A stretch of 64,000 bases of DNA from Clostridia bacterium (lineage in GTDB: Bacteria; Bacillota; Clostridia; Christensenellales; Aristaeellaceae): positions 35,685 through 99,684 of the forward strand of contig JAFRBK010000014.1 in assembly GCA_017404985.1 (NCBI GenBank), in the 5' to 3' direction. The notes under the pieces are model-generated. The model was given only the letters and a program-made list of their open reading frames with translations. It did not search any database and was not told the origin of the DNA. A program made the translations under genes and the position numbers. Below are positions 1 through 64,000 of this stretch, piece by piece. How positions within the stretch are numbered: the first letter of the stretch is position 1; every line of letters starts with the position of its first letter.

Positions 1-472
1 GGACAGGCACATCATTTCTTTCCCAGATGCCCTGCGGATGCATTTCATCCACCAGGGCTTTCACAATATCCTGCTTGAACTGTTCCATTCCGAGCGAAAG
101 GCACTGAAGAACCAGGGTATCCCCGAAGGAATCCACAATCAGCGCTGGCAGACGGTCACTTTCAGCGAAAACGAGACGGCAGCTTTTCAGGTCGGCGAAA
201 TGCCTGCGGTACTCCACAGCATCATGGATCCGATTCGCGATGAATGCTCCGTCAATGGGTTCATCCCGGTAACTCATCACGCGAAGCGAGATCTGGCTTT
301 TTGGATTATACAGCGCTTTGGCCAGAAAGCGGCCGCGGCTGCTGTATACACTGACGACGCTTCCCGGAGTGCATTGTGCGTCCGCCTTCTGGATATCGCT
401 TTTGTAAATCCAGGGATGCTTCGACCAGACCCGTTTTTCTTTCCCCGGAATCAAAGTGACTTTCCCGTCCAT
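1..472 (-). CDS. rlmI: RlmI-type 23S rRNA (cytosine) methyltransferase, 3' part beyond the window
   Basis: Reading leftwards from an ATG at 472, an open frame of 157 codons runs off the window start. The translation begins MDGKVTLIPGKEKRVWSKHP, which matches the N-terminal PUA RNA-binding domain of RlmI/YccW methyltransferases (basic strand, then WSKHPWIYKSDI). It continues into the middle region with VFAESDRLPALIVDSFGD. The SAM-binding C-terminal half lies outside the window. An AGGAGG box sits 9 bases before the ATG and sets the start. Family members methylate a cytosine of 23S rRNA; the exact target here is inferred only. It is divergent from the small gene at 566 and shares the 93-base spacer with that gene's promoter. 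Confidence 0.85.
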   Translation of the reverse strand, partial: MDGKVTLIPGKEKRVWSKHPWIYKSDIQKADAQCTPGSVVSVYSSRGRFLAKALYNPKSQISLRVMSYRDEPIDGAFIANRIHDAVEYRRHFADLKSCRLVFAESDRLPALIVDSFGDTLVLQCLSLGMEQFKQDIVKALVDEMHPQGIWERNDVPV

Positions 473-508
473 CCGACATATCCTCCTCAAACCTGCTTCA
501 TGATTGTG

Positions 509-536
509 TTGACCATTTGGCAATATGCTGTATAAT
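509..536 (+). promoter_or_regulatory. Sigma-A-type promoter for the cysteine-rich small gene
   Basis: A TTGACC box at 509-514 and a TATAAT box at 531-536 are separated by 16 bases. They lie about 30 bases before the TTG start at 566. Confidence 0.65.
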
Positions 537-565
537 TGAATCATCCCGCCAAAGGAGTGACGACC

Positions 566-766
566 TTGGAGAAGAAACAATGCGTATTATATGACCGTGT
601 CTGCATCGGCTGCGGGGAATGCGACCGCTGCGATCTGGATCCGGAAAAAATCTGTGATAACTGCATGAAATGCGTCAACGGGGATTCCGGTTTCCGTTCC
701 ATCGCAATCGATGCCATTCTGCTCAACGAATCCTCCGGCGAACAGAAGGGGACATCTGTATTATAA
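566..766 (+). CDS. Small cysteine-rich protein, unknown function
   Basis: This is a 66-residue protein beginning LEKKQCVLYDRVCIGCGEC. The start is the TTG at 566, because an AAAGGAG box lies about 8 bases upstream; an ATG-like start further up would overlap that box and the promoter. It carries seven closely spaced cysteines arranged CxxCxxCxxC...CxxCxxC near residues 13-36. This suggests binding of zinc or an iron-sulfur cluster, but the spacing is not a standard ferredoxin pattern. I do not recognise the family. It has its own promoter (509-536) and is followed about 100 bases later by another small plus-strand gene. Confidence 0.6.
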   Translation: MEKKQCVLYDRVCIGCGECDRCDLDPEKICDNCMKCVNGDSGFRSIAIDAILLNESSGEQKGTSVL

Positions 767-865
767 GGACCAGGCTCCTCAAAAGCAAATGAAACTGATA
801 CCGGAATGGATTTGGATAGTTTTTCGGGATTCGGAAGCCGATCACAGAGGAAAGGAAGTCTGATC

Positions 866-1090
866 ATGCCATTGTTCCGGAAAAAAACCGCTGTCGGCCG
901 TGCTGCTTACGATCGAAAAAAAAAGACACCGGCCATTCGGGCCAGCATCTGTACAGGGGAAAAGGTTGCCGGATTCAGGGATAAGGAAACTGGCAGCTTC
1001 GAAGAAATCATGCTGATTCGGTCTGAAAAAGACCTGGCTCTGTTTCGTGAGCAGTTCCGGATCGAGGAAGAAATACCGGTCTTTTATTAA
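866..1090 (+). CDS. Small basic hypothetical protein
   Basis: This is a 74-residue protein, starting at the ATG at 866 behind a GAGGAAAGGAAG box. The N-terminal half is rich in lysine and arginine (MPLFRKKTAVGRAAYDRKKK) and the C-terminal half is acidic, ending EEEIPVFY. No known domain was recognised. The stop codon overlaps the stop of the convergent recombinase gene by a few bases, so the two transcripts meet tail to tail with no room for a terminator between them. Confidence 0.5.
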   Translation: MPLFRKKTAVGRAAYDRKKKTPAIRASICTGEKVAGFRDKETGSFEEIMLIRSEKDLALFREQFRIEEEIPVFY

Positions 1091-2190
1091 CCTTCCGTTC
1101 TGAAATCAGGGTCTCCCGGCAGATGAACATGCTCGGCGGCTTTTCTGCGCCTTGCATCCGTCATATCCGCATAGTGCTTCCGGGTGGTATCGACAGAACT
1201 GTGGCCGAGGACATCGGCGACCAGATAAATATCACCGGTCTCATGATAAAGATTCGTTGCGTACGTGCTGCGAAGCTTATGGGGGCTGATTCGGCTTTTT
1301 AACGGCGCGGCGGCGGCCGCGTATTTTTTTACCAGATTCTGCACGGCCCGCTGGGTAATGCGGCGCCGCTGCAGGCTGAGAAAGAGGGCGTCCTCATGCC
1401 CGGGAAGCGCTTCGATCGTATCCCGTTCCTCCAGGTATTCCGCCAACGCTTCCGCCACTTCAGGCGGAAAATAAAGCACGACCTGATTGCCGCCCTTCCT
1501 TGTGACAAGAAAAGCATTGTTTTCCAGATCCACGTCATTGATATTCATTCCAACGCACTCGCTGACCCGGATTCCGGTGCCAAGAAAGAGGCTGAGCATC
1601 GCAAAATCCCTTTTGGATGTGAGTTTCTGGTATTTTTGCTGGCTTTTGCTCATTCCTGATCCGCTCTGCGCCTCGTCCAGCATTTTTTCCATTTCCGCCC
1701 GGGTCAGGCGAATAATCGGCTTTTCATGAACTTTGGGGAGGGGAACCAGTTCGGTTACATTGGAAGCAATCCGTTGGTTTTTAAACAAATAATCATAAAA
1801 AGACCGGATGGCACAGAGTTTGCGTTTGATGGACAATTCATGATTGACGATTTCTTTTTTCGGTACCGAATCGTCTTCCGGATTTTTGAGGTAGTAGGTC
1901 AGGTATTCCGAATAGGAGGTCAAATCAGCCCTCGTCAGCTTTTCCAGGTCAGCATCTGTCATAAGGCGCGGATCCTTATCAGAAAAAGCCAGCCGTTCAC
2001 GGCAAAGAAACTGGAAAAACGTTCTCAGATCGATAGCGTAGGCCAGCCTGGTAAACGTACCGGTTGTCAGAGCGATTCCACGAAGGAAATCAGAGCAGGC
2101 TTCCGGAAGCTCACGGCAGATCGAACGAATCTGCAGAATCCGTTTTGCGTCCACTTCATCCCTGTAATGGTTTTTCTTATCCGCTGCCAA
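1087..2190 (-). CDS. XerS-like tyrosine site-specific recombinase
   Basis: A 367-residue tyrosine recombinase. The N-terminal SAM-like core-binding domain covers roughly residues 25-155, with 'YLTYYLK' and 'SIKRKLCAIRSFYDYL'. The catalytic domain follows, with the expected residues: Arg in GTGIRVSE, Lys in VTRKGG, HKLR, LGHSS and the nucleophile Tyr in KHYAD. The length, and the insert between the domains with SKSQQKYQKLTSKRDFAMLS, resemble the single streptococcal recombinase XerS more than XerC or XerD (about 300 residues). I prefer the TTG at 2190 because an AAGGAGG box precedes it by 11 bases. The more upstream TTG at 2232 has no ribosome binding site and lies inside the inverted repeat at 2230-2265. 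It probably resolves chromosome dimers, though a decayed integrase is possible. Confidence 0.85.
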   Translation of the reverse strand: MAADKKNHYRDEVDAKRILQIRSICRELPEACSDFLRGIALTTGTFTRLAYAIDLRTFFQFLCRERLAFSDKDPRLMTDADLEKLTRADLTSYSEYLTYYLKNPEDDSVPKKEIVNHELSIKRKLCAIRSFYDYLFKNQRIASNVTELVPLPKVHEKPIIRLTRAEMEKMLDEAQSGSGMSKSQQKYQKLTSKRDFAMLSLFLGTGIRVSECVGMNINDVDLENNAFLVTRKGGNQVVLYFPPEVAEALAEYLEERDTIEALPGHEDALFLSLQRRRITQRAVQNLVKKYAAAAAPLKSRISPHKLRSTYATNLYHETGDIYLVADVLGHSSVDTTRKHYADMTDARRRKAAEHVHLPGDPDFRTEG

Positions 2191-2229
2191 TGGATCCGGT
2201 TCCTCCTTTTCCGGAATCAAAAATGGGCT

Positions 2230-2265
2230 CAACTATTCGTAAAACTATGGTTTAGCGAATAGTTG
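2230..2265. repeat. Imperfect inverted repeat next to the recombinase gene, candidate dif-like site
   Basis: The 10-base arms CAACTATTCG (2230-2239) and CGAATAGTTG (2256-2265) are perfect complements. TAAA (2240-2243) and TTTA (2251-2254) extend the symmetry, with one unpaired G and a 7-base centre ACTATGG. The two-arm layout with a 6-8 base centre is that of a Xer recombination site. The inner core resembles what I recall of the streptococcal XerS target difSL (AAAACTAT then two bases then TTT). It could instead be an operator for the recombinase gene. Confidence 0.55.
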
Positions 2266-2285
2266 GAGCTGATTCCCTGTTGAGA

Positions 2286-2768
2286 TTAAGGCTTTTGTTC
2301 CTCCGGCATATCCGGATTCAGGCGGCGATATTCATCGATTGCCGCACGCGCCAATTCATCACAGCGAATATTTTCTGCGTGATCGGCATGCCCTTTTACC
2401 TTAATAAAGGTGACCTGATGCTTTCTGGTCTGCGCCGCCAGAATAAACCATAGGTCCTGGTTTTCAACCGTCGTTCCGTTGCTGGTCTTCCATCCGTTCC
2501 TTTTCCAGTGGTCGATCCAATGTTCGTTAAAAGCCTGAACCAGGTAATTGCTGTCGGAATACAATTTCACATTGCAGGGCTCCTTCAGGGCCCCGAGGCC
2601 GCTGATCGCCGCAAACAGCTCCATCCGGTTATTGGTTGTGCCGGCCATATACCCGCTGATTTCCTTCCTGTGCGGGCCAAATTCGAGAATCGCCGCCCAG
2701 CCTCCGGGGCCCGGGTTTCCGCTGCAGGCGCCATCCGTATAGATATTGACCTGTTTTCTTTCACTCAT
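2286..2768 (-). CDS. rnhA: Ribonuclease HI
   Basis: This 160-residue protein hydrolyses the RNA strand of RNA-DNA hybrids. It has the family signature YTDGACSGNPGPGG near the N-terminus (first catalytic Asp), NNRMEL with the catalytic Glu, LYSDSNYL with the second Asp, KVKGHADHAEN with the flexible-loop His, and CDELARAA with the last Asp. I chose the ATG at 2768, which has GGAG 11 bases upstream and gives the usual short N-terminus. An ATG at 2789 overlaps the proC stop as ATGA and would add seven residues through translational coupling. It probably forms a two-gene operon with proC. Confidence 0.93.
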   Translation of the reverse strand: MSERKQVNIYTDGACSGNPGPGGWAAILEFGPHRKEISGYMAGTTNNRMELFAAISGLGALKEPCNVKLYSDSNYLVQAFNEHWIDHWKRNGWKTSNGTTVENQDLWFILAAQTRKHQVTFIKVKGHADHAENIRCDELARAAIDEYRRLNPDMPEEQKP

Positions 2769-2785
2769 ACAGCCGAACGCTCCGT

Positions 2786-3601
2786 TCATTTGGATTTGGA
2801 CATTTCACGGCTTTTTTGCGCACAGGCCTTCATCGCATCCATAATCGCTGCCCGGAAACCTTTTCGTTCCAATTCTTCCACGGCTTCGATGGTGGTTCCG
2901 CCCGGAGAGCAGACCGCATCCTTCAGTGCTGCCGGATGCGTTCCTGAAGAAATGACCATGAGTGCGGAGCCGAGAACGCTCTGTGCTGCCATTTCATATG
3001 CATATGTTCTCGGCAATCCCTCGGCAACGCCCGCATCGGCCATGGCTTCAATCATCATATATACATAGGCAGGCGAACTGCCGCTGATGGCCACTACGCC
3101 GTCAAAAAGCCGTTCAGGAAGGACTTTGGTTTTCCCGACAGAATCGAAAATCCCTTTTGCGTAATCAAAATCCTCCCTGGAAAAAGTCGTTTCATCACAT
3201 AGCGCGGTCATCCCTTCACCAACCAGCGCCGGCGTATTGGGCATCACTCTCATATAGGTCGCATCTGTTCCGGCCAGCGCTTTGGACAGCATGCCAACCG
3301 TCCATCCGGCGGCAATGCTCAGCACAGCCTTCCCTCTCAATGCAGGCCGGATTTCATCAATGACTTCCTGAATATAAATCGGTTTAACCGCCAGAATAAT
3401 CAGATCGGCCCGTTCCGCTGTTTCACGGCAATCCCTGGCCAACGCGATCCCGGGAATGTCTTCGCCGAGTTCCCTCATCCTTCTTGCGCTGGCATCATAT
3501 GCGATGATTTGTGCAGGCTTTACATAATCGGCTTCAACAATTCCGCGAAGAATCGCGGATCCCATATTTCCTGTGCCGATCATGCCGATGGTTCTGATCA
3601 T
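2786..3601 (-). CDS. proC: Pyrroline-5-carboxylate reductase
   Basis: A 271-residue enzyme for the last step of proline synthesis, reducing 1-pyrroline-5-carboxylate with NAD(P)H. The N-terminal Rossmann motif is GMIGTGNMGSAILRG. AVKPIYIQEV and MRVMPNTPALVGEGM are family landmarks, and the C-terminal dimerisation domain carries SPGGTTIEAVEELE. The length is normal. The ATG at 3601 follows GGGGAGG by 9 bases. It is separated from hslU by 84 bases that hold a promoter-like element and a hairpin, so it probably starts a separate transcript with rnhA. Confidence 0.95.
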   Translation of the reverse strand: MIRTIGMIGTGNMGSAILRGIVEADYVKPAQIIAYDASARRMRELGEDIPGIALARDCRETAERADLIILAVKPIYIQEVIDEIRPALRGKAVLSIAAGWTVGMLSKALAGTDATYMRVMPNTPALVGEGMTALCDETTFSREDFDYAKGIFDSVGKTKVLPERLFDGVVAISGSSPAYVYMMIEAMADAGVAEGLPRTYAYEMAAQSVLGSALMVISSGTHPAALKDAVCSPGGTTIEAVEELERKGFRAAIMDAMKACAQKSREMSKSK

Positions 3602-3633
3602 TTTGGTTTTCCTCCCCTTTTCATATTTCTGTG

Positions 3634-3662
3634 ATTATATCATAAACGGAGCAGTCTGCATA
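3634..3662 (-). promoter_or_regulatory. Promoter candidate for proC-rnhA
   Basis: On the minus strand a perfect TATAAT box (3634-3639) lies 17 bases from a poor TATGCA box (3657-3662). It is 32 bases upstream of the proC start. Confidence 0.5.
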
Positions 3663-3679
3663 GAAAGCAAATTGCTCCG
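3647..3679 (-). terminator. Possible terminator after hslU
   Basis: The 7-base arms CGGAGCA and TGCTCCG flank a 19-base loop just after the hslU stop. On the minus strand only a short T-rich stretch (TTTAT) follows, and the hairpin overlaps the proC promoter candidate, so termination would be weak. Confidence 0.3.
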
Positions 3680-3685
3680 AAGGGA

Positions 3686-5050
3686 TTACAGAATATATTT
3701 ATTCAGGTCCAGGGGCTTGTTTTCGCCCTTCAGGTGCTCATTGACATAATTCCCGTCGATTTTCAGCTCAAAGGGGGGCATGTTTTCATCCCCGGCATTG
3801 AAGCTGATATCCTCAAGAAGCTGCTCAAAGATCGCGTGCAGCCGCCTGGCGCCGATATCCTCGGCATGGTCGTTCGCGTAGCATGCCGCCTTGGCAATTT
3901 CTTCAATAGCGCTTTCGTCAAACGTAAGCATGACTTTATCCACGGAGAGCAAGGCCGTGTATTGCTTGGTCAGCGCATTTTCAGGAACGGTCAGGATCTT
4001 CTGGAAATCATCGATCGTCAGGCTGTTCAGCTGAACATGCACGGGAAATCTTCCCTGCAATTCGGGAATCAGGTCGGATACCTTGCTGACATGGAAGGCG
4101 CCGGCGGCGATAAACAGCATATGGTCCGTATTCACCGCACCGTATTTGGTATTCACGGTGCAGCCTTCAACAATCGGCAGAATATCCCGCTGGACGCCTT
4201 CCCTGCTGACATCCGGCCCATGGGACTGGGAGCTTCCGGCAATCTTATCGATTTCATCAATAAATACAATCCCGTCCTGCTCCGTCCTCCGTACGGCCTC
4301 TTCCTGAACCGCATCATTATCGATCAGCTTGGCAGCCTCCTGGTCCGTGAGGATTTTGCGGGCATCCCGGACCTTTACATGACGCATTCTGGTTCGTTTG
4401 GGCATCATGTTTCCCATCATATCCCCCAGGCTGATGCTGTTTCCTCCGACTTCCAGGGTCGGAGCTTCCTCCTCCACCTCGATTTCCATCTCCAGGTCTT
4501 CAATCTCTCCGCGCATCAGCTGCTGACGGATATCTTCCTTCCGTTTGGCCAGTGCGGAGCTTTCCTCCGATGTGGGCTGGCTTTCCTTCTGTTTGCCGAG
4601 AAGAAAGTCCAGCGGGTTGGTGCTTTTTTTCTGCGGATGGACCAGCAGGTCGGAAAGCCTTTCCTCAGCCAGCACCCGGGCCCGGGGCATCACCTTTTCC
4701 TGATGCTCTTTCCGAACCATCCGGACAGCATTTTCCGTCAGGTCGCGAATGATGCTTTCCACATCCCGCCCAACATAGCCGACTTCTGTAAACTTGGTGG
4801 CTTCGACCTTAATAAAGGGCGCATTGACAAGCTTTGCCAGGCGGCGGGCAATTTCTGTTTTCCCGACGCCGGTCGGCCCGATCATCAGAATGTTTTTGGG
4901 AATGATTTCATCCCGGATGGATTCGTCCACACGGCTTCTGCGATAACGGTTCCGAAGCGCGATGGCTACGGATTTTTTCGCTTCGTTCTGCCCTACGATA
5001 AAGCGGTCCAGTTCATGCACGATTTGTCTCGGTGTCAGGTTTTCAGCCAT
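3686..5050 (-). CDS. hslU: ATP-dependent protease ATPase subunit HslU (ClpY)
   Basis: A 454-residue AAA+ unfoldase that feeds substrates into HslV. The Walker A motif GPTGVGKT is at residues 58-65 and the pore loop GYVGRD near residue 90. An intermediate I-domain covers about 110-240, with acidic stretches and [11 protein letters not shown]. Walker B is GIVFIDEID near 256. The arginine-finger/sensor region ends in ADIGARRLH-type sequence ([10 protein letters not shown]), and the C-terminus LDLNKYIL docks into HslV. It lies 17 bases downstream of hslV in the same transcript. The B. subtilis homologue is followed by codY; here no codY follows. Confidence 0.97.
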
Positions 5051-5067
5051 TGTCTTCCCTTCTCTCC

Positions 5068-5607
5068 TTACAGAACTTCCACTGTAATATGGTCATTGGT
5101 GTATACGCAGATGCTCGCCGCAATCCGTAAAGATTTCTCAGCAATTTCATGGGCGCTCAGTTCCGTGTTCTGAACCAGGGCCCGGGCCGCGGAAAGGGCA
5201 TAGTTTCCGCCGGAACCGATGGCAGCAATTCCTTCATCCGGCTCGATCACTTCCCCTGTTCCGCTCAGAATCAGCAGAGACTCCTTGTTAGCCACGATCA
5301 TCATGGATTCAAGCTGCCTCATCACCTGGTCACCGCGCCAGTTTTGCGCAAGGGCAACCGCTGCTTTCTCCAGATTGCCGCCACACTGCTGCAGTTTCTC
5401 TTCAAATTTTTCGCACAAAGTGAAGGCGTCCGCAACACTGCCGGCAAACCCAACCGCAACCGTTCCGTTATACAGGCGGCGGACTTTACGGGCGCTGGTC
5501 TTAAAAATGGTATTTTCACCCATGGTGACCTGGCCGTCACCGGCGATGGCCACCTCTCCCCCTCTGCGCACCGCACAAATCGTGGTTCCTCTGAATACGC
5601 TTCCCAT
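5068..5607 (-). CDS. hslV: ATP-dependent protease proteolytic subunit HslV (ClpQ)
   Basis: A 179-residue proteasome-like N-terminal nucleophile peptidase that assembles as two hexamers with HslU. The start is the ATG at 5607, with AAGGAG 10 bases before it, giving [17 protein letters not shown]. Landmarks are [41 protein letters not shown] and [14 protein letters not shown]. The seven-residue leader before TTI implies that Thr8 becomes the N-terminal nucleophile after removal of the leader. In B. subtilis ClpQ a serine after the initiator Met acts instead. It sits between trmFO and hslU as in Bacillus, but the xerC (codV) gene usual at this place is missing. Confidence 0.96.
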
Positions 5608-5636
5608 AAATGTTAATCTCCTTTTCCCAGATAATC

Positions 5637-6944
5637 TCAAAGATCCAGTGTTTTCAAATACGCCAGAGACCTGGCGGATATTTTTTCATATCGTGCCTGT
5701 TTGTCCATTTTCTTTTTCCCGGGTTCCGGCGGAAGCGGATCAATCAGCCCGAATGCACAGTTCATCGGCTGGAAGCGGGCGTTCGGTGTGGAAATATATT
5801 TCCCCATCGCCCCAAGCGCCGTCAGGGAGGGCAGCGAAACGGGGTTTTTTCCAAGCAGCTGCCTGGCCAGGGAAATCCCGGCGACCATTCCGCTCCCGGC
5901 GCTTTCAACATACCCTTCCACGCCGGTCATCTGCCCGGCGAAATAGCAGAGCGGACGATGAATCATTTCATAATGCTCATTCAGAAAACCGGGGCTGTTC
6001 AGGAAGGTGTTCCGATGCATCACGCCATATCGTGCGTATTCGGCGTTCTTCAGCCCGGGAATCAACCCGAAAACGCGCTTCTGCTCCGGAAACTTCAGGC
6101 GGGTCTGAAAGCCAACGAGATTATACATGGTGTCATCCGCATTATCCTGTCGGAGCTGCAAAACAGCAAAAGGCATTTTCCCCGTGTGGGGATCCCGGAG
6201 CCCGATCGGTTTCATTGGGCCGAACGCCGGAACCATTCTGCCGCGCCGGGCCATGCTTTCGATCGGCATGCAGCCTTCGAAAACCTTCTTTTCCTCAAAC
6301 CCGTGGATTTCCGCTGTTTCCGCACTCAGAAGCGCATCAATGAAACAATTGTATTCGGATTCCGTTATCGGGCAGTTCAGGTAGTCATTTCCTCTTTCGT
6401 ACCGGCTTTGCCGGTAGATCACGCTCATATCCAGCGAATCCTTATACACAATCGGGGCGGCGGCATCATAAAAATTCAGCGTGGATAAACCCGGAAGCCT
6501 GCTGATGGCTTCCGCCATTTTATCGGAGGTCAGGGGGCCGGTGGCGATCACCACAGGTCCGTCCGGAATCTCTGCCACTTCTTTTTCCTTTAACGCAATC
6601 AGCGGATGCTCCCTGATCCTTTGGGTTACCAGTTCCGAGAACCTGCTCCTGTCAACAGCAAGCGCGCCGCCCGCCGGGACAGCCGTCTGTTCGGCGCAGT
6701 CTATAATCAGAGAATGCAACACCCGCATCTCCGCTTTCAGCAGCCCCACCGCGTTGGAAAGCCGGTCGCTGCGAAAACTGTTGGAGCATACCAGTTCCGC
6801 CAATTGGTCCGTATGATGGGCAGGCGACATTCGGGAAGGCTTCATCTCGTACAGGGTAACCGATACTCCTCTTTCCGCCATCTGCCAGGCTGCTTCGCAT
6901 CCCGCCAGGCCGGCGCCGACCACAACGGCCCCCGGATTATTCAT
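5637..6944 (-). CDS. trmFO: tRNA m5U54 methyltransferase TrmFO, folate/FAD dependent
   Basis: A 435-residue flavoprotein that makes 5-methyluridine at position 54 of tRNA using methylene-tetrahydrofolate. The FAD-binding motif [12 protein letters not shown] is at the N-terminus. It is followed by [29 protein letters not shown], a mid-region with [22 protein letters not shown], and a C-terminal [21 protein letters not shown]. The length fits the Firmicutes family. The start overlaps the topA stop (ATGAATAA), so it is translationally coupled to topA. Confidence 0.96.
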
Positions 6945-9075
6945 TGCTGTCTCCGTCTTCTTCAGTTACAATCGGTTCCGTTTTATACCGGCAGTTTTCA
7001 TTGGAGCACAGATGAAGCGTTTCACCCCTGTTGTTTCTTTTCTCCACCATATAGGAGCCGCATTTGGGGCAGGCTTCCGGTACCGGCTTATCCCATGAAA
7101 CGAAATCGCATTCCGGATAGCCTTCACAGCCATAGAACTTTCTGCTGCGTTTGCTGATCTTCTCCAAAAGGCGTTTCCCGCATTTTGGGCAGGGTGTATC
7201 CAGGTACTTCAGCACAGGCTTCGTATTTCTGCAGGCCGGGAAATTGGGGCAGGCCAGGAACTGCCCGAATTTCCCCATTTTATATACCATCAGCGCTCCG
7301 CATTGATCGCAGACAACGTCGCTGATTTCGTCATGGACCTCCACTTTTTCCACTTCCGCTTCAGCGGTTTTCAGGGTCTTTTCAAATTCGGGATAGAAAT
7401 CCCGCAAAACCTGTTTCCAGTCCAGCGTGCCGTCTTCCACTTCATCCAGGCGGGACTCCATGGACGCTGTAAACTCCGTATCCACGATATCGCTGAAATA
7501 CTTTTCCATCATCTGGGTAACCATAATCCCAAGCTCCGTAGGATACAGGCGTTTCTTCTCCCTCGAAACATATCCTCTGGAAATAATCGTGCTGATGGTC
7601 GGGGCGTACGTGGAAGGGCGGCCGATGCCGTTTTCTTCCAGCGTGCGGACCAGGCTTGCCTCCGTATACCGGCTCGGCGGCTGGGTGAAATGCTGCTCGC
7701 TCTCCACCTTCACAATTTCCACAGGCGATTTTTCTGTCAGCAGCGGAAGCGTCATTTCATTGGATTCCGCAGTTTCATCCTGGCCTTCTTCGTACAGCAT
7801 GGTAAACCCGGCTTCGGTTTTATGCTCGCCATAGAACCGAAGGCCGACATGTTTGCCCTCAATGCAGGCGGTCATGGTCTGGTATTCGGCAGGCGCCATC
7901 TGGCTGGCAACAAACCGGTTGTAGATCAGGCGGTAAAGCATAAACTGGTCTCTGCTCAGCGAATTCTTAATGGATTCTGGCGTTCTCGTTACATCCGTCG
8001 GCCTGATTGCTTCATGGGCATCCTGGGCATTCTTCCGCCCTTTATACTCATTCACCTGTTCAGAAAGATATTTGGCGCCGTAAGCTTCGGGAATATAAGC
8101 CCGCAGGGCAGCAAGCGCCTCATCGCTGATGCGGACGCTGTCTGTACGGATATACGTCACAAGGCCCTGTGTGCCTTCTCCTTCCAAATCCACGCCTTCA
8201 TACAGCTGCTGAACAATCTGCATCGTTCGGGATGTCGTGAAGTTGAGCTTGCGGCTGGCTTCCTGCTGCAGGCTGGACGTGGTAAACGGCGGTGAGGGCA
8301 TCCGGTGTTTTTCCTTGTTTTTTACTTCTGTAATCACAAACTGATCCTTTTCGATCATTTTCCGGATGCGGTCCGCTTCCTCCGCGTTGCTGACGGAAGC
8401 TTTTTCATGATCGATGGTGTTCAGCCGTGCGGTAAACGTCGCCTTTTTTCCTTTGCCGCTTCCTGCCATCTGGCAATTGGCGGAAATATCCCAGTACTCC
8501 TCAGGAATAAACGAATTAATCTCATTTTCCCGATCCACCACCATGCGTGTCGCCACGCTTTGCACGCGGCCGGCAGACAGGCCTTTTTTCACTTTTGCCC
8601 AAAGCAGCGGGCTGATTTTATAGCCCACCAAACGGTCCAGGGCCCGCCGCGCCTGCTGCGCGTCAATTCTGGCCAGATCGAGCTTGCGGGGATGCTTGAT
8701 GGCAGCCTGGACGGCTTTTTTTGTCACCTCGTTGAATTCAATCCTGCACGGTTCATCATCGCTGACGCCAAGGACGTGATACAGATGCCAGCTGATGGCT
8801 TCCCCTTCCCGGTCAGGGTCTGTTGCAAAAAACACATGCGAAGCCGCCTTGGCCTCTTTTCTGATTTTGCTTAAGATGTCTCCCCTTCCCCGGATCGTGA
8901 TATATTTCATTGCAAAATCGTTGTCTGTATCAACGCCGAGCTGGCTCTTTGGCAAATCACAAACGTGCCCCTGCGAAGCTTCCACCTTGTACCCTTTTCC
9001 GAGATACCGGCTGATTGTCTTCGCCTTGGCAGGTGATTCCACGATAATCAGTTTCTGTTTTCCCGTCGTTGCCAT
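6937..9075 (-). CDS. topA: DNA topoisomerase I
   Basis: A 712-residue type IA topoisomerase that relaxes negative supercoils through a 5'-phosphotyrosine intermediate. The Toprim domain begins KLIIVESPAKAKTI and includes TDPDREGEAISWHL. The active-site Tyr lies in TYIRTDSVRIS. Three C-terminal four-cysteine zinc ribbons follow (CDQCG..CPNFPAC, CPKCG..CEGYPEC, CPKCG..CSNENC). It lies 16 bases from the end of dprA and is translationally coupled to trmFO. This is the standard Firmicutes dprA-topA-trmFO order. Confidence 0.97.
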   Translation of the reverse strand: MATTGKQKLIIVESPAKAKTISRYLGKGYKVEASQGHVCDLPKSQLGVDTDNDFAMKYITIRGRGDILSKIRKEAKAASHVFFATDPDREGEAISWHLYHVLGVSDDEPCRIEFNEVTKKAVQAAIKHPRKLDLARIDAQQARRALDRLVGYKISPLLWAKVKKGLSAGRVQSVATRMVVDRENEINSFIPEEYWDISANCQMAGSGKGKKATFTARLNTIDHEKASVSNAEEADRIRKMIEKDQFVITEVKNKEKHRMPSPPFTTSSLQQEASRKLNFTTSRTMQIVQQLYEGVDLEGEGTQGLVTYIRTDSVRISDEALAALRAYIPEAYGAKYLSEQVNEYKGRKNAQDAHEAIRPTDVTRTPESIKNSLSRDQFMLYRLIYNRFVASQMAPAEYQTMTACIEGKHVGLRFYGEHKTEAGFTMLYEEGQDETAESNEMTLPLLTEKSPVEIVKVESEQHFTQPPSRYTEASLVRTLEENGIGRPSTYAPTISTIISRGYVSREKKRLYPTELGIMVTQMMEKYFSDIVDTEFTASMESRLDEVEDGTLDWKQVLRDFYPEFEKTLKTAEAEVEKVEVHDEISDVVCDQCGALMVYKMGKFGQFLACPNFPACRNTKPVLKYLDTPCPKCGKRLLEKISKRSRKFYGCEGYPECDFVSWDKPVPEACPKCGSYMVEKRNNRGETLHLCSNENCRYKTEPIVTEEDGDSNE

Positions 9076-9091
9076 GATAAACCCCTCCGGT

Positions 9092-10210
9092 TTATTGTTT
9101 CACTTGATAGAATTTTCCGGGCATTGATTCCACCAGGCCTTTGATCTGCATCATGGTCAGATGGCTCAACAGCCCTGCTGCATCCAGCCCTGTTTTGTCC
9201 ACCAGCTGGTCAAATCCAAGCGCTCCGGGGCGCAAAGCCGAAAGAATGCGCTTCTCGGTTTCTGTCAGATTCGCCTCCGCAGTTGAACAATCGATATTTT
9301 GCCCTACATTCCTTTTATTGTCAAGCCACTTCATATCCTCCAGAATATCTTCCGCTTTCGTGAAGTAGATCGCGCCTTCCCGAAGCAGAAGGTGATTGGC
9401 CGAGCAGAGTTCGGATTGCGGGTCTCCCGGATAAACAAAAACATCCCGATTCTGCTCCGCCGCATGATTCACCGTAGTCATGCTCCCGCTGTGAATTTGT
9501 GCCTCCATCAGAACAACCGCATCGCTTAAACCGCTGATAATCCGGTTTCTGACCGGAAAATGGGGACCAAGCGGTTTTTCATCCAGAATGTATTCACTGA
9601 TCATGACGCCGCCCCTGTCCAGGACTTTTTTCTTCAGGTCTGCATTCTCGGCCGGATAATTGAAATTCAGGCCGCAGCCAAGAACCGCTGCGGTCGGGCT
9701 TGGCCCGTTCAGGCATCCTTTGTGTGCGCTGGTATCGATTCCGTAGGCAAACCCGCTGACGATCCGTACGCCGGCATGGCTCAGGTCGCAGGCAATTTTT
9801 TCCGTTGCCTGAAGCCCCGCGTATGAAGCCCTTCTGCTGCCGACCATAGCCAGGCACTTTCCCGTAAGCGCTGAAAGGTCGCCCTGATAGAACAGAATCG
9901 CCGGAGGGGCCGGAATGTTTTTGATTCTTTCCGGATAATCCTCATCCACGATGGTGACTGCGTGAATTCCGAATTGCCTGATCCGTGCGTCCCAGCCGCT
10001 GTTCTTGATCTCATCGAACCGGCGCTTAAGCAGGGAAAGCTCCCTTTCATTCAGCAGCGGCAAAAATGGTTCCCTTTGCTGCTGCCAGCCTTCCGCGACG
10101 GCTTCAGGGCTTCCAAACTGTTCCAGCAGGAGCCGCATTTTGTCCGGCTGGATTCCTGTCGACGCCAGCCACATGGACAGCAGTTCCGTTGAGAAATCAT
10201 TCGTTCCCAT
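9092..10210 (-). CDS. dprA: DNA processing protein DprA (Smf)
   Basis: A 372-residue protein with an N-terminal helix-hairpin-like region. A Rossmann domain then carries MVGSRRASYAGLQAT and SGFAYGIDTSAHKGCL, and it ends in a winged-helix-like domain with ILSALRPGALGFDQLVDKTGL. DprA protects incoming single-stranded DNA and loads RecA during natural transformation. The ComM/YifB gene lies 2 bases upstream, so two transformation-related genes sit together, but no uptake machinery is in the window. The ATG at 10210 is followed by GTNDFSTELL. Confidence 0.94.
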   Translation of the reverse strand: MGTNDFSTELLSMWLASTGIQPDKMRLLLEQFGSPEAVAEGWQQQREPFLPLLNERELSLLKRRFDEIKNSGWDARIRQFGIHAVTIVDEDYPERIKNIPAPPAILFYQGDLSALTGKCLAMVGSRRASYAGLQATEKIACDLSHAGVRIVSGFAYGIDTSAHKGCLNGPSPTAAVLGCGLNFNYPAENADLKKKVLDRGGVMISEYILDEKPLGPHFPVRNRIISGLSDAVVLMEAQIHSGSMTTVNHAAEQNRDVFVYPGDPQSELCSANHLLLREGAIYFTKAEDILEDMKWLDNKRNVGQNIDCSTAEANLTETEKRILSALRPGALGFDQLVDKTGLDAAGLLSHLTMMQIKGLVESMPGKFYQVKQ

Positions 10211-10212
10211 GG

Positions 10213-11763
10213 TTATCTCCAGTATTTCTGATCCAGTTCACGATACTGAATCGCTTCTGCAATATGATGCACCCGGATTTTTTCCTGCTTTTCCAGATCC
10301 GCAATAGTTCTTGCCACTTTCAGAATCCGGTTGTAGGCCCTCATGCTCATATTCATGGTTTCAACTGCGTTGTGAAGCAGCATTTCTGCCTCCGGATCAA
10401 GGATGCAGTATTGCCGGATTCCTTTTCCGTCCAGCTGTGAATTGCAATGGATGGAAGTACCGCGATACCGGTTCAGCTGCAGTTTTCTCGCTTCTGTTAC
10501 CCGTAAGCAGATGGTTTCCGAGGATTCCGCCGGCCGGCTGTTCCGGATTTCCTGCACGGGAACAGCATCCACTTCGATCTGGATGTCGATCCGGTCCAGC
10601 AGGGGCCCGGAAATCCTGTCCAGATACCGCCTGATTTCCTGGGTAGTGCAGCGGCAGTTTTTTCTGCTGCTGCCGAAATAACCGCACGGGCACGGATTCA
10701 TGGCAGCGACCAGCATGAAAGAGGACTGATAAACGGCCTGGCGCCGCACACGGCTGACTGTTACGAAGCCATCCTCCAACGGCTGGCGCAACGCCTCCAG
10801 GGATGCACGGCTGAATTCCGGCAGTTCATCCAGGAACAGCACCCCGTTATGGGCCAGGGAAACCTCGCCGGGAGTCGCGTCTGGGCCGCCGCCGATCAGG
10901 CTGGCCACCGATGCGCTGTGATGCGGCGCGCAAAACGGCCTTTCCACCATGAGCCCCGAATCGGCGGAAAGCCGGCCGCAAATGGAATGCAACCGGGTTG
11001 TTTCTAGTGATTCGGAAAAGCTGAGGGGCGGAAGAATGCCGGGAAGCGCACGGGCCAGCATTGTTTTGCCGCTTCCCGGAACGCCTACCATCATTAAATT
11101 GTGGCCGCCGGCTGCAGCTACTTCCAGGGCCCTTCTGGCTGCCTGCTGGCCCCTGATCTGTGACATATTGACGCTGCAGTGAAAACCCCTGATCAGGTGA
11201 TCATAGGAAATGGTTTTCTGTGGTTGGATTGTTTTCTTGCCTTCCAGATGAAGGATGACCTCTTCCAGCCTTTGCGCGGGGAAAACTTCCATCTCCTCAA
11301 TGCACGCAACTTCTTTGGCATTCCCGGCGGGAATAATCACTTTTCTGATCCCGTATTCTTTCGCGCTGATGACCATTGGCAGAACGCCGCTGATGGGTTG
11401 AATCAAACCATCCAGGCTCAGTTCGCCGAACATGGCAATTTCGTCCATCCGTATACCGGGATCGGGAACCATTTCACCCGAAGCCAGCAGAATGCCGATG
11501 GCAATCGGCAGGTCAAAGGAAGGGCCTTCCTTCTTTGTATCAGCGGGAGCAAGGTTGATGGTAATCCGCCTGGGCTGCATCTGCCTTCCGCTGTTGATAA
11601 TCGCCGCATTAACCCGGTCCTTGCTTTCGCGCACCGAGGTATCCGGAAGGCCGATGATTTCCATCCCCGGAATCCCGTTTATGCCGAACACTTCAACAGT
11701 GACAGGGAATCCGTTCACCCCGTTGATTCCGAAGCTCAGAGTTTTGGCCATGATTTCGTTCAT
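10213..11763 (-). CDS. comM: YifB/ComM family Mg-chelatase-like AAA+ ATPase
   Basis: A 516-residue protein with a Lon-protease-like N-terminal domain (about 1-170). A Mg-chelatase-type AAA+ core follows, with Walker A GVPGSGKTML, Walker B GVLFLDELPEFSR and FMLVAAMNPCPCGY. The C-terminal domain ends in IADLEKQEKIRVHHIAEAIQYR. In Gram-negative bacteria ComM is a helicase that promotes branch migration during transformation; the role in Clostridia is less certain. The ATG at 11763 has GGAGG 6 bases upstream. A second ATG four codons later is an alternative. The neighbour dprA follows after 2 bases. Confidence 0.93.
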   Translation of the reverse strand: MNEIMAKTLSFGINGVNGFPVTVEVFGINGIPGMEIIGLPDTSVRESKDRVNAAIINSGRQMQPRRITINLAPADTKKEGPSFDLPIAIGILLASGEMVPDPGIRMDEIAMFGELSLDGLIQPISGVLPMVISAKEYGIRKVIIPAGNAKEVACIEEMEVFPAQRLEEVILHLEGKKTIQPQKTISYDHLIRGFHCSVNMSQIRGQQAARRALEVAAAGGHNLMMVGVPGSGKTMLARALPGILPPLSFSESLETTRLHSICGRLSADSGLMVERPFCAPHHSASVASLIGGGPDATPGEVSLAHNGVLFLDELPEFSRASLEALRQPLEDGFVTVSRVRRQAVYQSSFMLVAAMNPCPCGYFGSSRKNCRCTTQEIRRYLDRISGPLLDRIDIQIEVDAVPVQEIRNSRPAESSETICLRVTEARKLQLNRYRGTSIHCNSQLDGKGIRQYCILDPEAEMLLHNAVETMNMSMRAYNRILKVARTIADLEKQEKIRVHHIAEAIQYRELDQKYWR

Positions 11764-11804
11764 ATGGTTCCTCCGCTGACTGTTTCGGGACTGTGGGTCC
11801 GGTT

Positions 11805-14800
11805 CTAATACCAGATTTTCAGAAGATCCTTCCCAATATTCATCCAGTCAACAGGGCTTGCAATCCCGCTGGCATACGGAAGGAAGATAATGAATGCCGC
11901 GGCTGCCGCCAGGATGATTCCTGCCGCGATCCACTGCTGCCATCTTTGCATGACTGCCGGCAGATCATAAACAAACAGTACAATGCTGAGAATGATAAAG
12001 GGCACGCTGGCAAAATAATGGTAAATATAGGTTCCCCGAGGCACCAGCACCCATGGCAGATACTGGGCCAGCAACCCAATGAAGAGGAACAGATAGGAAG
12101 TATCAAACGGCGGAAACGCACGCTTTTCAAAATTGTCCTGCCCGGTGGAGCCGCGGAAAAGGGAACAAATCCAGCGCCCGACGCACCAGGGCAGCGTGAA
12201 CAGCGCCCCATACCAGATCACAGGGTTTCCAAAGCAGAAGATACTGTACTGCACGTCTGAACCGGCCGGCACGTATTGTCGTGAAGCATAGTACATCGGT
12301 TTTCCGATAATCGGCCACTCCCACCAGGGCGAATAGAAAGGATGATCCATGCCCAGCCCCGGTTTGCTGTGATAGTTCAGCATGCTGATCTGGGCGTTCC
12401 AGACCGCCTGCAGGTAATCACCGAAGCCATTGATCCGCTTGTTGTATGCCATATACGGGATATAGCTCAGGAGATAGACCGCAGCAGGAACGATGATGAA
12501 AAACAGGATGCACCACAGGCACAGCACCGCCATCCGCTGCAGAACAGGATTCCCCGTCTCTGCTGTGCCGATATACCTTTCCGCTGTTTCCCGGTCCTCC
12601 GGAGCAAGCGTCCCGTCTGAAGCAGCCTCCTGCATGGCTTTCCGAAGCCTGAGATGCCGGAAACAATGGAAAAAGAACAGAACAGCCAGGCCCATTCCGG
12701 CATAAATGCCAATCCATTTGCTCGCGATGGCCAGCCCCATGAACAGGCCGCACATGGCCAGGTTAGCCAGCAGCTTTTTCAGGGGGGTTTTGACCAGGTC
12801 CATCTGGATAAAACGAAGCATGAAGAAATAGGAAAAAAGAATAAACAACACCGGGAAGCTGTCGATCGTTGCAATCTGCGTCTGGGTCAGATGCTGGCAG
12901 TCCAGCGCAAACAGGGCGGCAGCCAGCGCTCCGCACCAGGTATTTTTCGTCAGCTGCTTTGCGACCAGATAGATGGCGGGCAGCATCAGAATGCCGGCCA
13001 TCGCGCCGGCGAAGCGCCAGCCGAAAGGCGTCATTCCGAAGATGGCCACCGCCCAGCTCATCAGGACTTTGCCAAGCGGCGGATGGCTTGTTTCATAGGG
13101 AACGGTCCCTTTCAGGAATTCATATGCTGTTCTGGCGTGATAGATTTCGTCGAAGTATGTGCTGTTCCACCAGCTTGGTTCGGCCCGGTCCGTCGCGCTT
13201 TTGCCGAAAAACCCGGGCAGGTTTTCAAGCGTGTCCTGTTCGTCCAGCAGGGCAGCAGGATCCGAATACAGGGAGGAGTCGGTTTCTCCGCCGCTGTGGG
13301 AAACAATCACCGCCGGTATTGTTTCCCCGTCTCCGTCCCTGAAAATGATTTCGTTCAGTTTCAGGTTGATCTGATTGGCCGTCAGGCGAATATAACGGCC
13401 GGAGAAATGAACGATGTTGCCTTCCCCGGAACTGTAAAAAGTACGGGTTCCGTCGCTGCTTTCGATGGAATTGGTCACATATTTCCATTTCCAGCATTGC
13501 CCCTCACTCATTTCCGCCCATATTTCATCAGACCAGGTTTCTCCGTCATCGCTTTCTTCAAAGGCAAAATCATTCCGGCTGACCTGGCCGAAATACAGAA
13601 TGGTGGTATTGCCGCCGCGATCTCCGAGGTCAAACACAATGCTTTCATCATATTCGCTGGATGTCCAGACCGTCTGCGGCGCTTTGGTGCTTCCGAGCGT
13701 CAGCAGGCTGAATACGGCAAAGGCAGACGTGATTCCCAGCATCAGCACCGTATCCTTCCAGGTCCATCTGAGCCGTGAATCCGGGCGGAAGCGGAACGGC
13801 GACAGGCGTTGATCATTCTTTGATCCTGATGTAGACGTTACGGGAATCTCCGCCGGCAATTCCTGTCTGATCAGCTTCCCGGCCAAAACAACCGCCATGC
13901 AGGCGCCAACCGTATTCACCGCCGCCAGAAGATCGGCAAGCCATACGGTGTCCTGATTCAGATGCCCTAACGAGGCGCCGAGCCGGATGCTGTTGTCCAG
14001 CACAATCCCCTCATTCACGAAAACAGTCACGCTGAATAAACCAAGAAGGTAAAGAATCCTCCTGTCCCCCGTCTTTCCCCAGGCCAGCAGCAGCAAAAAC
14101 AGCGCAGGGAAAATATACCGTTCATGCATTTTGATTCCGAATACATACAGCAGAATGAACAGCAAAGCGCCGAAATACGGAACCAATGCAAGGTTATCGC
14201 TGTGCAGGTACAGCAGCAGAACAATGATAAAGGCAAAAGCCATTGCACCGATTCCGGCCAGGCTCCAGCTTGCGCCGAAAACAGCGCAGCCCAGTTCATA
14301 AAGGACATAGATGCCGATCAGGCATTCTTCCGGAATGAGATATTTATTCTTTCTGTCATGGAAACGCCACCAGATGCCAAACAGAACCCCAAGCACAGCC
14401 AGGCAGACCGTCGGCAGAATGCCTGCAGCCATTTGAGTTTTGACCCAGTTTCCCCCCATCAGGTATTCGAAGTTTGCGGTATTGATGGTTGCATAGGGAT
14501 AGGAACCGAGTGTGTCTGAGTAAAGGGTAATCAGCCAGTCTGCCGGCTGTTTGACCGTGAACGGAATGATGCATACAGCCATGACGGCCAGGGAAATGCC
14601 GCAGGCCAGCAGCATCCTTTTCCGGTTTTCCGGTTCCTTCACAAAAAGCCTCAGGAAGCAGCAAAGCCCCAGCGGCCCAAGCATCAGCGCCTGCGGTTTG
14701 ACGAGCACTGCGACCACATAAACCGGCAAAGCAGCGAGCCATTGCTTACGGGTCACAAAGATCGCCGTAGCCATCAGCAGCAGGCACAGCACGCTGTCCA

Positions 14801-15974
14801 TCTGCCCCCAGGCTGCGCTGTTCAGAATGGTTGCCGGATTCAGGCTGAAAAAAGCCGCAACAAGGGCCGCCCATTTCGGGTGGATGTTTTTCTGATCCTT
14901 TACCATCTCATACAGGATCCAGCATGCGGCCAAATCGCAGAGGTTGGGAACCGCCCTGTAAATGATCCTGACCCCCTCAGCCCGGGCGCCGAACCATTCG
15001 CACAGTTTCGCGTTCAGCCCCAGCACATAGAGATACAGCGGAGGATAATCGCAAAATGAGGTCGTCTGATAAAACTCCGCAGGACCTGCAGCCGACATCG
15101 TCCGCCCCCAGCTTGTAAAGCAGTTGACATCCACACTGTATCCTTCCACCCGCGCCGATACGATGATGCGGATGATTGCGGAAATCCCCAGGATGATGAA
15201 AAGCCACAGCCGTTCCGGGTGCTTTTTCTCCTCTTTTCTGAAAACAGCGCCGTCCCTCAGGTAGCGAATCATTAAAAACCCGGCAAGCAGATACAGCACC
15301 CCGATGATTCCCAGCCAGGGCCTGATGGTTTTCGTATTTTCCTCGTCATCAATAACATCAGCTTCCGGTTCAGAGATTTTAAACCAGAGTGAAGCCGTGT
15401 CGTCCCCCGGAACCTCCTGAACCTTCTCCACCTTCAGATTCCGAAAACACGCCCTGCCCTTGCTCATGCCGCTGTATCCGCCGAGCCGTGCAAACAAGGT
15501 TACGCTGTACTGGTCCGGCCCTGTTTCCCCGTACCATTCAACCGTTTCCCATTCCCCATGCGTATCAAAAAGTTCCCTGCTGAAAGCATATAACCCTTCC
15601 ACGCTGAGATTGGCGCCATGGCCCTCATCGATCCCGTCCGCCAGGATCTCTCCGCTGAAGCAGTACAGGGATTCCGGTTCGACATCCACATACTGGGCAA
15701 ACCTGGCGTCATTCTGCCCCAGGTTTTTTATTTCGGCATAGGCGCTGCCGTCTTCGCCTTTCTGCACCGAAAAAATCGTATAGCCCTCGTCAGCAATATA
15801 GGCATCTGTAAACCATCCGTCCGGATCGCCGTCGACGACCGGCCCTGAAAAATCGCTGTTGTACAGCAAATTGCTGTTTTCGCTGTCTTCCGAAAAGCAG
15901 GCTGAACCAAGGCAAAAAAAGCACAATATTGCCATCAGGGTCATGGTTATGGCCTTGATTGTGCTTCGTTTCAT
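11805..15974 (-). CDS. Very large membrane protein with two fused GT-C glycosyltransferase modules
   Basis: The protein has 1389 residues. The ATG at 15974 is chosen because an AGGAGG box 9 bases upstream lies inside the longer open frame. Order of parts: signal peptide (1-28); beta-sandwich carbohydrate-binding-like domain with GPVVDGDPDGWFTDAY (30-185); a first multi-membrane GT-C module (about 215-730) with FCDYPPLYLYVLGL and WGQMDSVLCLLL; a second discoidin-like domain (about 760-900) with FDLGDRGGNTTILYFGQ. The last part is a GT39-like protein-mannosyltransferase module (about 910-1389) with YFDEIYHARTAYEFL and ETSHPPLGKVL. Both modules should use polyprenyl-phosphate sugars and act on the outer membrane face. 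Acceptors are unknown. It sits inside an otherwise housekeeping run between yraN and comM. Confidence 0.85.
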   Translation of the reverse strand: MKRSTIKAITMTLMAILCFFCLGSACFSEDSENSNLLYNSDFSGPVVDGDPDGWFTDAYIADEGYTIFSVQKGEDGSAYAEIKNLGQNDARFAQYVDVEPESLYCFSGEILADGIDEGHGANLSVEGLYAFSRELFDTHGEWETVEWYGETGPDQYSVTLFARLGGYSGMSKGRACFRNLKVEKVQEVPGDDTASLWFKISEPEADVIDDEENTKTIRPWLGIIGVLYLLAGFLMIRYLRDGAVFRKEEKKHPERLWLFIILGISAIIRIIVSARVEGYSVDVNCFTSWGRTMSAAGPAEFYQTTSFCDYPPLYLYVLGLNAKLCEWFGARAEGVRIIYRAVPNLCDLAACWILYEMVKDQKNIHPKWAALVAAFFSLNPATILNSAAWGQMDSVLCLLLMATAIFVTRKQWLAALPVYVVAVLVKPQALMLGPLGLCCFLRLFVKEPENRKRMLLACGISLAVMAVCIIPFTVKQPADWLITLYSDTLGSYPYATINTANFEYLMGGNWVKTQMAAGILPTVCLAVLGVLFGIWWRFHDRKNKYLIPEECLIGIYVLYELGCAVFGASWSLAGIGAMAFAFIIVLLLYLHSDNLALVPYFGALLFILLYVFGIKMHERYIFPALFLLLLAWGKTGDRRILYLLGLFSVTVFVNEGIVLDNSIRLGASLGHLNQDTVWLADLLAAVNTVGACMAVVLAGKLIRQELPAEIPVTSTSGSKNDQRLSPFRFRPDSRLRWTWKDTVLMLGITSAFAVFSLLTLGSTKAPQTVWTSSEYDESIVFDLGDRGGNTTILYFGQVSRNDFAFEESDDGETWSDEIWAEMSEGQCWKWKYVTNSIESSDGTRTFYSSGEGNIVHFSGRYIRLTANQINLKLNEIIFRDGDGETIPAVIVSHSGGETDSSLYSDPAALLDEQDTLENLPGFFGKSATDRAEPSWWNSTYFDEIYHARTAYEFLKGTVPYETSHPPLGKVLMSWAVAIFGMTPFGWRFAGAMAGILMLPAIYLVAKQLTKNTWCGALAAALFALDCQHLTQTQIATIDSFPVLFILFSYFFMLRFIQMDLVKTPLKKLLANLAMCGLFMGLAIASKWIGIYAGMGLAVLFFFHCFRHLRLRKAMQEAASDGTLAPEDRETAERYIGTAETGNPVLQRMAVLCLWCILFFIIVPAAVYLLSYIPYMAYNKRINGFGDYLQAVWNAQISMLNYHSKPGLGMDHPFYSPWWEWPIIGKPMYYASRQYVPAGSDVQYSIFCFGNPVIWYGALFTLPWCVGRWICSLFRGSTGQDNFEKRAFPPFDTSYLFLFIGLLAQYLPWVLVPRGTYIYHYFASVPFIILSIVLFVYDLPAVMQRWQQWIAAGIILAAAAAFIIFLPYASGIASPVDWMNIGKDLLKIWY

Positions 15975-15988
15975 AAACCGTTTCCTCC

Positions 15989-16357
15989 TCAATGAAAAAA
16001 CATAGTGCCGGATGGCTGAAATGCATTTGGCACATGAATCACAGCGTCTGTTCCGATTTCAACAATATCAAAACGCACAGCGGTATTCAGTTTCTTTTCT
16101 TCCATCAGGTATAACGTTGCAGCCCTGAAAATCCGCATCTGCTTTTTTCTGTCGACGGCCAATAGCCCCTGCCCCGGCCCGGCTTTTTTCCTTGTCTTGA
16201 CTTCAACAAACACGATGGTCTCCCGGTCTTTCATGACCAGGTCGATTTCCCCGCATTTATTCCGATACCGGCGAAGCAGGCAAACCATGCCTTTTCCTTC
16301 CAGAAAGCGTTCGGCGGTTTCTTCCCCGGCCAGGCCGGTCTCATATGTCTGTTTCAT
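15989..16357 (-). CDS. YraN family (UPF0102) endonuclease-like protein
   Basis: A 122-residue member of UPF0102. The restriction-endonuclease-like core is visible as ERFLEGKGM, NKCGEIDLVMKD (catalytic Asp) and IVFVEVKTRKK (ExK), then VDRKKQMRIFRAA and VRFDIVEIG. The cellular role of the family is unsettled; a nuclease role in DNA processing is proposed because it neighbours dprA, as it nearly does here. The start overlaps the rnhB stop by 4 bases, so the two are coupled. Confidence 0.93.
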   Translation of the reverse strand: MKQTYETGLAGEETAERFLEGKGMVCLLRRYRNKCGEIDLVMKDRETIVFVEVKTRKKAGPGQGLLAVDRKKQMRIFRAATLYLMEEKKLNTAVRFDIVEIGTDAVIHVPNAFQPSGTMFFH

Positions 16358-16965
16358 ATAAAATGTCCGATAAAGGAGCGCCGGTGTACCGGCGTCGGGC
16401 CCATCTTTTTCAGGGCCTCAATATGCTCCTTTGTTCCATAGCCTTTGTTTTTCGCGAATCCGTATCCGGGATACAGCCGGTCCAGTTCCTTCATTTCCCG
16501 GTCCCTTGTCACTTTCGCCACGATACTTGCAGCAGCGATGCTGTATGCTGTCGCATCTCCCTTGATAATGGAAATCTCCCGGCCGCGCAGCCCCAGCCGG
16601 CTGACAGCGTCAATCAGAAAGATGTCGGCCGGCACCTGCGCAGCGGCTTCCGCCATGGCTTCCTTAGTGGCTTCCAGAATATTGATCCTGTCAATATCGG
16701 CAGGGCTTCTTCGTCCGATGCCTACGTAAAGGGCAGATTGCATAATCTCTTCAAACACTTTTTCCCGGCGGCTCTCGCTCAGCTTTTTGCTGTCATCAAT
16801 CCATGGGATCAGCGGGCTCTCCGGCATGACGACACAGGCCGTAACCACATCGCCGGCCAGCGGGCCGCGCCCGACCTCATCCATTCCGGCCACGATGGCG
16901 CCCGGCGCCCTGTATGGTTTTTCAAATGAAAACAGCTCGGCCGCCCTGGCCATTCTGTCAATCAT
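16354..16965 (-). CDS. rnhB: Ribonuclease HII
   Basis: A 203-residue enzyme that removes single ribonucleotides and RNA from DNA. Catalytic landmarks are GMDEVGRGPLAGDVV (Asp-Glu), a DDSKKLSESRRE stretch, FLIDAVSRL (Asp), and SIVAKVTRDREM (Asp), followed by GYGFAKNKGYGTKEH. The ATG at 16965 follows AAGGAG by 10 bases. A GTG at 16995 would extend it further into rbgA. It overlaps the rbgA end by 8 bases, matching the rbgA-rnhB order in Bacillus. Confidence 0.95.
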   Translation of the reverse strand: MIDRMARAAELFSFEKPYRAPGAIVAGMDEVGRGPLAGDVVTACVVMPESPLIPWIDDSKKLSESRREKVFEEIMQSALYVGIGRRSPADIDRINILEATKEAMAEAAAQVPADIFLIDAVSRLGLRGREISIIKGDATAYSIAAASIVAKVTRDREMKELDRLYPGYGFAKNKGYGTKEHIEALKKMGPTPVHRRSFIGHFI

Positions 16966-17854
16966 CCGCGCCCGTCTCCTTTCCTGCTGCCGCACCGGAC
17001 CGGCTGCCTTCCGGGGATTCCAGGGTCACGCGCCCGATCTTTCCTTCGCGGAATTCATCCAGCACGACCCTGCAGCAGCGGTCATAATCATATTCGTTTC
17101 CCTTCAGAAGCCATCCTCTTCCGCGGCACACCGCGTCCAGCAGCTCAACACCGCCTGCATCCAGGCTTTCCAAATGGTAACGTTCCTGCAGTAGCCGGGG
17201 GGATTTTTCCTTCAGTTCCTCCAGCAGGGAAATGGTCAGGTCCGCCAGGTCCACCACCTCGTCGCTGATTGTACCGATATAGCACAGCTGCTTGGCCGCC
17301 TTCTGATCGTCGAGCCTGGGCCAGAGCAGCCCCGGCGTATCCATGAGCTCCAGATAAGGGGTAATCCGGATCATCTGATTGGAACGGGTCACGCCCGGCC
17401 TGTCGCCTGTAACAGCGATTTTATTCCCTTTCAGGCGGTTGATTACCGTGCTTTTTCCGACATTCGGCACGCCGACCACCATCGCCCGGATGGTTCGTTT
17501 GATTCCTTTCTGCTGCGCCTTCTCCTGCAGGTCTTTTGTCAGGTCGTCAATGGTATTCAAAACGTCCTTTCTGTTCATCTGCAGGCCGTTGACCATCATC
17601 GTTCTGATTCCGCTTTCCCGGAAAGACTGAAGCCACAGGCGATTCATCAGCTCGTCCGCCAGGTCGCTCTTGTTCATGAGCAGCAGGTGTTTCCGATGGC
17701 CTGCCAGCCGGATCAGGTCGGGATTCCGGCTGGAAAAAGGAAGGCGCGCATCGCAAAGCTCAATGACGAGGTCAATATTCTTCAGTTGTTCTGTAATCTG
17801 CCTTTTGGCTTTCGCCATATGTCCGGGATACCAGTTGATTCTTTGTGTTTCCAT
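16958..17854 (-). CDS. rbgA: Ribosome biogenesis GTPase RbgA (YlqF)
   Basis: A 298-residue circularly permuted GTPase. The order of motifs is G4 LLMNKSDLAD, then G1 VGVPNVGKST, then G3 LMDTPGLLWP, the hallmark of the YlqF class. It begins with INWYPGHMAKAKRQI, typical of the family. RbgA acts late in 50S subunit assembly. The C-terminal domain after 190 binds rRNA. In Bacillus it follows rplS directly; here a phosphohexomutase, DUF2461 and a GH3 glycosidase lie between. Confidence 0.96.
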   Translation of the reverse strand: METQRINWYPGHMAKAKRQITEQLKNIDLVIELCDARLPFSSRNPDLIRLAGHRKHLLLMNKSDLADELMNRLWLQSFRESGIRTMMVNGLQMNRKDVLNTIDDLTKDLQEKAQQKGIKRTIRAMVVGVPNVGKSTVINRLKGNKIAVTGDRPGVTRSNQMIRITPYLELMDTPGLLWPRLDDQKAAKQLCYIGTISDEVVDLADLTISLLEELKEKSPRLLQERYHLESLDAGGVELLDAVCRGRGWLLKGNEYDYDRCCRVVLDEFREGKIGRVTLESPEGSRSGAAAGKETGADD

Positions 17855-17867
17855 TCAGCTACTCTTT

Positions 17868-19388
17868 TCATTCCGCTTCCGCGGCTTTTTTCAGGTCGTC
17901 CAGGCAGATTCCCTCCATGCCGGAAAGCACACGGAATAACGCCGCCAGCATCGTACGGACACCGCCTGGCGTATCGCTTTCAGCGTTCAGGGGCATCACC
18001 GGGTCATGAACGCTGAGCCGGAGCAGGAACCATCCGGAATCGGGCTGTCCGTTCAAATCAAAACTGATTCTGATCCCTTCCCGGTTATCCGGAGCGATAT
18101 GCCAGCTGTCCTCCTTTTCCGCAAAGGCGGTTACCTGTTGAATCGCTTCATTTCCCCTGGTCCTGAAGTCCGGATCTGTAATGGACAGCCGGATTTCGGC
18201 CGCTTCAACCGGTTCACGCAGATCGGCGATCAATGAGCCGAGCCGGAGCCCGCGTTTCTTCATTTCCATCGCTTTCACGATCAGCACGGTCACCAGATAC
18301 ATGCCGTCGTCCAGGAAATGGTTTTCCTTCAGCGCCGCATGCCCGCTGGTTTCAATGGCCAGCGGACAGGAGATGTTTTCTTGGTTCAGCCGGATGGCTT
18401 CGTCAATCACGTTCCGATATCCGCGCTTGAACCGGTAGTGTGTTCCGCCGTGGGCTTCAATGAACTGCTTCAGGCCGGAGGACGTAACCGAATCGGTCAC
18501 AATCGTCTGTCCGGGCTGCGCTTCCAGCAGAATGGCACTGATCAGCGCAATCAGGCGGTTCCGGTTGATCTCTTTTCCGTCCGCATCCACCACGGCAGCC
18601 CTGTCGCAGTCCGCGTCAAAAATCACCCCAAGGTCCGCCCCGGATGCCAGCACCGCTTTCCGGAGGGATGCCATGGCGTCTTTGTTTTCGGGGTTCGGAA
18701 TATGATTGGGAAACATTCCGTCCGGTTCCAGGAACTGGCTTCCGTCGATTTCGGCGCCAAGGTTTTTCAGCATGGATGCATAAAACCCGCCGGCGCCGTT
18801 CCCGGCATCCACGGCAACATGCAGCCCAGCCAGGGGTTCCGGTTCATCCGTCTTCAGGCCAGAACGGATCCTGTCTGCCAGCTGTTTTGTGTATACCGGC
18901 AGAAATGCTTTCTCTGTGATGCTGCCGCGGGATCCTGCGGAAGTGAGTTCATCCCCTTGTTCCGCAGCCGTTTTGAGCAGCTGTTCCACCTCTTTGCCTT
19001 CCAGCCCGCCTTCCCGGGTGAAAAACTTCAGCCCGTTCTTGTTCCATGGATGATGGCTTGCCGTAATCATGATCGCCCCGTCCTGCTCGAAACCGGGCGT
19101 GATCGTGCTCATGTACATCGCCGGCGTGGTGCACATCCCGAATTTCACCGCGTTCGCGCCTGCGGAAGCGATGCCTTCCGCGGCGGCATTCAGCAGTTTT
19201 TCTCCGGTAATTCTGCTGTCCCGCCCAAGAGAGATGCTGATCGCATCAATTGTTTTGCCCTTTCTTTCCGCCAGCATAGCGGAAAATGCTGCGCCGAGCT
19301 TTGCTGCAATCTTCTCTGTCAGCTCAATTCCTTCCCCTGCGGCGGTACCCCGAACATCTGATCCGCTTTTCAGTGAAAGCCAGTTCAT
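17868..19388 (-). CDS. Phosphomannomutase/phosphoglucomutase family enzyme
   Basis: A 506-residue alpha-D-phosphohexomutase. The sugar-phosphate entry domain has SLGRDSRITGEKLL. The phosphoserine loop is ITASHHPWNKNGLKFF, metal binding is FDADCDRAAVVDADG, the sugar-specificity loop is CPLAIETSGHAALKENHFLDDG, and the phosphate-binding C-terminal domain includes NREGIRISFD. It interconverts 1- and 6-phosphates of glucose or mannose. The ETSGH loop fits the PMM/PGM group but does not settle the preferred sugar. It overlaps DUF2461 by 4 bases, so it is coupled to that gene. Confidence 0.9.
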   Translation of the reverse strand: MNWLSLKSGSDVRGTAAGEGIELTEKIAAKLGAAFSAMLAERKGKTIDAISISLGRDSRITGEKLLNAAAEGIASAGANAVKFGMCTTPAMYMSTITPGFEQDGAIMITASHHPWNKNGLKFFTREGGLEGKEVEQLLKTAAEQGDELTSAGSRGSITEKAFLPVYTKQLADRIRSGLKTDEPEPLAGLHVAVDAGNGAGGFYASMLKNLGAEIDGSQFLEPDGMFPNHIPNPENKDAMASLRKAVLASGADLGVIFDADCDRAAVVDADGKEINRNRLIALISAILLEAQPGQTIVTDSVTSSGLKQFIEAHGGTHYRFKRGYRNVIDEAIRLNQENISCPLAIETSGHAALKENHFLDDGMYLVTVLIVKAMEMKKRGLRLGSLIADLREPVEAAEIRLSITDPDFRTRGNEAIQQVTAFAEKEDSWHIAPDNREGIRISFDLNGQPDSGWFLLRLSVHDPVMPLNAESDTPGGVRTMLAALFRVLSGMEGICLDDLKKAAEAE

Positions 19389-20092
19389 ACAATGGATTCC
19401 TCCTTTTGCTGCTGTGCATTTTCATCCGCAAATCCCCTGAACATTCTGTACAGAGGCGCCAGCGTATTAAAGTCTTTTCCGACCTCTTTCACCAGTTCTT
19501 CGCTGAAGGCCAGTTCATATTTCGGCTCAGCTTTCCCGATATACATTTCCTTCGCAAGATACCATCGTTTCAGCCGCTCCGGAATCTGCGGGGGCACGCT
19601 CATCCGTTTATGGACGGATCCGCCGAGATACAGGCGGCGCCTGTTTGCGGCAAACGGATCAATGACGGAAGCGATTTCCGCCGGCCATGCGGCCATCCTT
19701 TTCCTGAACAGATCCATGGCCTCCCGGTTTTCGCCCCAGAAACCCATCCCCCAGTCCAGCCGTCCGGGGCCGAATTCAAAGAAATAGAACAGCGACCGGT
19801 CCCTCGGTTCCGCAGCGCGCCGGAACAGGAGCCACAGATGGTCCCGGTATGGGCTTTTGTCCCGCGAAAAACGCGTGTCCCGGTGGATGTGGGAAAGGCA
19901 TTTATAAGGCCGGATTTCCATCAACGGATCAATGTCTTTCATTTGGGAACCGAGATCCTCAATAAAGTCATAAAATGGTTTCTGAACGTCCTTCAGATAC
20001 CGTTCATGCTCCTGATGAAAGTATTCCGTGCTGTTATGAAACTTCAGATCCAGAAAAAACCGAATCGTATCGTCTGTGAAACCTGTAAACAT
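19385..20092 (-). CDS. DUF2461 family protein (TIGR02453)
   Basis: A 235-residue protein beginning MFTGFTDDTIRFFLDL, the usual start of the DUF2461 family. Other conserved stretches are HRDTRFSRDKSPYRDHLWLL and FFEFGPGRLDWGMGFW, and there is a C-terminal LAPLYRMFRGF region. The biochemical activity of the family is not known. It lies 9 bases after the GH3 glycosidase gene and overlaps the phosphohexomutase start, so all three are probably expressed together. Confidence 0.88.
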   Translation of the reverse strand: MFTGFTDDTIRFFLDLKFHNSTEYFHQEHERYLKDVQKPFYDFIEDLGSQMKDIDPLMEIRPYKCLSHIHRDTRFSRDKSPYRDHLWLLFRRAAEPRDRSLFYFFEFGPGRLDWGMGFWGENREAMDLFRKRMAAWPAEIASVIDPFAANRRRLYLGGSVHKRMSVPPQIPERLKRWYLAKEMYIGKAEPKYELAFSEELVKEVGKDFNTLAPLYRMFRGFADENAQQQKEESIV

Positions 20093-20101
20093 GGGTACCT
20101 C

Positions 20102-22171
20102 TTAAATATGGATTTCCAGCGGTTTTGTGCCGGCCAGGCGGCAGCTCAGTTCATTGGGCTGATGCAGGCCCACATAGCAGGTGGCGTGCTCAGCAGTCAC
20201 CCGGTTTCCGTTTTCGTCCACGACCGTCATGCTCAGGGGATCGATCATGACGGAAACTTCCTTCGTTTCCCCGGGTTTCAGCGACACCCGCCGGAAACCG
20301 CAGAGCCTCGGATTCGGCGTCGCTTCCGGATGGTCGCAGGCGATGTAGACCTGGATCACGGCGTCCCCGCCCGTTTTTCCGTCATTGGATACGGAAACAG
20401 CAAACCCTTCCTTGTTCTTTTCTGCTTTCTGAATGCTGAAACGGGTGTAGCTCAGCCCAAAGCCAAAGGGATACAGGGGCGTTCCGGTAAAATACCGGTA
20501 CGTCCTGTTTTTCATGCTGTAGTCTTCGAAAGCCGGCAGATCGTTCACATCCCGGTAGAACGTCAGCGGCAGGCGTCCGCTGAAATTCTTTTCGCCGAAC
20601 AGCAGATGGGCCAGGGCCGTACCGCCGGCCTGCCCGGCATACCACGCAAATACTTTCGCATTGCCCTCGGGCACATTCAGGGAAGAACCGGCGGCAATCA
20701 CCGTCACCAGTTTTTTGGCGCTCTTTTCAAGCACCTTCAGCAGCTTCCTCTGGCTTTCCGGAATCTGCAGGTCCTTTTTGTCTCCGCTGCAGAATTCATT
20801 CCCTGTGTCGCCTTCCTCGCCTTCCAGCCCGGCATCCAGGCCGACGCAGGCAATCACAACATCCGCGCATTCAGCATACATGGCCGCTTCAGCCAGCCGG
20901 TCATCCGCCTGGGCCAGGTTGGATGTCCTGTCCTTGTACAGATGGCTCCCCAGGCTGTAAAGCACGCGGATCCCCCTGCCTGCGCAGTAGTCACGAATAC
21001 CTTTCAGGAACGTCACATAGCGGCTGCTGGTTCCGTTATAGTTGCCTTCCAGCGCCATCACGCTGTCCGCGTTCGGCCCGATCACGGCAACGGTTTTGAT
21101 GCTGTCGGCATCCAGCGGCAGCGTCCCGTCGTTTTCCAGCAGCACCATGCTCTTTTCCGCCGCCTCCAGCGCCAGCGCATCATGCTCGTCCGTATCCGTT
21201 TCCGTCACCGGGATCCTGTTATATTCACAGTCTTCGTCAAACAGGCCCAGCATAAAGCGGGTGGTAAACAGCCTTTCGCAGGCAGTGGTAATCTGTTCCT
21301 CGGTCACCAGCCCTTCCTGCAGGGCCTCCAGCAGGTGCAGATAGGTGACGCCGCAGTTCAGGTCGCATCCGTTTTTGATCGCCAGCGCCGCGCTTTCAGG
21401 GGCGGTCGCCGTCACTTTATGGTTGGTATGGAAGTCCTTGACCGCCCAGCAGTCGCTGACCACGTGGCCTTTGAACCCCCAGCGTTCGCGCAGGGTCTTC
21501 TTCAGCAGGGTTTCGGATCCGCAGGCTGGCTCGCCGTTCACACGGTTGTAAGCTCCCATCACCGATTCAACTTCGCCTTCCTTCACGGTTGCTTCAAAGG
21601 CGGGAAGATATGTTTCCTCCAGATCCTTCGGGCTGGCGACAGCGTTGAACTCGTGGCGCAGCGCTTCCGGCCCGGAATGGACGGCAAAATGCTTGCTGCA
21701 GGCAGCCACCTTCAGGTATTTGCCGCTGCCCTGCAGCCCCTTGATAAACCGAATGCCAAGGCGGCTGGTCAGATAAGGGTCTTCTCCGTAGGTTTCATGG
21801 CCCCTTCCCCAGCGGGGATCACGGAAAATATTGATGTTGGGGCTCCAGACTGTCAGCCCCTTGTAGATATCGCGGTCTCCGTGCCTGCTCTGCCCGTTGA
21901 ACTTTGCGCGGGCCTCCACGGCAATTGCTTCCGCGATTTTTTGCTGAAAATCCTCGTCGAAAATGGCGGCCAGGCCGATCGCCTGGGGAAATACCGTCGC
22001 GGTTCCCGCACGGGCAACGCCATGCAGCACCTCGTTCCACCAGTTGTAGGCAGGAATATTCAGTCGCGGAATGGCCGGCGCATCATATTTCAGCTGTGCG
22101 GCTTTTTCCTCCAGCGTCATTTGGGAAACCAGTTCTTTTGCCTTGCGAATCGCTTCGTCTCTGTTGCTCAT
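20102..22171 (-). CDS. Glycoside hydrolase family 3 beta-glucosidase/beta-xylosidase
   Basis: A 689-residue GH3 enzyme without a signal peptide, so cytoplasmic. The (beta/alpha)8 domain has LNIPAYNWWNEVLHGVARAG, DPRWGRGHETYGEDPYLTSRL and KHFAVHSGPE. The nucleophile Asp is in HVVSDCWAVKDF. The second alpha/beta/alpha domain begins VAVIGPNADSVMALEGNY. A fibronectin-III-like C-terminal domain includes YPFGFGLSYTRF. The WWNEVLHGVA motif and SDCWAV are typical of the xylosidase-like subgroup, but substrate cannot be fixed from sequence. It releases sugars from imported beta-glycosides. It heads the long minus-strand run, with a promoter candidate at 22219-22246. Confidence 0.93.
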   Translation of the reverse strand: MSNRDEAIRKAKELVSQMTLEEKAAQLKYDAPAIPRLNIPAYNWWNEVLHGVARAGTATVFPQAIGLAAIFDEDFQQKIAEAIAVEARAKFNGQSRHGDRDIYKGLTVWSPNINIFRDPRWGRGHETYGEDPYLTSRLGIRFIKGLQGSGKYLKVAACSKHFAVHSGPEALRHEFNAVASPKDLEETYLPAFEATVKEGEVESVMGAYNRVNGEPACGSETLLKKTLRERWGFKGHVVSDCWAVKDFHTNHKVTATAPESAALAIKNGCDLNCGVTYLHLLEALQEGLVTEEQITTACERLFTTRFMLGLFDEDCEYNRIPVTETDTDEHDALALEAAEKSMVLLENDGTLPLDADSIKTVAVIGPNADSVMALEGNYNGTSSRYVTFLKGIRDYCAGRGIRVLYSLGSHLYKDRTSNLAQADDRLAEAAMYAECADVVIACVGLDAGLEGEEGDTGNEFCSGDKKDLQIPESQRKLLKVLEKSAKKLVTVIAAGSSLNVPEGNAKVFAWYAGQAGGTALAHLLFGEKNFSGRLPLTFYRDVNDLPAFEDYSMKNRTYRYFTGTPLYPFGFGLSYTRFSIQKAEKNKEGFAVSVSNDGKTGGDAVIQVYIACDHPEATPNPRLCGFRRVSLKPGETKEVSVMIDPLSMTVVDENGNRVTAEHATCYVGLHQPNELSCRLAGTKPLEIHI

Positions 22172-22218
22172 GGCTTGTCCCTCCGATACGGAATGAAATT
22201 TCTCGCATATAATAGGTA

Positions 22219-22246
22219 ATTATTAAAAAATTAGACAGCAAGGCAA
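22219..22246 (-). promoter_or_regulatory. Promoter candidate for the GH3-to-hslU gene run
   Basis: On the minus strand TTGCCT (22241-22246) and AATAAT (22219-22224) are 16 bases apart, in an AT-rich stretch 48 bases upstream of the GH3 start. A TATTAT box closer to the gene is an alternative -10. Confidence 0.4.
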
Positions 22247-22280
22247 AAAAACCCTTTTTCTGGCTTTCTCATTCCTTGCG

Positions 22281-22312
22281 AAATAAAAAAGCCGCCGAAA
22301 ACCGGCAGCTTT
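22281..22312 (-). terminator. Intrinsic terminator after rplS
   Basis: The 10-base arms 22288-22297 and 22303-22312 pair with one G-U-type mismatch around a short loop. On the minus strand the stem is followed by a run of T residues (A-tract at 22285-22290 on the plus strand). It lies 10 bases after the rplS stop. Confidence 0.8.
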
Positions 22313-22321
22313 CCGAACCAA

Positions 22322-22672
22322 TTACACGCGCTTGATCTCCTTGATCTTGGCCGCCTTTCCCTGGCGTTCCCGCAGGTAGTACAGCTTGGCGCGGCGGACT
22401 TTACCGTGGCGAATCACTTCCACATGGTCCACACGGGGAGAATTCAGCGGGAAAGTCCTTTCAACGCCGATCCCGTAGGACACGCGGCGCACGGTGAACG
22501 TTTCGCGCACTCCGCCGTTCCGCTTGGCGATGACAGTCCCTTCAAACGCCTGCAGGCGTTCGCGGTTCCCTTCAACCACCTTCACCCAAACCCGGGCCGT
22601 GTCGCCGACGCTGATGACGGGCAGGTCATTCCGGATCTGTTTGGCTTCGATGGAACGAATAATTTCATTCAT
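22322..22672 (-). CDS. rplS: 50S ribosomal protein L19
   Basis: A 116-residue ribosomal protein at the interface of the two subunits. It begins [20 protein letters not shown] and carries [40 protein letters not shown], and the conserved [20 protein letters not shown]. Length and motifs are typical. It has its own promoter (22775-22803), an untranslated leader of about 95 bases and a terminator, so it appears to be a single-gene unit. The ATG follows GGAAGGAGG. Confidence 0.98.
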
Positions 22673-22768
22673 GATGGTTTCCTCCTTCCCTCTCAGACGT
22701 TCGTGCCACGGTAACTGAACCGAACGGTTCAGCCTTCTTCACCCGCACAGAGGACCGTCCGCATAACA
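22673..22768 (-). promoter_or_regulatory. rplS untranslated leader with hairpin, possible L19 autoregulatory element
   Basis: Between the rplS promoter and start codon lie about 95 transcribed bases with a perfect 8-base inverted repeat (22715-22722 with 22725-22732). L19 leaders that bind the protein are known in Firmicutes, but I could not match the known consensus by eye. Confidence 0.35.
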
Positions 22769-22774
22769 AGAGAC

Positions 22775-22803
22775 ATGATACCATTTCTCAAAGAACAAAT
22801 CAA
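22775..22803 (-). promoter_or_regulatory. Promoter of rplS
   Basis: On the minus strand TTGATT (22798-22803) and TATCAT (22775-22780) are spaced by exactly 17 bases, just downstream of the ATP-grasp gene end. Confidence 0.6.
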
Positions 22804-22813
22804 GCATTTTTTC

Positions 22814-23824
22814 TCAGATATCGATAAATTTCCGAAATTCCGGCATGATGCCGATCCCGTTCGGATAATGCGCCGCAAACTGGGGGATGGCATGGGAGGG
22901 GAAGCTGTTCCCTTCAATGAACGTCGGGCCCTTTTCCGTAATGGCCACATCCCAGGCGATAAACCGCATTTCGGGTACTTTTTTGGCGGCCTCCAGGCAC
23001 ATGGCTTTCGCTTCCTCCCAGAAAGGGATCTGGAAGCCGATGATGCTGGTGTTCGTCATCGGATGCTTGATAAAGGTATTCCCCTGTTTGTCCGCGCCAA
23101 CCGTCTGCAGCTTCCCGGAATCCAGGTCGATTCTGGCGGCCATTCCGCCGCAGTCCACGTTGTCCATCACTTTTCCGTTTCCGATGCGCAAAAACGCGTA
23201 TACGATTCCCTCCTGCTTGTCTCCCATCAGGGTGGCAATCCGGCAGGTATTGACGGACGTCGGACAAAGGGAGGCCATCTTTGGATGCTGCTTCACGATT
23301 TCTTCCAGAATGCCGATACCATCCTGCAAAAGTCGCTTCAGGAAGGCTTCCGGCCCGTCCTTCCAGTCATCGGGCCCGTATTTCTGAATGCCCTGTCCGC
23401 TGGACCCCTCCAGCGGCTTTCCGATCAAAGCCTCCTGGTTCCGATACAGCGCGAACAGCTCCTCCGGATTGGTTTCAGCATTGATCCGAAGCCATTTTCT
23501 CGGGATGTATTCCTTAAAAAAGGCGTTGAACTCCGCTTTGTCATCAAAATAATGCCAGTATTCCTTCGGGTTCATCCGCCGGACAATCTCATTGGAAATC
23601 CCGCGCGTGATCACGGTGCTCCGCTGCTCGTCGTTCAGTTTGTACATCTGGGCGATTTTGTAGTCCACATAGCCGGCATTGTACCGAACGGCGCAGCGCA
23701 GCATATCCCCCATCAGCCAGGGCCGGCTTTTCCCGCTTCTTTTTTTGAGGATGCCGGTTGTTTTCCACATGGACTTCCAGTCCATTTTTTTCATCCGTTT
23801 TAATACATACTGCATATTCGGCAT
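22814..23824 (-). CDS. Sugar-transfer-associated ATP-grasp protein
   Basis: A 336-residue protein of the ATP-grasp class often called sugar-transfer associated, because such genes lie in polysaccharide clusters. Visible features are RGISNEIVRRMNPKEYWHYF, ALIGKPLEGSSGQGIQKYG (ATP-binding lysine and glycine-rich loop), PTSVNTCRIATLMGDKQEG, and the C-terminal metal-binding FIAWDVAITEKGPTFIEGN. Such enzymes join a carboxylate to an amine, thiol or hydroxyl using ATP; the substrate is unknown. The ATG at 23824 has GGGAGG 9 bases upstream. It lies 15 bases after ychF. The nearby phosphohexomutase and glycosyltransferases make a cell-surface sugar role plausible, but that is inference. Confidence 0.85.
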   Translation of the reverse strand: MPNMQYVLKRMKKMDWKSMWKTTGILKKRSGKSRPWLMGDMLRCAVRYNAGYVDYKIAQMYKLNDEQRSTVITRGISNEIVRRMNPKEYWHYFDDKAEFNAFFKEYIPRKWLRINAETNPEELFALYRNQEALIGKPLEGSSGQGIQKYGPDDWKDGPEAFLKRLLQDGIGILEEIVKQHPKMASLCPTSVNTCRIATLMGDKQEGIVYAFLRIGNGKVMDNVDCGGMAARIDLDSGKLQTVGADKQGNTFIKHPMTNTSIIGFQIPFWEEAKAMCLEAAKKVPEMRFIAWDVAITEKGPTFIEGNSFPSHAIPQFAAHYPNGIGIMPEFRKFIDI

Positions 23825-23839
23825 GAATGCGGACCTCCC

Positions 23840-24937
23840 TCAGACGTTGAAACGGAAGAGTGTAATATCCCCGTCCTTCATGATGTATTCTTTGCCCTCG
23901 CTGCGGACCAGGCCCTTTTCCTTGCAGGTTGCCATGCTCCCGTTTTCAACCAGGGTTTCATAGGGAACGACTTCGGCCCGAATAAACCCTTTTTCAAAAT
24001 CCGTATGGATCTTTCCGGCAGCCTGGGGCGCTTTGGTTCCGTTTTTGATGGTCCATGCCCGGCATTCGTCCTCCCCGACCGTCAGGAAGGAAATCAGGCC
24101 GAGCAGCCGGTAGCAAGCGGTAATCAGCCGGTCCAGCCCGCTCTCCCCGATTCCCAGTTCCTCCAGGAACAGCTCCCTGTCCTCCGGGCTCATCTGGGCA
24201 ATTTCCTCTTCGATCGCGGCGGAAATCACAATGATCTCCGCGTTCTCCTCCGCAGCAATTTTCTCTACATCTTTCACAAATGGAATGTCATCGGCATTTT
24301 TCCCCAGATCCTCTTCCGCGATATTGGCGGCATAAATGACCGGTTTGGTGGTCAGCAGGAACCACCCATCGGCAATTTCCTTTTCTTCCTCATTGAAATC
24401 GAATGTGCGGGCGGGTTTTCCCGATTCAAGATGGGCGTAGACCTTTTCCGCCAGTTCCGCTTCCAGGCCGCACTTTTTGTCCCCGCCCCGGAAATTCTTC
24501 AGCGCTTTGTCCTTCCGGCGGGAAACGGTTTCCATATCCGCAAAAATCAGTTCCAGGTTGATGGTCTCGATGTCCCTGGCCGGATCCACCGACCCGTCCA
24601 CATGAATGATATTGTCGTCTTCAAAGCAGCGGACGACGTGAACGATTGCATCCACCTCCCGGATATGGCTCAGGAACTTGTTGCCGAGCCCTTCCCCGCG
24701 GCTCGCCCCTTTCACCAGCCCGGCAATATCAACGAATTCAATCGTTGTCGGCGTCACCTTTTTCGGATGGTACATGTCCGCGAGCACATTCAGCCGCGGG
24801 TCCGGAACCATCACAACGCCTGTGTTGGGTTCAATGGTGCAAAAAGGATAATTCTCCGCCTGCGCCCCGGCTTTGGTGATGGCGTTGAACAGGGTGCTTT
24901 TTCCAACATTGGGTAGTCCGACAACTCCAAGTTTCAT
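23840..24937 (-). CDS. ychF: Redox-regulated ribosome-associated GTPase/ATPase YchF
   Basis: A 365-residue OBG-family protein that prefers ATP. G1 is GVVGLPNVGKSTLFN, the switch region has PTTIEFVDIAGLVKGASRGEGLGNKFLS (G3), and a coiled-coil insert follows. IYAANIAEEDL stands in place of the usual NKxD motif, which explains the relaxed base choice in this family. The C-terminal TGS-like domain carries ECRAWTIKNGTKAPQAAGKIH and ends MKDGDITLFRFNV. The length is normal. A strong promoter lies just upstream at 24980-25008, divergent from the carboxypeptidase promoter. Confidence 0.97.
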   Translation of the reverse strand: MKLGVVGLPNVGKSTLFNAITKAGAQAENYPFCTIEPNTGVVMVPDPRLNVLADMYHPKKVTPTTIEFVDIAGLVKGASRGEGLGNKFLSHIREVDAIVHVVRCFEDDNIIHVDGSVDPARDIETINLELIFADMETVSRRKDKALKNFRGGDKKCGLEAELAEKVYAHLESGKPARTFDFNEEEKEIADGWFLLTTKPVIYAANIAEEDLGKNADDIPFVKDVEKIAAEENAEIIVISAAIEEEIAQMSPEDRELFLEELGIGESGLDRLITACYRLLGLISFLTVGEDECRAWTIKNGTKAPQAAGKIHTDFEKGFIRAEVVPYETLVENGSMATCKEKGLVRSEGKEYIMKDGDITLFRFNV

Positions 24938-24979
24938 CTGTGAAACCCTCCATAATCATCAAAAGAAATCCAATTGTGA

Positions 24980-25008
24980 ATTATATAGGCAGGAGAATCC
25001 CGCGTCAA
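24980..25008 (-). promoter_or_regulatory. Promoter of ychF
   Basis: On the minus strand TTGACG (25003-25008) and TATAAT (24980-24985) are separated by exactly 17 bases, about 43 bases upstream of the start codon. This is one of the best promoter matches in the window. Confidence 0.8.
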
Positions 25009-25010
25009 GC

Positions 25011-25039
25011 TTTCAAAGTAATGCAAAGTATGATAAAAT
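25011..25039 (+). promoter_or_regulatory. Promoter candidate for the D,D-carboxypeptidase gene
   Basis: TTTCAA (25011-25016) and TAAAAT (25034-25039) are spaced by 17 bases, and TG at 25031-25032 makes an extended -10. It lies back to back with the ychF promoter. Confidence 0.5.
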
Positions 25040-25104
25040 AGGATGTTGTCTGTTGTTCCGGCTGGCCGGGGCAGCAGATGCTGAAGGAAGAGGAGGCGGT
25101 ACGC

Positions 25105-26571
25105 ATGAACAGGGTGGCCCGGCGGCTGGCGGCTTTGTTTATGGCCCTGCTTTTTCTTTTTTCCGCCGCCCTGGCCGAAGCGCCTGCACAGGAAAAAATC
25201 CCGGAACCGACCCTGCAGCCGGATGCCGTCGCCTATGACCCGGACCACCCGGAGGACCTTCTTCCCGAGCAGCTCTATGCCCTGTCCGCCATCCTGATTA
25301 CAGAGGATAAAGGCGAAGTGATTTTTGAGAAGGATCCCGATGAAATCCGTTATCCCGCCTCCACAACGAAGATTCTGACTGTTCTGCTCGGCATCCTGAT
25401 GGTGGATGATCTTGAGCAGACAGTAACCGTTTCGGAAACGGCCCTGATGATTCCTGAGGATTCTTCCACCATGAAGCTGAAAGCCGGGGAGGAAATCCGC
25501 TTCATTGACGTGCTGTACGGCACCATGATGCTGTCCGGCAACGACGGCGCCAATGTCATTGCCGAAACGGTTTCCGGGGATATCTCCCGCTTTGTGAACC
25601 TGATGAACGAAACCGCCGCCGCTTACGGATGTACCAGCACCCACTTTGTCAATGCCCACGGCTATCATGATGACAACCATTATACAACAGCCCGGGATAT
25701 GGCATTGATTACGCGCAGGGCCATGCAGAATGAGACCTTTCAGGAAATCGCCAAAGCCAAAACGTGGTCCATTCCACGGACCAACAAGCAGCGTGCCCGA
25801 ACCATCACCACCAAATCGGAGTATATGCTGACCGGAACCGAGGAAAAGCCGAATAAGTATTATTACGAATACGCCACCGGTGTGAAAACCGGTTCCCATT
25901 CCCATTCCGGCTACTGCTTTGTCGGGTCGGCTGAAAAAGATGAGGTTCGCCTGGTTTCCGTGGTTTTCTTTACCGGAAACCGGGCCCGCTGGGCGGACAC
26001 CATCAAACTGATGAATTACGGCTTCAGCCAGTACACCAGCGTGACCCCGGTCCAACTGTACCAGATGAACCCCATTACGATAGAGACCAGCAATTATTCC
26101 ACTTCAGACAGCAATCGCGGAAAACTGCTTCTGACATGCCAGCCCTCCGGCGCGGAATCCGCCAGCGTCCGGATTGTTGCCACCAAGGAGGAAATTAAGC
26201 GCATGTCTGAAAATCTGCAGGATTTCCTTCTGATTCAGTATACCCGGGATTTTTCCGCTCCGATTACCGTCGGAGAGCAGATGGGAACCCTGATGTATTT
26301 CCCGGAGAAGGGGGATCCTGTCACGTATATTCTGACCGCCTCCAGAAGCATCGCCCAGCGGGATAACGTCCCGAAAACGCTGGAACAGATTGTCAATGAA
26401 ACCTACAGCGATCCGAACCCCTTCCCGCCGTTCGGGTTTGAAATGGCCATGATTCTGTTCTCTCCCCTGCTGGTCCTTCTCGGCGCTTTTCTGCTGATTC
26501 TGAAGGTTCGGCGAAACCGCCGCAAAAAAGGAATGCATACGCCCCGGCCGGTCAACCGCTATGTCAAATAG
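25105..26571 (+). CDS. Serine-type D-Ala-D-Ala carboxypeptidase (PBP5/DacF-like)
   Basis: A 488-residue exported enzyme that trims the terminal D-Ala from peptidoglycan stem peptides. It has a signal peptide (1-24), the catalytic SxxK motif STTK at residues 86-89, SGN at 144-146 and KTG at 261-263. A PBP5-type C-terminal beta domain follows, then a membrane helix near 455-476 with a basic tail. The ATG at 25105 is preceded by GAGGAGG at 8 bases; upstream in-frame codons are excluded. The C-terminal membrane helix replaces the amphipathic anchor seen in Gram-negative homologues. It converges on the histidine kinase gene with only two bases between the stops. Confidence 0.94.
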   Translation: MNRVARRLAALFMALLFLFSAALAEAPAQEKIPEPTLQPDAVAYDPDHPEDLLPEQLYALSAILITEDKGEVIFEKDPDEIRYPASTTKILTVLLGILMVDDLEQTVTVSETALMIPEDSSTMKLKAGEEIRFIDVLYGTMMLSGNDGANVIAETVSGDISRFVNLMNETAAAYGCTSTHFVNAHGYHDDNHYTTARDMALITRRAMQNETFQEIAKAKTWSIPRTNKQRARTITTKSEYMLTGTEEKPNKYYYEYATGVKTGSHSHSGYCFVGSAEKDEVRLVSVVFFTGNRARWADTIKLMNYGFSQYTSVTPVQLYQMNPITIETSNYSTSDSNRGKLLLTCQPSGAESASVRIVATKEEIKRMSENLQDFLLIQYTRDFSAPITVGEQMGTLMYFPEKGDPVTYILTASRSIAQRDNVPKTLEQIVNETYSDPNPFPPFGFEMAMILFSPLLVLLGAFLLILKVRRNRRKKGMHTPRPVNRYVK

Positions 26572-26573
26572 CG

Positions 26574-28049
26574 TCAGGCAGCGCCGGGCTGCTGCGCCGG
26601 AAAGCTGAGGATGAACGTTGTGCCGGCTCCTTCCTTGGAACGGACTTTGATCTTTCCCTCATGGGCGACCACGATGATCCGGGCGATGCTCAGCCCCAGG
26701 CCGTGGCCGCTTGTTTCTGTTTTGCGGGCGGATTCGCTCCGGTAAAATCTTTCAAAAATCTTTGAGATGTCTTCCGCTTTGATCCCGCTCCCCTGGTCGG
26801 AAACGAGCAGTTCTGCCCGGCCGTCCCCGCCTTTGCGGCAGCCCAGGGTCACCGTCGTGCCGGCGCCGGAGTATTTCACCGCGTTATCGCTCAGGATCCG
26901 AAGCACCTGCTTGATCATGTTCCGGTCGGCATTCAGCGTGAAGGAGTCGGCAATCTGCAGGTCAAATTGGTGTTCTTCGTGGATGATGGCCTCCTCCTTC
27001 TGGACCTCCTGCAGCAGTTCCGGAACATCGAACACGGATTTTTCCATCATCAGGGTCTTTTTGTCGTGCCGTGCAAGGAACAGCAGGCTTTCCACGAGTT
27101 CCTTCATGCTCTCCGTCTCCTGGGAAATCGCGGCAATGCCTTCATCCAGAACCTCGGGATCATCCTTTCCCCATCTTTTCAGCATATCCGTGTATCCGCG
27201 GATGACGGCGATCGGGGTTCTCAATTCATGGCTGGCATCCGAAACGAATTGTTTCTGGCTGTTGTAGCTCCGCTCAATTCTGTCCAGCATCGTGTTGATC
27301 ACGCTGGCCAGGTCTTTCAGTTCGTTTTTCGTGCCGGCGATGTTGATGCGGTTGGATAGGTTGTTCTCGGAAAGGGTCGCCGCCATCCCGGCGATATCCC
27401 GGATGGGGGCGAGCACCCGTTTATTCAGCCGGTTCTCGTGGCGGAAGAAGTAGATCATCCGGAAAAGATCCGTCCCCAGCAGCCCCAGGAGCACAAACCC
27501 CGCCAGAACCAGGATGTCCCCGATCTGAACGGTGACCAGCATCTCCCCGTGATTCCGGGAGGAGTAGAAAAACTGCAGTTTCCCGTCGTTCAGGGAACCG
27601 GAAAAAATGCGGGAAACCTGCTGCCCGAATCGGGGAAAAAACCGCTGTTCGGGAATCGTCTCCGTCAGTTCTCCCGTCACAATCCCGTCCACAGCGGGAT
27701 TCTCCGCGGTGATCGCCGCCGTTTCCATTTTGTTCAGCCTTCTTGAAACCGGAATGGACAGGCCGCCCGCAAAAAGAACCAGCACCAGGATCGCGGAAGG
27801 AATAAAGCTTCTGACCAGCTGCAGGCAATAATGCGCCGCAATCCGGAAGGTCAGGGAGAGCCTGATTTTGCTCATGCCGCCGTGCATCCGGCCGCTGAGC
27901 CGGTTGGCGAGCTTCAGTTCCTTCTCCTCCGCTGGTTTCTGAGCAGTCTTTTCCTCTGCCGGATTTCGGACGGCCTTTTCCTCTGCCTGATTCCGGGCCG
28001 CCTTTTCCTTCTGGACCGCTTGTTTTTCTTTACGGTTCTTCTTCGACAT
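26574..28049 (-). CDS. Sensor histidine kinase (HAMP-HisKA-HATPase)
   Basis: A 491-residue membrane kinase. The cytoplasmic N-terminus (1-45) is strongly charged and contains three imperfect copies of an AxxNPAEEK-like unit. It is followed by a first membrane helix near 78-100, an extracytoplasmic sensor of about 75 residues, a second helix near 175-200, and a HAMP domain. The phosphoacceptor His is in SDASHELRTPIAVIRGY. The ATPase domain has N (LSDNAVKYS), DQGSGI, FERFYRSESARK and HGLGLSIARII. The signal is unknown. It overlaps the response regulator by 20 bases, so the two form one translated pair. Confidence 0.93.
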   Translation of the reverse strand: MSKKNRKEKQAVQKEKAARNQAEEKAVRNPAEEKTAQKPAEEKELKLANRLSGRMHGGMSKIRLSLTFRIAAHYCLQLVRSFIPSAILVLVLFAGGLSIPVSRRLNKMETAAITAENPAVDGIVTGELTETIPEQRFFPRFGQQVSRIFSGSLNDGKLQFFYSSRNHGEMLVTVQIGDILVLAGFVLLGLLGTDLFRMIYFFRHENRLNKRVLAPIRDIAGMAATLSENNLSNRINIAGTKNELKDLASVINTMLDRIERSYNSQKQFVSDASHELRTPIAVIRGYTDMLKRWGKDDPEVLDEGIAAISQETESMKELVESLLFLARHDKKTLMMEKSVFDVPELLQEVQKEEAIIHEEHQFDLQIADSFTLNADRNMIKQVLRILSDNAVKYSGAGTTVTLGCRKGGDGRAELLVSDQGSGIKAEDISKIFERFYRSESARKTETSGHGLGLSIARIIVVAHEGKIKVRSKEGAGTTFILSFPAQQPGAA

Positions 28050-28731
28050 TGAATAAATACCCCACAGAGCGAATGGTATGAATGGATTTCAGGTGAAATG
28101 CGTCGTCAATCTTATGGCGCAGATACCGGATATACACGTCCACAATATTGGAGTCGCCGACATAATCGTATCCCCATACTTCGTTCATCAGCTGGTCCCT
28201 GGAAATGGCTTTGTTCCTGTGCTCCATCAGGTAGCGCAGCGTTTCGAACTCCTTCCGCGTCAGCGTCACCGGCTGGCCGCATACCGTCACCTGCCATGAG
28301 TCCGGATTCAGGATGATCGGGCCTTCCTGAATATTCCTGTTCGCCGGAGCTTGTTCCTTCGCCTCGCCCGCCCTGTGCTTTTTCAGCGCCACGCGGATTC
28401 GGGCCAGCAGCTCCTCAATGGCAAACGGCTTGGTCATGTAGTCGTCCGCTCCCATGTCCAGCCCCATCACTTTGTCGGACACATCGTCCTTGGCGGTCAG
28501 CATAATGATCGGCAGGTCGCTGGTATGGCGGAGCCGCCGGCATACCTCGATGCCGCTGAGTTCCGGCAGCATCAGGTCCAGGATCAGCAGGTCCGGATTC
28601 TCGTTCAGAGCGGTATCCAGCCCAGTTCTTCCGTCGTTCGCCACGCTGACCGTATAGCCTTCGTGCTTTAGCTCCAGCTCCAGGAACCGGGCGATTTTCT
28701 TTTCATCTTCAATGATGAGAATATGGGGCAC
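28030..28731 (-). CDS. OmpR-family response regulator
   Basis: A 233-residue regulator. The receiver domain (1-118) has the acidic pocket IIEDE, phosphoacceptor Asp52 in LILDLMLPE, T in MLTAKDD and K in YMTKPF. The winged-helix DNA-binding domain (about 135-230) carries VTLTRKEFETLRYLMEH and VDVYIRYLRHKIDD. The start is the GTG at 28731 behind AAGGAGG. It is the first gene of a pair with the sensor kinase. The targets are not visible; the D,D-carboxypeptidase and the DUF4342 protein are neighbours and could be candidates by position only. Confidence 0.95.
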   Translation of the reverse strand: MPHILIIEDEKKIARFLELELKHEGYTVSVANDGRTGLDTALNENPDLLILDLMLPELSGIEVCRRLRHTSDLPIIMLTAKDDVSDKVMGLDMGADDYMTKPFAIEELLARIRVALKKHRAGEAKEQAPANRNIQEGPIILNPDSWQVTVCGQPVTLTRKEFETLRYLMEHRNKAISRDQLMNEVWGYDYVGDSNIVDVYIRYLRHKIDDAFHLKSIHTIRSVGYLFNVEEEP

Positions 28732-28764
28732 AGTTTTCTCCTCCTTACGTTCTTGCCTGACCCA

Positions 28765-28773
28765 AGTATAGCA
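28765..28773 (-). promoter_or_regulatory. Extended -10 promoter of the two-component operon
   Basis: On the minus strand TG, one base, then TATACT (28765-28770) forms an extended -10 element 34 bases before the GTG start. No good -35 box is present. Confidence 0.45.
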
Positions 28774-28777
28774 CAGA

Positions 28778-28807
28778 AACGGGGGAAATCCCAGGTTTTC
28801 CCCCGTT
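28778..28807 (-). terminator. Terminator-like hairpin after the DUF4342 gene
   Basis: The perfect 11-base arms (28778-28788 and 28797-28807, AACGGGGGAAA type) flank an 8-base loop. It lies 25 bases after the DUF4342 stop and just before the response-regulator promoter. The following T-run is short. Confidence 0.55.
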
Positions 28808-28832
28808 CAGCCGGTTCCGTCCCGTTCGTGTT

Positions 28833-29675
28833 TTATTCGATCGTTGCGGAATGGTATCCGTCCTGTTCCTCTTCAATCGTCATTTTTCCCTCGCTGCTCT
28901 CCACCTGGACGGGAATCTGCAGGGTGGGAACCTGGGCCGCCGAAGCGCTGTAAGCGCTGCGATAGGTGGTCGCGGCGGGGTTGTGCTCAAAGAAGGAATC
29001 CATCTGGGTTTCCAGTTCTTTCACGACTTCGCTGTTCGGATCAGCAGCAGGCTGTGTACCGGCGGCATTCGCTTTTTCCGGGGCAGCTTCTTTCTGAACA
29101 GGGGCTGCCTGGGCAGTTTCTGTCCGAACAGTTTCTTTCTGGGCGGATGCCTTATTCGCTGCATTGTTCCCCGCGTTGAAATTCCTGACGACGTTTTCAA
29201 CGGAAGCCTTCGCATTCTGGGCCGCGTTCCGGACCATTTTTTCCAGGTTGTCGGATGCGAATTCCGTATCCTCTTTGGAGATGGAGAACTGGTATCCGAG
29301 CACCAGGGAAAGCAGGGCGGCCAGGATGGTCAGATGCGGTGCAAAGATCAGGCAGGCCAGGCAGAACAGCACCGACAGGTTAATCACGGAGGAGGACCCC
29401 TTGTTCACATGGAGCCGAAACAGGTACATTTTCTGCAGCCAGTTCATCACGTTGCCCTTGTGCGCTGTTTCTTTTCCGAATACTTTTTCACTCATGTTTC
29501 CCGCCTCATTTCTTTTAGTCTGGTTTTCAGTGTCGTTTTTCAGCTTCCCGTGTTTTTCCAGGTCCACCAGGGCCCGGGCCACATCCCCGTTATGGTAATC
29601 CAGCAGGGATACTGCTTCCTGGTAGGAGATGCCGCTCTTTTGCCGGATCATCTCAATGTCTTCGATGGTGTACAT
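28833..29675 (-). CDS. DUF4342 membrane protein with N-terminal UBA-like domain
   Basis: A 280-residue protein. The ATG at 29675 has GGAGG 9 bases upstream; a more upstream ATG overlaps a likely -10 box and is rejected. Residues 1-42 (MYTIEDIEMIRQKSGISYQE, DYHNGDVARALVDLEKHGK) look like a UBA/TS-N three-helix domain. The DUF4342 part with two hydrophobic stretches (about 95-130) follows, NLSVLFCLACLIF and ILAALLSLVLGYQFS. The C-terminal half is low complexity, rich in Ala, Lys and Glu, and ends in an acidic tail. Function is unknown. It is a single gene with its own terminator-like hairpin. Confidence 0.75.
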   Translation of the reverse strand: MYTIEDIEMIRQKSGISYQEAVSLLDYHNGDVARALVDLEKHGKLKNDTENQTKRNEAGNMSEKVFGKETAHKGNVMNWLQKMYLFRLHVNKGSSSVINLSVLFCLACLIFAPHLTILAALLSLVLGYQFSISKEDTEFASDNLEKMVRNAAQNAKASVENVVRNFNAGNNAANKASAQKETVRTETAQAAPVQKEAAPEKANAAGTQPAADPNSEVVKELETQMDSFFEHNPAATTYRSAYSASAAQVPTLQIPVQVESSEGKMTIEEEQDGYHSATIE

Positions 29676-29758
29676 TGGTTCGTACCTCCGTTCCTTTCCT
29701 GATTGCGGGGGTAATTGTATCATGTTCTTTCCCGCGTTGCCTGAAAACCGGAGGAAGA

Positions 29759-29777
29759 TTCGATTAGAATTCGATTA
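29759..29777. repeat. Direct repeat TTCGATTA, two copies 11 bases apart
   Basis: TTCGATTA at 29759-29766 and again at 29770-29777 sit about one helical turn apart, upstream of the FGGY kinase promoter candidate. The layout is that of a regulator binding site. Confidence 0.35.
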
Positions 29778-29796
29778 AAAAAACATTGGATGATGG

Positions 29797-29826
29797 TTTA
29801 CAGGGCTGTTCCCTTTGTGATACCAT
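29797..29826 (+). promoter_or_regulatory. Promoter candidate for the FGGY kinase-hprK cluster
   Basis: TTTACA (29797-29802) and TACCAT (29821-29826) are 18 bases apart, about 45 bases before the ATG. The boxes are only fair matches. Confidence 0.35.
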
Positions 29827-29871
29827 ACTATATAGGGAAAAATTGATATTATTCACGGGGAGGACGACAGT

Positions 29872-31461
29872 ATGCAGGTTGAAACGATCAAAAACGGAAA
29901 AGCCATTCTCGGAATTGAATTCGGATCCACGAGAATCAAGAGCGTTCTGATCGACGAAAATAACAATGTGCTCGCTTCCGGCAGCCACGAATGGGAAAAT
30001 GACCTGATCGGCGGCATCTGGACCTATAGCCAGGACGCCATCATGAAGGGGCTGCAAAGCAGTTATGCGGACCTGAAAAAGAATGTGGAAAAGAAATACG
30101 GCCTGAAGCTGACCGGATTCGGCGCGGTCGGGATCAGCGCCATGATGCACGGATATCTCCCTTTTGATGAAAACATGCAGCTGCTGGTTCCTTTCCGTAC
30201 CTGGCGGAATACGATCACCGGCGAAGCGGCGCAGAAGCTCACGAAGCTGTTCAAGTTCAATATGCCGCAGCGCTGGAGCCTGAGCCATTTGTACCAGGCC
30301 ATTCTGAACGGGGAAAGCCATGTTTCGGACATCCGTTTCCTGACCACCCTGGCTGGCTGGATTCATTTCCTCCTGACCGGGGAAAAGGTCCTCGGTATCG
30401 GCGATGCCAGCGGAATGATGCCCATCGACAGTGACACTCTGGATTATAACGCTTCCATGGTCGCCGCCTTTGACAAGCTGGTGGCGGAGAAAAACTATCC
30501 CTGGAAGCTGAATGAAATCCTCCCCCGTGTGCTGTGTGCCGGCCAGGATGCCGGGAATCTGACGCCGGAAGGCGCGCTGCTGCTTGACCCGGCCGGGGAC
30601 CTGAAAGCCGGCTGCCCTGTCTGCCCTCCGGAAGGTGATGCCGGCACCGGAATGGTTGCAACCAACAGTGTCCGTGCCAGGACGGGGAACGTCAGCGCCG
30701 GAACGTCCATCTTCAGCATGATTGTGCTGGAAAAGCCCCTCAGCAAGTATTATCCGGAGATTGATATTGTCACCACGCCCACCGGTAAGCAGGTCGGCAT
30801 GGTCCACTGCAACAGCTGTTCCAGCGATATTAACGCGTGGATTTCCCTTTTCCGGGAATTCGGCGAAGTCATGGGCTGCAGTTTCTCCTCCGGCGAGGTT
30901 TTCAAAAAACTGTTCCAGATATCGCTGGAGGGCGATAAGGATTGCGGCGGCATTGTCAGCTTTAACTATTTCGCGGGCGAGCCCGTCACCGGGCTGGAAG
31001 AAGGGCGCCCCATGCTGCTTCGCCGCCCCGATGCAACGATGAATATCGCCAATTTCATGCGCGCCCAGATTTATGCCAGTATGGAGACTCTGAAATACGG
31101 CATGGAAATCATGAATGCGGAGCATGTGGCCATTGACCAGGTTTACGGCCATGGCGGCCTGTTCAAAACGCCCGGGGTGGCCCAGAGCTATCTTGCGGCA
31201 GCCATCCATGCCCCGGTGACCGTCATGGAAACCGCGGGTGAGGGCGGCGCCTGGGGAATTGCCGTTCTGGCCGGTTACCGGATTTTCCGGAAGGAAAACC
31301 AGACGCTGGAGGATTATCTGGACAACCAGGTGTTCAGCGGCATGGCGCAGAGCACGATCGTTCCGGATCCCACGGATGAAGCCGGGTTTGATGCGTATAT
31401 GAAGCGGTTTGTTTCCTGCATCCCGGCCCAGAAAGCCGCTGTGGACGGCCTGAAAAACTGA
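29872..31461 (+). CDS. FGGY-family carbohydrate kinase, probably L-ribulokinase-like
   Basis: A 529-residue sugar kinase. The N-terminal phosphate loop is LGIEFGSTRIKSVLIDE, AVGISAMMHGYLPFD lies in the sugar site, and EGDAGTGMVATNSVR holds the catalytic Asp. TGNVSAGTSIFSM and the C-terminal GHGGLFKTPGVAQSYLAAA complete the ATP site. The pattern 'SAMMHGYLPFD...LVPFRTWRN' matches the ribulokinase-like group that I recall from Bacteroides and bifidobacteria. Xylulokinase remains possible. It heads a tight plus-strand cluster and overlaps the HAD phosphatase start by one base. The start is ATG behind GGGGAGGA. Confidence 0.88.
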   Translation: MQVETIKNGKAILGIEFGSTRIKSVLIDENNNVLASGSHEWENDLIGGIWTYSQDAIMKGLQSSYADLKKNVEKKYGLKLTGFGAVGISAMMHGYLPFDENMQLLVPFRTWRNTITGEAAQKLTKLFKFNMPQRWSLSHLYQAILNGESHVSDIRFLTTLAGWIHFLLTGEKVLGIGDASGMMPIDSDTLDYNASMVAAFDKLVAEKNYPWKLNEILPRVLCAGQDAGNLTPEGALLLDPAGDLKAGCPVCPPEGDAGTGMVATNSVRARTGNVSAGTSIFSMIVLEKPLSKYYPEIDIVTTPTGKQVGMVHCNSCSSDINAWISLFREFGEVMGCSFSSGEVFKKLFQISLEGDKDCGGIVSFNYFAGEPVTGLEEGRPMLLRRPDATMNIANFMRAQIYASMETLKYGMEIMNAEHVAIDQVYGHGGLFKTPGVAQSYLAAAIHAPVTVMETAGEGGAWGIAVLAGYRIFRKENQTLEDYLDNQVFSGMAQSTIVPDPTDEAGFDAYMKRFVSCIPAQKAAVDGLKN

Positions 31462-32282
31462 TGAAGAATGGATTTTTGCTCAAAGCAGTCGTTTTTGACC
31501 TTGATGATACCCTGCTCCGGGATGACAGGACCATTTCAGCGTTTACCCTGAACGTTCTTCGCGAACTTCACCGCCGGGGTGTTGCCGTCATTCCCGCCAG
31601 CGGGCGGGCCCAGATGAGCATGCATCCCTTTGTGGACCAGATCGGTTGCTCGGAGTATTATATTTCGGGGAACGGGGCTGAGATCTGGCGGACCGCTGAT
31701 GACCGGAACCTATTCCGTACCGTTTTCCCCGTGGAAACCGCCCATCAGATTGTCCGCTTCGGCAATGAGTATGGCTGCTATATGCAGACGTATGATGAAA
31801 CCAGGTTTTTCTATAACCGCAAAGGGCATTATGCGGACGCTTATGCGGCTTCGGCCATGCTGGAAGGGGAATGTGTGGGCGACCTGCTTTCCTTTATCCG
31901 GCAGCCGGTCACCAAGATCCTGATGATGGATGAGCCGCAGCGGATTGACCTGATGCTGAAGGATGCCTGCCGCCGCTTCAGCGGGCTTGCCTCCGCAACG
32001 AGTTCAAAGCCTGTTTATCTGGAGTTTAACCCTCCCGATGCTACGAAAGGGCTTGCGTTGTCCAGGGTGCTCAGCCTGCTGGGCATCTCCCCTGCCGAAA
32101 CCGCTGCTTTCGGAGACAGCCTGAACGACCGGAGCATGCTGGAATTGTGCGGCTTGTCCGTCTGTGTCCGCAATGCCAGGCCCGAACTGTATTCCATCTG
32201 TGATGATGTCTGCCTTTCCAACCAGGAAGACGGCGTCGCCGAATATCTGCAAAGACATTTTCTTCAGGAGATGAGCCCTTGA
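31461..32282 (+). CDS. Cof-type HAD phosphatase
   Basis: A 273-residue HAD superfamily hydrolase of the Cof class, which dephosphorylates sugar phosphates or flavin mononucleotide-like molecules. Motif I is VVFDLDDTLL (nucleophile and acid Asp), motif II is VIPASGRAQ, the capping domain covers about 85-190, and motif IV is AAFGDSLNDRSML. It overlaps the upstream kinase (TGATG-type junction) and the downstream hprK, so it is coupled to both. Clearing excess sugar phosphate produced by the kinases is a reasonable guess, not shown by the sequence. Confidence 0.9.
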   Translation: MKNGFLLKAVVFDLDDTLLRDDRTISAFTLNVLRELHRRGVAVIPASGRAQMSMHPFVDQIGCSEYYISGNGAEIWRTADDRNLFRTVFPVETAHQIVRFGNEYGCYMQTYDETRFFYNRKGHYADAYAASAMLEGECVGDLLSFIRQPVTKILMMDEPQRIDLMLKDACRRFSGLASATSSKPVYLEFNPPDATKGLALSRVLSLLGISPAETAAFGDSLNDRSMLELCGLSVCVRNARPELYSICDDVCLSNQEDGVAEYLQRHFLQEMSP

Positions 32283-33190
32283 TCTCAGCGAAGGATTTTC
32301 AGGAAGCGCTGCATCTGGAATGCCTGGTGGATTCCCCGCGGGACAGCTGGAACATCCGTACGCCGGACCTGAACCGGCCCGGCATGCAGTTTTGCGGCTT
32401 TTACGAGTATTTTGCTTTTGAACGGCCCCAGGTCATCGGCAAAGTCGAGATGGCGTATCTGGAGCAGCTGTCTCCCGAGGTGCGCCGTAACACGCTGGAA
32501 CAGTATTACACCTACCGTTTTCCCTGCGTGATCGTCTGCCGGGGCCAGGTTCCTCCGAAGGAACTGCTTGAAATCGCGGAAAAACACCAGGTCCATTTGT
32601 TCCGTACGTCCCTGGTGACCACAAAGTTTTGTTCCGCGGCGATCAATTATCTCAACCGCTGCCTGGCGCCCCATATGACCCGCCACGGGGTTCTGCTGGA
32701 TGTTTACGGCGTCGGGGTGCTGCTGAGCGGCAAAAGCGGCGTCGGCAAAAGTGAGGCTGCTCTGGAGCTGGTCAAGCGTGGCCACCAGCTGGTCGCCGAT
32801 GATATCGTGGATATCTGCCGGATCGCCGATGACCGCCTGATCGGAACCTGCCCCGAAAAAGTGCGTCATTATATGGAAATCCGTGGAATCGGGATTATTG
32901 ATGTCAAAGCCCTGTATGGCGTTGGATCTGTCAGCCTGAGCAAGACGATTGACCTGATTATCGAACTGGAAACATGGAATAATCAGAAATTCTATGACCG
33001 GATCGGCTTTGAGGACCATACGATCGAACTGATGGGGGTTCAGGTTCCCTATCTGGTGATGCCCGTCAAGCCCGGCCGAAATCTGGCGATTATTGTGGAA
33101 GTGGCCGCCAGGAATCTCAGCCTGAAGCGAATGGGTCATAATGCCGCCCGGGAACTCAGCGCAGGAATCATGGAAAGCATTGAAGAATAA
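32279..33190 (+). CDS. hprK: HPr kinase/phosphorylase
   Basis: A 303-residue bifunctional enzyme that phosphorylates Ser46 of HPr when sugar phosphates are high and removes the phosphate when they are low, controlling carbon catabolite repression. The N-terminal MurF-like domain spans 1-130. The P-loop is LLSGKSGVGKSEAALEL, followed by LVADDIVDI and the family signature MEIRGIGIIDVKALYGVGSV. The C-terminal part has LVMPVKPGRNLAIIVEVAA. The start is the TTG at 32279, set by AGGAG 8 bases upstream, overlapping the HAD stop. The partner ptsH is not in the window. Confidence 0.97.
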   Translation: MISAKDFQEALHLECLVDSPRDSWNIRTPDLNRPGMQFCGFYEYFAFERPQVIGKVEMAYLEQLSPEVRRNTLEQYYTYRFPCVIVCRGQVPPKELLEIAEKHQVHLFRTSLVTTKFCSAAINYLNRCLAPHMTRHGVLLDVYGVGVLLSGKSGVGKSEAALELVKRGHQLVADDIVDICRIADDRLIGTCPEKVRHYMEIRGIGIIDVKALYGVGSVSLSKTIDLIIELETWNNQKFYDRIGFEDHTIELMGVQVPYLVMPVKPGRNLAIIVEVAARNLSLKRMGHNAARELSAGIMESIEE

Positions 33191-33214
33191 TTAAGTGAAC
33201 AGGAGGAAAGCATC

Positions 33215-34156
33215 ATGGTCAGGATCGGTATTGATGTTGGAGGCACAGGCATCCAGACAGGCGTTGTCAGCAGTGATGGAAAAATTCTTGCGGAGGAATC
33301 GATTGTCACGTTGACGGATATTCCTTTTTCGGACCAGATTGTCAGAATGACGGACAGCGTCCGTTCCGTGCTGAAGTCCGCAGGCATGACGGAAGATGAC
33401 GTGGAATTGGTTGGCGTCGGCATTCCGGGCATCGCGTCGCGGGAAACGGGCGAAGTCATCAAATGTACCAATATGGGATGGTCTCATGTTCCTTTCCGGA
33501 CGGAATGGGAAAAGAATTTCCCGAAAACCGTATTGATCGAAAACGATGCGAACGTCGCCGCGCTGGCGGAAAGCGTTGCCGGCGTCAGTGCGGGTTCTTC
33601 CTCCAGTGTGTTTATTACCATCGGAACGGGAATCGGAAGCGGTATTGTCATTGACGGCAAAATCTGGTCCGGTTTCCATGGGATCGGCGGGGAACTTGGC
33701 CATACCATCATGGACCTGGACGGCGTCCCCTGCACCTGCGGCAACCACGGCTGCCTGGAACGCTATTGTTCCGCCACTGCGCTGATCCGGATGGCCCGGG
33801 AAGCGGTTGTGGATCAGCCGGACTGCCGTATTCTGAAGGAAGTCGGAGGCGATCCGAACAGAATTTCTGCCAGAACCGTGATCGACCTTGCCCGGGAGGC
33901 AGATCCCCTGGCGACCGCTCTTTATCAGCGCTGGATCTCGTATCTCGGCCAGGCCATTGCGAATGTGGCGAACTTCCTGGATCCTGAAATCATTGTTCTC
34001 GGCGGCGGCGTCAGTAAAGCCGGTGCTTTCCTTCTTGATGCTGTCACAGAAGAATTCCCGAAATACGTTTTGTTCAGGGATCAGCTTCTGCCGGAAATCA
34101 AGCTGGCGGTTCTTGGGGCTAAAGCGGGAATCATTGGGGCTGCCATGCTGAGCTGA
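33215..34156 (+). CDS. ROK-family glucokinase
   Basis: A 313-residue kinase that phosphorylates glucose with ATP. The phosphate-1 motif is RIGIDVGGTGIQTGVV, and ENDANVAALAE contains the catalytic-site region. TIGTGIGSGIVIDGKIW and the ROK zinc signature with CTCGNHGCLERYCSATA (His-Cys3 site) are clear. The C-terminus has IIVLGGGVSKAG. The length matches GlcK. It follows hprK by 24 bases and has a GAGGAAAG ribosome site. With HprK it places glucose entry and carbon control in one unit. Confidence 0.93.
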   Translation: MVRIGIDVGGTGIQTGVVSSDGKILAEESIVTLTDIPFSDQIVRMTDSVRSVLKSAGMTEDDVELVGVGIPGIASRETGEVIKCTNMGWSHVPFRTEWEKNFPKTVLIENDANVAALAESVAGVSAGSSSSVFITIGTGIGSGIVIDGKIWSGFHGIGGELGHTIMDLDGVPCTCGNHGCLERYCSATALIRMAREAVVDQPDCRILKEVGGDPNRISARTVIDLAREADPLATALYQRWISYLGQAIANVANFLDPEIIVLGGGVSKAGAFLLDAVTEEFPKYVLFRDQLLPEIKLAVLGAKAGIIGAAMLS

Positions 34157-34202
34157 TGTGATTTCTTGCTGATATTTTTTCTTGTTTGAAAGGGAATCTG
34201 CC

Positions 34203-35642
34203 ATGTCCGAGTATATTTTCAGTATCAGGCGGGATGGAAACGCGCAGCTGGACGGATATGAGGGAAACGACAGGCAGCTGTCCATTCCTTCCGCTTATAA
34301 CGGCCATCCGGTCACCGTGATCGGAGACAATGCTTTTTCCTGGCAATCATTTATCCAGACAGTGATCATTCCCGATACGGTTGTTACGATCGGTGAAGCT
34401 GCCTTTTCCTGGTGCGAATCGTTGGTTCATATCACCATTCCTCCGTCAGTGAAAACCATCGGGGAATGGGCATTTATCGGTTGTTCCTCCCTGTCGGAGA
34501 TTTCCCTGCCCCAGGGGGTCCGCAAGATCAACTATTCGGCATTTCAGTCCTGCACTTCCCTGACCAGCGTGGATATTCCCGATTCGGTGAAATCCATCGG
34601 GCCGGAAGCATTTTCAGAATGCCGGAACCTGGAGTCCGTCCTCCTGCCCAAAGCGCTGACATCCATCGGGGACTGTGCGTTTTCCGCCTGCGAAAAGCTT
34701 CGTTCCATATCGATTCCCGACCAACTGTCGAGTCTCGGAAGCAATGTTTTCTCGGGATGCATTTCTCTCTCCGAATTTGTCGTTTCTCCGAACCATGCTG
34801 TTTTTTCCGTCATCGACGGGGCTCTGATGAACAAATCCGAATCAACGCTCGTTTTCTTCCCTTTTAACAGCGGGATTCGGGAATATACGGTTCCGGATGG
34901 CATCCGGGTCATCGGGGAGGAATCCTTCGCCGGACGGAATACTGTGGAACGGATTATCCTTCCGGATTCAGTCCGCACCATCGAACAGAAAGCGTTTTAC
35001 AGCTGCCGTTCGCTGAAATCCATTGACTTGCCGGACTCCATTACCCGGATTGCCTCCAGCGCCTTCCATAGCTGTTCTTCCCTGGAATCCATCCGTCTTC
35101 CGAAAGGGCTTTCCGTTCTGGAATACAGTCTGTTTTACGCCTGCCATTCCATGTCTTCGGTCCAGCTTCCGGAAGGGCTGAAAATTATTGCCCCCTGCTG
35201 TTTCAGCGGCTGCTCTGCTCTGGCCGAAATCAATTTGCCGGATGGTCTGCTGGAAATCGGTGAATCTGCGTTTGAGGGCTGCAGGTCGCTCGAATCGGTC
35301 GATCTTCCCGGCAGCCTGGAAACGCTTGGCCAGCATGCTTTTGGCTCCTGTGAAATGCTTGATTCTGTTTCGATCGGCGCAGGCCTGAAAACTATTCCGT
35401 CCCGGGCCTTCTCCAGATGCCAGAACCTGAATCATGTCACGCTTCGCGAAGGGCTGGAAGTCATTGAATCGGAAGCCTTTGATAATTGCGAGAATCTGCT
35501 CTCTCTCCAGATGCCCTCTTCCCTGGTGGATATTGCCCCCGACGCCTTTAACGAATGCAGGCATCTGATGCTTTTTGTGTATCCTGATTCCTATGCGCAC
35601 AATTTCGCAAAGGACTATAGTTATTTGTATTCTGAAGTGTAG
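34203..35642 (+). CDS. BspA-like leucine-rich-repeat (LRR_5) protein
   Basis: A 479-residue protein made almost wholly of about 18 LRR_5 repeats of 23 residues with the pattern 'xxIGxxAFxxCxxLxSIxLPxx' from residue 40 to 465. The N-terminal cap is MSEYIFSIRRDGNAQLDGY. There is no signal peptide and no cell-wall sorting signal, which is unusual because many BspA proteins are secreted; this one may be cytoplasmic. The ATG at 34203 has AAAGGGA upstream; a TTG seven codons earlier is an alternative. It lies 46 bases after glucokinase and ends at a good terminator. The role is probably protein binding. Confidence 0.88.
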   Translation: MSEYIFSIRRDGNAQLDGYEGNDRQLSIPSAYNGHPVTVIGDNAFSWQSFIQTVIIPDTVVTIGEAAFSWCESLVHITIPPSVKTIGEWAFIGCSSLSEISLPQGVRKINYSAFQSCTSLTSVDIPDSVKSIGPEAFSECRNLESVLLPKALTSIGDCAFSACEKLRSISIPDQLSSLGSNVFSGCISLSEFVVSPNHAVFSVIDGALMNKSESTLVFFPFNSGIREYTVPDGIRVIGEESFAGRNTVERIILPDSVRTIEQKAFYSCRSLKSIDLPDSITRIASSAFHSCSSLESIRLPKGLSVLEYSLFYACHSMSSVQLPEGLKIIAPCCFSGCSALAEINLPDGLLEIGESAFEGCRSLESVDLPGSLETLGQHAFGSCEMLDSVSIGAGLKTIPSRAFSRCQNLNHVTLREGLEVIESEAFDNCENLLSLQMPSSLVDIAPDAFNECRHLMLFVYPDSYAHNFAKDYSYLYSEV

Positions 35643-35692
35643 CCCGTTCGAACTCCTTTCCGGATAATCCGAACTCCGCTCGCAAAGAAATG

Positions 35693-35724
35693 GCCGCTCC
35701 CTGAAAAGAGAGCGGCAGTTTTTT
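35693..35724 (+). terminator. Intrinsic terminator ending the hprK-glucokinase-LRR cluster
   Basis: The arms GCCGCTC (35693-35699) and GAGCGGC (35710-35716) are followed by a run of six T residues (35719-35724). It lies 51 bases after the LRR stop, between convergent genes. Confidence 0.8.
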
Positions 35725-35746
35725 CTGTGTGCCAAACGGTTTTGGG

Positions 35747-36805
35747 TTATTGTTTTGCACCGCATTCCGGGCAGAATTTGGTTCCCGCGGGGATTTCCTT
35801 GCCGCAGGCGGTGCAGAACGCGCCGGCATTCTGTTTGGCGCCGCATTCCGGACAGAATTTCACTCCGGCGGGGATGGCCGCGCCGCAGGCTGTGCAGACA
35901 GCACCGGCCGCGGGTGCAACAGGCGCCTGTGCAGGCTGTGCGGCATTTCCCATGCTCTGTGCAAACATCTGGCCCATGGCAGCGCCGGCGCCCATACCGA
36001 CACCCATGCCTGCCATGCCGCCGTTTCCGTTATTGTTCGCCGCTTCACGCATGGCTTCAGCCGCCTGATACTTTGCATACTGGTCCAGATTGCCAAGCAC
36101 GCCCATGGACGTCCGCTTGTCCATGCTCTTCTCCACTTCTTCAGGCAGGGAGATGTTTTCAATCACGAAGCTGCAGAGCGTCAGCCCCAAAGCTGCCAGC
36201 TTCGGATTGATGGACTGAAGGGCATAATTGGCAATCTCGTCGTAGTTGGCCGCCAGATCCAGGGCGGGAATTTTGCTTTCGGCAATGGCGTCGCTCAGCC
36301 CGCTGACCAAGGTCCGCTTAATCTGGCCTTCCACGCCGTCCACGGTGAACAGGGCCGCGGTTCCGAATACTTCCTTCAGGAAAACCGTGGGATCCAGTAC
36401 TTTAAAGCTGTAGATGCCGAAGGCCCGGAGCCGGATCATGCCGAATTCGGCGTCCCGCATCATAACAGGATTGCTGGTTCCCCACTTCATATCCAGGAAC
36501 TGCTTGGTGTTGACGAAGTACACGTCGGATTTGAAAGGACTGTTGAAGCCGTACTTCCAGCTCTTCAGGGCCGTCATGATCGGCATGTTGCTGGTGGACA
36601 GCTCATACCGGCCGGGCTCAAAAACATCGGCCAGCTGGCCTTCGTTGACAAAGATGGCAACCTGGCTTTCGCGAACCGTCAGCTGCGCGCCCATCATGAT
36701 TTCCTTGCCGTTCATATCATACTTATGGACCATGGTTGTGCCGGTATTGTCGGTCCATTCGATGACATCGATCAGCTGGCCCTTGATCATATTCAGAATA
36801 CCCAT
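35747..36805 (-). CDS. SPFH-domain protein with two C-terminal zinc ribbons
   Basis: A 352-residue protein beginning MGILNMIKGQLIDVIEWTDN. It has the SPFH/band-7 core of the YdjI/virion-core-like group (about 20-240, with LADVFEPGRYELSTSNMPI and VEGQIKRTLVSGLSDAIAES). A Gly/Met/Ala-rich linker (NNNGNGGMAGMGVGMGAGAA) follows. Two zinc ribbons close the protein, CTACGAAIPAGVKFCPECGA and CTACGKEIPAGTKFCPECGA, near-identical and in tandem. SPFH proteins form oligomeric membrane scaffolds; B. subtilis YdjI works with PspA-type stress proteins. There is no partner gene nearby. It has an AAGGAGG site before the ATG at 36805. Confidence 0.9.
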   Translation of the reverse strand: MGILNMIKGQLIDVIEWTDNTGTTMVHKYDMNGKEIMMGAQLTVRESQVAIFVNEGQLADVFEPGRYELSTSNMPIMTALKSWKYGFNSPFKSDVYFVNTKQFLDMKWGTSNPVMMRDAEFGMIRLRAFGIYSFKVLDPTVFLKEVFGTAALFTVDGVEGQIKRTLVSGLSDAIAESKIPALDLAANYDEIANYALQSINPKLAALGLTLCSFVIENISLPEEVEKSMDKRTSMGVLGNLDQYAKYQAAEAMREAANNNGNGGMAGMGVGMGAGAAMGQMFAQSMGNAAQPAQAPVAPAAGAVCTACGAAIPAGVKFCPECGAKQNAGAFCTACGKEIPAGTKFCPECGAKQ

Positions 36806-36838
36806 TGTGAAACCCCTCCTTATATTATGAAAAAATAA

Positions 36839-37654
36839 TTACTGTTCTTTGCAGAGCACAGTCAGCGCCGGCAGGATCCTGATATCGACAATGTGAAGCT
36901 CCAGGCCCTGGTACTCTTTCATATGCTGAATGCATTTCGCGATATACGCAGTCATGGTGGCGGTCATTTCATCGATATTGCTGTAGGGCTGTTCAACCCC
37001 GTGCAGCGGGCAGCAGAGCACCAGAATCCGCCCGTCCGGATGAATCGTCGGCAGAATATGCATTCCGTTGTAGTCCCCGCCGAAAGAATTTCTCAGGGCC
37101 AGCTCCAGGCGTTCTTCGCCGTAATGCCATCTGCCTTCCAGCTGGTCGTCACTGATCTGCGGAAGGGAGAGCTCAATCAGCATGGATGGCCTGTCCGCAT
37201 CCATCCTGCTGCGGAGCAGGCGCATATTGCGGTAAACATCTTCCGGTTTTTCGATCTTTCCGTTAATCAGCTTCCGGAAAAACTCATGCCGGCAGACCTG
37301 CAGCATGTCAGCGTTTTCGTACGTCCGCTCATTGGAGAAGTCTGCGTGAATCCGGTTCAGCAGGATCTTCAGCTCATTCAGGTACCGCAGGACTTCATCC
37401 GGCGTCCTTCCGGCTTCAAAAATGGACACCTTCGGATAGTACTCCTGGAGGTACATGAGCATTTTTTCCTCTTCCTCCGGGCTGGTGACCGCAATGGAAA
37501 TCCCGTCCGCGTGATGCTTGCTCAGGCTGTCCAGCATGCCATCATAATCATGGCGAATATGGGGCGGCTTAAACCCTGAAAGCTCCCAGTTCTGGATCTG
37601 GTCAAAGGCGTTCAGAACTTCTTCCTGGTCTGAAACAAGCAAGAGTTTATACAT
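36839..37654 (-). CDS. Receiver-like protein without DNA-binding domain
   Basis: A 271-residue protein. The ATG at 37654 has GGAGG 7 bases upstream, so the longer open frame is trimmed. The first 110 residues (MYKLLLVSDQEEVLNAFDQI, then DGISIAVTSPEEEEKM) have the length and alternating pattern of a response-regulator receiver. The usual acidic pocket and phosphoacceptor Asp are not evident. The central part (VCRHEFFRKLINGKI to RWHYGEERLELAL) resembles the linker region of YesN/AraC-type regulators. The C-terminal AraC helix-turn-helix is absent; the protein stops after LHIVDIRILPALTVLCKEQ. It has a promoter at 37698-37726. Function is unknown. Confidence 0.6.
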   Translation of the reverse strand: MYKLLLVSDQEEVLNAFDQIQNWELSGFKPPHIRHDYDGMLDSLSKHHADGISIAVTSPEEEEKMLMYLQEYYPKVSIFEAGRTPDEVLRYLNELKILLNRIHADFSNERTYENADMLQVCRHEFFRKLINGKIEKPEDVYRNMRLLRSRMDADRPSMLIELSLPQISDDQLEGRWHYGEERLELALRNSFGGDYNGMHILPTIHPDGRILVLCCPLHGVEQPYSNIDEMTATMTAYIAKCIQHMKEYQGLELHIVDIRILPALTVLCKEQ

Positions 37655-37697
37655 CCGCAGGCCTCCATTTAGCAGGAATCCAAGTGAACCGTACATT

Positions 37698-37726
37698 ATT
37701 ATAGCTTAATTTCCCTGTTTATGCAA
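37698..37726 (-). promoter_or_regulatory. Promoter of the receiver-like gene
   Basis: On the minus strand a perfect TATAAT (37698-37703) lies 17 bases from TTGCAT (37721-37726), 43 bases before the ATG at 37654. Confidence 0.6.
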
Positions 37727-37819
37727 ACCATTTCCGGTTCTTTACATGCATTGCCTGATGGGTCCGACGGCCGGTTTAGCCGGCTGATTCCGTTGCTTCT
37801 TCCTGTCGCGTTCATTATA

Positions 37820-37828
37820 TGGTATAAT
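37820..37828 (+). promoter_or_regulatory. Extended -10 promoter of the GT1 glycosyltransferase gene
   Basis: TG, one base, TATAAT at 37820-37828 forms an extended -10, 29 bases before the ATG. No clear -35 box is seen. Confidence 0.6.
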
Positions 37829-37857
37829 GGAATATCCTGAATGAGCGAGGCAAGAGC

Positions 37858-39105
37858 ATGAGAATCACGATGATCGCGATCGGTTCAACAGGGGATGTCC
37901 GCCCGTTTATTATTCTGGGTAAGGAACTGACCCGGCGCGGCCACCAGGTCACGATTGCCGCTTTTTCGCGTTTTGCTGCCTCCGTGAAGGAAAACAACCT
38001 GTCCTTCTTTCCGGTCAACGGGGATGCGGAAGCGTTTATGGAATCCATCATGCAGCCTGATACAAACGGAATCAGCTATATCCCCCGGTTTGAAAAAGAA
38101 ATCCGGCAAACGGTCCCCTCCCTGATTCGTGATTTTGAGGAAAGCTGCCGGGAGGCGGAGGCGCTGGTCTGCAATTTTTTCGGCACCGTCTTTTATTCCA
38201 TTGCGGAAAAGTACGGCATTCCCTGTATCCAGACCTATTATTTCCCGATGGACCCCACGCCGGATATGCCGATTTCCTCCTTCCGCCACCAGAACATGGG
38301 CCGCTGGATCAATAAAGCGACCTACCGGGTGGGTTATCTGCTCATCGGAACGGTTGAAAAACGGTATCTCAGCCTCTGGCGTTCAGAAAACAATCTCACG
38401 GTTCGCAAGCCCAGGACCTATCCTGATTACCGGATCGGAAACCATACTGTCCCGGTGATTTATGCTCTGAGTTCCCACCTGATTCACCGCCCGCCTGAAT
38501 GGCCGGATTATATCCATATGAGCGGTTTCTGGTTTGAGGAGGCGCTTCCCGCTGGCTGGGTACCTCCGGCGGACCTAGAAGCGTTTTTGTCCGAAGGGGA
38601 CCCGCCGCTGTATATCGGTTTCGGCTCCATGAGCGGCCGAAAAATGAACCGCCTTTTCGCCGTCATCCTTCGCGCGCTTCATGCTACGGGAATCCGGGCC
38701 GTCATTTCCACCGGATGGCAGAACAACAGCTTCTCTTCCACCCGTCAGGTGTTTTTTACCGGCTATATCCCGCATGACTGGCTCTTCCCCCGGGTCCGGG
38801 CGGTCATTCACCACGGAGGCTGCGGAACAACGGCAGCGGGCCTGCGCTTCGGCAGGCCGACGCTGATCATTCCTTTCGCCGGAGATCAGCCCTTCTGGGG
38901 GTATCATATTTACCATGCCGGATGCGGGCCCAAGCCTATTCCGCTGTCTGATCTTTCAGTCGCCAAACTGACAAAGTCGATTCTGAATCTGGTGAACCAG
39001 CGAAAATACCAGGAAAACGCCGCCCGGGTCGCCCGCCTTCTCGCCTCTGAAAACGGGACGAAAAACGCCGCGGACATCATTGAAAAGGAGATTACCGCCT
39101 GGTAA
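37858..39105 (+). CDS. GT1-family glycosyltransferase (UDP-glucosyl/sterol-glucosyltransferase-like)
   Basis: A 415-residue GT-B fold enzyme. The N-terminal domain begins MRITMIAIGSTGDVRPFIIL and continues LTRRGHQVTIAAFSRFAASV, typical of the MGT and sterol-glucosyltransferase group. The C-terminal nucleotide-sugar site has GFGSMSG and FTGYIPHDWLF. The signature VRAVIHHGGCGTTAAGLRFG is followed by PTLIIPFAGDQPFWG. It transfers a sugar to a small hydrophobic acceptor, perhaps a lipid or a plant-derived aglycone. The acceptor cannot be read from sequence. It is a single-gene unit with its own promoter and a terminator that begins inside the coding region. Confidence 0.92.
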   Translation: MRITMIAIGSTGDVRPFIILGKELTRRGHQVTIAAFSRFAASVKENNLSFFPVNGDAEAFMESIMQPDTNGISYIPRFEKEIRQTVPSLIRDFEESCREAEALVCNFFGTVFYSIAEKYGIPCIQTYYFPMDPTPDMPISSFRHQNMGRWINKATYRVGYLLIGTVEKRYLSLWRSENNLTVRKPRTYPDYRIGNHTVPVIYALSSHLIHRPPEWPDYIHMSGFWFEEALPAGWVPPADLEAFLSEGDPPLYIGFGSMSGRKMNRLFAVILRALHATGIRAVISTGWQNNSFSSTRQVFFTGYIPHDWLFPRVRAVIHHGGCGTTAAGLRFGRPTLIIPFAGDQPFWGYHIYHAGCGPKPIPLSDLSVAKLTKSILNLVNQRKYQENAARVARLLASENGTKNAADIIEKEITAW

Positions 39106-39121
39106 TCTCCTTCTGCTTTTT
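39085..39121 (+). terminator. Bidirectional terminator overlapping the glycosyltransferase stop codon
   Basis: Perfect 12-base arms (39085-39096 and 39101-39112) with a 4-base loop include the stop codon, and a T-run at 39117-39121 follows. On the minus strand a shorter T-run also follows the stem, so it may serve the convergent protease gene too. Confidence 0.8.
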
Positions 39122-39140
39122 CCGGAAAATCCCGCCGGGG

Positions 39141-40421
39141 TTACTGGGCGGTTTTCTCCTTCATGATTTCAACCGCCTTTTTCAGCTGCGGGTCGTTGGT
39201 CGCGTCCGCGAAGTCATACATGCCGTTGTCGTTCTCCTCCAGCGGCACCTCAATATCCGGGGTGATTCCCTTTTCGTGAACCGCGTTTCCATTGGGCGTG
39301 TAGTACTGGGCGATCGTCATCTGGAATCCCGCCCCCTTGGTTCCGATATTCCATACGCCCTGGATAATGCCTTTCCCGAAGCTGGTTACGCCGACGATTG
39401 TCGCGTCCGCGCGGTCTTTCAGTGCGCCGGTCAGGATCTCGGAGGAACTGGCGCTGTTTTCATTGATCAGAATGACCAGCGGAATGTCCACTTTGCCGTC
39501 TTTGGTCAGATAGTCGGTATGGACTTCCTCCCCGTTCCGGTATACCAGATAGCACAGCTCCCCTTCGTCCAGGAAAAGGTCGGCCACATAGCGGGCCTGC
39601 TCCACCCATCCGCCGGGGTTGTCCCTCAGGTCGATAATCAGCCCTTTGGCCCCCTGGTCCATCAGGTTGTTCAGGGCCTGTTCAAATTCTTTTTCGCAAT
39701 GGCCGGCAAACTGGTAGAAAGCGATATAGCCGATCTGGCCTTCCAGCATCGTGCTCTCCACCTGGTTCACGCTGATCGCCTTCCGGGTAATGGTCATGGT
39801 GATTTCTTCGCCGTTCCGCAGGAAGGTGACGTCCACGTCAGTCCCTTCCACGCCGCGCATGATGTCGACCGCGTCCTGGACGTTGTCCGGCGTCACATAC
39901 AGATCCTCGCCGACTTTGTACAGAATGTCTCCGCGCAACACGCCTGCTTCCTTGGCGGGGCTCCCGTCGAACACCCGGCTGATGGTGCAGATCTGCGTTT
40001 TGAAGTTGGAGCTGATCAGCACGCCGATCCCCACGTAATTTCCTTCGTCATCCTCCTGCATTTCGGTGAATTCCTTGGGGTTATAGTAGAAGGAATAGGG
40101 ATCCTCCAGACCGGTCATCAGCCCTTTTGCCGCGTATTCCAGCATCTTCTCGTAGTCCGGCTCGATATAGAAATAGGATTCGGCGGCATCATAAAGGTCC
40201 ACCAGCTCCGAAAAGCGCTGATATTTCTCGTACTCCTCCCGGGAAATCGTCACGGTGTTCCCGTTTCCGGCCTGGTTGCTTCCCTGCTCCTGGATCACGG
40301 TATCCGAGGGGGTGGAGGAGGTAAACATGGCCTCCATCTGGTGAAAGGGAGAATATGCACAGCCTGAAAGCAGCAGGGCCGCCGCCGCAAGCATCATGAT
40401 CAGCATCGGGATTTTCTTCAT
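39141..40421 (-). CDS. S41-family carboxyl-terminal processing protease, lipoprotein
   Basis: A 426-residue CtpA-type protease. It has a lipoprotein signal peptide with the lipobox LLLSGC, so it is anchored at the outer face of the membrane. A low-complexity linker follows, then a PDZ domain (about 105-195, YVGIGVLISS and GSPAKEAGVLRGDILYKVGE). The S41 catalytic core has IDLRDNPGGWVEQA, the nucleophile Ser in INENSASSSEILTGALKD, and the Lys in GVTSFGKGIIQ. It degrades or trims exported proteins. It precedes no obvious partner; the PucR-type regulator upstream is 35 bases away and may be cotranscribed. Confidence 0.94.
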   Translation of the reverse strand: MKKIPMLIMMLAAAALLLSGCAYSPFHQMEAMFTSSTPSDTVIQEQGSNQAGNGNTVTISREEYEKYQRFSELVDLYDAAESYFYIEPDYEKMLEYAAKGLMTGLEDPYSFYYNPKEFTEMQEDDEGNYVGIGVLISSNFKTQICTISRVFDGSPAKEAGVLRGDILYKVGEDLYVTPDNVQDAVDIMRGVEGTDVDVTFLRNGEEITMTITRKAISVNQVESTMLEGQIGYIAFYQFAGHCEKEFEQALNNLMDQGAKGLIIDLRDNPGGWVEQARYVADLFLDEGELCYLVYRNGEEVHTDYLTKDGKVDIPLVILINENSASSSEILTGALKDRADATIVGVTSFGKGIIQGVWNIGTKGAGFQMTIAQYYTPNGNAVHEKGITPDIEVPLEENDNGMYDFADATNDPQLKKAVEIMKEKTAQ

Positions 40422-40456
40422 CTTCAGGGTCCGCCTTTCCAGTCAATAATGGGTTC

Positions 40457-41419
40457 TCAGTATTCCGATTTTTCCCCCTGCAGGTTCAGCAGGATGAAAA
40501 AAGTGGTGGCATCCGTAAACCGCCGCAGGTCGAGGCCGGTCAGCTTTTTGATTTTATCCAGCCTGTATTGCAGCGTATTTCTGTGAATGAACAGCTGCCT
40601 GGACGCGGTGGAGATATTCAGGTCATTCTGAAAGAAAACCCGCAGCGTCTCCATGATCTCTTCATTCAGGAAGCGCCGGATTTCCGGCGTAAACGTCTGC
40701 GCCTTGATTCTTTTCTGCTCCTCCGGCGGAATCTCCGACAGCAGCCGTTCCAGAAACTGGTCCTTATACCGGAACACCTTTCCGGTATGATGGGCTTTTT
40801 CGGCCGTCTTCAGCGCCTCCCGGGCCTCTTCGTAGCTTTCCGGCAGGGCCTGCCATGAGCTTTTGCAATTGCCGATGCCGCATACGGCCTTGATGCCGCT
40901 TTCAACCTCCAGCGTTTCAATCACGGCCATGGCGTATTCCGCCGCGTCGTCCCCGTCCTCCGGCCGGCTGCTTCGGATCATCGCCGCCAGGTCAAACCGC
41001 ATCGGCACCAGGATCGTGTCTTTTTCCATCGGGGCGGTGGATCGGATGATTTCAGCCAGGGACCGGCTGAAAGATTCCTTCATTTTGAACAGGAGCACCA
41101 TCCGGTTCTGGTCCCATTCCCCGCCGTATGTGCCGAAGGCGTTGTCCTGGTGGGAGAGCGTTTTCCGTTCAAGCAGATTCTGAAAAAACTGTTCTTTTTC
41201 GTTCGGAACCGGATCCATATCGCCCGATGAATTCAGCGTTTCCATCATTTTCCCGGATTCAGGCGTATCCGGGCATTCAAATAAAAAAGAGCCCTTTTTC
41301 AGATACAGCATTCTGTGAAACCGGACAAGGCCGTTCGGGCTGCCTTCCGCCAGCTGAATGATGGTTTCATCCGCTTCTTCCAGTGGAATCATCCGAATTC
41401 GGAACACGCTGTCCGCCAT
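40457..41419 (-). CDS. PucR/CdaR-type transcriptional regulator
   Basis: A regulator of about 320 residues with the C-terminal PucR helix-turn-helix: LRVFFQNDLNISTASRQLFI followed by HRNTLQYRLDKIKKLTGLDL. The central region has a GGDEF-like GAF-type arrangement seen in CdaR (CGIGNCKSSWQALPESYEEA). The N-terminal domain is of unknown ligand. I chose the ATG at 41419; a GTG three codons earlier is possible. Its promoter (41451-41479) overlaps the -35 of the divergent secreted-protein gene, so it may control both. The CtpA-type protease gene follows after 35 bases. Confidence 0.88.
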   Translation of the reverse strand: MADSVFRIRMIPLEEADETIIQLAEGSPNGLVRFHRMLYLKKGSFLFECPDTPESGKMMETLNSSGDMDPVPNEKEQFFQNLLERKTLSHQDNAFGTYGGEWDQNRMVLLFKMKESFSRSLAEIIRSTAPMEKDTILVPMRFDLAAMIRSSRPEDGDDAAEYAMAVIETLEVESGIKAVCGIGNCKSSWQALPESYEEAREALKTAEKAHHTGKVFRYKDQFLERLLSEIPPEEQKRIKAQTFTPEIRRFLNEEIMETLRVFFQNDLNISTASRQLFIHRNTLQYRLDKIKKLTGLDLRRFTDATTFFILLNLQGEKSEY

Positions 41420-41450
41420 GCATCTCACTTCCCGCCTTGCTGCTTACAAT

Positions 41451-41479
41451 AGTATATCATAAATCATATTTGATTTGAA
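41451..41479 (-). promoter_or_regulatory. Promoter of the PucR-type regulator
   Basis: On the minus strand TTCAAA (41474-41479) and TATACT (41451-41456) are 17 bases apart. TG before the -10 makes it extended. The -35 occupies the same bases as the -35 of the divergent plus-strand promoter. Confidence 0.65.
41461..41476. repeat. Palindrome inside the divergent promoters, operator candidate
   Basis: AAATCA (41461-41466) and TGATTT (41471-41476) are perfect inverted arms around TATT. They lie between the -10 of the regulator promoter and the shared -35 region. Confidence 0.45.
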
Positions 41480-41503
41480 AGCAATGCCGTCCGGCGATAT
41501 AAT
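41475..41503 (+). promoter_or_regulatory. Promoter of the secreted-protein gene
   Basis: TTGAAA (41475-41480) and TATAAT (41498-41503) are spaced by exactly 17 bases, 30 bases before the TTG start. It is one of the strongest matches in the window. Confidence 0.8.
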
Positions 41504-41532
41504 AGAAATTGTGAAAGGGAGGTGTCCTGCTT

Positions 41533-42246
41533 TTGAGAAAAGGGTTTATTCGGATGGTGTCGGTGGCGCTCGCCTTTCTTTTTCTTGTCCGTCCATCCGC
41601 TTTCGCCGATTTTGCGTTTTCGGAAGAGCGTTTTCAGGGGGATTTTTCCACAGCGAACCTGGATCGCATCATTCGTGAATATGAACTGTTTGATGGCTGG
41701 TACTGGACGACGGAAGCCAACGTTTCCCAGGATTTCCACGGCCGTGAAAACTGCCCCGGCTGGACGAAGACCACCGAAAGCCTTGGCTACCGGCGGTATC
41801 TGGACGGCTGGTACGGCTGCCGCTGGAGCGTGGACCGCCTGCTGCCCACTTCTCCGGGCCGCGGAGGCTACGGGGAATGCTTCGGGTTCGCCCAGTTCAT
41901 CGGCTATCTTCTTTCCGGCGATGTCAACCCCCAGCATCACTGGCCCTTTTTCTATTCCGTGAAATCCGCCAAAGGCCTGAAAGTCGGCGATATCATTCGG
42001 ACAGAGTATACCTGGAAAGGAAAACCCGTCAGCCACAGCGCGGTGGTTTACGCCATTTTGGACGGCCGGCTTCTGTTCCTCCAGGTGTCCGGCAGCCAGT
42101 ATAACCGGATTTCCATCGGTTCCTTCAGCGACGGCCATCTGAAGGACATCCGGACGGAGGAGGATGTCGCGAAGCTGCCGTACCTGAAAATCAGCCGAAG
42201 CAAGCTGAATCAACCGGTTGCAAAAGATATTTCGGCAAAAAAATGA
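41533..42246 (+). CDS. Secreted protein with possible CHAP/NlpC-like cysteine peptidase fold
   Basis: A 237-residue protein. The TTG start at 41533 has GGGAGG 10 bases upstream. A signal peptide (1-25) ends at PSAFA-D. The mature part has YGECFGFAQFIGYLL (a Cys at the head of a helix, about residue 115) and VSHSAVVYAIL (His near 168), in the order and spacing seen in papain-like amidases of the CHAP/NlpC class. That assignment rests on pattern only. Other features are many Trp and Tyr residues. It is transcribed divergently from a PucR-type regulator and ends at a strong hairpin. Confidence 0.65.
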   Translation: MRKGFIRMVSVALAFLFLVRPSAFADFAFSEERFQGDFSTANLDRIIREYELFDGWYWTTEANVSQDFHGRENCPGWTKTTESLGYRRYLDGWYGCRWSVDRLLPTSPGRGGYGECFGFAQFIGYLLSGDVNPQHHWPFFYSVKSAKGLKVGDIIRTEYTWKGKPVSHSAVVYAILDGRLLFLQVSGSQYNRISIGSFSDGHLKDIRTEEDVAKLPYLKISRSKLNQPVAKDISAKK

Positions 42247-42270
42247 TCCGGGCCCTTTGGCCCGGATCAT
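42237..42270 (-). terminator. Strong terminator between the secreted-protein gene and the ABC ATPase gene
   Basis: A perfect 12-base stem (42243-42254 with 42259-42270) surrounds a 4-base loop. On the minus strand it is followed by seven T residues (A-tract 42237-42243), so it mainly ends the ABC ATPase transcript. On the plus strand the T-run is weak. Confidence 0.85.
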
Positions 42271-42282
42271 CCTTTGTCCGGA

Positions 42283-43404
42283 TTACTTGTTCAGGATGGT
42301 CTTCTCCGTTTCCTTGTCGAAGAAGTGCAGATGGTTGGTGTCCATCGCGATCTTGATCTTGCTGCCGGCGCGGCTGGAAGTCCGGGGATCCACGCGGGCG
42401 ATAATGTTGCCGTCCTTGCCGGTCGTGCTCAGGTACAGATAGGTTTCGGAACCCATCAGTTCTGTCACTTCGACGTCCACATCGATGGTGGCGGTGGCAT
42501 ATTCAGCCAGCTTCTGTTCATCGTCGTGGATGTTCTCGGGACGGATGCCCATCACGACTTCCTTGCCGATGTAGCTTTCATCCGTGAACTTGGCAACCTT
42601 CTTTTCGGGAACGATGATCTTGTTCTCGCCGAACTTGGCAACGATGTCCTGTCCCTCGCGTTCCAGCTTCACGTTGAAGAAGTTCATCTGGGGGCTGCCG
42701 ATGAAGCCGGCGACGAATTCATTGGCCGGATAGTCGTACAGGTTCTGGGGGGTGTCCACCTGCTGCACAACGCCGTCCTTCATAACCACGATGCGGCTGG
42801 CCATGGTCATAGCTTCGGTCTGGTCGTGGGTAACGTAGATGAAGGTGGTCTGCAGGCGCTGATGCAGCTTGGTGATTTCGGTACGCATCGCAACACGCAG
42901 CTTGGCGTCCAGGTTGGACAGCGGTTCGTCGAACAGGAAGACTTTCGGCTCACGGACGATAGCACGGCCCAGAGCAACACGCTGGCGCTGGCCGCCGGAC
43001 AGAGCCTTCGGCTTCCGGTTCAGCAGGTGGGCGATGTCCAGGATCTTGGCGGCTTCTTCCACGCGGCGCTTGATTTCATCCTTGGGGGTCTTGCGCAGCT
43101 TCAGGCCGAAGGCCATGTTGTCATAAACGGTCATATGGGGATACAGGGCGTAGTTCTGGAACACCATGGCGATGTCGCGATCCTTGGGGGCGACGTCGTT
43201 CACGAGCTTGTCCCCGATGTACAGCTCGCCGTCGGAAATTTCTTCCAGGCCGGCGACCATGCGCAGGGTGGTGGACTTACCGCAGCCGGAAGGCCCGACC
43301 AGAACGATAAACTCTTTGTCTTCGATGTCCAGCGTGAAGTCGCTGACGGCGGTCACGTTTCCGGAATATACCTTGTAGATGTGCTGAAGGGATACACTTG
43401 CCAT
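42283..43404 (-). CDS. ABC transporter ATPase of the MsmX/UgpC sugar type
   Basis: A 373-residue ATPase. The ATG at 43404 has GAGGAGG 9 bases upstream. Walker A is VGPSGCGKSTTLRM, the Q-loop is NYALYPHMTVYDN, the signature is LSGGQRQRVALGRA, Walker B is VFLFDEPLSNLD, and the switch is YVTHDQTEAMTMA. The C-terminal MalK-like TOBE/OB domain covers about 240-373 with GIRPENIHDDE. Such ATPases serve several carbohydrate importers at once; no permease or binding-protein gene is adjacent, which supports a shared role. It has its own promoter and terminator. Confidence 0.93.
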   Translation of the reverse strand: MASVSLQHIYKVYSGNVTAVSDFTLDIEDKEFIVLVGPSGCGKSTTLRMVAGLEEISDGELYIGDKLVNDVAPKDRDIAMVFQNYALYPHMTVYDNMAFGLKLRKTPKDEIKRRVEEAAKILDIAHLLNRKPKALSGGQRQRVALGRAIVREPKVFLFDEPLSNLDAKLRVAMRTEITKLHQRLQTTFIYVTHDQTEAMTMASRIVVMKDGVVQQVDTPQNLYDYPANEFVAGFIGSPQMNFFNVKLEREGQDIVAKFGENKIIVPEKKVAKFTDESYIGKEVVMGIRPENIHDDEQKLAEYATATIDVDVEVTELMGSETYLYLSTTGKDGNIIARVDPRTSSRAGSKIKIAMDTNHLHFFDKETEKTILNK

Positions 43405-43454
43405 ACTGTAGTTCCTCCTCAAAAATTTCAGGGAAACCCCTGATTGTTGCCCTT

Positions 43455-43483
43455 ATTATAGCTCCGCGGCTTCTGAAAGGGAA
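43455..43483 (-). promoter_or_regulatory. Promoter of the MsmX-type ATPase gene
   Basis: On the minus strand a perfect TATAAT (43455-43460) lies 17 bases from TTCCCT (43478-43483), 50 bases before the ATG. A small hairpin (CAGGG/CCCTG) lies in the leader. Confidence 0.5.
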
Positions 43484-43537
43484 TTGGCCGTTTTCACAAT
43501 CATTTCCTGTTTTTTTTGTGCATTTTGACAACAGGGC

Positions 43538-44176
43538 TTACCGATGGTTCCGGATCTCATTCCGCTCCAGCCGGATGTTGTTGATGAGTTCGCTGAGCTT
43601 GCGGTCTGTTTCGGCCAGCAGGGAGTCCATGTAATCCAGCGTGTTTTTATGCAGCATCGTGGATTCCTGGCGGGCGTTTTCCAGCAGTTCGTCGCTTTCC
43701 ACCCGGGCCCTGCGGACGATGCTCTCCTCCTCCACCAGCTGCTTCGCCTTCTTTTCCGCTTCGTCCACGATGCGGTTGGCCTCGGCCTTCGCCGCCTCGA
43801 CGCAGGCGGCGGATTCCTGGTTCGCGCGTTCCATCAGGCTGTTCGCCTCATAGTTCACCTGTTCCATGATCTGCTGGGCTTTCTGGGATGCTTCGTTGAC
43901 CATATTCTGCGCCTGGGCGGAAGCGTTTTCGAGAATCTCGATCCGCTTGTTTTCGGTTTCCTTGCGGATGGTCTCCTCCTGCTCAACAATTTCGGCGGCT
44001 TTGGCAACCGTATCCGGAAGGTTGTCCTCCAGATACTCCAGCTGGGCCTGCATCAGGGTCCGGTTCACGGTGCAGGTGTCGCTGTTGAGCAGGCTCTTTT
44101 TCGCTGAAGCCAGCCCCTCTTTTAATACCTGGATCGCCTTCAGGCACAGTTCGGCGCTGTTGATATCCGCTGCCAT
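43538..44176 (-). CDS. Coiled-coil protein, DivIVA/ATPase-subunit-like
   Basis: A 212-residue protein, nearly all alpha-helical coiled coil from about residue 50 to 205, rich in Ala, Glu, Gln and Arg (KKAKQLVEEESIVRRARVES). The N-terminus MAADINSAELCLKAIQVLKE has no membrane helix. Databases often label such proteins ATPase or ATP synthase subunit B-like; there is no nucleotide-binding motif here, so that label is not supported. It follows coaD in the rsmD-coaD order common in Clostridia, and may organise cell division or membrane shape. Confidence 0.8.
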   Translation of the reverse strand: MAADINSAELCLKAIQVLKEGLASAKKSLLNSDTCTVNRTLMQAQLEYLEDNLPDTVAKAAEIVEQEETIRKETENKRIEILENASAQAQNMVNEASQKAQQIMEQVNYEANSLMERANQESAACVEAAKAEANRIVDEAEKKAKQLVEEESIVRRARVESDELLENARQESTMLHKNTLDYMDSLLAETDRKLSELINNIRLERNEIRNHR

Positions 44177-44214
44177 CTATGGTTCGCTCCTTTCATCCCG
44201 CTGCTTTCCGTTTT

Positions 44215-44697
44215 TTATTGTTTCGACAAAGCCCTCATGATTTCCTCCGCGGCTTCTTCCGGCAGAAACGGCCGAGGGTCCCCGCCGAAGGAGGCAATCT
44301 CCCGGACCGCGCTGGAGGAGATGCAGCTCATCTCCCCGTCCGCGGGAATCAGAATGGTCTGGATGGCCGGATTCAGCTGCCGGTTCACGGCCGCCGATGT
44401 CATCTCGGCTTCGCAGTCGGCGCTGTTCCGGACGCCGCGTACGACGCAGGTTTCCCGGTGCAGCCGCATGTAGTCCGCCAGCAGCCCTTCCCACAGGTCC
44501 GCCTTTGCGTTCCCGATTTCATGCAGGCATTTTTCAAGGATCCGGACCCGTTCCTTCGGCGGAATCGTCCCGCTTTTGTGCACATTGATCATCACGGTCA
44601 CCGTCACGCGGTCAAAGATTTTCGCCGCTTTCCGGATGATTTCCATGTGGCCTTTTGTCACCGGGTCGAAGGATCCCGGGATCACGCAGCTGCTCAT
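44215..44697 (-). CDS. coaD: Phosphopantetheine adenylyltransferase
   Basis: A 160-residue enzyme for the penultimate step of coenzyme A synthesis, joining 4'-phosphopantetheine with ATP. The nucleotidyltransferase motifs are CVIPGSFDPVTKGHMEII (TxGH-like) and the C-terminal ISSSAVREIASFGGD (ISSTxxR-like). CVVRGVRNSADCEAE lies in the active-site loop. The length is normal. The start overlaps the rsmD stop (ATGA), so it is coupled to rsmD. Confidence 0.96.
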   Translation of the reverse strand: MSSCVIPGSFDPVTKGHMEIIRKAAKIFDRVTVTVMINVHKSGTIPPKERVRILEKCLHEIGNAKADLWEGLLADYMRLHRETCVVRGVRNSADCEAEMTSAAVNRQLNPAIQTILIPADGEMSCISSSAVREIASFGGDPRPFLPEEAAEEIMRALSKQ

Positions 44698-45266
44698 CAG
44701 GCCTCGATCTCCTCTCTCTGCGCGGATTTTTTCTGATAGAAGGTCACCCCGCAGTATCCCCAGCTTCTTTCCTTCACAGGCTCGAACGTGTCCGGCACCG
44801 CTGCCGGTTTCCCGGCCTCGTGCTCAACGATGATCAGGGCGTCTTCATCCGCCGCGTCCTCCAGTTCCCGGAAAACCTCCCGCAGGTCGTTCATCCGGTA
44901 CGGCGGGTCCAGGAAGATCAGGTCGAAGGTTCTTCCCGCTCCCTTCAGCGCCTTCAGCGCCGCGGCCCAGTCGGCGGTGATCACCTCTGTCCGGTCCTGA
45001 AACCGAAGGGTTTCAATGTTCTTCTTCTGGCACAGGGAAGCCTTTCTGTCCCGGTCGGCCATCACGGCGTGCTCCGCGCCCCTGCTGATCGCCTCCAGGC
45101 TCAGGGCGCCGCTGCCGGCAAACAGGTCCAGCACCCGGCTTCCTGCAATCCTTCCCTGGAGCATGTTGAACAGGTTCTCCCTCACCCGGTCCAGCGTGGG
45201 CCTGGTATTCATCCCTTCCGGGGCCTGAATCGTTCTTCCCCGGGCGATTCCGGCAATAATTCGCAT
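44697..45266 (-). CDS. rsmD: 16S rRNA (guanine966-N2) methyltransferase
   Basis: A 189-residue SAM-dependent methyltransferase. It begins MRIIAGIARGRTIQAPEG and carries RPTLDRVRENLFNML, the SAM motif LDLFAGSGALSLEAISRGA, and the catalytic DLIFLDPPYRM (DPPY). It methylates G966 of 16S rRNA in the 30S subunit. The order rsmD-coaD is conserved across many bacteria. It starts 13 bases after the membrane protein gene. Confidence 0.95.
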   Translation of the reverse strand: MRIIAGIARGRTIQAPEGMNTRPTLDRVRENLFNMLQGRIAGSRVLDLFAGSGALSLEAISRGAEHAVMADRDRKASLCQKKNIETLRFQDRTEVITADWAAALKALKGAGRTFDLIFLDPPYRMNDLREVFRELEDAADEDALIIVEHEAGKPAAVPDTFEPVKERSWGYCGVTFYQKKSAQREEIEA

Positions 45267-45279
45267 ATGGTTTCCCTGC

Positions 45280-46095
45280 TCAGTTCAGCTGTTCGGGGCC
45301 GCGGCGGTTCTCAGCGGCTCTGCGGAGTTTCCGTTCCCTTTTCTCTCTCCGGATTCTCTTTTTCCGGTTTTCGGCAATTTCCGTATGCACTCTCGCCCGG
45401 ACGGAAGGCCCTCTGGTAAAGCCGATCCCATAGGCCACGGCCGGCAGAAGGACCAGCACGGGCCCCAGCCGTTCAACCCACAGCAGTGCGTACGTGTCGG
45501 ATGTTCCAACCAGGTTGATATACGGCAGCAGCAGGATCCGCATCAGAATCCGGATGATGTCCATGAAGCCCATGGCCGCGTGGTTGGTATAGCTCTTCAG
45601 CGCCCCGCCGATTTCGTCCCGGACCAGATACCCCTGCAGCCATCCGGGAAGCGTCCCCTGGGTGGTCGTTTGTTTCTGGGCCATGATGGCCAGAATCACG
45701 GCCAGAATCACCAGCGGCAGCGTTCCGAGAAGCCCCGGAAGAAACCCCTTCAGCGGATGATAGCAGAGTTTGGCTTCGCTCTCCGCCACATGGGACCCTT
45801 TTTCCCTCTTCTGGTATACGATTTCTCCCCGGGCCACAGCGCTGGTGCCGTAGCTCATGCCGTTATTGTAGAAAACCAGCAGCACGGCGCTGATGATTGC
45901 CAGGTTGACCAGAATTCTCAGAATCGGCTGGGAAAAGCCCGTCATTGAGCAGACCAGCAGAAAAAGGAAAGCCATCAGCAGCTGTGTTCCGAAAAAGAAC
46001 CCAGCCCTCTTCCAGGTCTCCCCGTCCATGGGCGTTCCTGTGGCATACGGCTTTTTGATGATTTCCGGTGTTTTTTTCCTGGTAGGGTTCGTCAT
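45280..46095 (-). CDS. Hypothetical membrane protein
   Basis: A 271-residue protein with about five hydrophobic segments: 33-55, 60-78, 118-143, a segment near 173-190, and 205-227. The C-terminal tail is strongly basic (RKKRIRREKRERKLRRAA). There is no recognised family. It lies between murC::alr and rsmD in a housekeeping run, so it is probably cotranscribed with them. Confidence 0.6.
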   Translation of the reverse strand: MTNPTRKKTPEIIKKPYATGTPMDGETWKRAGFFFGTQLLMAFLFLLVCSMTGFSQPILRILVNLAIISAVLLVFYNNGMSYGTSAVARGEIVYQKREKGSHVAESEAKLCYHPLKGFLPGLLGTLPLVILAVILAIMAQKQTTTQGTLPGWLQGYLVRDEIGGALKSYTNHAAMGFMDIIRILMRILLLPYINLVGTSDTYALLWVERLGPVLVLLPAVAYGIGFTRGPSVRARVHTEIAENRKKRIRREKRERKLRRAAENRRGPEQLN

Positions 46096-46134
46096 GTTGC
46101 TCTTCCTCCCGGCTGATGGTTCTTGTTCTGGTTC

Positions 46135-48648
46135 CTATTTGAATTCCCGCTCAACGCGGCTGCCGGCGCTCAGCAGGACTTCGTAACTGATGGTCCCTGC
46201 CCAGCGGGCAATGTCGTCCGCCCCGATGGTTTCCTGTCCGTCTGATCCGATCAGAATCACCGGGTCCCCCGGTTGGATGTCGTCGAATCCGGTAATGTCC
46301 GCCATCATCTGGTCCATGCAGATCCGCCCGACCGTCCGCACCCGATGCCCGCGAATCATCACTTCCGCCTTCCCGCTGGCCGCCCGATGATAGCCGTCGC
46401 CGTACCCGCAGGTGAGGGTGGCAATTTTCATGGGGCCTGCGGTCCGGAACGTCCGGCCGTAGCTGATGGGTTCCCCGGCCGGCAGCTCCTTGATAAAGCT
46501 GACCTTGCACCGCCATTCCATGCAGTGCTTCAGCGGCAGGTCGGTCTCCACGGGCGGATACCCGTACAGGGAGATGCCTGCGCGGACCATGTCCATCGCC
46601 ATCTCCGGCATCCGGTGGATCGCCGCGGAATTGGCGCAGTGGCGGACCACTTCCGGAGGCAGCCCGTCCGTCATCTGACGGAACCGTTCAAACTGGCGCC
46701 GGGTATAGGCGATGCCGTCCTCGTCGCCGTCCGCGTCCGCGAAGTGGGTAAATACACCGTCCAGGTGAACAGCCCCCGCATGCTTCAGCGCTTCCAGAAC
46801 CCGGTCCATTTCTTCTCGTTCCCGGACGCCGATCCGGCCCATGCCGGTGTCGACCTTGAGATGGACTTTGGTCTGTTTCCCGGTTTTTTCGCATGCCTCC
46901 TGGCATAAAGCGACCATATCCGGCGTGCACACGGTCTGAATCAGACCATATTCCACGCCCTCTTCCACGTCGTGCCGTGTCACCGGCCCCAGCACCAGGA
47001 TCGGCGCTTCGATGCCGCCTTCCCGCAGTTTCCGGCCTTCGCTCACAGCCGCCACGGCCAGCATCTCCGCGCCGCCCGCCAGGGCGGCCTTCGCCGTCTG
47101 GACCGCGCCGTGCCCGTAGGCGTCTGCTTTCACCACCGCCAGCATTTTCGCACTTTTCGGCGTGGCGGACCGGAGCAGCTGCATGTTCTCCCGGATGGCC
47201 CCGGTATCGATGGTCCGGATATTCCGCGGAATGCCCGCGTCTGCGGGTGCGCGCCCGGCGATCTCGTGTTCGTGAATCTGGTCGTTCAGCCGGTTGATGT
47301 CCCCGCACCCGAGAGTGATCACCAGGTCTCCGGGTTTCCAGTTTTCCCGCAGCCATTGCTCGGTGTCGTCGAAACTCGGCGTCCAGTGGGCGTCAATCCC
47401 GTGGGCCTTCATTCCCTCCACGAGCATGCCGCTGTTCAGGTTTCCGGGGTCCTTCTCCCTCGCCGCGCAGATATCCGTCACCAGCGTGATGTCCGCCTCC
47501 CGGGTGCAGTCCAGGTATTCGTTGAAAAGCGTCCGCACCCGGCTGAAGGTGTGGGGCTGCATCACGGCCCATACCCGGCCGTTCCGGCAGCGCTTGCGGG
47601 CAATGGAAATCGCGTTCCGCATTTCCGTCGGGTTATGCCCGTAATCGTGGAAGATTTCCACCCCGTCAATCACGTCCGTCCGTTCAAACCGGCGGTGCGC
47701 GCCGCTGAATCGGGCAATGGAAGCTGCCGCCGCCTCCGGATCCACGCCGAGAAGCACCGCGGCCGCGATGGCAGCCATGGCGTTCATGGCGTTGAAGCTT
47801 CCGGGCACGTTCATCTTGACCGCGGTTTGGAATTTGTCTCCGTCATAAAGGTCGAAGGAAGCGTAACCGTCTTCGCTTTCCTGCCAGTTTTCCGGGTGCC
47901 AGCCCTGCTTTTCCTCCATGCCGTAGAACACCTTCGTGCAGCCCAGCCGGCTGATCTGCCGCCGCACCCGGAAATCGTCCCCGTTGCCGATCGCGATGCC
48001 GTTTTCGGGCAGCATCGCCAGGTACATGCCGAAGGTTTCCTCAATTTCGTCGATATCGCGGTAGCAGTCCAGGTGGTCCTCGTCGATATTCAGCACCACA
48101 GCCACCGTCGGCGGCATATGCAGAAAGCTCCGGTTGAATTCGCAGGCTTCGGAAATGAAAATGTCGCTGTGCCCGACGCGGGTGCTCCCGCCGATGGCGT
48201 CCAGCCGCCCGCCGATATGGATGCTCGGGTCCATGCCGCTGTCCATCAGAATCTGGCTGAGCATGGAGGTCACGGTGGTTTTTCCGTGTGCCCCGCAGAC
48301 GCCGACGGCTTTCGGGAATCCCTCCATCAGCTGCCCCAGCAGGTACGCCCGCTCCAGGCTCGGAATCCCCAGCCGCTTAGCCTCCGCCCGTTCAGGGTTT
48401 TCGGGCGAAATCGCCGCGGAATAGATGACCAGGTCCGCGCCGTGGACGTTTTCCGCCCTGTGGCCCACTGCCACCGGGCAGCCTTTTTTTCTCAGGTTGT
48501 CCAGCAGATATCCGTTATCCCGGTCGCTTCCCGTCACCTGATACCCCTGGTCCATCAGCATTTCCGCCAGGCCGCTCATGCTGCTTCCGCCGATGCCGAT
48601 CAGGTGAATCCGTTTTCCGGGATAGTTTCTGATATGAGGCATGTCCAT
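46135..48648 (-). CDS. MurC-Alr fusion: UDP-MurNAc-L-alanine ligase plus alanine racemase
   Basis: An 837-residue single frame. Residues 1-460 are a full MurC: GIGGSSMSGLAEML (UDP-binding), VGVCGAHGKTTVTSML (P-loop, 119-126), EACEFNRSFL, and FHDYGHNPTE. It adds L-Ala to UDP-MurNAc. Residues 477-837 are a full alanine racemase: AVVKADAYGHG with the PLP Lys near 508, DGVFTHFADAD, NSAAIHRMPEMAMDMVRAGI, GYPP, PISYGRTF, and VGRICMDQMMADIT carrying the catalytic-Tyr-region partner sequence. The racemase makes D-Ala for the same pathway. No frameshift or internal stop is seen at the joint (about 460-477). It neighbours yhbY and obgE. Confidence 0.92.
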   Translation of the reverse strand: MDMPHIRNYPGKRIHLIGIGGSSMSGLAEMLMDQGYQVTGSDRDNGYLLDNLRKKGCPVAVGHRAENVHGADLVIYSAAISPENPERAEAKRLGIPSLERAYLLGQLMEGFPKAVGVCGAHGKTTVTSMLSQILMDSGMDPSIHIGGRLDAIGGSTRVGHSDIFISEACEFNRSFLHMPPTVAVVLNIDEDHLDCYRDIDEIEETFGMYLAMLPENGIAIGNGDDFRVRRQISRLGCTKVFYGMEEKQGWHPENWQESEDGYASFDLYDGDKFQTAVKMNVPGSFNAMNAMAAIAAAVLLGVDPEAAAASIARFSGAHRRFERTDVIDGVEIFHDYGHNPTEMRNAISIARKRCRNGRVWAVMQPHTFSRVRTLFNEYLDCTREADITLVTDICAAREKDPGNLNSGMLVEGMKAHGIDAHWTPSFDDTEQWLRENWKPGDLVITLGCGDINRLNDQIHEHEIAGRAPADAGIPRNIRTIDTGAIRENMQLLRSATPKSAKMLAVVKADAYGHGAVQTAKAALAGGAEMLAVAAVSEGRKLREGGIEAPILVLGPVTRHDVEEGVEYGLIQTVCTPDMVALCQEACEKTGKQTKVHLKVDTGMGRIGVREREEMDRVLEALKHAGAVHLDGVFTHFADADGDEDGIAYTRRQFERFRQMTDGLPPEVVRHCANSAAIHRMPEMAMDMVRAGISLYGYPPVETDLPLKHCMEWRCKVSFIKELPAGEPISYGRTFRTAGPMKIATLTCGYGDGYHRAASGKAEVMIRGHRVRTVGRICMDQMMADITGFDDIQPGDPVILIGSDGQETIGADDIARWAGTISYEVLLSAGSRVEREFK

Positions 48649-48670
48649 CGTTTTTTTTCACTTCCCGCCG

Positions 48671-48958
48671 TTATTCCACGATAATCTTCGGATTTTCCCG
48701 GCTCGGGCGGTACATCACAAACCGCCTGCCGATATGCTGGATCGGTTCCGCCCCGGTCTTTTCGCACAGGGTCTCCAGCGCTTCCCGGGCGTCCAGCGGC
48801 GCGCCCTGCTGCACGCAGCCCTTGATCAGCTCCCGGGCTTCCAGCGCGTCGTATGCTTCCTTCACGGTTCCTTCCGTGATGCCGTCCTTCCCGATATACA
48901 GGATGGTCTCCAGGCCGTTGGCCATGGCCCGGAGCTGGGCTCTTTGCTTTCCGGTCAT
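48671..48958 (-). CDS. YhbY-type CRM-domain RNA-binding protein
   Basis: A 95-residue CRS1-YhbY domain protein that binds pre-50S ribosomal particles. It has MTGKQRAQLRAMANGL, a GxxG-like loop YIGKDGITEG, and a C-terminal QHIGRRFVMYRPS. The ATG at 48958 has AAGGAG 8 bases upstream; the open frame runs further but the extension lacks homology and overlaps the obgE end. Order obgE-yhbY is widespread in Firmicutes. Confidence 0.93.
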   Translation of the reverse strand: MTGKQRAQLRAMANGLETILYIGKDGITEGTVKEAYDALEARELIKGCVQQGAPLDAREALETLCEKTGAEPIQHIGRRFVMYRPSRENPKIIVE

Positions 48959-49001
48959 CAGTCCGTCTCCTTCCGAATCCACCGGTGATTCAATCCGCCG
49001 T

Positions 49002-50273
49002 TTATTCAATAAAGTCAAATTCCATCTCGCCGATCCGGATCGTGTCCCCCTCCCCGGCCCCGGCTTCCCGCAGCGCGTCGATGATGCCGACCCGCTTCAG
49101 GGTCCGGTGGAACCAGTTCAGGCTCTCCAGGTCGTCAAAGTTCACGCTCTCCAGGATCAGCTCCGCGCCGTATCCGGTCACGACGTAGACCGGGCCGTCC
49201 TTCTCAATGGCGTATTCGTCGTAGGAATGGGTCTCGTCCTCCGGCTCCTCTTCTTCCTGGAAATGAAGGATCGGGGGCAGGTCTTCCAGTTCCCTGGCCA
49301 CTTCGTCCAGCAGGGGATCAAACCCCTGATGGGAGGCCGCGCTGACAAAGAATATGGGAATCCCGTTTTCCTCGGCCAGCGCCTTCATCCTTTCCCGGTT
49401 TTCCTCGCTGCCGGGCAGGTCGGTTTTGTTGCATACCAGAATCTGGGGCAGTTCCCCCAGATGGCCGTAACGGGACAGTTCCGAATTGATCTGGTTGAAG
49501 TCGTCCGCCGGGTCCCGCCCTTCGCTGCCGGAAACATCGACCACATGCAGCAAAAGGCGCGTCCGCTCCACATGCCGCAGGAAGTCATGCCCGAGCCCGG
49601 CCCCGTCCGCCGCGCCCTCGATCAGTCCCGGAATGTCGGCCAGCACGATGTCCTTCCCGTACCGGCGGATGATCCCCAGGTTGGGCGTCAGCGTCGTAAA
49701 ATGGTAATTCCCGATTTTGGGTTTCGCGCTGGTCACCACGGACAGGATGGAGCTCTTCCCCACGTTGGGGTATCCAATCAGGCCTACGTCCGCAATGGTT
49801 TTCAGCTCCAGGATGAAGGTGTGCACCTCCGTCCGGATGCCGGGTTTGGCGAAGTTCGGCGCCTGCCGGGTCGGCGTGGCAAAATGGTGGTTTCCCCATC
49901 CGCCCCGTCCGCCTTTAAGGATCCTTCGCGTTTCCCCCGCCTGGTCCATGTCCGCCACCACGCGGCCGGTGTCCTTGTCCCGGACCACGGTGCCGACAGG
50001 CACCTTGATCGTCAGGTCCTCTCCCCGTTTTCCCGCGCAGCGGTTGGCGCTGCCGTCTTCCCCGTTTTCGGCGGTGTATTTGCTCTTGAAGCGGAAGTCC
50101 AGCAGGGTGTGCATGTTGGGGTCCGCGTAAAACAGAACATCCCCGCCGTGCCCGCCGTCGCCGCCGTCCGGCCCGCCGTTGATCACAAATTTTTCCCGGT
50201 GAAAGGAAGCGGATCCGTTTCCGCCGTTGCCCGCTTTCGCCGTAATCGTTACCCGATCCACATAGTTTCCCAT
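49002..50273 (-). CDS. obgE: GTPase ObgE/CgtA
   Basis: A 423-residue Obg GTPase involved in 50S assembly and the stringent response. The glycine-rich OBG fold (1-158) has AKAGNGGNGSASFHREKFV and KGGRGGWGNHHFATPTRQAP. The G domain has G1 GLIGYPNVGKSS, G3 VLADIPGLIEGA, and G4 VCNKTDLPG. The C-terminal OCT domain (about 345-423) completes the Gram-positive form. The length is typical. Confidence 0.97.
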   Translation of the reverse strand: MGNYVDRVTITAKAGNGGNGSASFHREKFVINGGPDGGDGGHGGDVLFYADPNMHTLLDFRFKSKYTAENGEDGSANRCAGKRGEDLTIKVPVGTVVRDKDTGRVVADMDQAGETRRILKGGRGGWGNHHFATPTRQAPNFAKPGIRTEVHTFILELKTIADVGLIGYPNVGKSSILSVVTSAKPKIGNYHFTTLTPNLGIIRRYGKDIVLADIPGLIEGAADGAGLGHDFLRHVERTRLLLHVVDVSGSEGRDPADDFNQINSELSRYGHLGELPQILVCNKTDLPGSEENRERMKALAEENGIPIFFVSAASHQGFDPLLDEVARELEDLPPILHFQEEEEPEDETHSYDEYAIEKDGPVYVVTGYGAELILESVNFDDLESLNWFHRTLKRVGIIDALREAGAGEGDTIRIGEMEFDFIE

Positions 50274-50287
50274 TGGTCTTCTCTCCG

Positions 50288-51634
50288 TCAGTTTCTCATG
50301 GAGTGCAGGGGAGCGGGAATCCGTCCGCCCCGCGCGATAAACGCCTCATTGCCGAAGGAATTCACGGGCATCACCGGGGCAAACCCCAGCAGCCCGCCGA
50401 ATTCCACCCGGTCCCCCGCCTTTTTCCCGACGGCGGGAATCACGCGGACCGCGGTCGTCTTGTTGTTGATCACGCCGATGGCCGCCTCGTCCGCAATGAT
50501 GCCGCTGATCGTGGCCGCGGAAGTGTCTCCGGGAATAGCGATCATGTCCAGCCCCACGGAGCATACGCAGGTCATTGCTTCCAGCTTTTCGAGGGAAAGG
50601 GCCCCCGCGGCCGCGGCTTCAATCATGCCGATGTCCTCGCTGACCGGGATAAACGCGCCGCTGAGCCCGCCCACATGGTTGCTGGCCATCACGCCGCCTT
50701 TTTTGACGGCGTCGTTCAGCAGGGCCAGCGCGGCGGTGGTTCCGGGCGCCCCCGCCATCTCCAGGCCCATTTCGGTCAGGATGTGGGCCACGGAATCGCC
50801 CCTCGCGGGCGTAGGCGCCAGGCTCAGGTCCACGATCCCGAAGGGAATGTTCATCCGCTGGCTGGCCTCCCGGGCCACCAGCTGGCCGACCCGGGTAATC
50901 TTGAAGGCGGTGCGTTTGACCGTTTCCGCCACGATGTCGAAGGGCTGCCCCTTCACCTGTTCCAGGGCCACTTTCACCACGCCGGGCCCGGAAACGCCGA
51001 CGTTGATCGCGCATTCCGGTTCCCCGGTTCCGCAGAAAGCGCCCGCCATGAACGGATTGTCCTCCACGGCATTGGCGAAAACGACCAGCTTCGCGCAGCC
51101 GAGCCCGTCCGCGTCGGCGGTCAGCTCCGCTGTTTTCTTGATGATCTCGCCCATTTCCTTCACGGCGTTCATGTTGATTCCGGAACGGGTGGAAGCGACG
51201 TTGACGCTGGAGCAGATCAGCTTGGTTTCGGCCAGCACTTCCGGAATGGAAGCCAGCAGCCGTTCGTCCGCCGCGGTGGCGCCTTTGTGCATGAGCGCGG
51301 AGTATCCGCCCAGGAAGTTGACGCCGGTTTCCGCGGCGGCTTTGTCCAGGGCCCGCGCAATCGGCCGCGGGTCCGCCTGGCAGATCAGGCTTACGGGCGT
51401 CACGCTGATGCGCTTGTTGACAATCGGAATGCCGAATTCCCGTTCGATGGTCTCGCCGGTGGGCACCAGCTTTTCCCCGACCCGGCATATTTTTTCGTAT
51501 ACGCGCGCCGCGCAAGCGTCTGCATCCCGGTCGGAGCAATCCAGCAGGTTGATTCCCAGGGTGATGGTTCGGATGTCAAAGTTCTCCTCCTGAATCATCC
51601 GCAGCGTCTGGAGGATTTCACCGGTCTCAATCAT
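50288..51634 (-). CDS. DUF711 (UPF0210/PFL-like) family protein
   Basis: A 448-residue protein of the DUF711 family, structurally related to glycyl-radical enzymes but with no radical glycine motif and no activase nearby. Conserved stretches are [15 protein letters not shown], GKQxxP-like [53 protein letters not shown] and [22 protein letters not shown]. Its reaction is not established. It almost always follows an ACT-domain protein, as here (51654-51926), which suggests amino-acid sensing. Confidence 0.9.
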
Positions 51635-51653
51635 ATCAGTGTTTCATCCTCCG

Positions 51654-51926
51654 TCAGATTCTGTGCATCGCGTCAAAGATATCCATCCGCTGCATGTGGA
51701 TGGACATCTTCAGCTCATCCCGGACCGGCTGCAGCTCGTTGTCGATTTCTTCAAAGCTCATGTGGGCCCCGTCCAGGTCCACCACCATCATCATCGTGAA
51801 ATATCCGCCGAGGATGGTCTGTGTGATATCGAGGATATTGATCTGCAGCTCGCTGAGCTTGGTGGCGACCCGGGCAATAATGCCGGTAGTGTCCAGCCCG
51901 GATACGGAAATCAGCGCTTTCGTCAC
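51654..51926 (-). CDS. ACT-domain protein (UPF0237 type)
   Basis: A 90-residue single ACT domain beginning MTKALISVSGLDTTGIIARV, with LSELQINILDITQTILGGYF and MVVDLDGAHMSFEEIDNEL. Such domains bind amino acids or purines. The start is GTG at 51926, set by AGGAGG 9 bases upstream. It is the first gene of the housekeeping run ACT-DUF711-obgE-yhbY-murC::alr, behind the best promoter in the window. Confidence 0.94.
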   Translation of the reverse strand: MTKALISVSGLDTTGIIARVATKLSELQINILDITQTILGGYFTMMMVVDLDGAHMSFEEIDNELQPVRDELKMSIHMQRMDIFDAMHRI

Positions 51927-51957
51927 GTGGTGTTTCCTCCTTAAGGATATTCATATT

Positions 51958-51987
51958 ATTATACAGACTGCCCTTTTCTTTTGTCAA
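51958..51987 (-). promoter_or_regulatory. Consensus promoter of the ACT-DUF711-obgE run
   Basis: On the minus strand a perfect TTGACA (51982-51987) and a perfect TATAAT (51958-51963) are 18 bases apart, 32 bases before the GTG start. Confidence 0.85.
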
Positions 51988-52010
51988 TTCTTTCATGCTT
52001 GTCCGTCGCT

Positions 52011-52038
52011 TTGCCTTTTTGGGTTTTTATGGTATAAT
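52011..52038 (+). promoter_or_regulatory. Promoter of the maf-mre-rod operon
   Basis: TTGCCT (52011-52016) and TATAAT (52033-52038) are 16 bases apart, with TG giving an extended -10. It is divergent from the ACT-gene promoter 24 bases away. Confidence 0.7.
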
Positions 52039-52073
52039 TATTAGGTTTATTCTGATCAGGAAGGAGCCGCGTT

Positions 52074-52637
52074 GTGGAGAAACTGATTCTGGCTTCCGCT
52101 TCCCCGAGGCGGAGTGAACTGCTTTCCCGGGTGGGAATTCCTTTTGAAGTCTTTGTCTCTGAGGCGGATGAGCACTGTGCCCTGCCCGCGGAGGAGGCTG
52201 TGCGCGAGCTTTCCCGGCGGAAGGCGCTGGCCGTTTCCGCCGGGCATCCCGGCCGTTTTGTCCTGGCGGCGGATACGCTGGTGGCCCTGGACGGCCGGAT
52301 CCTCGGCAAGCCGAAGGATGAGGCGGACGCGGTGCGGATGCTCAGCGGCCTGTCCGGCCGGGAGCATTCGGTGTATACCGGGGTTTCCGTTGTCTCCCCG
52401 GATGGATCGGTCTTTACGGAAGCGGACCATTCCCGGGTCACGTTCTGCGAGATCCTCGAGGAGGAAATCCTTTGCTATGTCCGGTCCGGTGAGCCGATGG
52501 ACAAAGCCGGGGCCTATGCGATTCAGGGCCGCGCCGGCCTCTGGGTCACCCGGCTGGAAGGCTGCGATTCCTCCGTCATCGGCCTCCCGCTGTATCTGGT
52601 TCGCAGGCTGCTGCTTCGGGCCGGTTATGCTTTCTGA
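52074..52637 (+). CDS. maf: Maf-family nucleotide pyrophosphatase
   Basis: A 187-residue house-cleaning enzyme that hydrolyses dTTP/UTP or modified nucleotides to monophosphates. It begins EKLILASASPRRSELLSRVG and has VLAADTLVALDGRILGKPKD, with EPMDKAGAYAIQGRAGL near the C-terminus. The start is GTG at 52074 behind AAGGAG (7 bases). It opens the plus-strand shape operon, as in Bacillus where maf precedes mreB (there with radC between). Confidence 0.95.
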   Translation: MEKLILASASPRRSELLSRVGIPFEVFVSEADEHCALPAEEAVRELSRRKALAVSAGHPGRFVLAADTLVALDGRILGKPKDEADAVRMLSGLSGREHSVYTGVSVVSPDGSVFTEADHSRVTFCEILEEEILCYVRSGEPMDKAGAYAIQGRAGLWVTRLEGCDSSVIGLPLYLVRRLLLRAGYAF

Positions 52638-52671
52638 TGCTTTTTCATCCCGTGTATAAGGAGATTCTTTT

Positions 52672-53700
52672 ATGCCATTTTGGGCCCCGGATATCGGAAT
52701 TGATCTCGGAACGGACAACACCTGCCTCTATGTCCGCGGCAGGGGAATTGTGATCTCAGAGCCGACGCTGGTTGTCCTGGACCGGGAAAACAAGCAGACG
52801 GTCCGCGCCGTCGGGGACGAAGCCCGTTTTCTGTACGGCCGTTCCCCGGACCATCTTTTGACGGTTTCCCCGATTAAAAACGGCCAGGTTGCGGATTTTG
52901 ACATGGCGGAACTGATGCTGCGCTATTTTATCCGCAAAGCCGTCGGCGTTTCCTATCTCGGCAAGCCCCGGGTCGTGGTTTCCGTTCCGTGCAATCTGGA
53001 TGACGTGAACCGCAAAGCGTTGACGGAAGCCGTCCGCTATGCCGGCGGAAAGCATGTTTTCCTGATTGAAAAGCCCTTTGCCTCCGCCATCGGCACCGGC
53101 CTGCCGGTGTATGACCCGATCGGCAACCTGGTGGTGGATATCGGCGCCGGAACCACGGATATCGCTGTCATTTCCCTCGGGGGAATCGTGGTTTCCCAGA
53201 GCATTCAGGTCGGCGGAAATAAATTTGATGAAGCGATTATTGATTATCTGCGCCGGGAATGCAGCATTCTCGTCGGCCAGCAGACGGCGGAAAGCATCAA
53301 GAAGGATCTGGCCACGGCGTTGCCGCTGGAAGAATCCCGCTCCATTCTCGTCCGCGGAATCAACCAGCTGAACACCTCCGCCTCCACGGTCCAGTTCACC
53401 TCGGCCCAGGCATATCAGGCCGTCAAAAGCCCCTGCGCCGCGATCGTCAAGGCCATCCGCTGGGTGCTGGAGCGGACGCCCCCGGAGCTTTCCGCGGATA
53501 TCATGCGGGGCGGAATTCACCTTACGGGCGATGGTGCAAGGCTTTTCGCGCTGGATCGTTATATTTCTGAAAGCCTTGGCATACCGGTGCTGCTGGCCAG
53601 GGATCCCGGGGATTGCTGCATCCTCGGAATCGGGTATCTGACGGAAAATATGCAGCTGGTCTCCCTGCAGGAGAAAAAAGAGCCGGTGAAGAAGCAGTAA
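52672..53700 (+). CDS. mreB: Rod-shape actin homologue MreB
   Basis: A 342-residue actin-like ATPase that forms membrane-bound filaments guiding side-wall synthesis. Phosphate-1 is IGIDLGTDNTCLYVRG (the usual family form is GTANT), phosphate-2 is LVVDIGAGTTDIAVISLGG, and the adenosine motif is GIHLTGDGARLFALD rather than the common GGGALL pattern. KEPVKKQ ends the protein. The diverged adenosine and phosphate-1 motifs hint at an Mbl or MreBH paralogue, but it is the only copy in the window and stands directly before mreC and mreD. Confidence 0.93.
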   Translation: MPFWAPDIGIDLGTDNTCLYVRGRGIVISEPTLVVLDRENKQTVRAVGDEARFLYGRSPDHLLTVSPIKNGQVADFDMAELMLRYFIRKAVGVSYLGKPRVVVSVPCNLDDVNRKALTEAVRYAGGKHVFLIEKPFASAIGTGLPVYDPIGNLVVDIGAGTTDIAVISLGGIVVSQSIQVGGNKFDEAIIDYLRRECSILVGQQTAESIKKDLATALPLEESRSILVRGINQLNTSASTVQFTSAQAYQAVKSPCAAIVKAIRWVLERTPPELSADIMRGGIHLTGDGARLFALDRYISESLGIPVLLARDPGDCCILGIGYLTENMQLVSLQEKKEPVKKQ

Positions 53701-53797
53701 TGCTCTCCCGGCCGCCCTGACGAATCATATTCCGGAAAGAAGTACAGATTAAGAAGGATCGATTAAGAAGCACTGCCAGGAAGGAGGTGACCACACT

Positions 53798-55372
53798 GTG
53801 CCGAGGCTGAGAATCACGAAGCGCCGTTCGGAAGACCAGCGCCCCGTTGTCTCCGATGATTTTATTTATGATGATCCCGGGCTTCCGGTTTCCCCGGATC
53901 CGGTTTCGGATACTCCTGAAGAGGCGATCCGCAAGCTGCGGGGAAGTACCCCCGTGTCGGATGAGCCTGCTTCGGATGCGCCCGCATCGGATGCGTCTTC
54001 TTCGGATGCATCTGTTTCGGATGCAGTGGACGATTCCCCTTCCGGCGAATCGGACGCCTCTCCTTCCGCGTCCTCCAAAGTCTATTCCTCCGGCATCATG
54101 CTGGATGACAACCTCCAGGCGGTGCAGCCGGAAGGCGGCAAAAAACGCCATTCCGGTTCGGGAAAGCTGCACCGGATCGTCCGGATCCTGGTGATCGTCG
54201 TGGTCACCGTGGTGCTGCTCGGCTCTGTCGGCGCTTATGTGTTTCACCGCATTCTTCCCGGCGTGCCCGGCCTGGACGCCCCCGAAAACGCAATCAGCGT
54301 CATCGTCACCCCGATCCAGACCTTCTTTTCGAATATCTCGGAAACCGTCTTCGGTTATTTCCGCACCCTGAAGCTGCGGGCGAATATTGAGGCGGAATAT
54401 AATGCCCTTCGTGCGGAAAATGAGCAGCTGGTCTATAAGGCGATGCTGGCCGATGAGCTGCAGCACACCCTCTCCCAGTATGAAGACCTTTCGGATGAAA
54501 TCGCGGCGAATGCCAATATGAAGCCGATTGTCTGCACGGTCATCGGCAAATCGGATACGAATTACTATTCCACCCTGACCATCAACAAGGGCCTGAACGA
54601 CGGCATTGAGGATTACATGGCCGTCACCATTTCCGGCGCCCTGGTCGGATATACGGAAAATGTCCAGGCAACCAAGGCCACGGTCCGGGCCATTATTGAC
54701 TCCGATGCCTCCATTGCCGCGCTGATCCAGTCCTCCCGCGACCAGGGCACGGTGCGCGGAACCCTCGGGATCGACGGCACCCCGCTTTGCCGCATGTATT
54801 ATCTGCCGGATGACAACCTTCCCCGCCCGGGGGACCTGGTGGTCACCTCCGGCGTCGGCATGTCCTTCCCCAAGGGCATTCCGATCGGCGTCGTCCGGGA
54901 AAGCACCCGCGGCATGGAAGCCAACAAGCAGTATATCGTCCTGGAACCCCAGGTGGACTTTCAGCATCTGGAGTACGTCATCGTCCTGCGGTATAAGCCC
55001 GAGCCCATCGCTGTCGAAGGCCGGGAAAACCGCCGTACCAGCGTCGAGCTTGTGCCGCTGGAAAGCGCCCGCCCCTCCCCCGTGATTCCGGAAATCGCCG
55101 CCAGCCTGATGGAGGCGGCGGAAACGGCTGAACCGGGTGCCGTGGAGGATACCACGCCGACCCCGTCGCCGGAGCCGACGGAAACCTGGACGCCGGAGCC
55201 GTCTCCCACGCCCTCGCCCGAACCGACCCCCTATGTCACGCCGCTGGAATACCAGATTGTTTCCTTCCGCGGCGAACCGACGCCGACCCCGACGCCCACC
55301 GCGGAGCCGACCGCGACGCCTTATCTGACGCCGGATCCGGACGCCATGACCTTTGAGGAGGATGAAGAATGA
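53798..55372 (+). CDS. mreC: Rod-shape protein MreC with long low-complexity ends
   Basis: A 524-residue MreC; usual length is 270-340. Cytoplasmic residues 1-125 include a Ser-Asp repeat (residues 52-77). There is a membrane helix at about 127-150, a coiled coil (195-235), and the conserved beta-barrel core (about 240-415, with CTVIGKSDTNYYSTLTINKG and GDLVVTSGVGMSFPKGIPIG). The Pro/Thr/Glu-rich tail (about 440-515) consists of TPSPEPT-like units. The tail faces the cell wall. The start is GTG at 53798 with GGAGG upstream. It overlaps mreD by 4 bases. Confidence 0.94.
   Translation: MPRLRITKRRSEDQRPVVSDDFIYDDPGLPVSPDPVSDTPEEAIRKLRGSTPVSDEPASDAPASDASSSDASVSDAVDDSPSGESDASPSASSKVYSSGIMLDDNLQAVQPEGGKKRHSGSGKLHRIVRILVIVVVTVVLLGSVGAYVFHRILPGVPGLDAPENAISVIVTPIQTFFSNISETVFGYFRTLKLRANIEAEYNALRAENEQLVYKAMLADELQHTLSQYEDLSDEIAANANMKPIVCTVIGKSDTNYYSTLTINKGLNDGIEDYMAVTISGALVGYTENVQATKATVRAIIDSDASIAALIQSSRDQGTVRGTLGIDGTPLCRMYYLPDDNLPRPGDLVVTSGVGMSFPKGIPIGVVRESTRGMEANKQYIVLEPQVDFQHLEYVIVLRYKPEPIAVEGRENRRTSVELVPLESARPSPVIPEIAASLMEAAETAEPGAVEDTTPTPSPEPTETWTPEPSPTPSPEPTPYVTPLEYQIVSFRGEPTPTPTPTAEPTATPYLTPDPDAMTFEEDEE
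53951..54028 (+). repeat. Short tandem repeat inside mreC encoding Ser-Asp units
   Basis: About five imperfect copies of a 15-base unit, TCGGATGCN-type, code for SDxPA/SDASx. The unit is a multiple of three, so copy-number change would keep the frame. Confidence 0.6.
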
Positions 55373-55983
55373 CAGCGTTGTCCTCCCGGCTCCTCCATGC
55401 CTCTTCCTTCCGGAAATACGCGGTTTATGTGCTGATCGCCGCCTTCGGATATCTGGGACAGGTCTGTGTCATGCCGTATATCAAGATTTTTGATGTCACC
55501 CCGAACCTGCTCTTCGCCCTGATCGGTATCGTCACGGTGGCTTACGGCAAGCTCAGAACCTTCTGGCTCGGCCTGTTGTATGGCCTCCTGATGGAAATCA
55601 TGGTTCCTTCCGTCCCGATTCTGAATCTGGCCACCTATTCCCTGTCCGCGCTGTTCTGTTCCTTCGCCTTCTCGGATAAGCCGCTGAAAACGCTGGAATA
55701 CGAAAGGGCAACCAGGAACGAGCGCAAGGAGCTTCAGCCCTGGCTCCGTACCCTGCTCTGTACCCTGCTGAATGTGCTGATTTATGAAGTGATCCATATC
55801 ACGTATATTTATCTGGACGGTTTTTCCATCACCTTTACCCATATTCTTCGCGGTCTGGCGGATATCGTCCTGACCGGTGTCCTGTGCCTGGGTCTCATGT
55901 TTCCGATTCGCCGGGCCATCTTCGGCCCGAAATCCAGGGCCCGGCGCCTGCAGAGTGCCCCGGTGGTGTTTACCAGAAATTGA
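55369..55983 (+). CDS. mreD: Rod-shape protein MreD
   Basis: A 204-residue integral membrane protein with five or six helices (about 20-38, 45-62, 68-92, 125-147, 157-178). The family pattern is visible as YIKIFDVTPNLLFALIGIVT and LGLLYGLLMEIMV. It belongs to the MreBCD elongation complex. It overlaps the end of mreC by 4 bases and precedes the transpeptidase gene by 47 bases. Confidence 0.92.
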   Translation: MTALSSRLLHASSFRKYAVYVLIAAFGYLGQVCVMPYIKIFDVTPNLLFALIGIVTVAYGKLRTFWLGLLYGLLMEIMVPSVPILNLATYSLSALFCSFAFSDKPLKTLEYERATRNERKELQPWLRTLLCTLLNVLIYEVIHITYIYLDGFSITFTHILRGLADIVLTGVLCLGLMFPIRRAIFGPKSRARRLQSAPVVFTRN

Positions 55984-56030
55984 TTTCCTTTGGTTTTTTC
56001 CGTAATAGCTGATGAAAGGAGGCAACCCCG

Positions 56031-58535
56031 ATGGAACGGTCGGAAAAGAAAAAGAAAAGCGGTGAGTTCTGGCGCTATTTCGCGTTTGTTTTTGTGCTCT
56101 TCGGCATCTTTGTCTGGCTCACTTCCGGCCTCGTGAATCTGCAGCTGAATCAGTCGGAGGAAATGAGCGAAAAGGCCGAAAGCACCAAAACCAAATCCAT
56201 CGCCCTCCGCGGCAAGCGCGGCAATATCACCACGGCCGACTCCGTCGTCATGGCGGAGGACGAACTGATTTATAATGTCACCTTCCAGAAGGACGCCTCC
56301 GCCAATTCCAAGGCGCTCTATCAGGCCTATACCGCCTCGATCATTGACACGGTCGGCATTATCGAAAAAAACGGGGGCAAAATGGCCCTGTCCTTCGTCA
56401 TCGAGCGGGATCCGGAAACCGGCAATTGGGTCTTCAATTTCGGTTCCGGCGTTTCGGAAAGCGTTCTCGAAACCCGGGAGCGCCAGTGGCGGTCCAATAA
56501 CTATCTGACCAACATGACCCGTTACGGAACGGCGCAGCAGTGCATTGACCGCCTGAAGGACCGGTACCAGATCACGGAGGATATTTCCGAAGAGATGATG
56601 CTGAAGATCATGGCAATCTATTCGGAAATGCAGATGAACATCTTCAATTCCCAGCCGATCGTCATTGCGAAGGATGTCCGCTATGAAACGGTCATTGAGA
56701 TTGAAACCCGTTCCATGACGCTGCCGGGCATGAGCATTGAAATCGGCACCAAGCGGGTGTACCCCCGGTCGACCCTCGCCTCACAGATTATCGGCTATAC
56801 CGGCGCCATTCCGACCCGGGCCATGTGGCTGCAGCTGGAGGCAAAGGGCTATTCCTATAATGATACCATCGGCCGCGACGGCATTGAGTCCTCGATGGAG
56901 GACTGGCTGACCCAGAACTCTTCCCTGCGCAAAGGCGAAAGGGTCGTGGAACGGGACCAGATGTCCCGCGTCGTCCGCGAGCTGTCCTATACCGAGCCGC
57001 AGGACGGGAACAATGTCAAGCTGACCCTGAATGCTTCCTACCAGCAGGTGGCGGAGCGCTGCATCGCCGCCAACGTGGCGTCCACCCGGGACCTGCAGGA
57101 AAAGAACCTGGCCTCCGCCTCCTGGCAGGAAGCCAATAAAAGCGATATCCATAACCGGGACTGGGTCAAATATCCCCTGGCCCTGGCGGAGCACGGCGTG
57201 CTGATCGTGCTGGATATGCAGTGCCGCGTGCTGGCCATGGCCAATTATCCGACCTATGACCTGAATGCCCTGGTCGCCGGCGGCAAGGAAGCGATGGCGA
57301 TTCTGGGCGATTCGCGGAATCTCCTGCTGAATTACGGCATTCATGCCCGGGGAACCCCCGGTTCCATCTTCAAGATGGTCACCGGCATGGGCGCGCTCTC
57401 CAGCGGCGTCCTCTCCCCGACGGAGCGGATTTCGGACCAGGGATATTTCACCAAGTACAACGCGGATATCACCACGGCGCCCAAGTGCTGGATCAACAAG
57501 AATTATATTTATGAGCACGCGAACCAGACGATCGTGGACGGCCTGACCCATTCCTGTAATTATTTCTTCTATGAGCTGTCCGACCGCCTCGGGGAGGAAC
57601 GGCTGTATCGGTATTCCTCCCTGTTCGGCCTCACCTCGAAAACAGGCATCGACCTGCCCGGCGAAGTCCGGTCCGTGGTCGGCTCCCAGAATACGCTGTA
57701 CGATCCCTCCAAGCCGATGAACGAAGCGAACCAGGACACGTCCCTGCCGATCATCGTTTTTAACCAGATTAAAAAGCACCTCAGGAACTGCGGTTCCTCC
57801 CGGAATATCAATTATGATGATGAGCGCCTTTCTGTCTGTGCCAAGCGGCTGATGGACATGGCGGTAAATTATAATGAGTCCGACTGGCTGGAAAACATGC
57901 GCACGATCCTGATGGAGGAACTGAATATGACCAAGGAAATGGTCTATCTCCAGTCGGTCATCGGCGATACCTACAATTATATGAACGATATCAAGTGGGG
58001 CGGCGGCCAGACGATTCTGACCGGTATCGGCCAGTCGGTCACCGTGCTGACGCCGATCGCGGTCGCCCGGTATGTCTGCACCGTGGCGAACGGCGGCTAC
58101 CTTTATAATGTTTCCCTGATTGATTCGATCACCTCGCCGGACGGCGAAATTCTCTCCCAGCGGGAGCCGACCCTGATCCATCGCCTGGAGAAAGCGGATG
58201 AATACCTGCCCCTGATCCAGGAAGGGATGAAGGGCGTGGTTGACGAATCCGGTACCGCGAAAAAGTATTTCCGGTCCTTTGCCTATCGTGAACAGATCGC
58301 CGCGAAAACCGGAACCGCCCAGGTTACCTCGATTGACCTGGAAAACAACTCCTGGTTCGTCTGCTTCGCGCCCTATGAGAATCCGGAAATCGCCGTGGTC
58401 TGCTTCATCCCGAACGGGTATTCCGGTTCCGAGGCGTCCAAGGCGCCCCGGGACTTTATCCAGTGGTATATGGAGCAGAAGGAACTCCGCAATGTGGATA
58501 TCAAGCTGCCTTCGGGCAATTCGCTCGCACCCTGA
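56031..58535 (+). CDS. mrdA: Penicillin-binding protein 2, elongasome transpeptidase
   Basis: An 834-residue class B PBP. A single membrane helix lies at about 13-36, a pedestal domain with RGKRGNITTADSVVMAEDEL follows, and the transpeptidase domain holds S445-x-x-K448 (GSIFK), S508-C-N510 and K759-T-G761. It cross-links peptidoglycan during side-wall growth with RodA. It is longer than usual (about 600-700). The extra length is in the pedestal and in an insert between SCN and KTG (about 570-650, with SSRNINYDDERLSVCAKRLM). It is preceded by a GGAGG site. Confidence 0.94.
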   Translation: MERSEKKKKSGEFWRYFAFVFVLFGIFVWLTSGLVNLQLNQSEEMSEKAESTKTKSIALRGKRGNITTADSVVMAEDELIYNVTFQKDASANSKALYQAYTASIIDTVGIIEKNGGKMALSFVIERDPETGNWVFNFGSGVSESVLETRERQWRSNNYLTNMTRYGTAQQCIDRLKDRYQITEDISEEMMLKIMAIYSEMQMNIFNSQPIVIAKDVRYETVIEIETRSMTLPGMSIEIGTKRVYPRSTLASQIIGYTGAIPTRAMWLQLEAKGYSYNDTIGRDGIESSMEDWLTQNSSLRKGERVVERDQMSRVVRELSYTEPQDGNNVKLTLNASYQQVAERCIAANVASTRDLQEKNLASASWQEANKSDIHNRDWVKYPLALAEHGVLIVLDMQCRVLAMANYPTYDLNALVAGGKEAMAILGDSRNLLLNYGIHARGTPGSIFKMVTGMGALSSGVLSPTERISDQGYFTKYNADITTAPKCWINKNYIYEHANQTIVDGLTHSCNYFFYELSDRLGEERLYRYSSLFGLTSKTGIDLPGEVRSVVGSQNTLYDPSKPMNEANQDTSLPIIVFNQIKKHLRNCGSSRNINYDDERLSVCAKRLMDMAVNYNESDWLENMRTILMEELNMTKEMVYLQSVIGDTYNYMNDIKWGGGQTILTGIGQSVTVLTPIAVARYVCTVANGGYLYNVSLIDSITSPDGEILSQREPTLIHRLEKADEYLPLIQEGMKGVVDESGTAKKYFRSFAYREQIAAKTGTAQVTSIDLENNSWFVCFAPYENPEIAVVCFIPNGYSGSEASKAPRDFIQWYMEQKELRNVDIKLPSGNSLAP

Positions 58536-58555
58536 CGGAAGGAGGATGGTTATTG

Positions 58556-59374
58556 ATGGCTCAGGTCATTTCAGTCGTGTCCGGCAAGGGCGGTGTCGGA
58601 AAATCAACCTTTGTTGCCAATCTCGGCAAAGCGCTGGCGGACAGCGGCCGTTCCGTCGTCGTGATTGATACGGATATCGGGCTTCGTTCCCAGGATTTCC
58701 TCCTCTCGCTGGAAAACCAGGTCTTCTTTGATCTGATTGATGTCACATCCGGCAATTGTGAGCTGTCCGAAGCGATTCTGCCCGTGTCCTCGGTACCGAA
58801 CCTGTTCCTGGTGCCGGCCGCACAGTTTTCCCGGGTTCGCGCCCTGGAACCGAAAAAGCTTCGGAAAATGCTCCGGGAGCTGAAGGAACGCTATGATTTT
58901 GTCCTGATTGACTGCCCCGCCGGCATTGAGCGCGGCTTCCGCAATGTGCTCGCTTCCGGTTCTGACAGTTTCGTCCTCATGGTCACCCCGGATGACCTTT
59001 GCGTCCGGGATGCCGAAAGAACGCTGCAGATCATGGATGCGAAAAAGGTGGAACGCCCGCAGCTCGTGGTCAACCGGCTGAATCCGGTCCTGATCGCCGA
59101 GGGGGAAATGGTTCCCGCCCGATCCGTCGCTTCCGTGCTGGATTGTCAGCTGCTCGGGGAAATCCCGGAGGACCCTGTCGTTTACCGTTCCATGCTGCAC
59201 CATACTCTCTTCACCGGATACCGCTGCGAGGCCCGGGATGCCGTTTATCGGATTGCGCACCGCATTCAGGGGGAAAGTGTGCCCTTCCCCGGGTACGGGT
59301 TAGGCAAACGTTCCTTCTGGTCCCGCCTGTTCCGCCCTCATCTGAAGGAGGTGGAGCCTCTTGACAATCACTGA
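58556..59374 (+). CDS. minD: Septum-site determining ATPase MinD
   Basis: A 272-residue deviant Walker ATPase. The start is the ATG at 58556 with GGAGG 10 bases upstream; the longer open frame belongs to pbp2. Motifs are VISVVSGKGGVGKSTFVANL, VVIDTDIGLRSQDFLLSL, and LIDCPAGIERGF. The C-terminal amphipathic helix for membrane binding is GLGKRSFWSRLFRPHLKE. It lies between pbp2 and rodA and overlaps rodA by 14 bases. No minC or minE is found beside it. Confidence 0.93.
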   Translation: MAQVISVVSGKGGVGKSTFVANLGKALADSGRSVVVIDTDIGLRSQDFLLSLENQVFFDLIDVTSGNCELSEAILPVSSVPNLFLVPAAQFSRVRALEPKKLRKMLRELKERYDFVLIDCPAGIERGFRNVLASGSDSFVLMVTPDDLCVRDAERTLQIMDAKKVERPQLVVNRLNPVLIAEGEMVPARSVASVLDCQLLGEIPEDPVVYRSMLHHTLFTGYRCEARDAVYRIAHRIQGESVPFPGYGLGKRSFWSRLFRPHLKEVEPLDNH

Positions 59375-60581
59375 GAACCGCCATTCCCGGGCCCATACGG
59401 ATATTGTGCTGATCGCCCTCGTCTTTGCCATGTCGCTTTTCGGCATCGTCGCGGTCTGTGTCGCCACCTATTCTCCGGATTCGACCTCGGACACCTCCTT
59501 CCTGAACCATATTTTCGAATCCTCCTATGCGGTCCGCCAGGCGCTTTTCCTCCTGGTCGCCCCGCTGGTTATCGGTGTTCTGATGGCCATTCCGCTGGAC
59601 TTTCTCCGCCGGCGGGCTGAGTTGATTTACTGGAGTTCCTTCATCCTCCTCGCGGTCGTGACGATTTTCAACAGGGCCCAGGGCGTGAAGGCCTGGCTGG
59701 ATATCATCTGGGGCTACACGATTCAGCCTTCTGAGTTCGCCAAGCTGTCCATGATTCTGATGCTGGCGAAGGAATTTGCGAAATCCGACCGGCCCATGTC
59801 CACGCCGCGAACCTTTATCCGGGTTTTTCTGATTGTCATGGTCCCCGGCGTCGTCATTCTGCTTCAGGGTGAAACCGGATCCCTTCTGGTGATTGTTTTC
59901 ATGTTTGCGATCATGATGTATTTTGCCAATGTTTCCCTGAAGACGCTGGGCGTGCTGGCGGCCATCGCTATTCTCGGGATTCTGGCCCTCTACGGAATCA
60001 TGGTGGCCACCGGCTCCACGGACTATCGCCTGGCCCGGATTGCCGGCTGGCTGAACCCGGACCTGTATTCGACCTCCGACGCCTATCAGCAGACCCAGTC
60101 CAAAATGGTCATCGGTTCCGGCGGCCTGTCCGGCATCGGCATGTTTGTCGACGGGTCCATGGCCCAGCTGAACTATGTGCCCGCGGACTGGACCGATTTC
60201 ATTTATTCCACGATTGGCGAAACCTGGGGCTTTATCGGCTGTATTTCCGTTTTGATCGGATATGTTCTGATTCTGCTTCGAATGATGTATCTGGCCTGGT
60301 TCACCCGGGATAAGTTCGGCCGGATGATTATTATCGGCGTCATGGGCATGCTTCTCTTCCATGTGCTGGAAAATGTGGCCATGACCCTGGGCCTGATGCC
60401 GATCACGGGCATTCCCCTGCCCTTCCTGTCCTATGGCGGCTCCAATATGATGACCAACATGGGCGGCGTCGGCCTGGTCCTGAATGTCACCCGCAACCGG
60501 TCCATCTCGATCCCCATCAACACACCCCAGACCATGTTCAACCCCTACCGCATCCATAAGCGCTTCAAGACGAAAGGATAA
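59361..60581 (+). CDS. rodA: SEDS glycosyltransferase RodA
   Basis: A 406-residue SEDS-family protein with about ten membrane helices that polymerises peptidoglycan strands with PBP2. Landmarks are WLDIIWGYTIQPSEFAKLSMI, LLQGETGSLLVIV and GIPLPFLSYGGSNMMTNMGG. The start is TTG at 59361 with GGAGG 9 bases upstream, lying inside the end of minD. It is followed 4 bases later by the hydrolase gene. Confidence 0.95.
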   Translation: MTITENRHSRAHTDIVLIALVFAMSLFGIVAVCVATYSPDSTSDTSFLNHIFESSYAVRQALFLLVAPLVIGVLMAIPLDFLRRRAELIYWSSFILLAVVTIFNRAQGVKAWLDIIWGYTIQPSEFAKLSMILMLAKEFAKSDRPMSTPRTFIRVFLIVMVPGVVILLQGETGSLLVIVFMFAIMMYFANVSLKTLGVLAAIAILGILALYGIMVATGSTDYRLARIAGWLNPDLYSTSDAYQQTQSKMVIGSGGLSGIGMFVDGSMAQLNYVPADWTDFIYSTIGETWGFIGCISVLIGYVLILLRMMYLAWFTRDKFGRMIIIGVMGMLLFHVLENVAMTLGLMPITGIPLPFLSYGGSNMMTNMGGVGLVLNVTRNRSISIPINTPQTMFNPYRIHKRFKTKG

Positions 60582-60585
60582 GGCC

Positions 60586-61596
60586 ATGAATATTTTCAAC
60601 GACGATTATCTGGTCCGGTCGGAAGACTATGCGAAAATCATGGACTCGGATGTTGTGCCCTGGCTGAAAGCCCGCGAGCACGTCCTCTCGGTTCCCGGCC
60701 TGTACGGGAATCCGCTTTATTGCGTCTCCTATGATGCAGAGGAGCCCCGCGGCACGGTCGTCATCGTTCATGGTTTCACCGAGAATGCCTTCAAGTTCTC
60801 CGAGCTGATCTTTTCACTGCTGCATGAGCATTTTTCCGTCGTCGCCTATGACCAGCGCGGCCACGGCAGGTCCTGGCGGGACCGGGGCATTCCGGATCCC
60901 TCGATGACCCATGTCGGCCGTTTTTCCGATTATGTGTCCGATCTGAAAATCATCTGCGCTCAGGTGCTGTCCGCCATGCCGAAGCCCTGGATGGTCTTTG
61001 CCCATTCCATGGGCGGGGCCGTCACCGTCTCCTTCCTGGAGCAGGACCAGGACTTTTTCTCCGGCGCCGTCCTCTGCGCCCCGATGATCGCCCCGAACCT
61101 GAAAGGCCTCCCCTCCGCGGCGGCGGCCGGCGTCTGCCGGGCCGAAATCCTGGCCCGCCAGGCCAAGCGCAGCCCCTTCTTTATGAAGCCCTATGCAGGC
61201 CACGAGGATTTTGATACCTCCTGCGCCACGGATCCCCGCCGCTTTGCCTGGTATGATAATGTCAAGTTTGCCCATCGGGAGTTCCAGAACAGCGTCCCCA
61301 CGAGCCGCTGGATTCTGGAATCGATTCATGTCACGAAGCAGCTGCTGGCCGACGGCGCCCCGGAAAAAATTTCCTGCCCTGTCCTGCTCTTCACGGCCGA
61401 TCAGGATTCCAGCGTGCTGCCCGGCCCCCAGAAGCAGTTTATTGACCGGGTCTCCCGCCATCAGCATGTTTTTGTCCCCGGCTCCCGCCATGAGATTTAC
61501 CGGTCGGAAAACGCCGTGCTCTTCCCCTGGTGGCATCGGATTCTCGCCTTCCTCCGGGATCCCGTTTCCGCCGTGAAAGCGGGTGATGGCCAGTGA
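60586..61596 (+). CDS. Alpha/beta hydrolase of the lysophospholipase/monoglyceride-lipase type
   Basis: A 336-residue serine hydrolase. The ATG at 60586 follows AAAGG; an upstream frame extension lies in rodA. The oxyanion loop is VIVHGFTENAFKFSELIF, the lid-side motif is YDQRGHGRSW, and the nucleophile Ser is in FAHSMGGAVTVSF (GxSxG-like with Ala first). The acid Asp is in LFTADQDSSVLPGP and the His in PGSRHEIYRSEN. No signal peptide is present. It cleaves an acyl ester, perhaps lysophospholipid. Its place directly after rodA, and the 4-base overlap with the next gene, link it to the shape operon. Confidence 0.9.
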   Translation: MNIFNDDYLVRSEDYAKIMDSDVVPWLKAREHVLSVPGLYGNPLYCVSYDAEEPRGTVVIVHGFTENAFKFSELIFSLLHEHFSVVAYDQRGHGRSWRDRGIPDPSMTHVGRFSDYVSDLKIICAQVLSAMPKPWMVFAHSMGGAVTVSFLEQDQDFFSGAVLCAPMIAPNLKGLPSAAAAGVCRAEILARQAKRSPFFMKPYAGHEDFDTSCATDPRRFAWYDNVKFAHREFQNSVPTSRWILESIHVTKQLLADGAPEKISCPVLLFTADQDSSVLPGPQKQFIDRVSRHQHVFVPGSRHEIYRSENAVLFPWWHRILAFLRDPVSAVKAGDGQ

Positions 61597-61949
61597 AAAG
61601 GAAATCCTCCGGTTTTGCGGCCCTCTTCGCGGTCGTGATGCTGGCCTTCGCGCTCTTTCTCGCCTGGTATGTTCCCTCGTCCGCCCGCCTCCGGTTTCGG
61701 GTGGAGGATCTGACGATCAGCCTGGATACCAGCCGCGGCCGGGAAAGAAAACAGCAGGCGGAATATGACCAGGTGGTCCTGGATATTCCGGCTACGAAGG
61801 AGCTCCTGGCGAAAAAACAGCCCCAGGCGGAAGCCGCGAAGGCCGAGGTGGATGCCCTGAAGGCGGAAAAGAAGCAGCTCCGGGAGCAGAAAAAAGCCCT
61901 GGAAGCCGCCCTGAACGAAACGAAGGAGGAGGCTGCCGCCAATGACTAA
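61593..61949 (+). CDS. Small membrane-anchored coiled-coil protein
   Basis: A 118-residue protein: a short basic start (MKRKSS), one membrane helix (about 7-27), then coiled coil to the end (residues 45-115, rich in Lys, Glu, Ala). The start is GTG at 61593 overlapping the hydrolase stop. The layout (short inside, one helix, outer coiled coil) is like FtsL/DivIC-class proteins, but no sequence match was recognised. It overlaps the next gene of the same design by 8 bases. Confidence 0.65.
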   Translation: MKRKSSGFAALFAVVMLAFALFLAWYVPSSARLRFRVEDLTISLDTSRGRERKQQAEYDQVVLDIPATKELLAKKQPQAEAAKAEVDALKAEKKQLREQKKALEAALNETKEEAAAND

Positions 61950-62262
61950 GCCGCTGAAACTCCTCCTTTCCGCCGTCCTGCTCGCCGCGGCCCTGGTCAT
62001 GGTCTTCCTTTTTCTCGACCACCGCAGCCTGAGCCGGGAAGCCGCTTCCCTCAGTTCCCAGCTGTCCGTAAGCCGCGCCGCCTGGGAAAAAACCGCCGAA
62101 GAGAAGGAGAAGCTCCAGGAAACCCTGAAACTTCTGCAAAATGACCTGAAGGAAGCCGAACTGACCATCAAGGAATCCGCCGAGCGCGCCGAAGAGCTGA
62201 AAGCGGATATCGCAGCCCTGCAAAAGGAAATCGACTCCATGAATGGAGAGATTCACCAATGA
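61942..62262 (+). CDS. Second small membrane-anchored coiled-coil protein
   Basis: A 106-residue protein with the same plan as its upstream neighbour: MTKPLK, one membrane helix (about 7-26), then coiled coil (28-103, with ELTIKESAERAEELKADIAA). The two genes overlap by 8 bases and may have arisen by duplication or act as a heteromeric pair. A third ORF overlaps its stop (62259) but is cut short. Function is unknown. Confidence 0.65.
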   Translation: MTKPLKLLLSAVLLAAALVMVFLFLDHRSLSREAASLSSQLSVSRAAWEKTAEEKEKLQETLKLLQNDLKEAELTIKESAERAEELKADIAALQKEIDSMNGEIHQ

Positions 62263-62333
62263 GTAAAAATCATCAAAACGAACAGCCCAGGGATCCCGAA
62301 GAGAAACTCTCTTACCCAATCAGCAACTTCTGA
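62259..62333 (+). pseudogene. Truncated third ORF of the shape operon
   Basis: An ATG at 62259 overlaps the upstream stop as ATGA, as between the earlier genes. It opens MSKNHQNEQPRDPEEKL, then runs into sequence that is the 3' end of a minus-strand gene and stops after 24 codons. I read it as the 5' end of a coupled gene that lost its remainder when the phage-like block joined here, at about 62305-62312. A genuine tiny ORF is the alternative. Confidence 0.45.
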
Positions 62334-62938
62334 AAATACGCTCCCTCTATGCACCGAAACTGCGTAAGCACCATCATAACATCACTGTAAGTCATCCCCC
62401 GAATCACGGTCCCTCCACCTTCAACTTCTTCCTCGATCGGCTCCGGAATCACCTCCAGCCACTCCGCCCCCGGCTCTTCCTTCATCATTTCCTTCAGCGG
62501 CTCCAGAATCTTATTCAGCTTTCGAACTTTATATTCATTCAAAATCGTATTCGGCTGCCGCCTGCTCTGGTACTGAAACTCATAGTACATCTGTTCAAAA
62601 AAGTCCCGCAGCATAAAAGCCTGCGCCCGTTCAAATTCAAATTCATCCAAAGCTTCCTGTTCGTTTTCGTTCATAACCCGCTCTCCCTCCGTAATCATTC
62701 TGAAGTAGTTTTCATTCGGCAGCATATATTCCGGCCTCGCCGGAATCTGAATCCCGATGCAAATCCGGCTCACGACATTATATTTCTTGTATTTGTCGTA
62801 TCGACGCCCGGTCTCATACATCACATACCTGCTGTCCTTTTGTTTCTTATAGGAAATCTTCCCCTTCAAATCCGGAATCCTTACCGGTCGATTCGAATAA
62901 ATCCCGCTCTCCTCCCCTCTGCACTGTTTGAGTTTCAT
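62312..62938 (-). CDS. Hypothetical protein of the phage-like block
   Basis: A 208-residue protein. The ATG at 62938 lies inside the first unit of the tandem repeat array and has no good ribosome binding site; a start further in is possible (GTG/ATG near residue 38). The middle and C-terminal parts are rich in Glu and aromatic residues (DEFEFERAQAFMLRDFFEQM, and EEPGAEWLEVIPEPIEEEVE). I recognise no family. It stands downstream of the terminase fragment on the same strand, so it may be a phage protein. It seems AT-richer than the neighbouring rod operon. Confidence 0.5.
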   Translation of the reverse strand: MKLKQCRGEESGIYSNRPVRIPDLKGKISYKKQKDSRYVMYETGRRYDKYKKYNVVSRICIGIQIPARPEYMLPNENYFRMITEGERVMNENEQEALDEFEFERAQAFMLRDFFEQMYYEFQYQSRRQPNTILNEYKVRKLNKILEPLKEMMKEEPGAEWLEVIPEPIEEEVEGGGTVIRGMTYSDVMMVLTQFRCIEGAYFQKLLIG

Positions 62939-63115
62939 TATTTTTGAGTTTCATCGGCCTGTTCTCCGTCTCGTGCCCGTTTGAGTTTCACTTTTTTTGA
63001 GTTTCATCGGCCTGTTCTCCGTCTCGTGCCCGTTTGAGTTTCACTTTTTTTGAGTTTCATCGGCCTGTTCTCCGTCTCGCGCCCGTTTGAGTTTCATTAT
63101 TTTTGAGTTTCATCG
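62926..63115. repeat. Tandem array: 53-base unit, 3.6 copies, each with two TTTGAGTTTCA boxes
   Basis: Units start at 62926, 62979, 63032 and 63085 (partial). Each unit is a 31-base block with two copies of TTTGAGTTTCA 16 bases apart, followed by a 22-base spacer that is the same in all units apart from one base. There are thus eight boxes, at 62927, 62943, 62980, 62996, 63033, 63049, 63086 and 63102. The spacers are not unique, so this is not CRISPR. The array fills the gap between two minus-strand genes beside a terminase fragment. Confidence 0.9.
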
Positions 63116-63364
63116 CCTTTGTTTCGCCAGCCGAATAATCTCCGCCATCCTCTCTTCCGCCGCTTCCCGATCCTCCTTCTCCATCAACAGCCGCATAGTC
63201 TCCTCCGGCTTTCCCATCGTCCTCTCCAGAATCATATCAATCAGCTGCACCCTGGTATTAATAGGCGTAGAAGGGTTATTCATCAACTCCCGCATATTCT
63301 GCAAAGCCGTAGGCCCCATCCCCGCCATCAGTTTCTCCATCACCTCGTTCATCTTCTTATCCAT
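63110..63364 (-). CDS. Small terminase-associated-like protein
   Basis: An 84-residue helical protein: MDKKMNEVMEKLMAGMGPTA, then NNPSTPINTRVQLIDMILER and TMGKPEETMRLLMEKEDREA. The 'R..LIDMILERTMGKP' stretch resembles the short helical proteins (DUF5681/terminase small-subunit-like) that lie next to phage terminase genes. Its stop codon falls in the last repeat unit. It follows the truncated terminase gene, which is the reverse of the usual small-large order, and this may reflect rearrangement. Confidence 0.5.
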   Translation of the reverse strand: MDKKMNEVMEKLMAGMGPTALQNMRELMNNPSTPINTRVQLIDMILERTMGKPEETMRLLMEKEDREAAEERMAEIIRLAKQRR

Positions 63365-63470
63365 AAATCATCACCTGCCTTCCTCGTCTCCCCCATAACC
63401 ATACCCCACCGTGCATCGCGAGCGAAACTGGGGGACCTGTCGCGTGCGATTCCTTGCCTCCGTTTCGCCA

Positions 63471-64000
63471 TCACTCAGCATCGGTCCACGGTTCCTGATA
63501 GTGGAACTTCGTCAGGTCCCGCTCCGCCTTGCTCAGCCGGTCCGACAGATTGCAGATATCATCCGTCACCACCAGCCAGGCGTGCGCCCCGGTGATCGAC
63601 GACTTGATCCCCAGCCCCCGCAGCTGCGGAGCCCCCATCGGCGAACGCCACAGATTCGTCGTGATATGGTCCATGCTCTGCTCCGTAATCTTCAGCTGGA
63701 CCCCACGGTTCGTCTGCGTAAAATCCCGCATCACATCCGACTGCAACACCTTCGCCACCATGTTCATCATCTCACCGACATCATGGTCCGTCTTCCGCAG
63801 AAAAATCACATTCCGATTCGGATACAAAACCATGTACAGCGGAATAGCCACCGCCAGGCAAGAGCTCTTAAAAGCCCCCCGATGCGCCTGCAAAGTATAG
63901 TCCTCATCCCCGAAAACCATTTCATGAATCCATTTCCCGTGCAAAGCCGTCAGATCCGTAAACCCAACCAACCGCCCCAAAACCTCCGGCCGCTGCAACA
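63471..64000 (-). pseudogene. Phage terminase large subunit, fragment (both ends missing)
   Basis: An open frame of about 176 codons enters from the right edge and stops at 63471. It reads LTALHGKWIHEMVFG, a Walker A-like TLQAHRGAFKSSCLAVA, ILFLRKTD-type VIFLRKTDHDVGEMM, LRGLGIKSSITGAHAWLVV and the Walker B-like TDDICNLSDRLSKAERD. It ends LTKFHYQEPWTDAE. In family members this point is followed by the ATPase coupling motif and the nuclease domain. Both are absent, and only about 100 bases separate this from the next gene, so the motor cannot be functional. It marks a degraded prophage. Confidence 0.75.

Follow-up and report, generated by a model that had tools for sequence, protein, structure and literature searches.

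The dif site acted on by the XerCD pair is laid out as 11-6-11. Chromosome dimer resolution by a single recombinase is described, in the part of the literature drawn on here, for streptococci and lactococci, epsilonproteobacteria, Legionellales and archaea. In the streptococcal and lactococcal system, XerS/difSL, one recombinase of ~356 amino acids is paired with a site beside its gene at the terminus, and that site is described as 31 bp long, its centre measuring 11 bp and its arms being unequal (PMC5357621). Among the titles and abstracts listed by full-text searches of the open PMC literature, none dealt with a clostridial system of this type or with dif sites next to terminase genes in phages.

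The locus considered here lies in a window of 64,000 nucleotides (the whole stretch of DNA that was analysed) and combines an XerS-like recombinase gene with a palindrome just upstream. Judged from sequence, it very probably represents a novel form of chromosome dimer resolution by one recombinase in these Clostridia, and phages of similar habitats carry their own versions of the palindrome. At a probability of about 0.9, we take the palindrome to be the chromosomal dif site and the adjacent gene to encode the housekeeping Xer recombinase that resolves dimers.

The recombinase gene and the adjacent palindrome

The minus strand of the window carries, in order, topA, trmFO, hslV, hslU, proC, rnhA and the tyrosine recombinase gene, of which proC and rnhA were named by family call and topA, trmFO, hslV and hslU from their translations. 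The recombinase open frame occupies 1087-2232 on the minus strand and its likely start is the TTG at 2190, preceded by AAAGGAGG; the homologue in genome G009 has an ATG at the codon matching this TTG and is likewise 367 amino acids long, which bears out the 367-residue tyrosine recombinase of the original prediction. The gene appears intact, as R208, K232, H304, R307, H330 and Y340 are invariant across eight aligned homologues and correspond to the R-K-H-R-H/W-Y catalytic set given for tyrosine recombinases (PMC5357621). The best NCBIfam model is XerS (NF003462), which aligns over nearly its full length (profile positions 9-356 of 360) at 190.9 bits, below its cut-off of 267; the XerC, XerA and XerD models score 152-160, and the recombinases of relatives reach 191 and 170.7 bits with the XerS model, also under the cut-off. 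Solved structures among the relatives of this protein are those of XerD, XerA and XerH.

A xerC/xerD pair, a search for which had been proposed as a check, was not found. No XerD reached the cut-off in 121 order genomes, under a strict threshold that only 4 of 14 controls pass, and the two recombinases of XerCD/dif were not recovered in this set, though an XerC/D-like protein of ~300-335 amino acids, scoring 207-280 bits and thus below the cut-off, occurs in 8 of the 121 (G021, G048, G025, G125, G134, G087, G122 and G037). Most often a single frame of ~345-470 amino acids accounts for the matches at E 1e-40, which 97 of the 121 contain. The genus member G002 encodes an XerA-like protein of 327 amino acids (208.7 of 220 bits), and the XerD-like protein of G021 (L033 1489-2376, 280 bits) seems by eye to be without catalytic residues, with GMK for GMR and NTLRN. 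The window's own genome, 85% complete, holds five tyrosine-recombinase genes; three of the other four were profiled (L004 was left out), and these are integrase-like, with at most 94.5 bits to XerA.

The imperfect inverted repeat that had been placed upstream of the gene is present, and its arms are complementary at 14 of 16 positions (10 paired, 2 unpaired, 4 paired) as foreseen, but its loop is 4 nt rather than 7, and it does not overlap the gene start as had been supposed: 39 nt separate the repeat from the TTG, and 20 nt separate it from the end of rnhA on the other side (Table 1). As a recombination site the palindrome reads better as 12-6-12 than as 16-4-16. A search for 16-nt arms that allows up to 2 mismatches and a loop no longer than 12 yields 5 matches (3 separate repeats) in the window and 0, 0, 1 and 6 in four Markov windows. 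The palindrome alone is therefore weak, because a stretch of 64 kb not uncommonly contains repeats this good, and it is conservation and position that serve as the evidence. Two more inverted repeats of similar quality lie in the window at 7238-7275 and 42239-42274.

Table 1. Coordinates of the features at the locus, numbered within the window
Feature	Position	Strand	Basis
Tyrosine recombinase gene, XerS-like, 367 aa	1087..2190	-	translation, profile search, alignment
Candidate dif site core, 12-6-12: CTATTCGTAAAA CTATGG TTTAGCGAATAG	2233..2262		repeat search, conservation, position
Whole inverted repeat CAACTATTCGTAAAACTATGGTTTAGCGAATAGTTG, 16-nt arms, 4-nt loop	2230..2265		repeat search
rnhA (ribonuclease HI), other flank of the site, outside the system	2286..2789	-	family call

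Conservation among relatives

The arms and the spacing of 6 are conserved, with a core consensus of CTATTCG-YW-AAA N6 TTT-WR-CGAATAG and an asymmetric centre that is CCAYAG in most genus members. In the first set of 31 genomes the recombinase orthologue is present in 25 (14 from the genus and 11 from the order), and the site accompanies it in 24 of these, the window's own genome included; G030 is the exception, and within the genus the site is found in all 14. Five genus genomes without the gene, each at most 85% complete, are also without the site, except G006. There (G006:C10, L044 10393-10422) one arm of the dif-like site has diverged, and the site sits inside a mobile element that has an integrase and a helicase-like gene, near a leuS-like gene.

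When the draw was widened to 297 order genomes, 198 matched the pattern at up to 2 mismatches, usually in one copy (186 once, 12 twice), and the reversed pattern, used as a control, had no match in the same genomes at that threshold. At 3 mismatches the reversed control has a single match each in G049 and G313, which are the same genome, and therefore only matches with 0-2 mismatches were relied upon. The comparison across relatives that the original prediction had called for thus finds the repeat conserved. In one genus the site is accompanied, at ~1.8-2.7 kb, by another that is less conserved (G176:C12:25902 and 27715; also G264, G122 and G285), and in G267 the second site has the same centre as the first.

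Of the 99 non-matching order genomes, 22 were picked by hand and checked, and 18 of them hold the orthologue at E 1.3e-81 or better. In 12 of these 18 (G053, G228, G280, G217, G109, G155, G073, G032, G097, G056, G042 and G090) a variant 12-6-12 palindrome lies at most 1.5 kb upstream of the gene, its arms symmetric at 10-12 of 12 positions and its score 19.9-31.7; shuffled sequence, 800 kb in all, scored 17.2 at best. The arm changes occur jointly on both sides (CTCTTCG/CGAAGAG, CTATGCG/CGCATAG, CTTTTCG/CGAAAAG and CTCTGCG/CGCAGAG). No variant palindrome was seen in the piece read for the other six (G270, G052, G047, G064, G030 and G113). In G270, a genus member that is 96% complete (G270:C1, L428 ~2630-2670), the left arm is lost and what is kept is the centre CATAG with the right arm; rnhA and xer still flank this half site, which is broken in its centre, where exchange would occur, and either a true rearrangement or an error of assembly may account for it.

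Linkage to the gene and position at the GC-skew switch

In named genomes, at least 118 stretches match the site, from taxa that include Christensenella, Butyrivibrio, Eisenbergiella, Enterocloster and many Lachnospiraceae and Clostridia MAGs; Christensenella LT700187.1 belongs to the window's own order, the Christensenellales. Eighty of these stretches were examined, and 32 of them have no xer homologue within the stretch; nine records from that group were searched further and the orthologue was present in all nine. In the remaining 48 the site is always 5' of xer and in the same orientation, at a distance of 29-4843 bp. Three Butyrivibrio records (L305, G358:C13 and G359:C25) hold a recombinase 31-33% identical; that of L305, at 31% and counted among the 48, lies 99 bp from a site, perhaps on a second replicon.

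This constant order, together with a distance of 40-120 nt between site and gene in the window and most genus members, is also the arrangement of an operator through which the recombinase or some other regulator controls the recombinase gene, and the original prediction had allowed for such regulation. Placement beside the gene, as in XerS/difSL, is the general finding, but the sequence of the site is kept where the two are parted: an aldo/keto reductase-like gene stands whole between them in G009 (L046 3246-4370) and G003 (L045 3183-4298), 5.2 kb lies between them in AP025576.1, and 54 kb in G020, where the site is at 64,306 (CTTTTCGCAAAACACGGCTTTTGCGAAAAG) and the recombinase at 118,055. The site also occurs in phage contigs that have no recombinase gene nearby.

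There is reason to think that what the site follows is the replication terminus. GC skew turns from positive to negative at the site in G019, LT700187.1, AP025576.1 and G020; the turn is gradual around the site in G002 and G012, and placed only coarsely in G025. In G019 it is sharp, from +0.135 in 105-125 kb to -0.132 in 127-147 kb with the site at 126 kb, and in LT700187.1 the skew goes from +0.020 to -0.191 at the site, the other switch lying at 0.87-1.0 Mb, about half way round. The change in AP025576.1 is from +0.053 to -0.094, and the site stands at 49.6% of the record from a DnaA-like frame (~base 560); the return switch, at 6.27-6.6 Mb, is away from that frame, and measured from the skew origin the site is at ~37-41% and not half. 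G002, a single 3.41-Mb contig sampled at 40 points, turns from positive to negative between 850-870 and 935 kb, with the site at 881 kb and finer bins near zero from 850 to 915 kb. The skew turns back near 2.6 Mb, roughly half way round the chromosome, and a lone stray sample at 2.21 Mb is positive. The dnaA gene of this genome (G002:C1, 1,306,313-1,307,602) is 425 kb from the site and ~1.3 Mb from the skew-inferred origin. G012 turns gradually around its site at 255 kb, where skew is near zero for tens of kb, and the switch of G025 can be placed only between 160 and 230 kb, with the site at ~194 kb. On the window's own contig the cumulative GC skew peaks ~20 kb from the site, so that the skew switch anticipated by the original prediction is on or near the site in relatives but is offset on the contig for which it was proposed.

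The motif GAGAAGGG, which we take to be the SRS of B. subtilis, shows polarity towards the site, with counts of 27/3 in G002, 19/3 in AP025576.1, 3/0 in G049 and 2/0 in G019, and purine skew contributes to these counts. A palindrome in about one copy per chromosome (12 of the 198 matching genomes have two) at the skew switch is what is generally looked for in a dif site, and that is what is found here.

G020 is the strongest test of position, as there the site tracks the terminus rather than the gene. Over the 4.3 kb to the left of the site the skew is +0.019 (bins at 52-60 kb are slightly negative, -0.03) and over the 4.3 kb to the right it is -0.083; it stays negative from the site to the last sample at 240 kb, and the recombinase lies inside that arm. 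Given that the site is on the switch and the gene is 54 kb off, the site is a marker of the terminus rather than an operator, and we regard control of the recombinase gene as a very unlikely explanation of the palindrome.

Still less probable is that the palindrome is a transcription terminator or RNA hairpin ending rnhA. It begins shortly after that gene in the window and also follows rnhA in G019, G009 and G003, but the stem is A+T-rich with no U-tract directly after it (AGCCCATTTTTG, rnhA sense strand), the sequence itself is conserved between families beyond what pairing needs, and the neighbour of the G022 site, named from its translation, is not rnhA. It is equally hard to credit that a mobile element uses the palindrome for attachment and the gene as its integrase, since, common as tyrosine recombinases beside inverted repeats are in such elements, and even with the same arms in phage contigs, the pair is found order-wide, mostly in one copy, at the terminus and among housekeeping neighbours (rnhA, proC).

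A chromosomal dif site accommodates these observations, and the predicted one-recombinase dimer-resolution system with a co-located site is supported by the conserved site, its skew position and the absence of any XerD above its cut-off in the order genomes profiled; our confidence is high in the site and, by its position, in its predicted function. Homologous recombination would join sister chromosomes into a dimer whose dif copies, one per unit, would meet at the division septum. Two recombinase protomers per site would bind the near-identical 12-bp arms and, presumably under the control of FtsK, cleave the site and exchange strands across the 6-bp centre in two steps via a Holliday junction, resolving the dimer into monomers. 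The asymmetric centre and the small differences between the arms would set direction and the order of cleavage.

One protein clade with a recognisable 12-6-12 site occurs in the order of Christensenella and in the Lachnospiraceae, which are major gut bacteria. The site allows the terminus to be marked in many draft genomes, and its variants form a natural library for studying how one recombinase picks strand order.

Phage copies and comparison with known systems

In IMG/VR, 95 stretches match the arms with a 6-bp centre, and their centres differ; 80 were examined (L136-L215). As controls in the same collection, the reversed pattern and a centre of 5 had no matches and a centre of 7 had 3. No close homologue of xer is present in any of the 80 viral stretches, although L155 holds a weakly similar frame (27%), and when named phages were searched by BLAST with one 30-mer, weak partial matches were all that came back. 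In 60 of the 80, at least one of five packaging-type families occurs within three frames of the site on either side, and 29 have small- and large-terminase-type genes both present, the usual phage order being small subunit, site, large subunit. The site is 5' of large family A in 29 of 29 cases and of large family B in 14 of 14, and at the 3' end of the small-type families in 24 of 31 and 12 of 14. A PHROGs scan of four of the five families confirmed one member of each large terminase family; for the small-type families, one family A member gave a weak match (E 4.5e-6), and a second family A member and a family B member gave none. The two large-terminase families are not joined by BLAST, and the terminase families have no match in the 80 named-genome stretches. 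A few of the IMG/VR stretches may be host DNA, as L201 adjoins a lexA-like gene that also flanks host xer.

With the phage sites it becomes testable whether host Xer serves tailed phages in circularising or resolving their genomes rather than in integrating them. A tentative answer, to which we give slightly less than even odds, is that many tailed Clostridia phages carry a private copy of dif in the packaging module, at which the host recombinase would circularise the incoming, terminally redundant genome or resolve concatemers or dimers to monomers; a private centre may keep the phage from recombining into host dif. The centres fall into 45 kinds in the 80 phage stretches and 36 in the 80 host stretches, with 2 in common between these unmatched sets of phages and hosts. 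Two half-degenerate copies of the site occur at terL-portal, one in G049, 494 kb away from the dif of that genome, and one in G111, and each has a centre unlike the dif centre of its own genome. The odds are kept below even because comparison with the centre of a phage's own host is possible for these two prophage copies only, both of them differing. Integrase-less integration at host dif, as by IMEX, was considered for the phages and is disfavoured. A tyrosine recombinase of their own is present in 17 of the 42 site-bearing viral records searched, many records being fragments.

Private sites of this kind have precedents. Phage P1 has loxP beside pac, a recombination site for circularising or monomer reduction, and the plasmid sites cer and psi serve for monomer resolution. 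Each is the private site of a phage or plasmid, as is proposed for the phage dif-like sites, but P1 brings its own Cre, and cer and psi use XerCD with accessory proteins.

Among the chromosomal systems, XerCD/dif is like the present one in that each chromosome has a single short palindrome close to the skew switch, and differs, as described, in its two recombinases, 28-bp site and other arm sequence (PMC3025954). XerL/dif of the Legionellales has one recombinase and long uninterrupted inverted arms of 10 and 12 bp, its site and gene can be far apart and a mobile element uses the site, but it belongs to another phylum, and the likeness is to the published description rather than to an XerL sequence (PMC9765430). 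XerH/difH of Helicobacter and Campylobacter is described as one recombinase of ~360 amino acids with its gene nearby in most species, and the difH core TTGAAAACTATAATTTTCAA resembles TTCGTAAAACTATGGTTTAGCGAA, whereas its arm sequence is otherwise different and the protein is distant (XerH 5jjv, E 7.7e-15; PMC2731167). XerS/difSL shares with our locus the single recombinase and the site by the gene at the terminus, provides its best NCBIfam model and has a similar arm form, TTTCCGAAAA, but the score is well short of that model's cut-off, the site of the clade is 12-6-12 instead of the longer difSL with its 11-bp centre, and in this clade it may sit 5 to 54 kb from the gene (PMC5357621). We conclude that the system is a dif of the one-recombinase type, like XerS/difSL, with a recombinase below the XerS cut-off and a different site.
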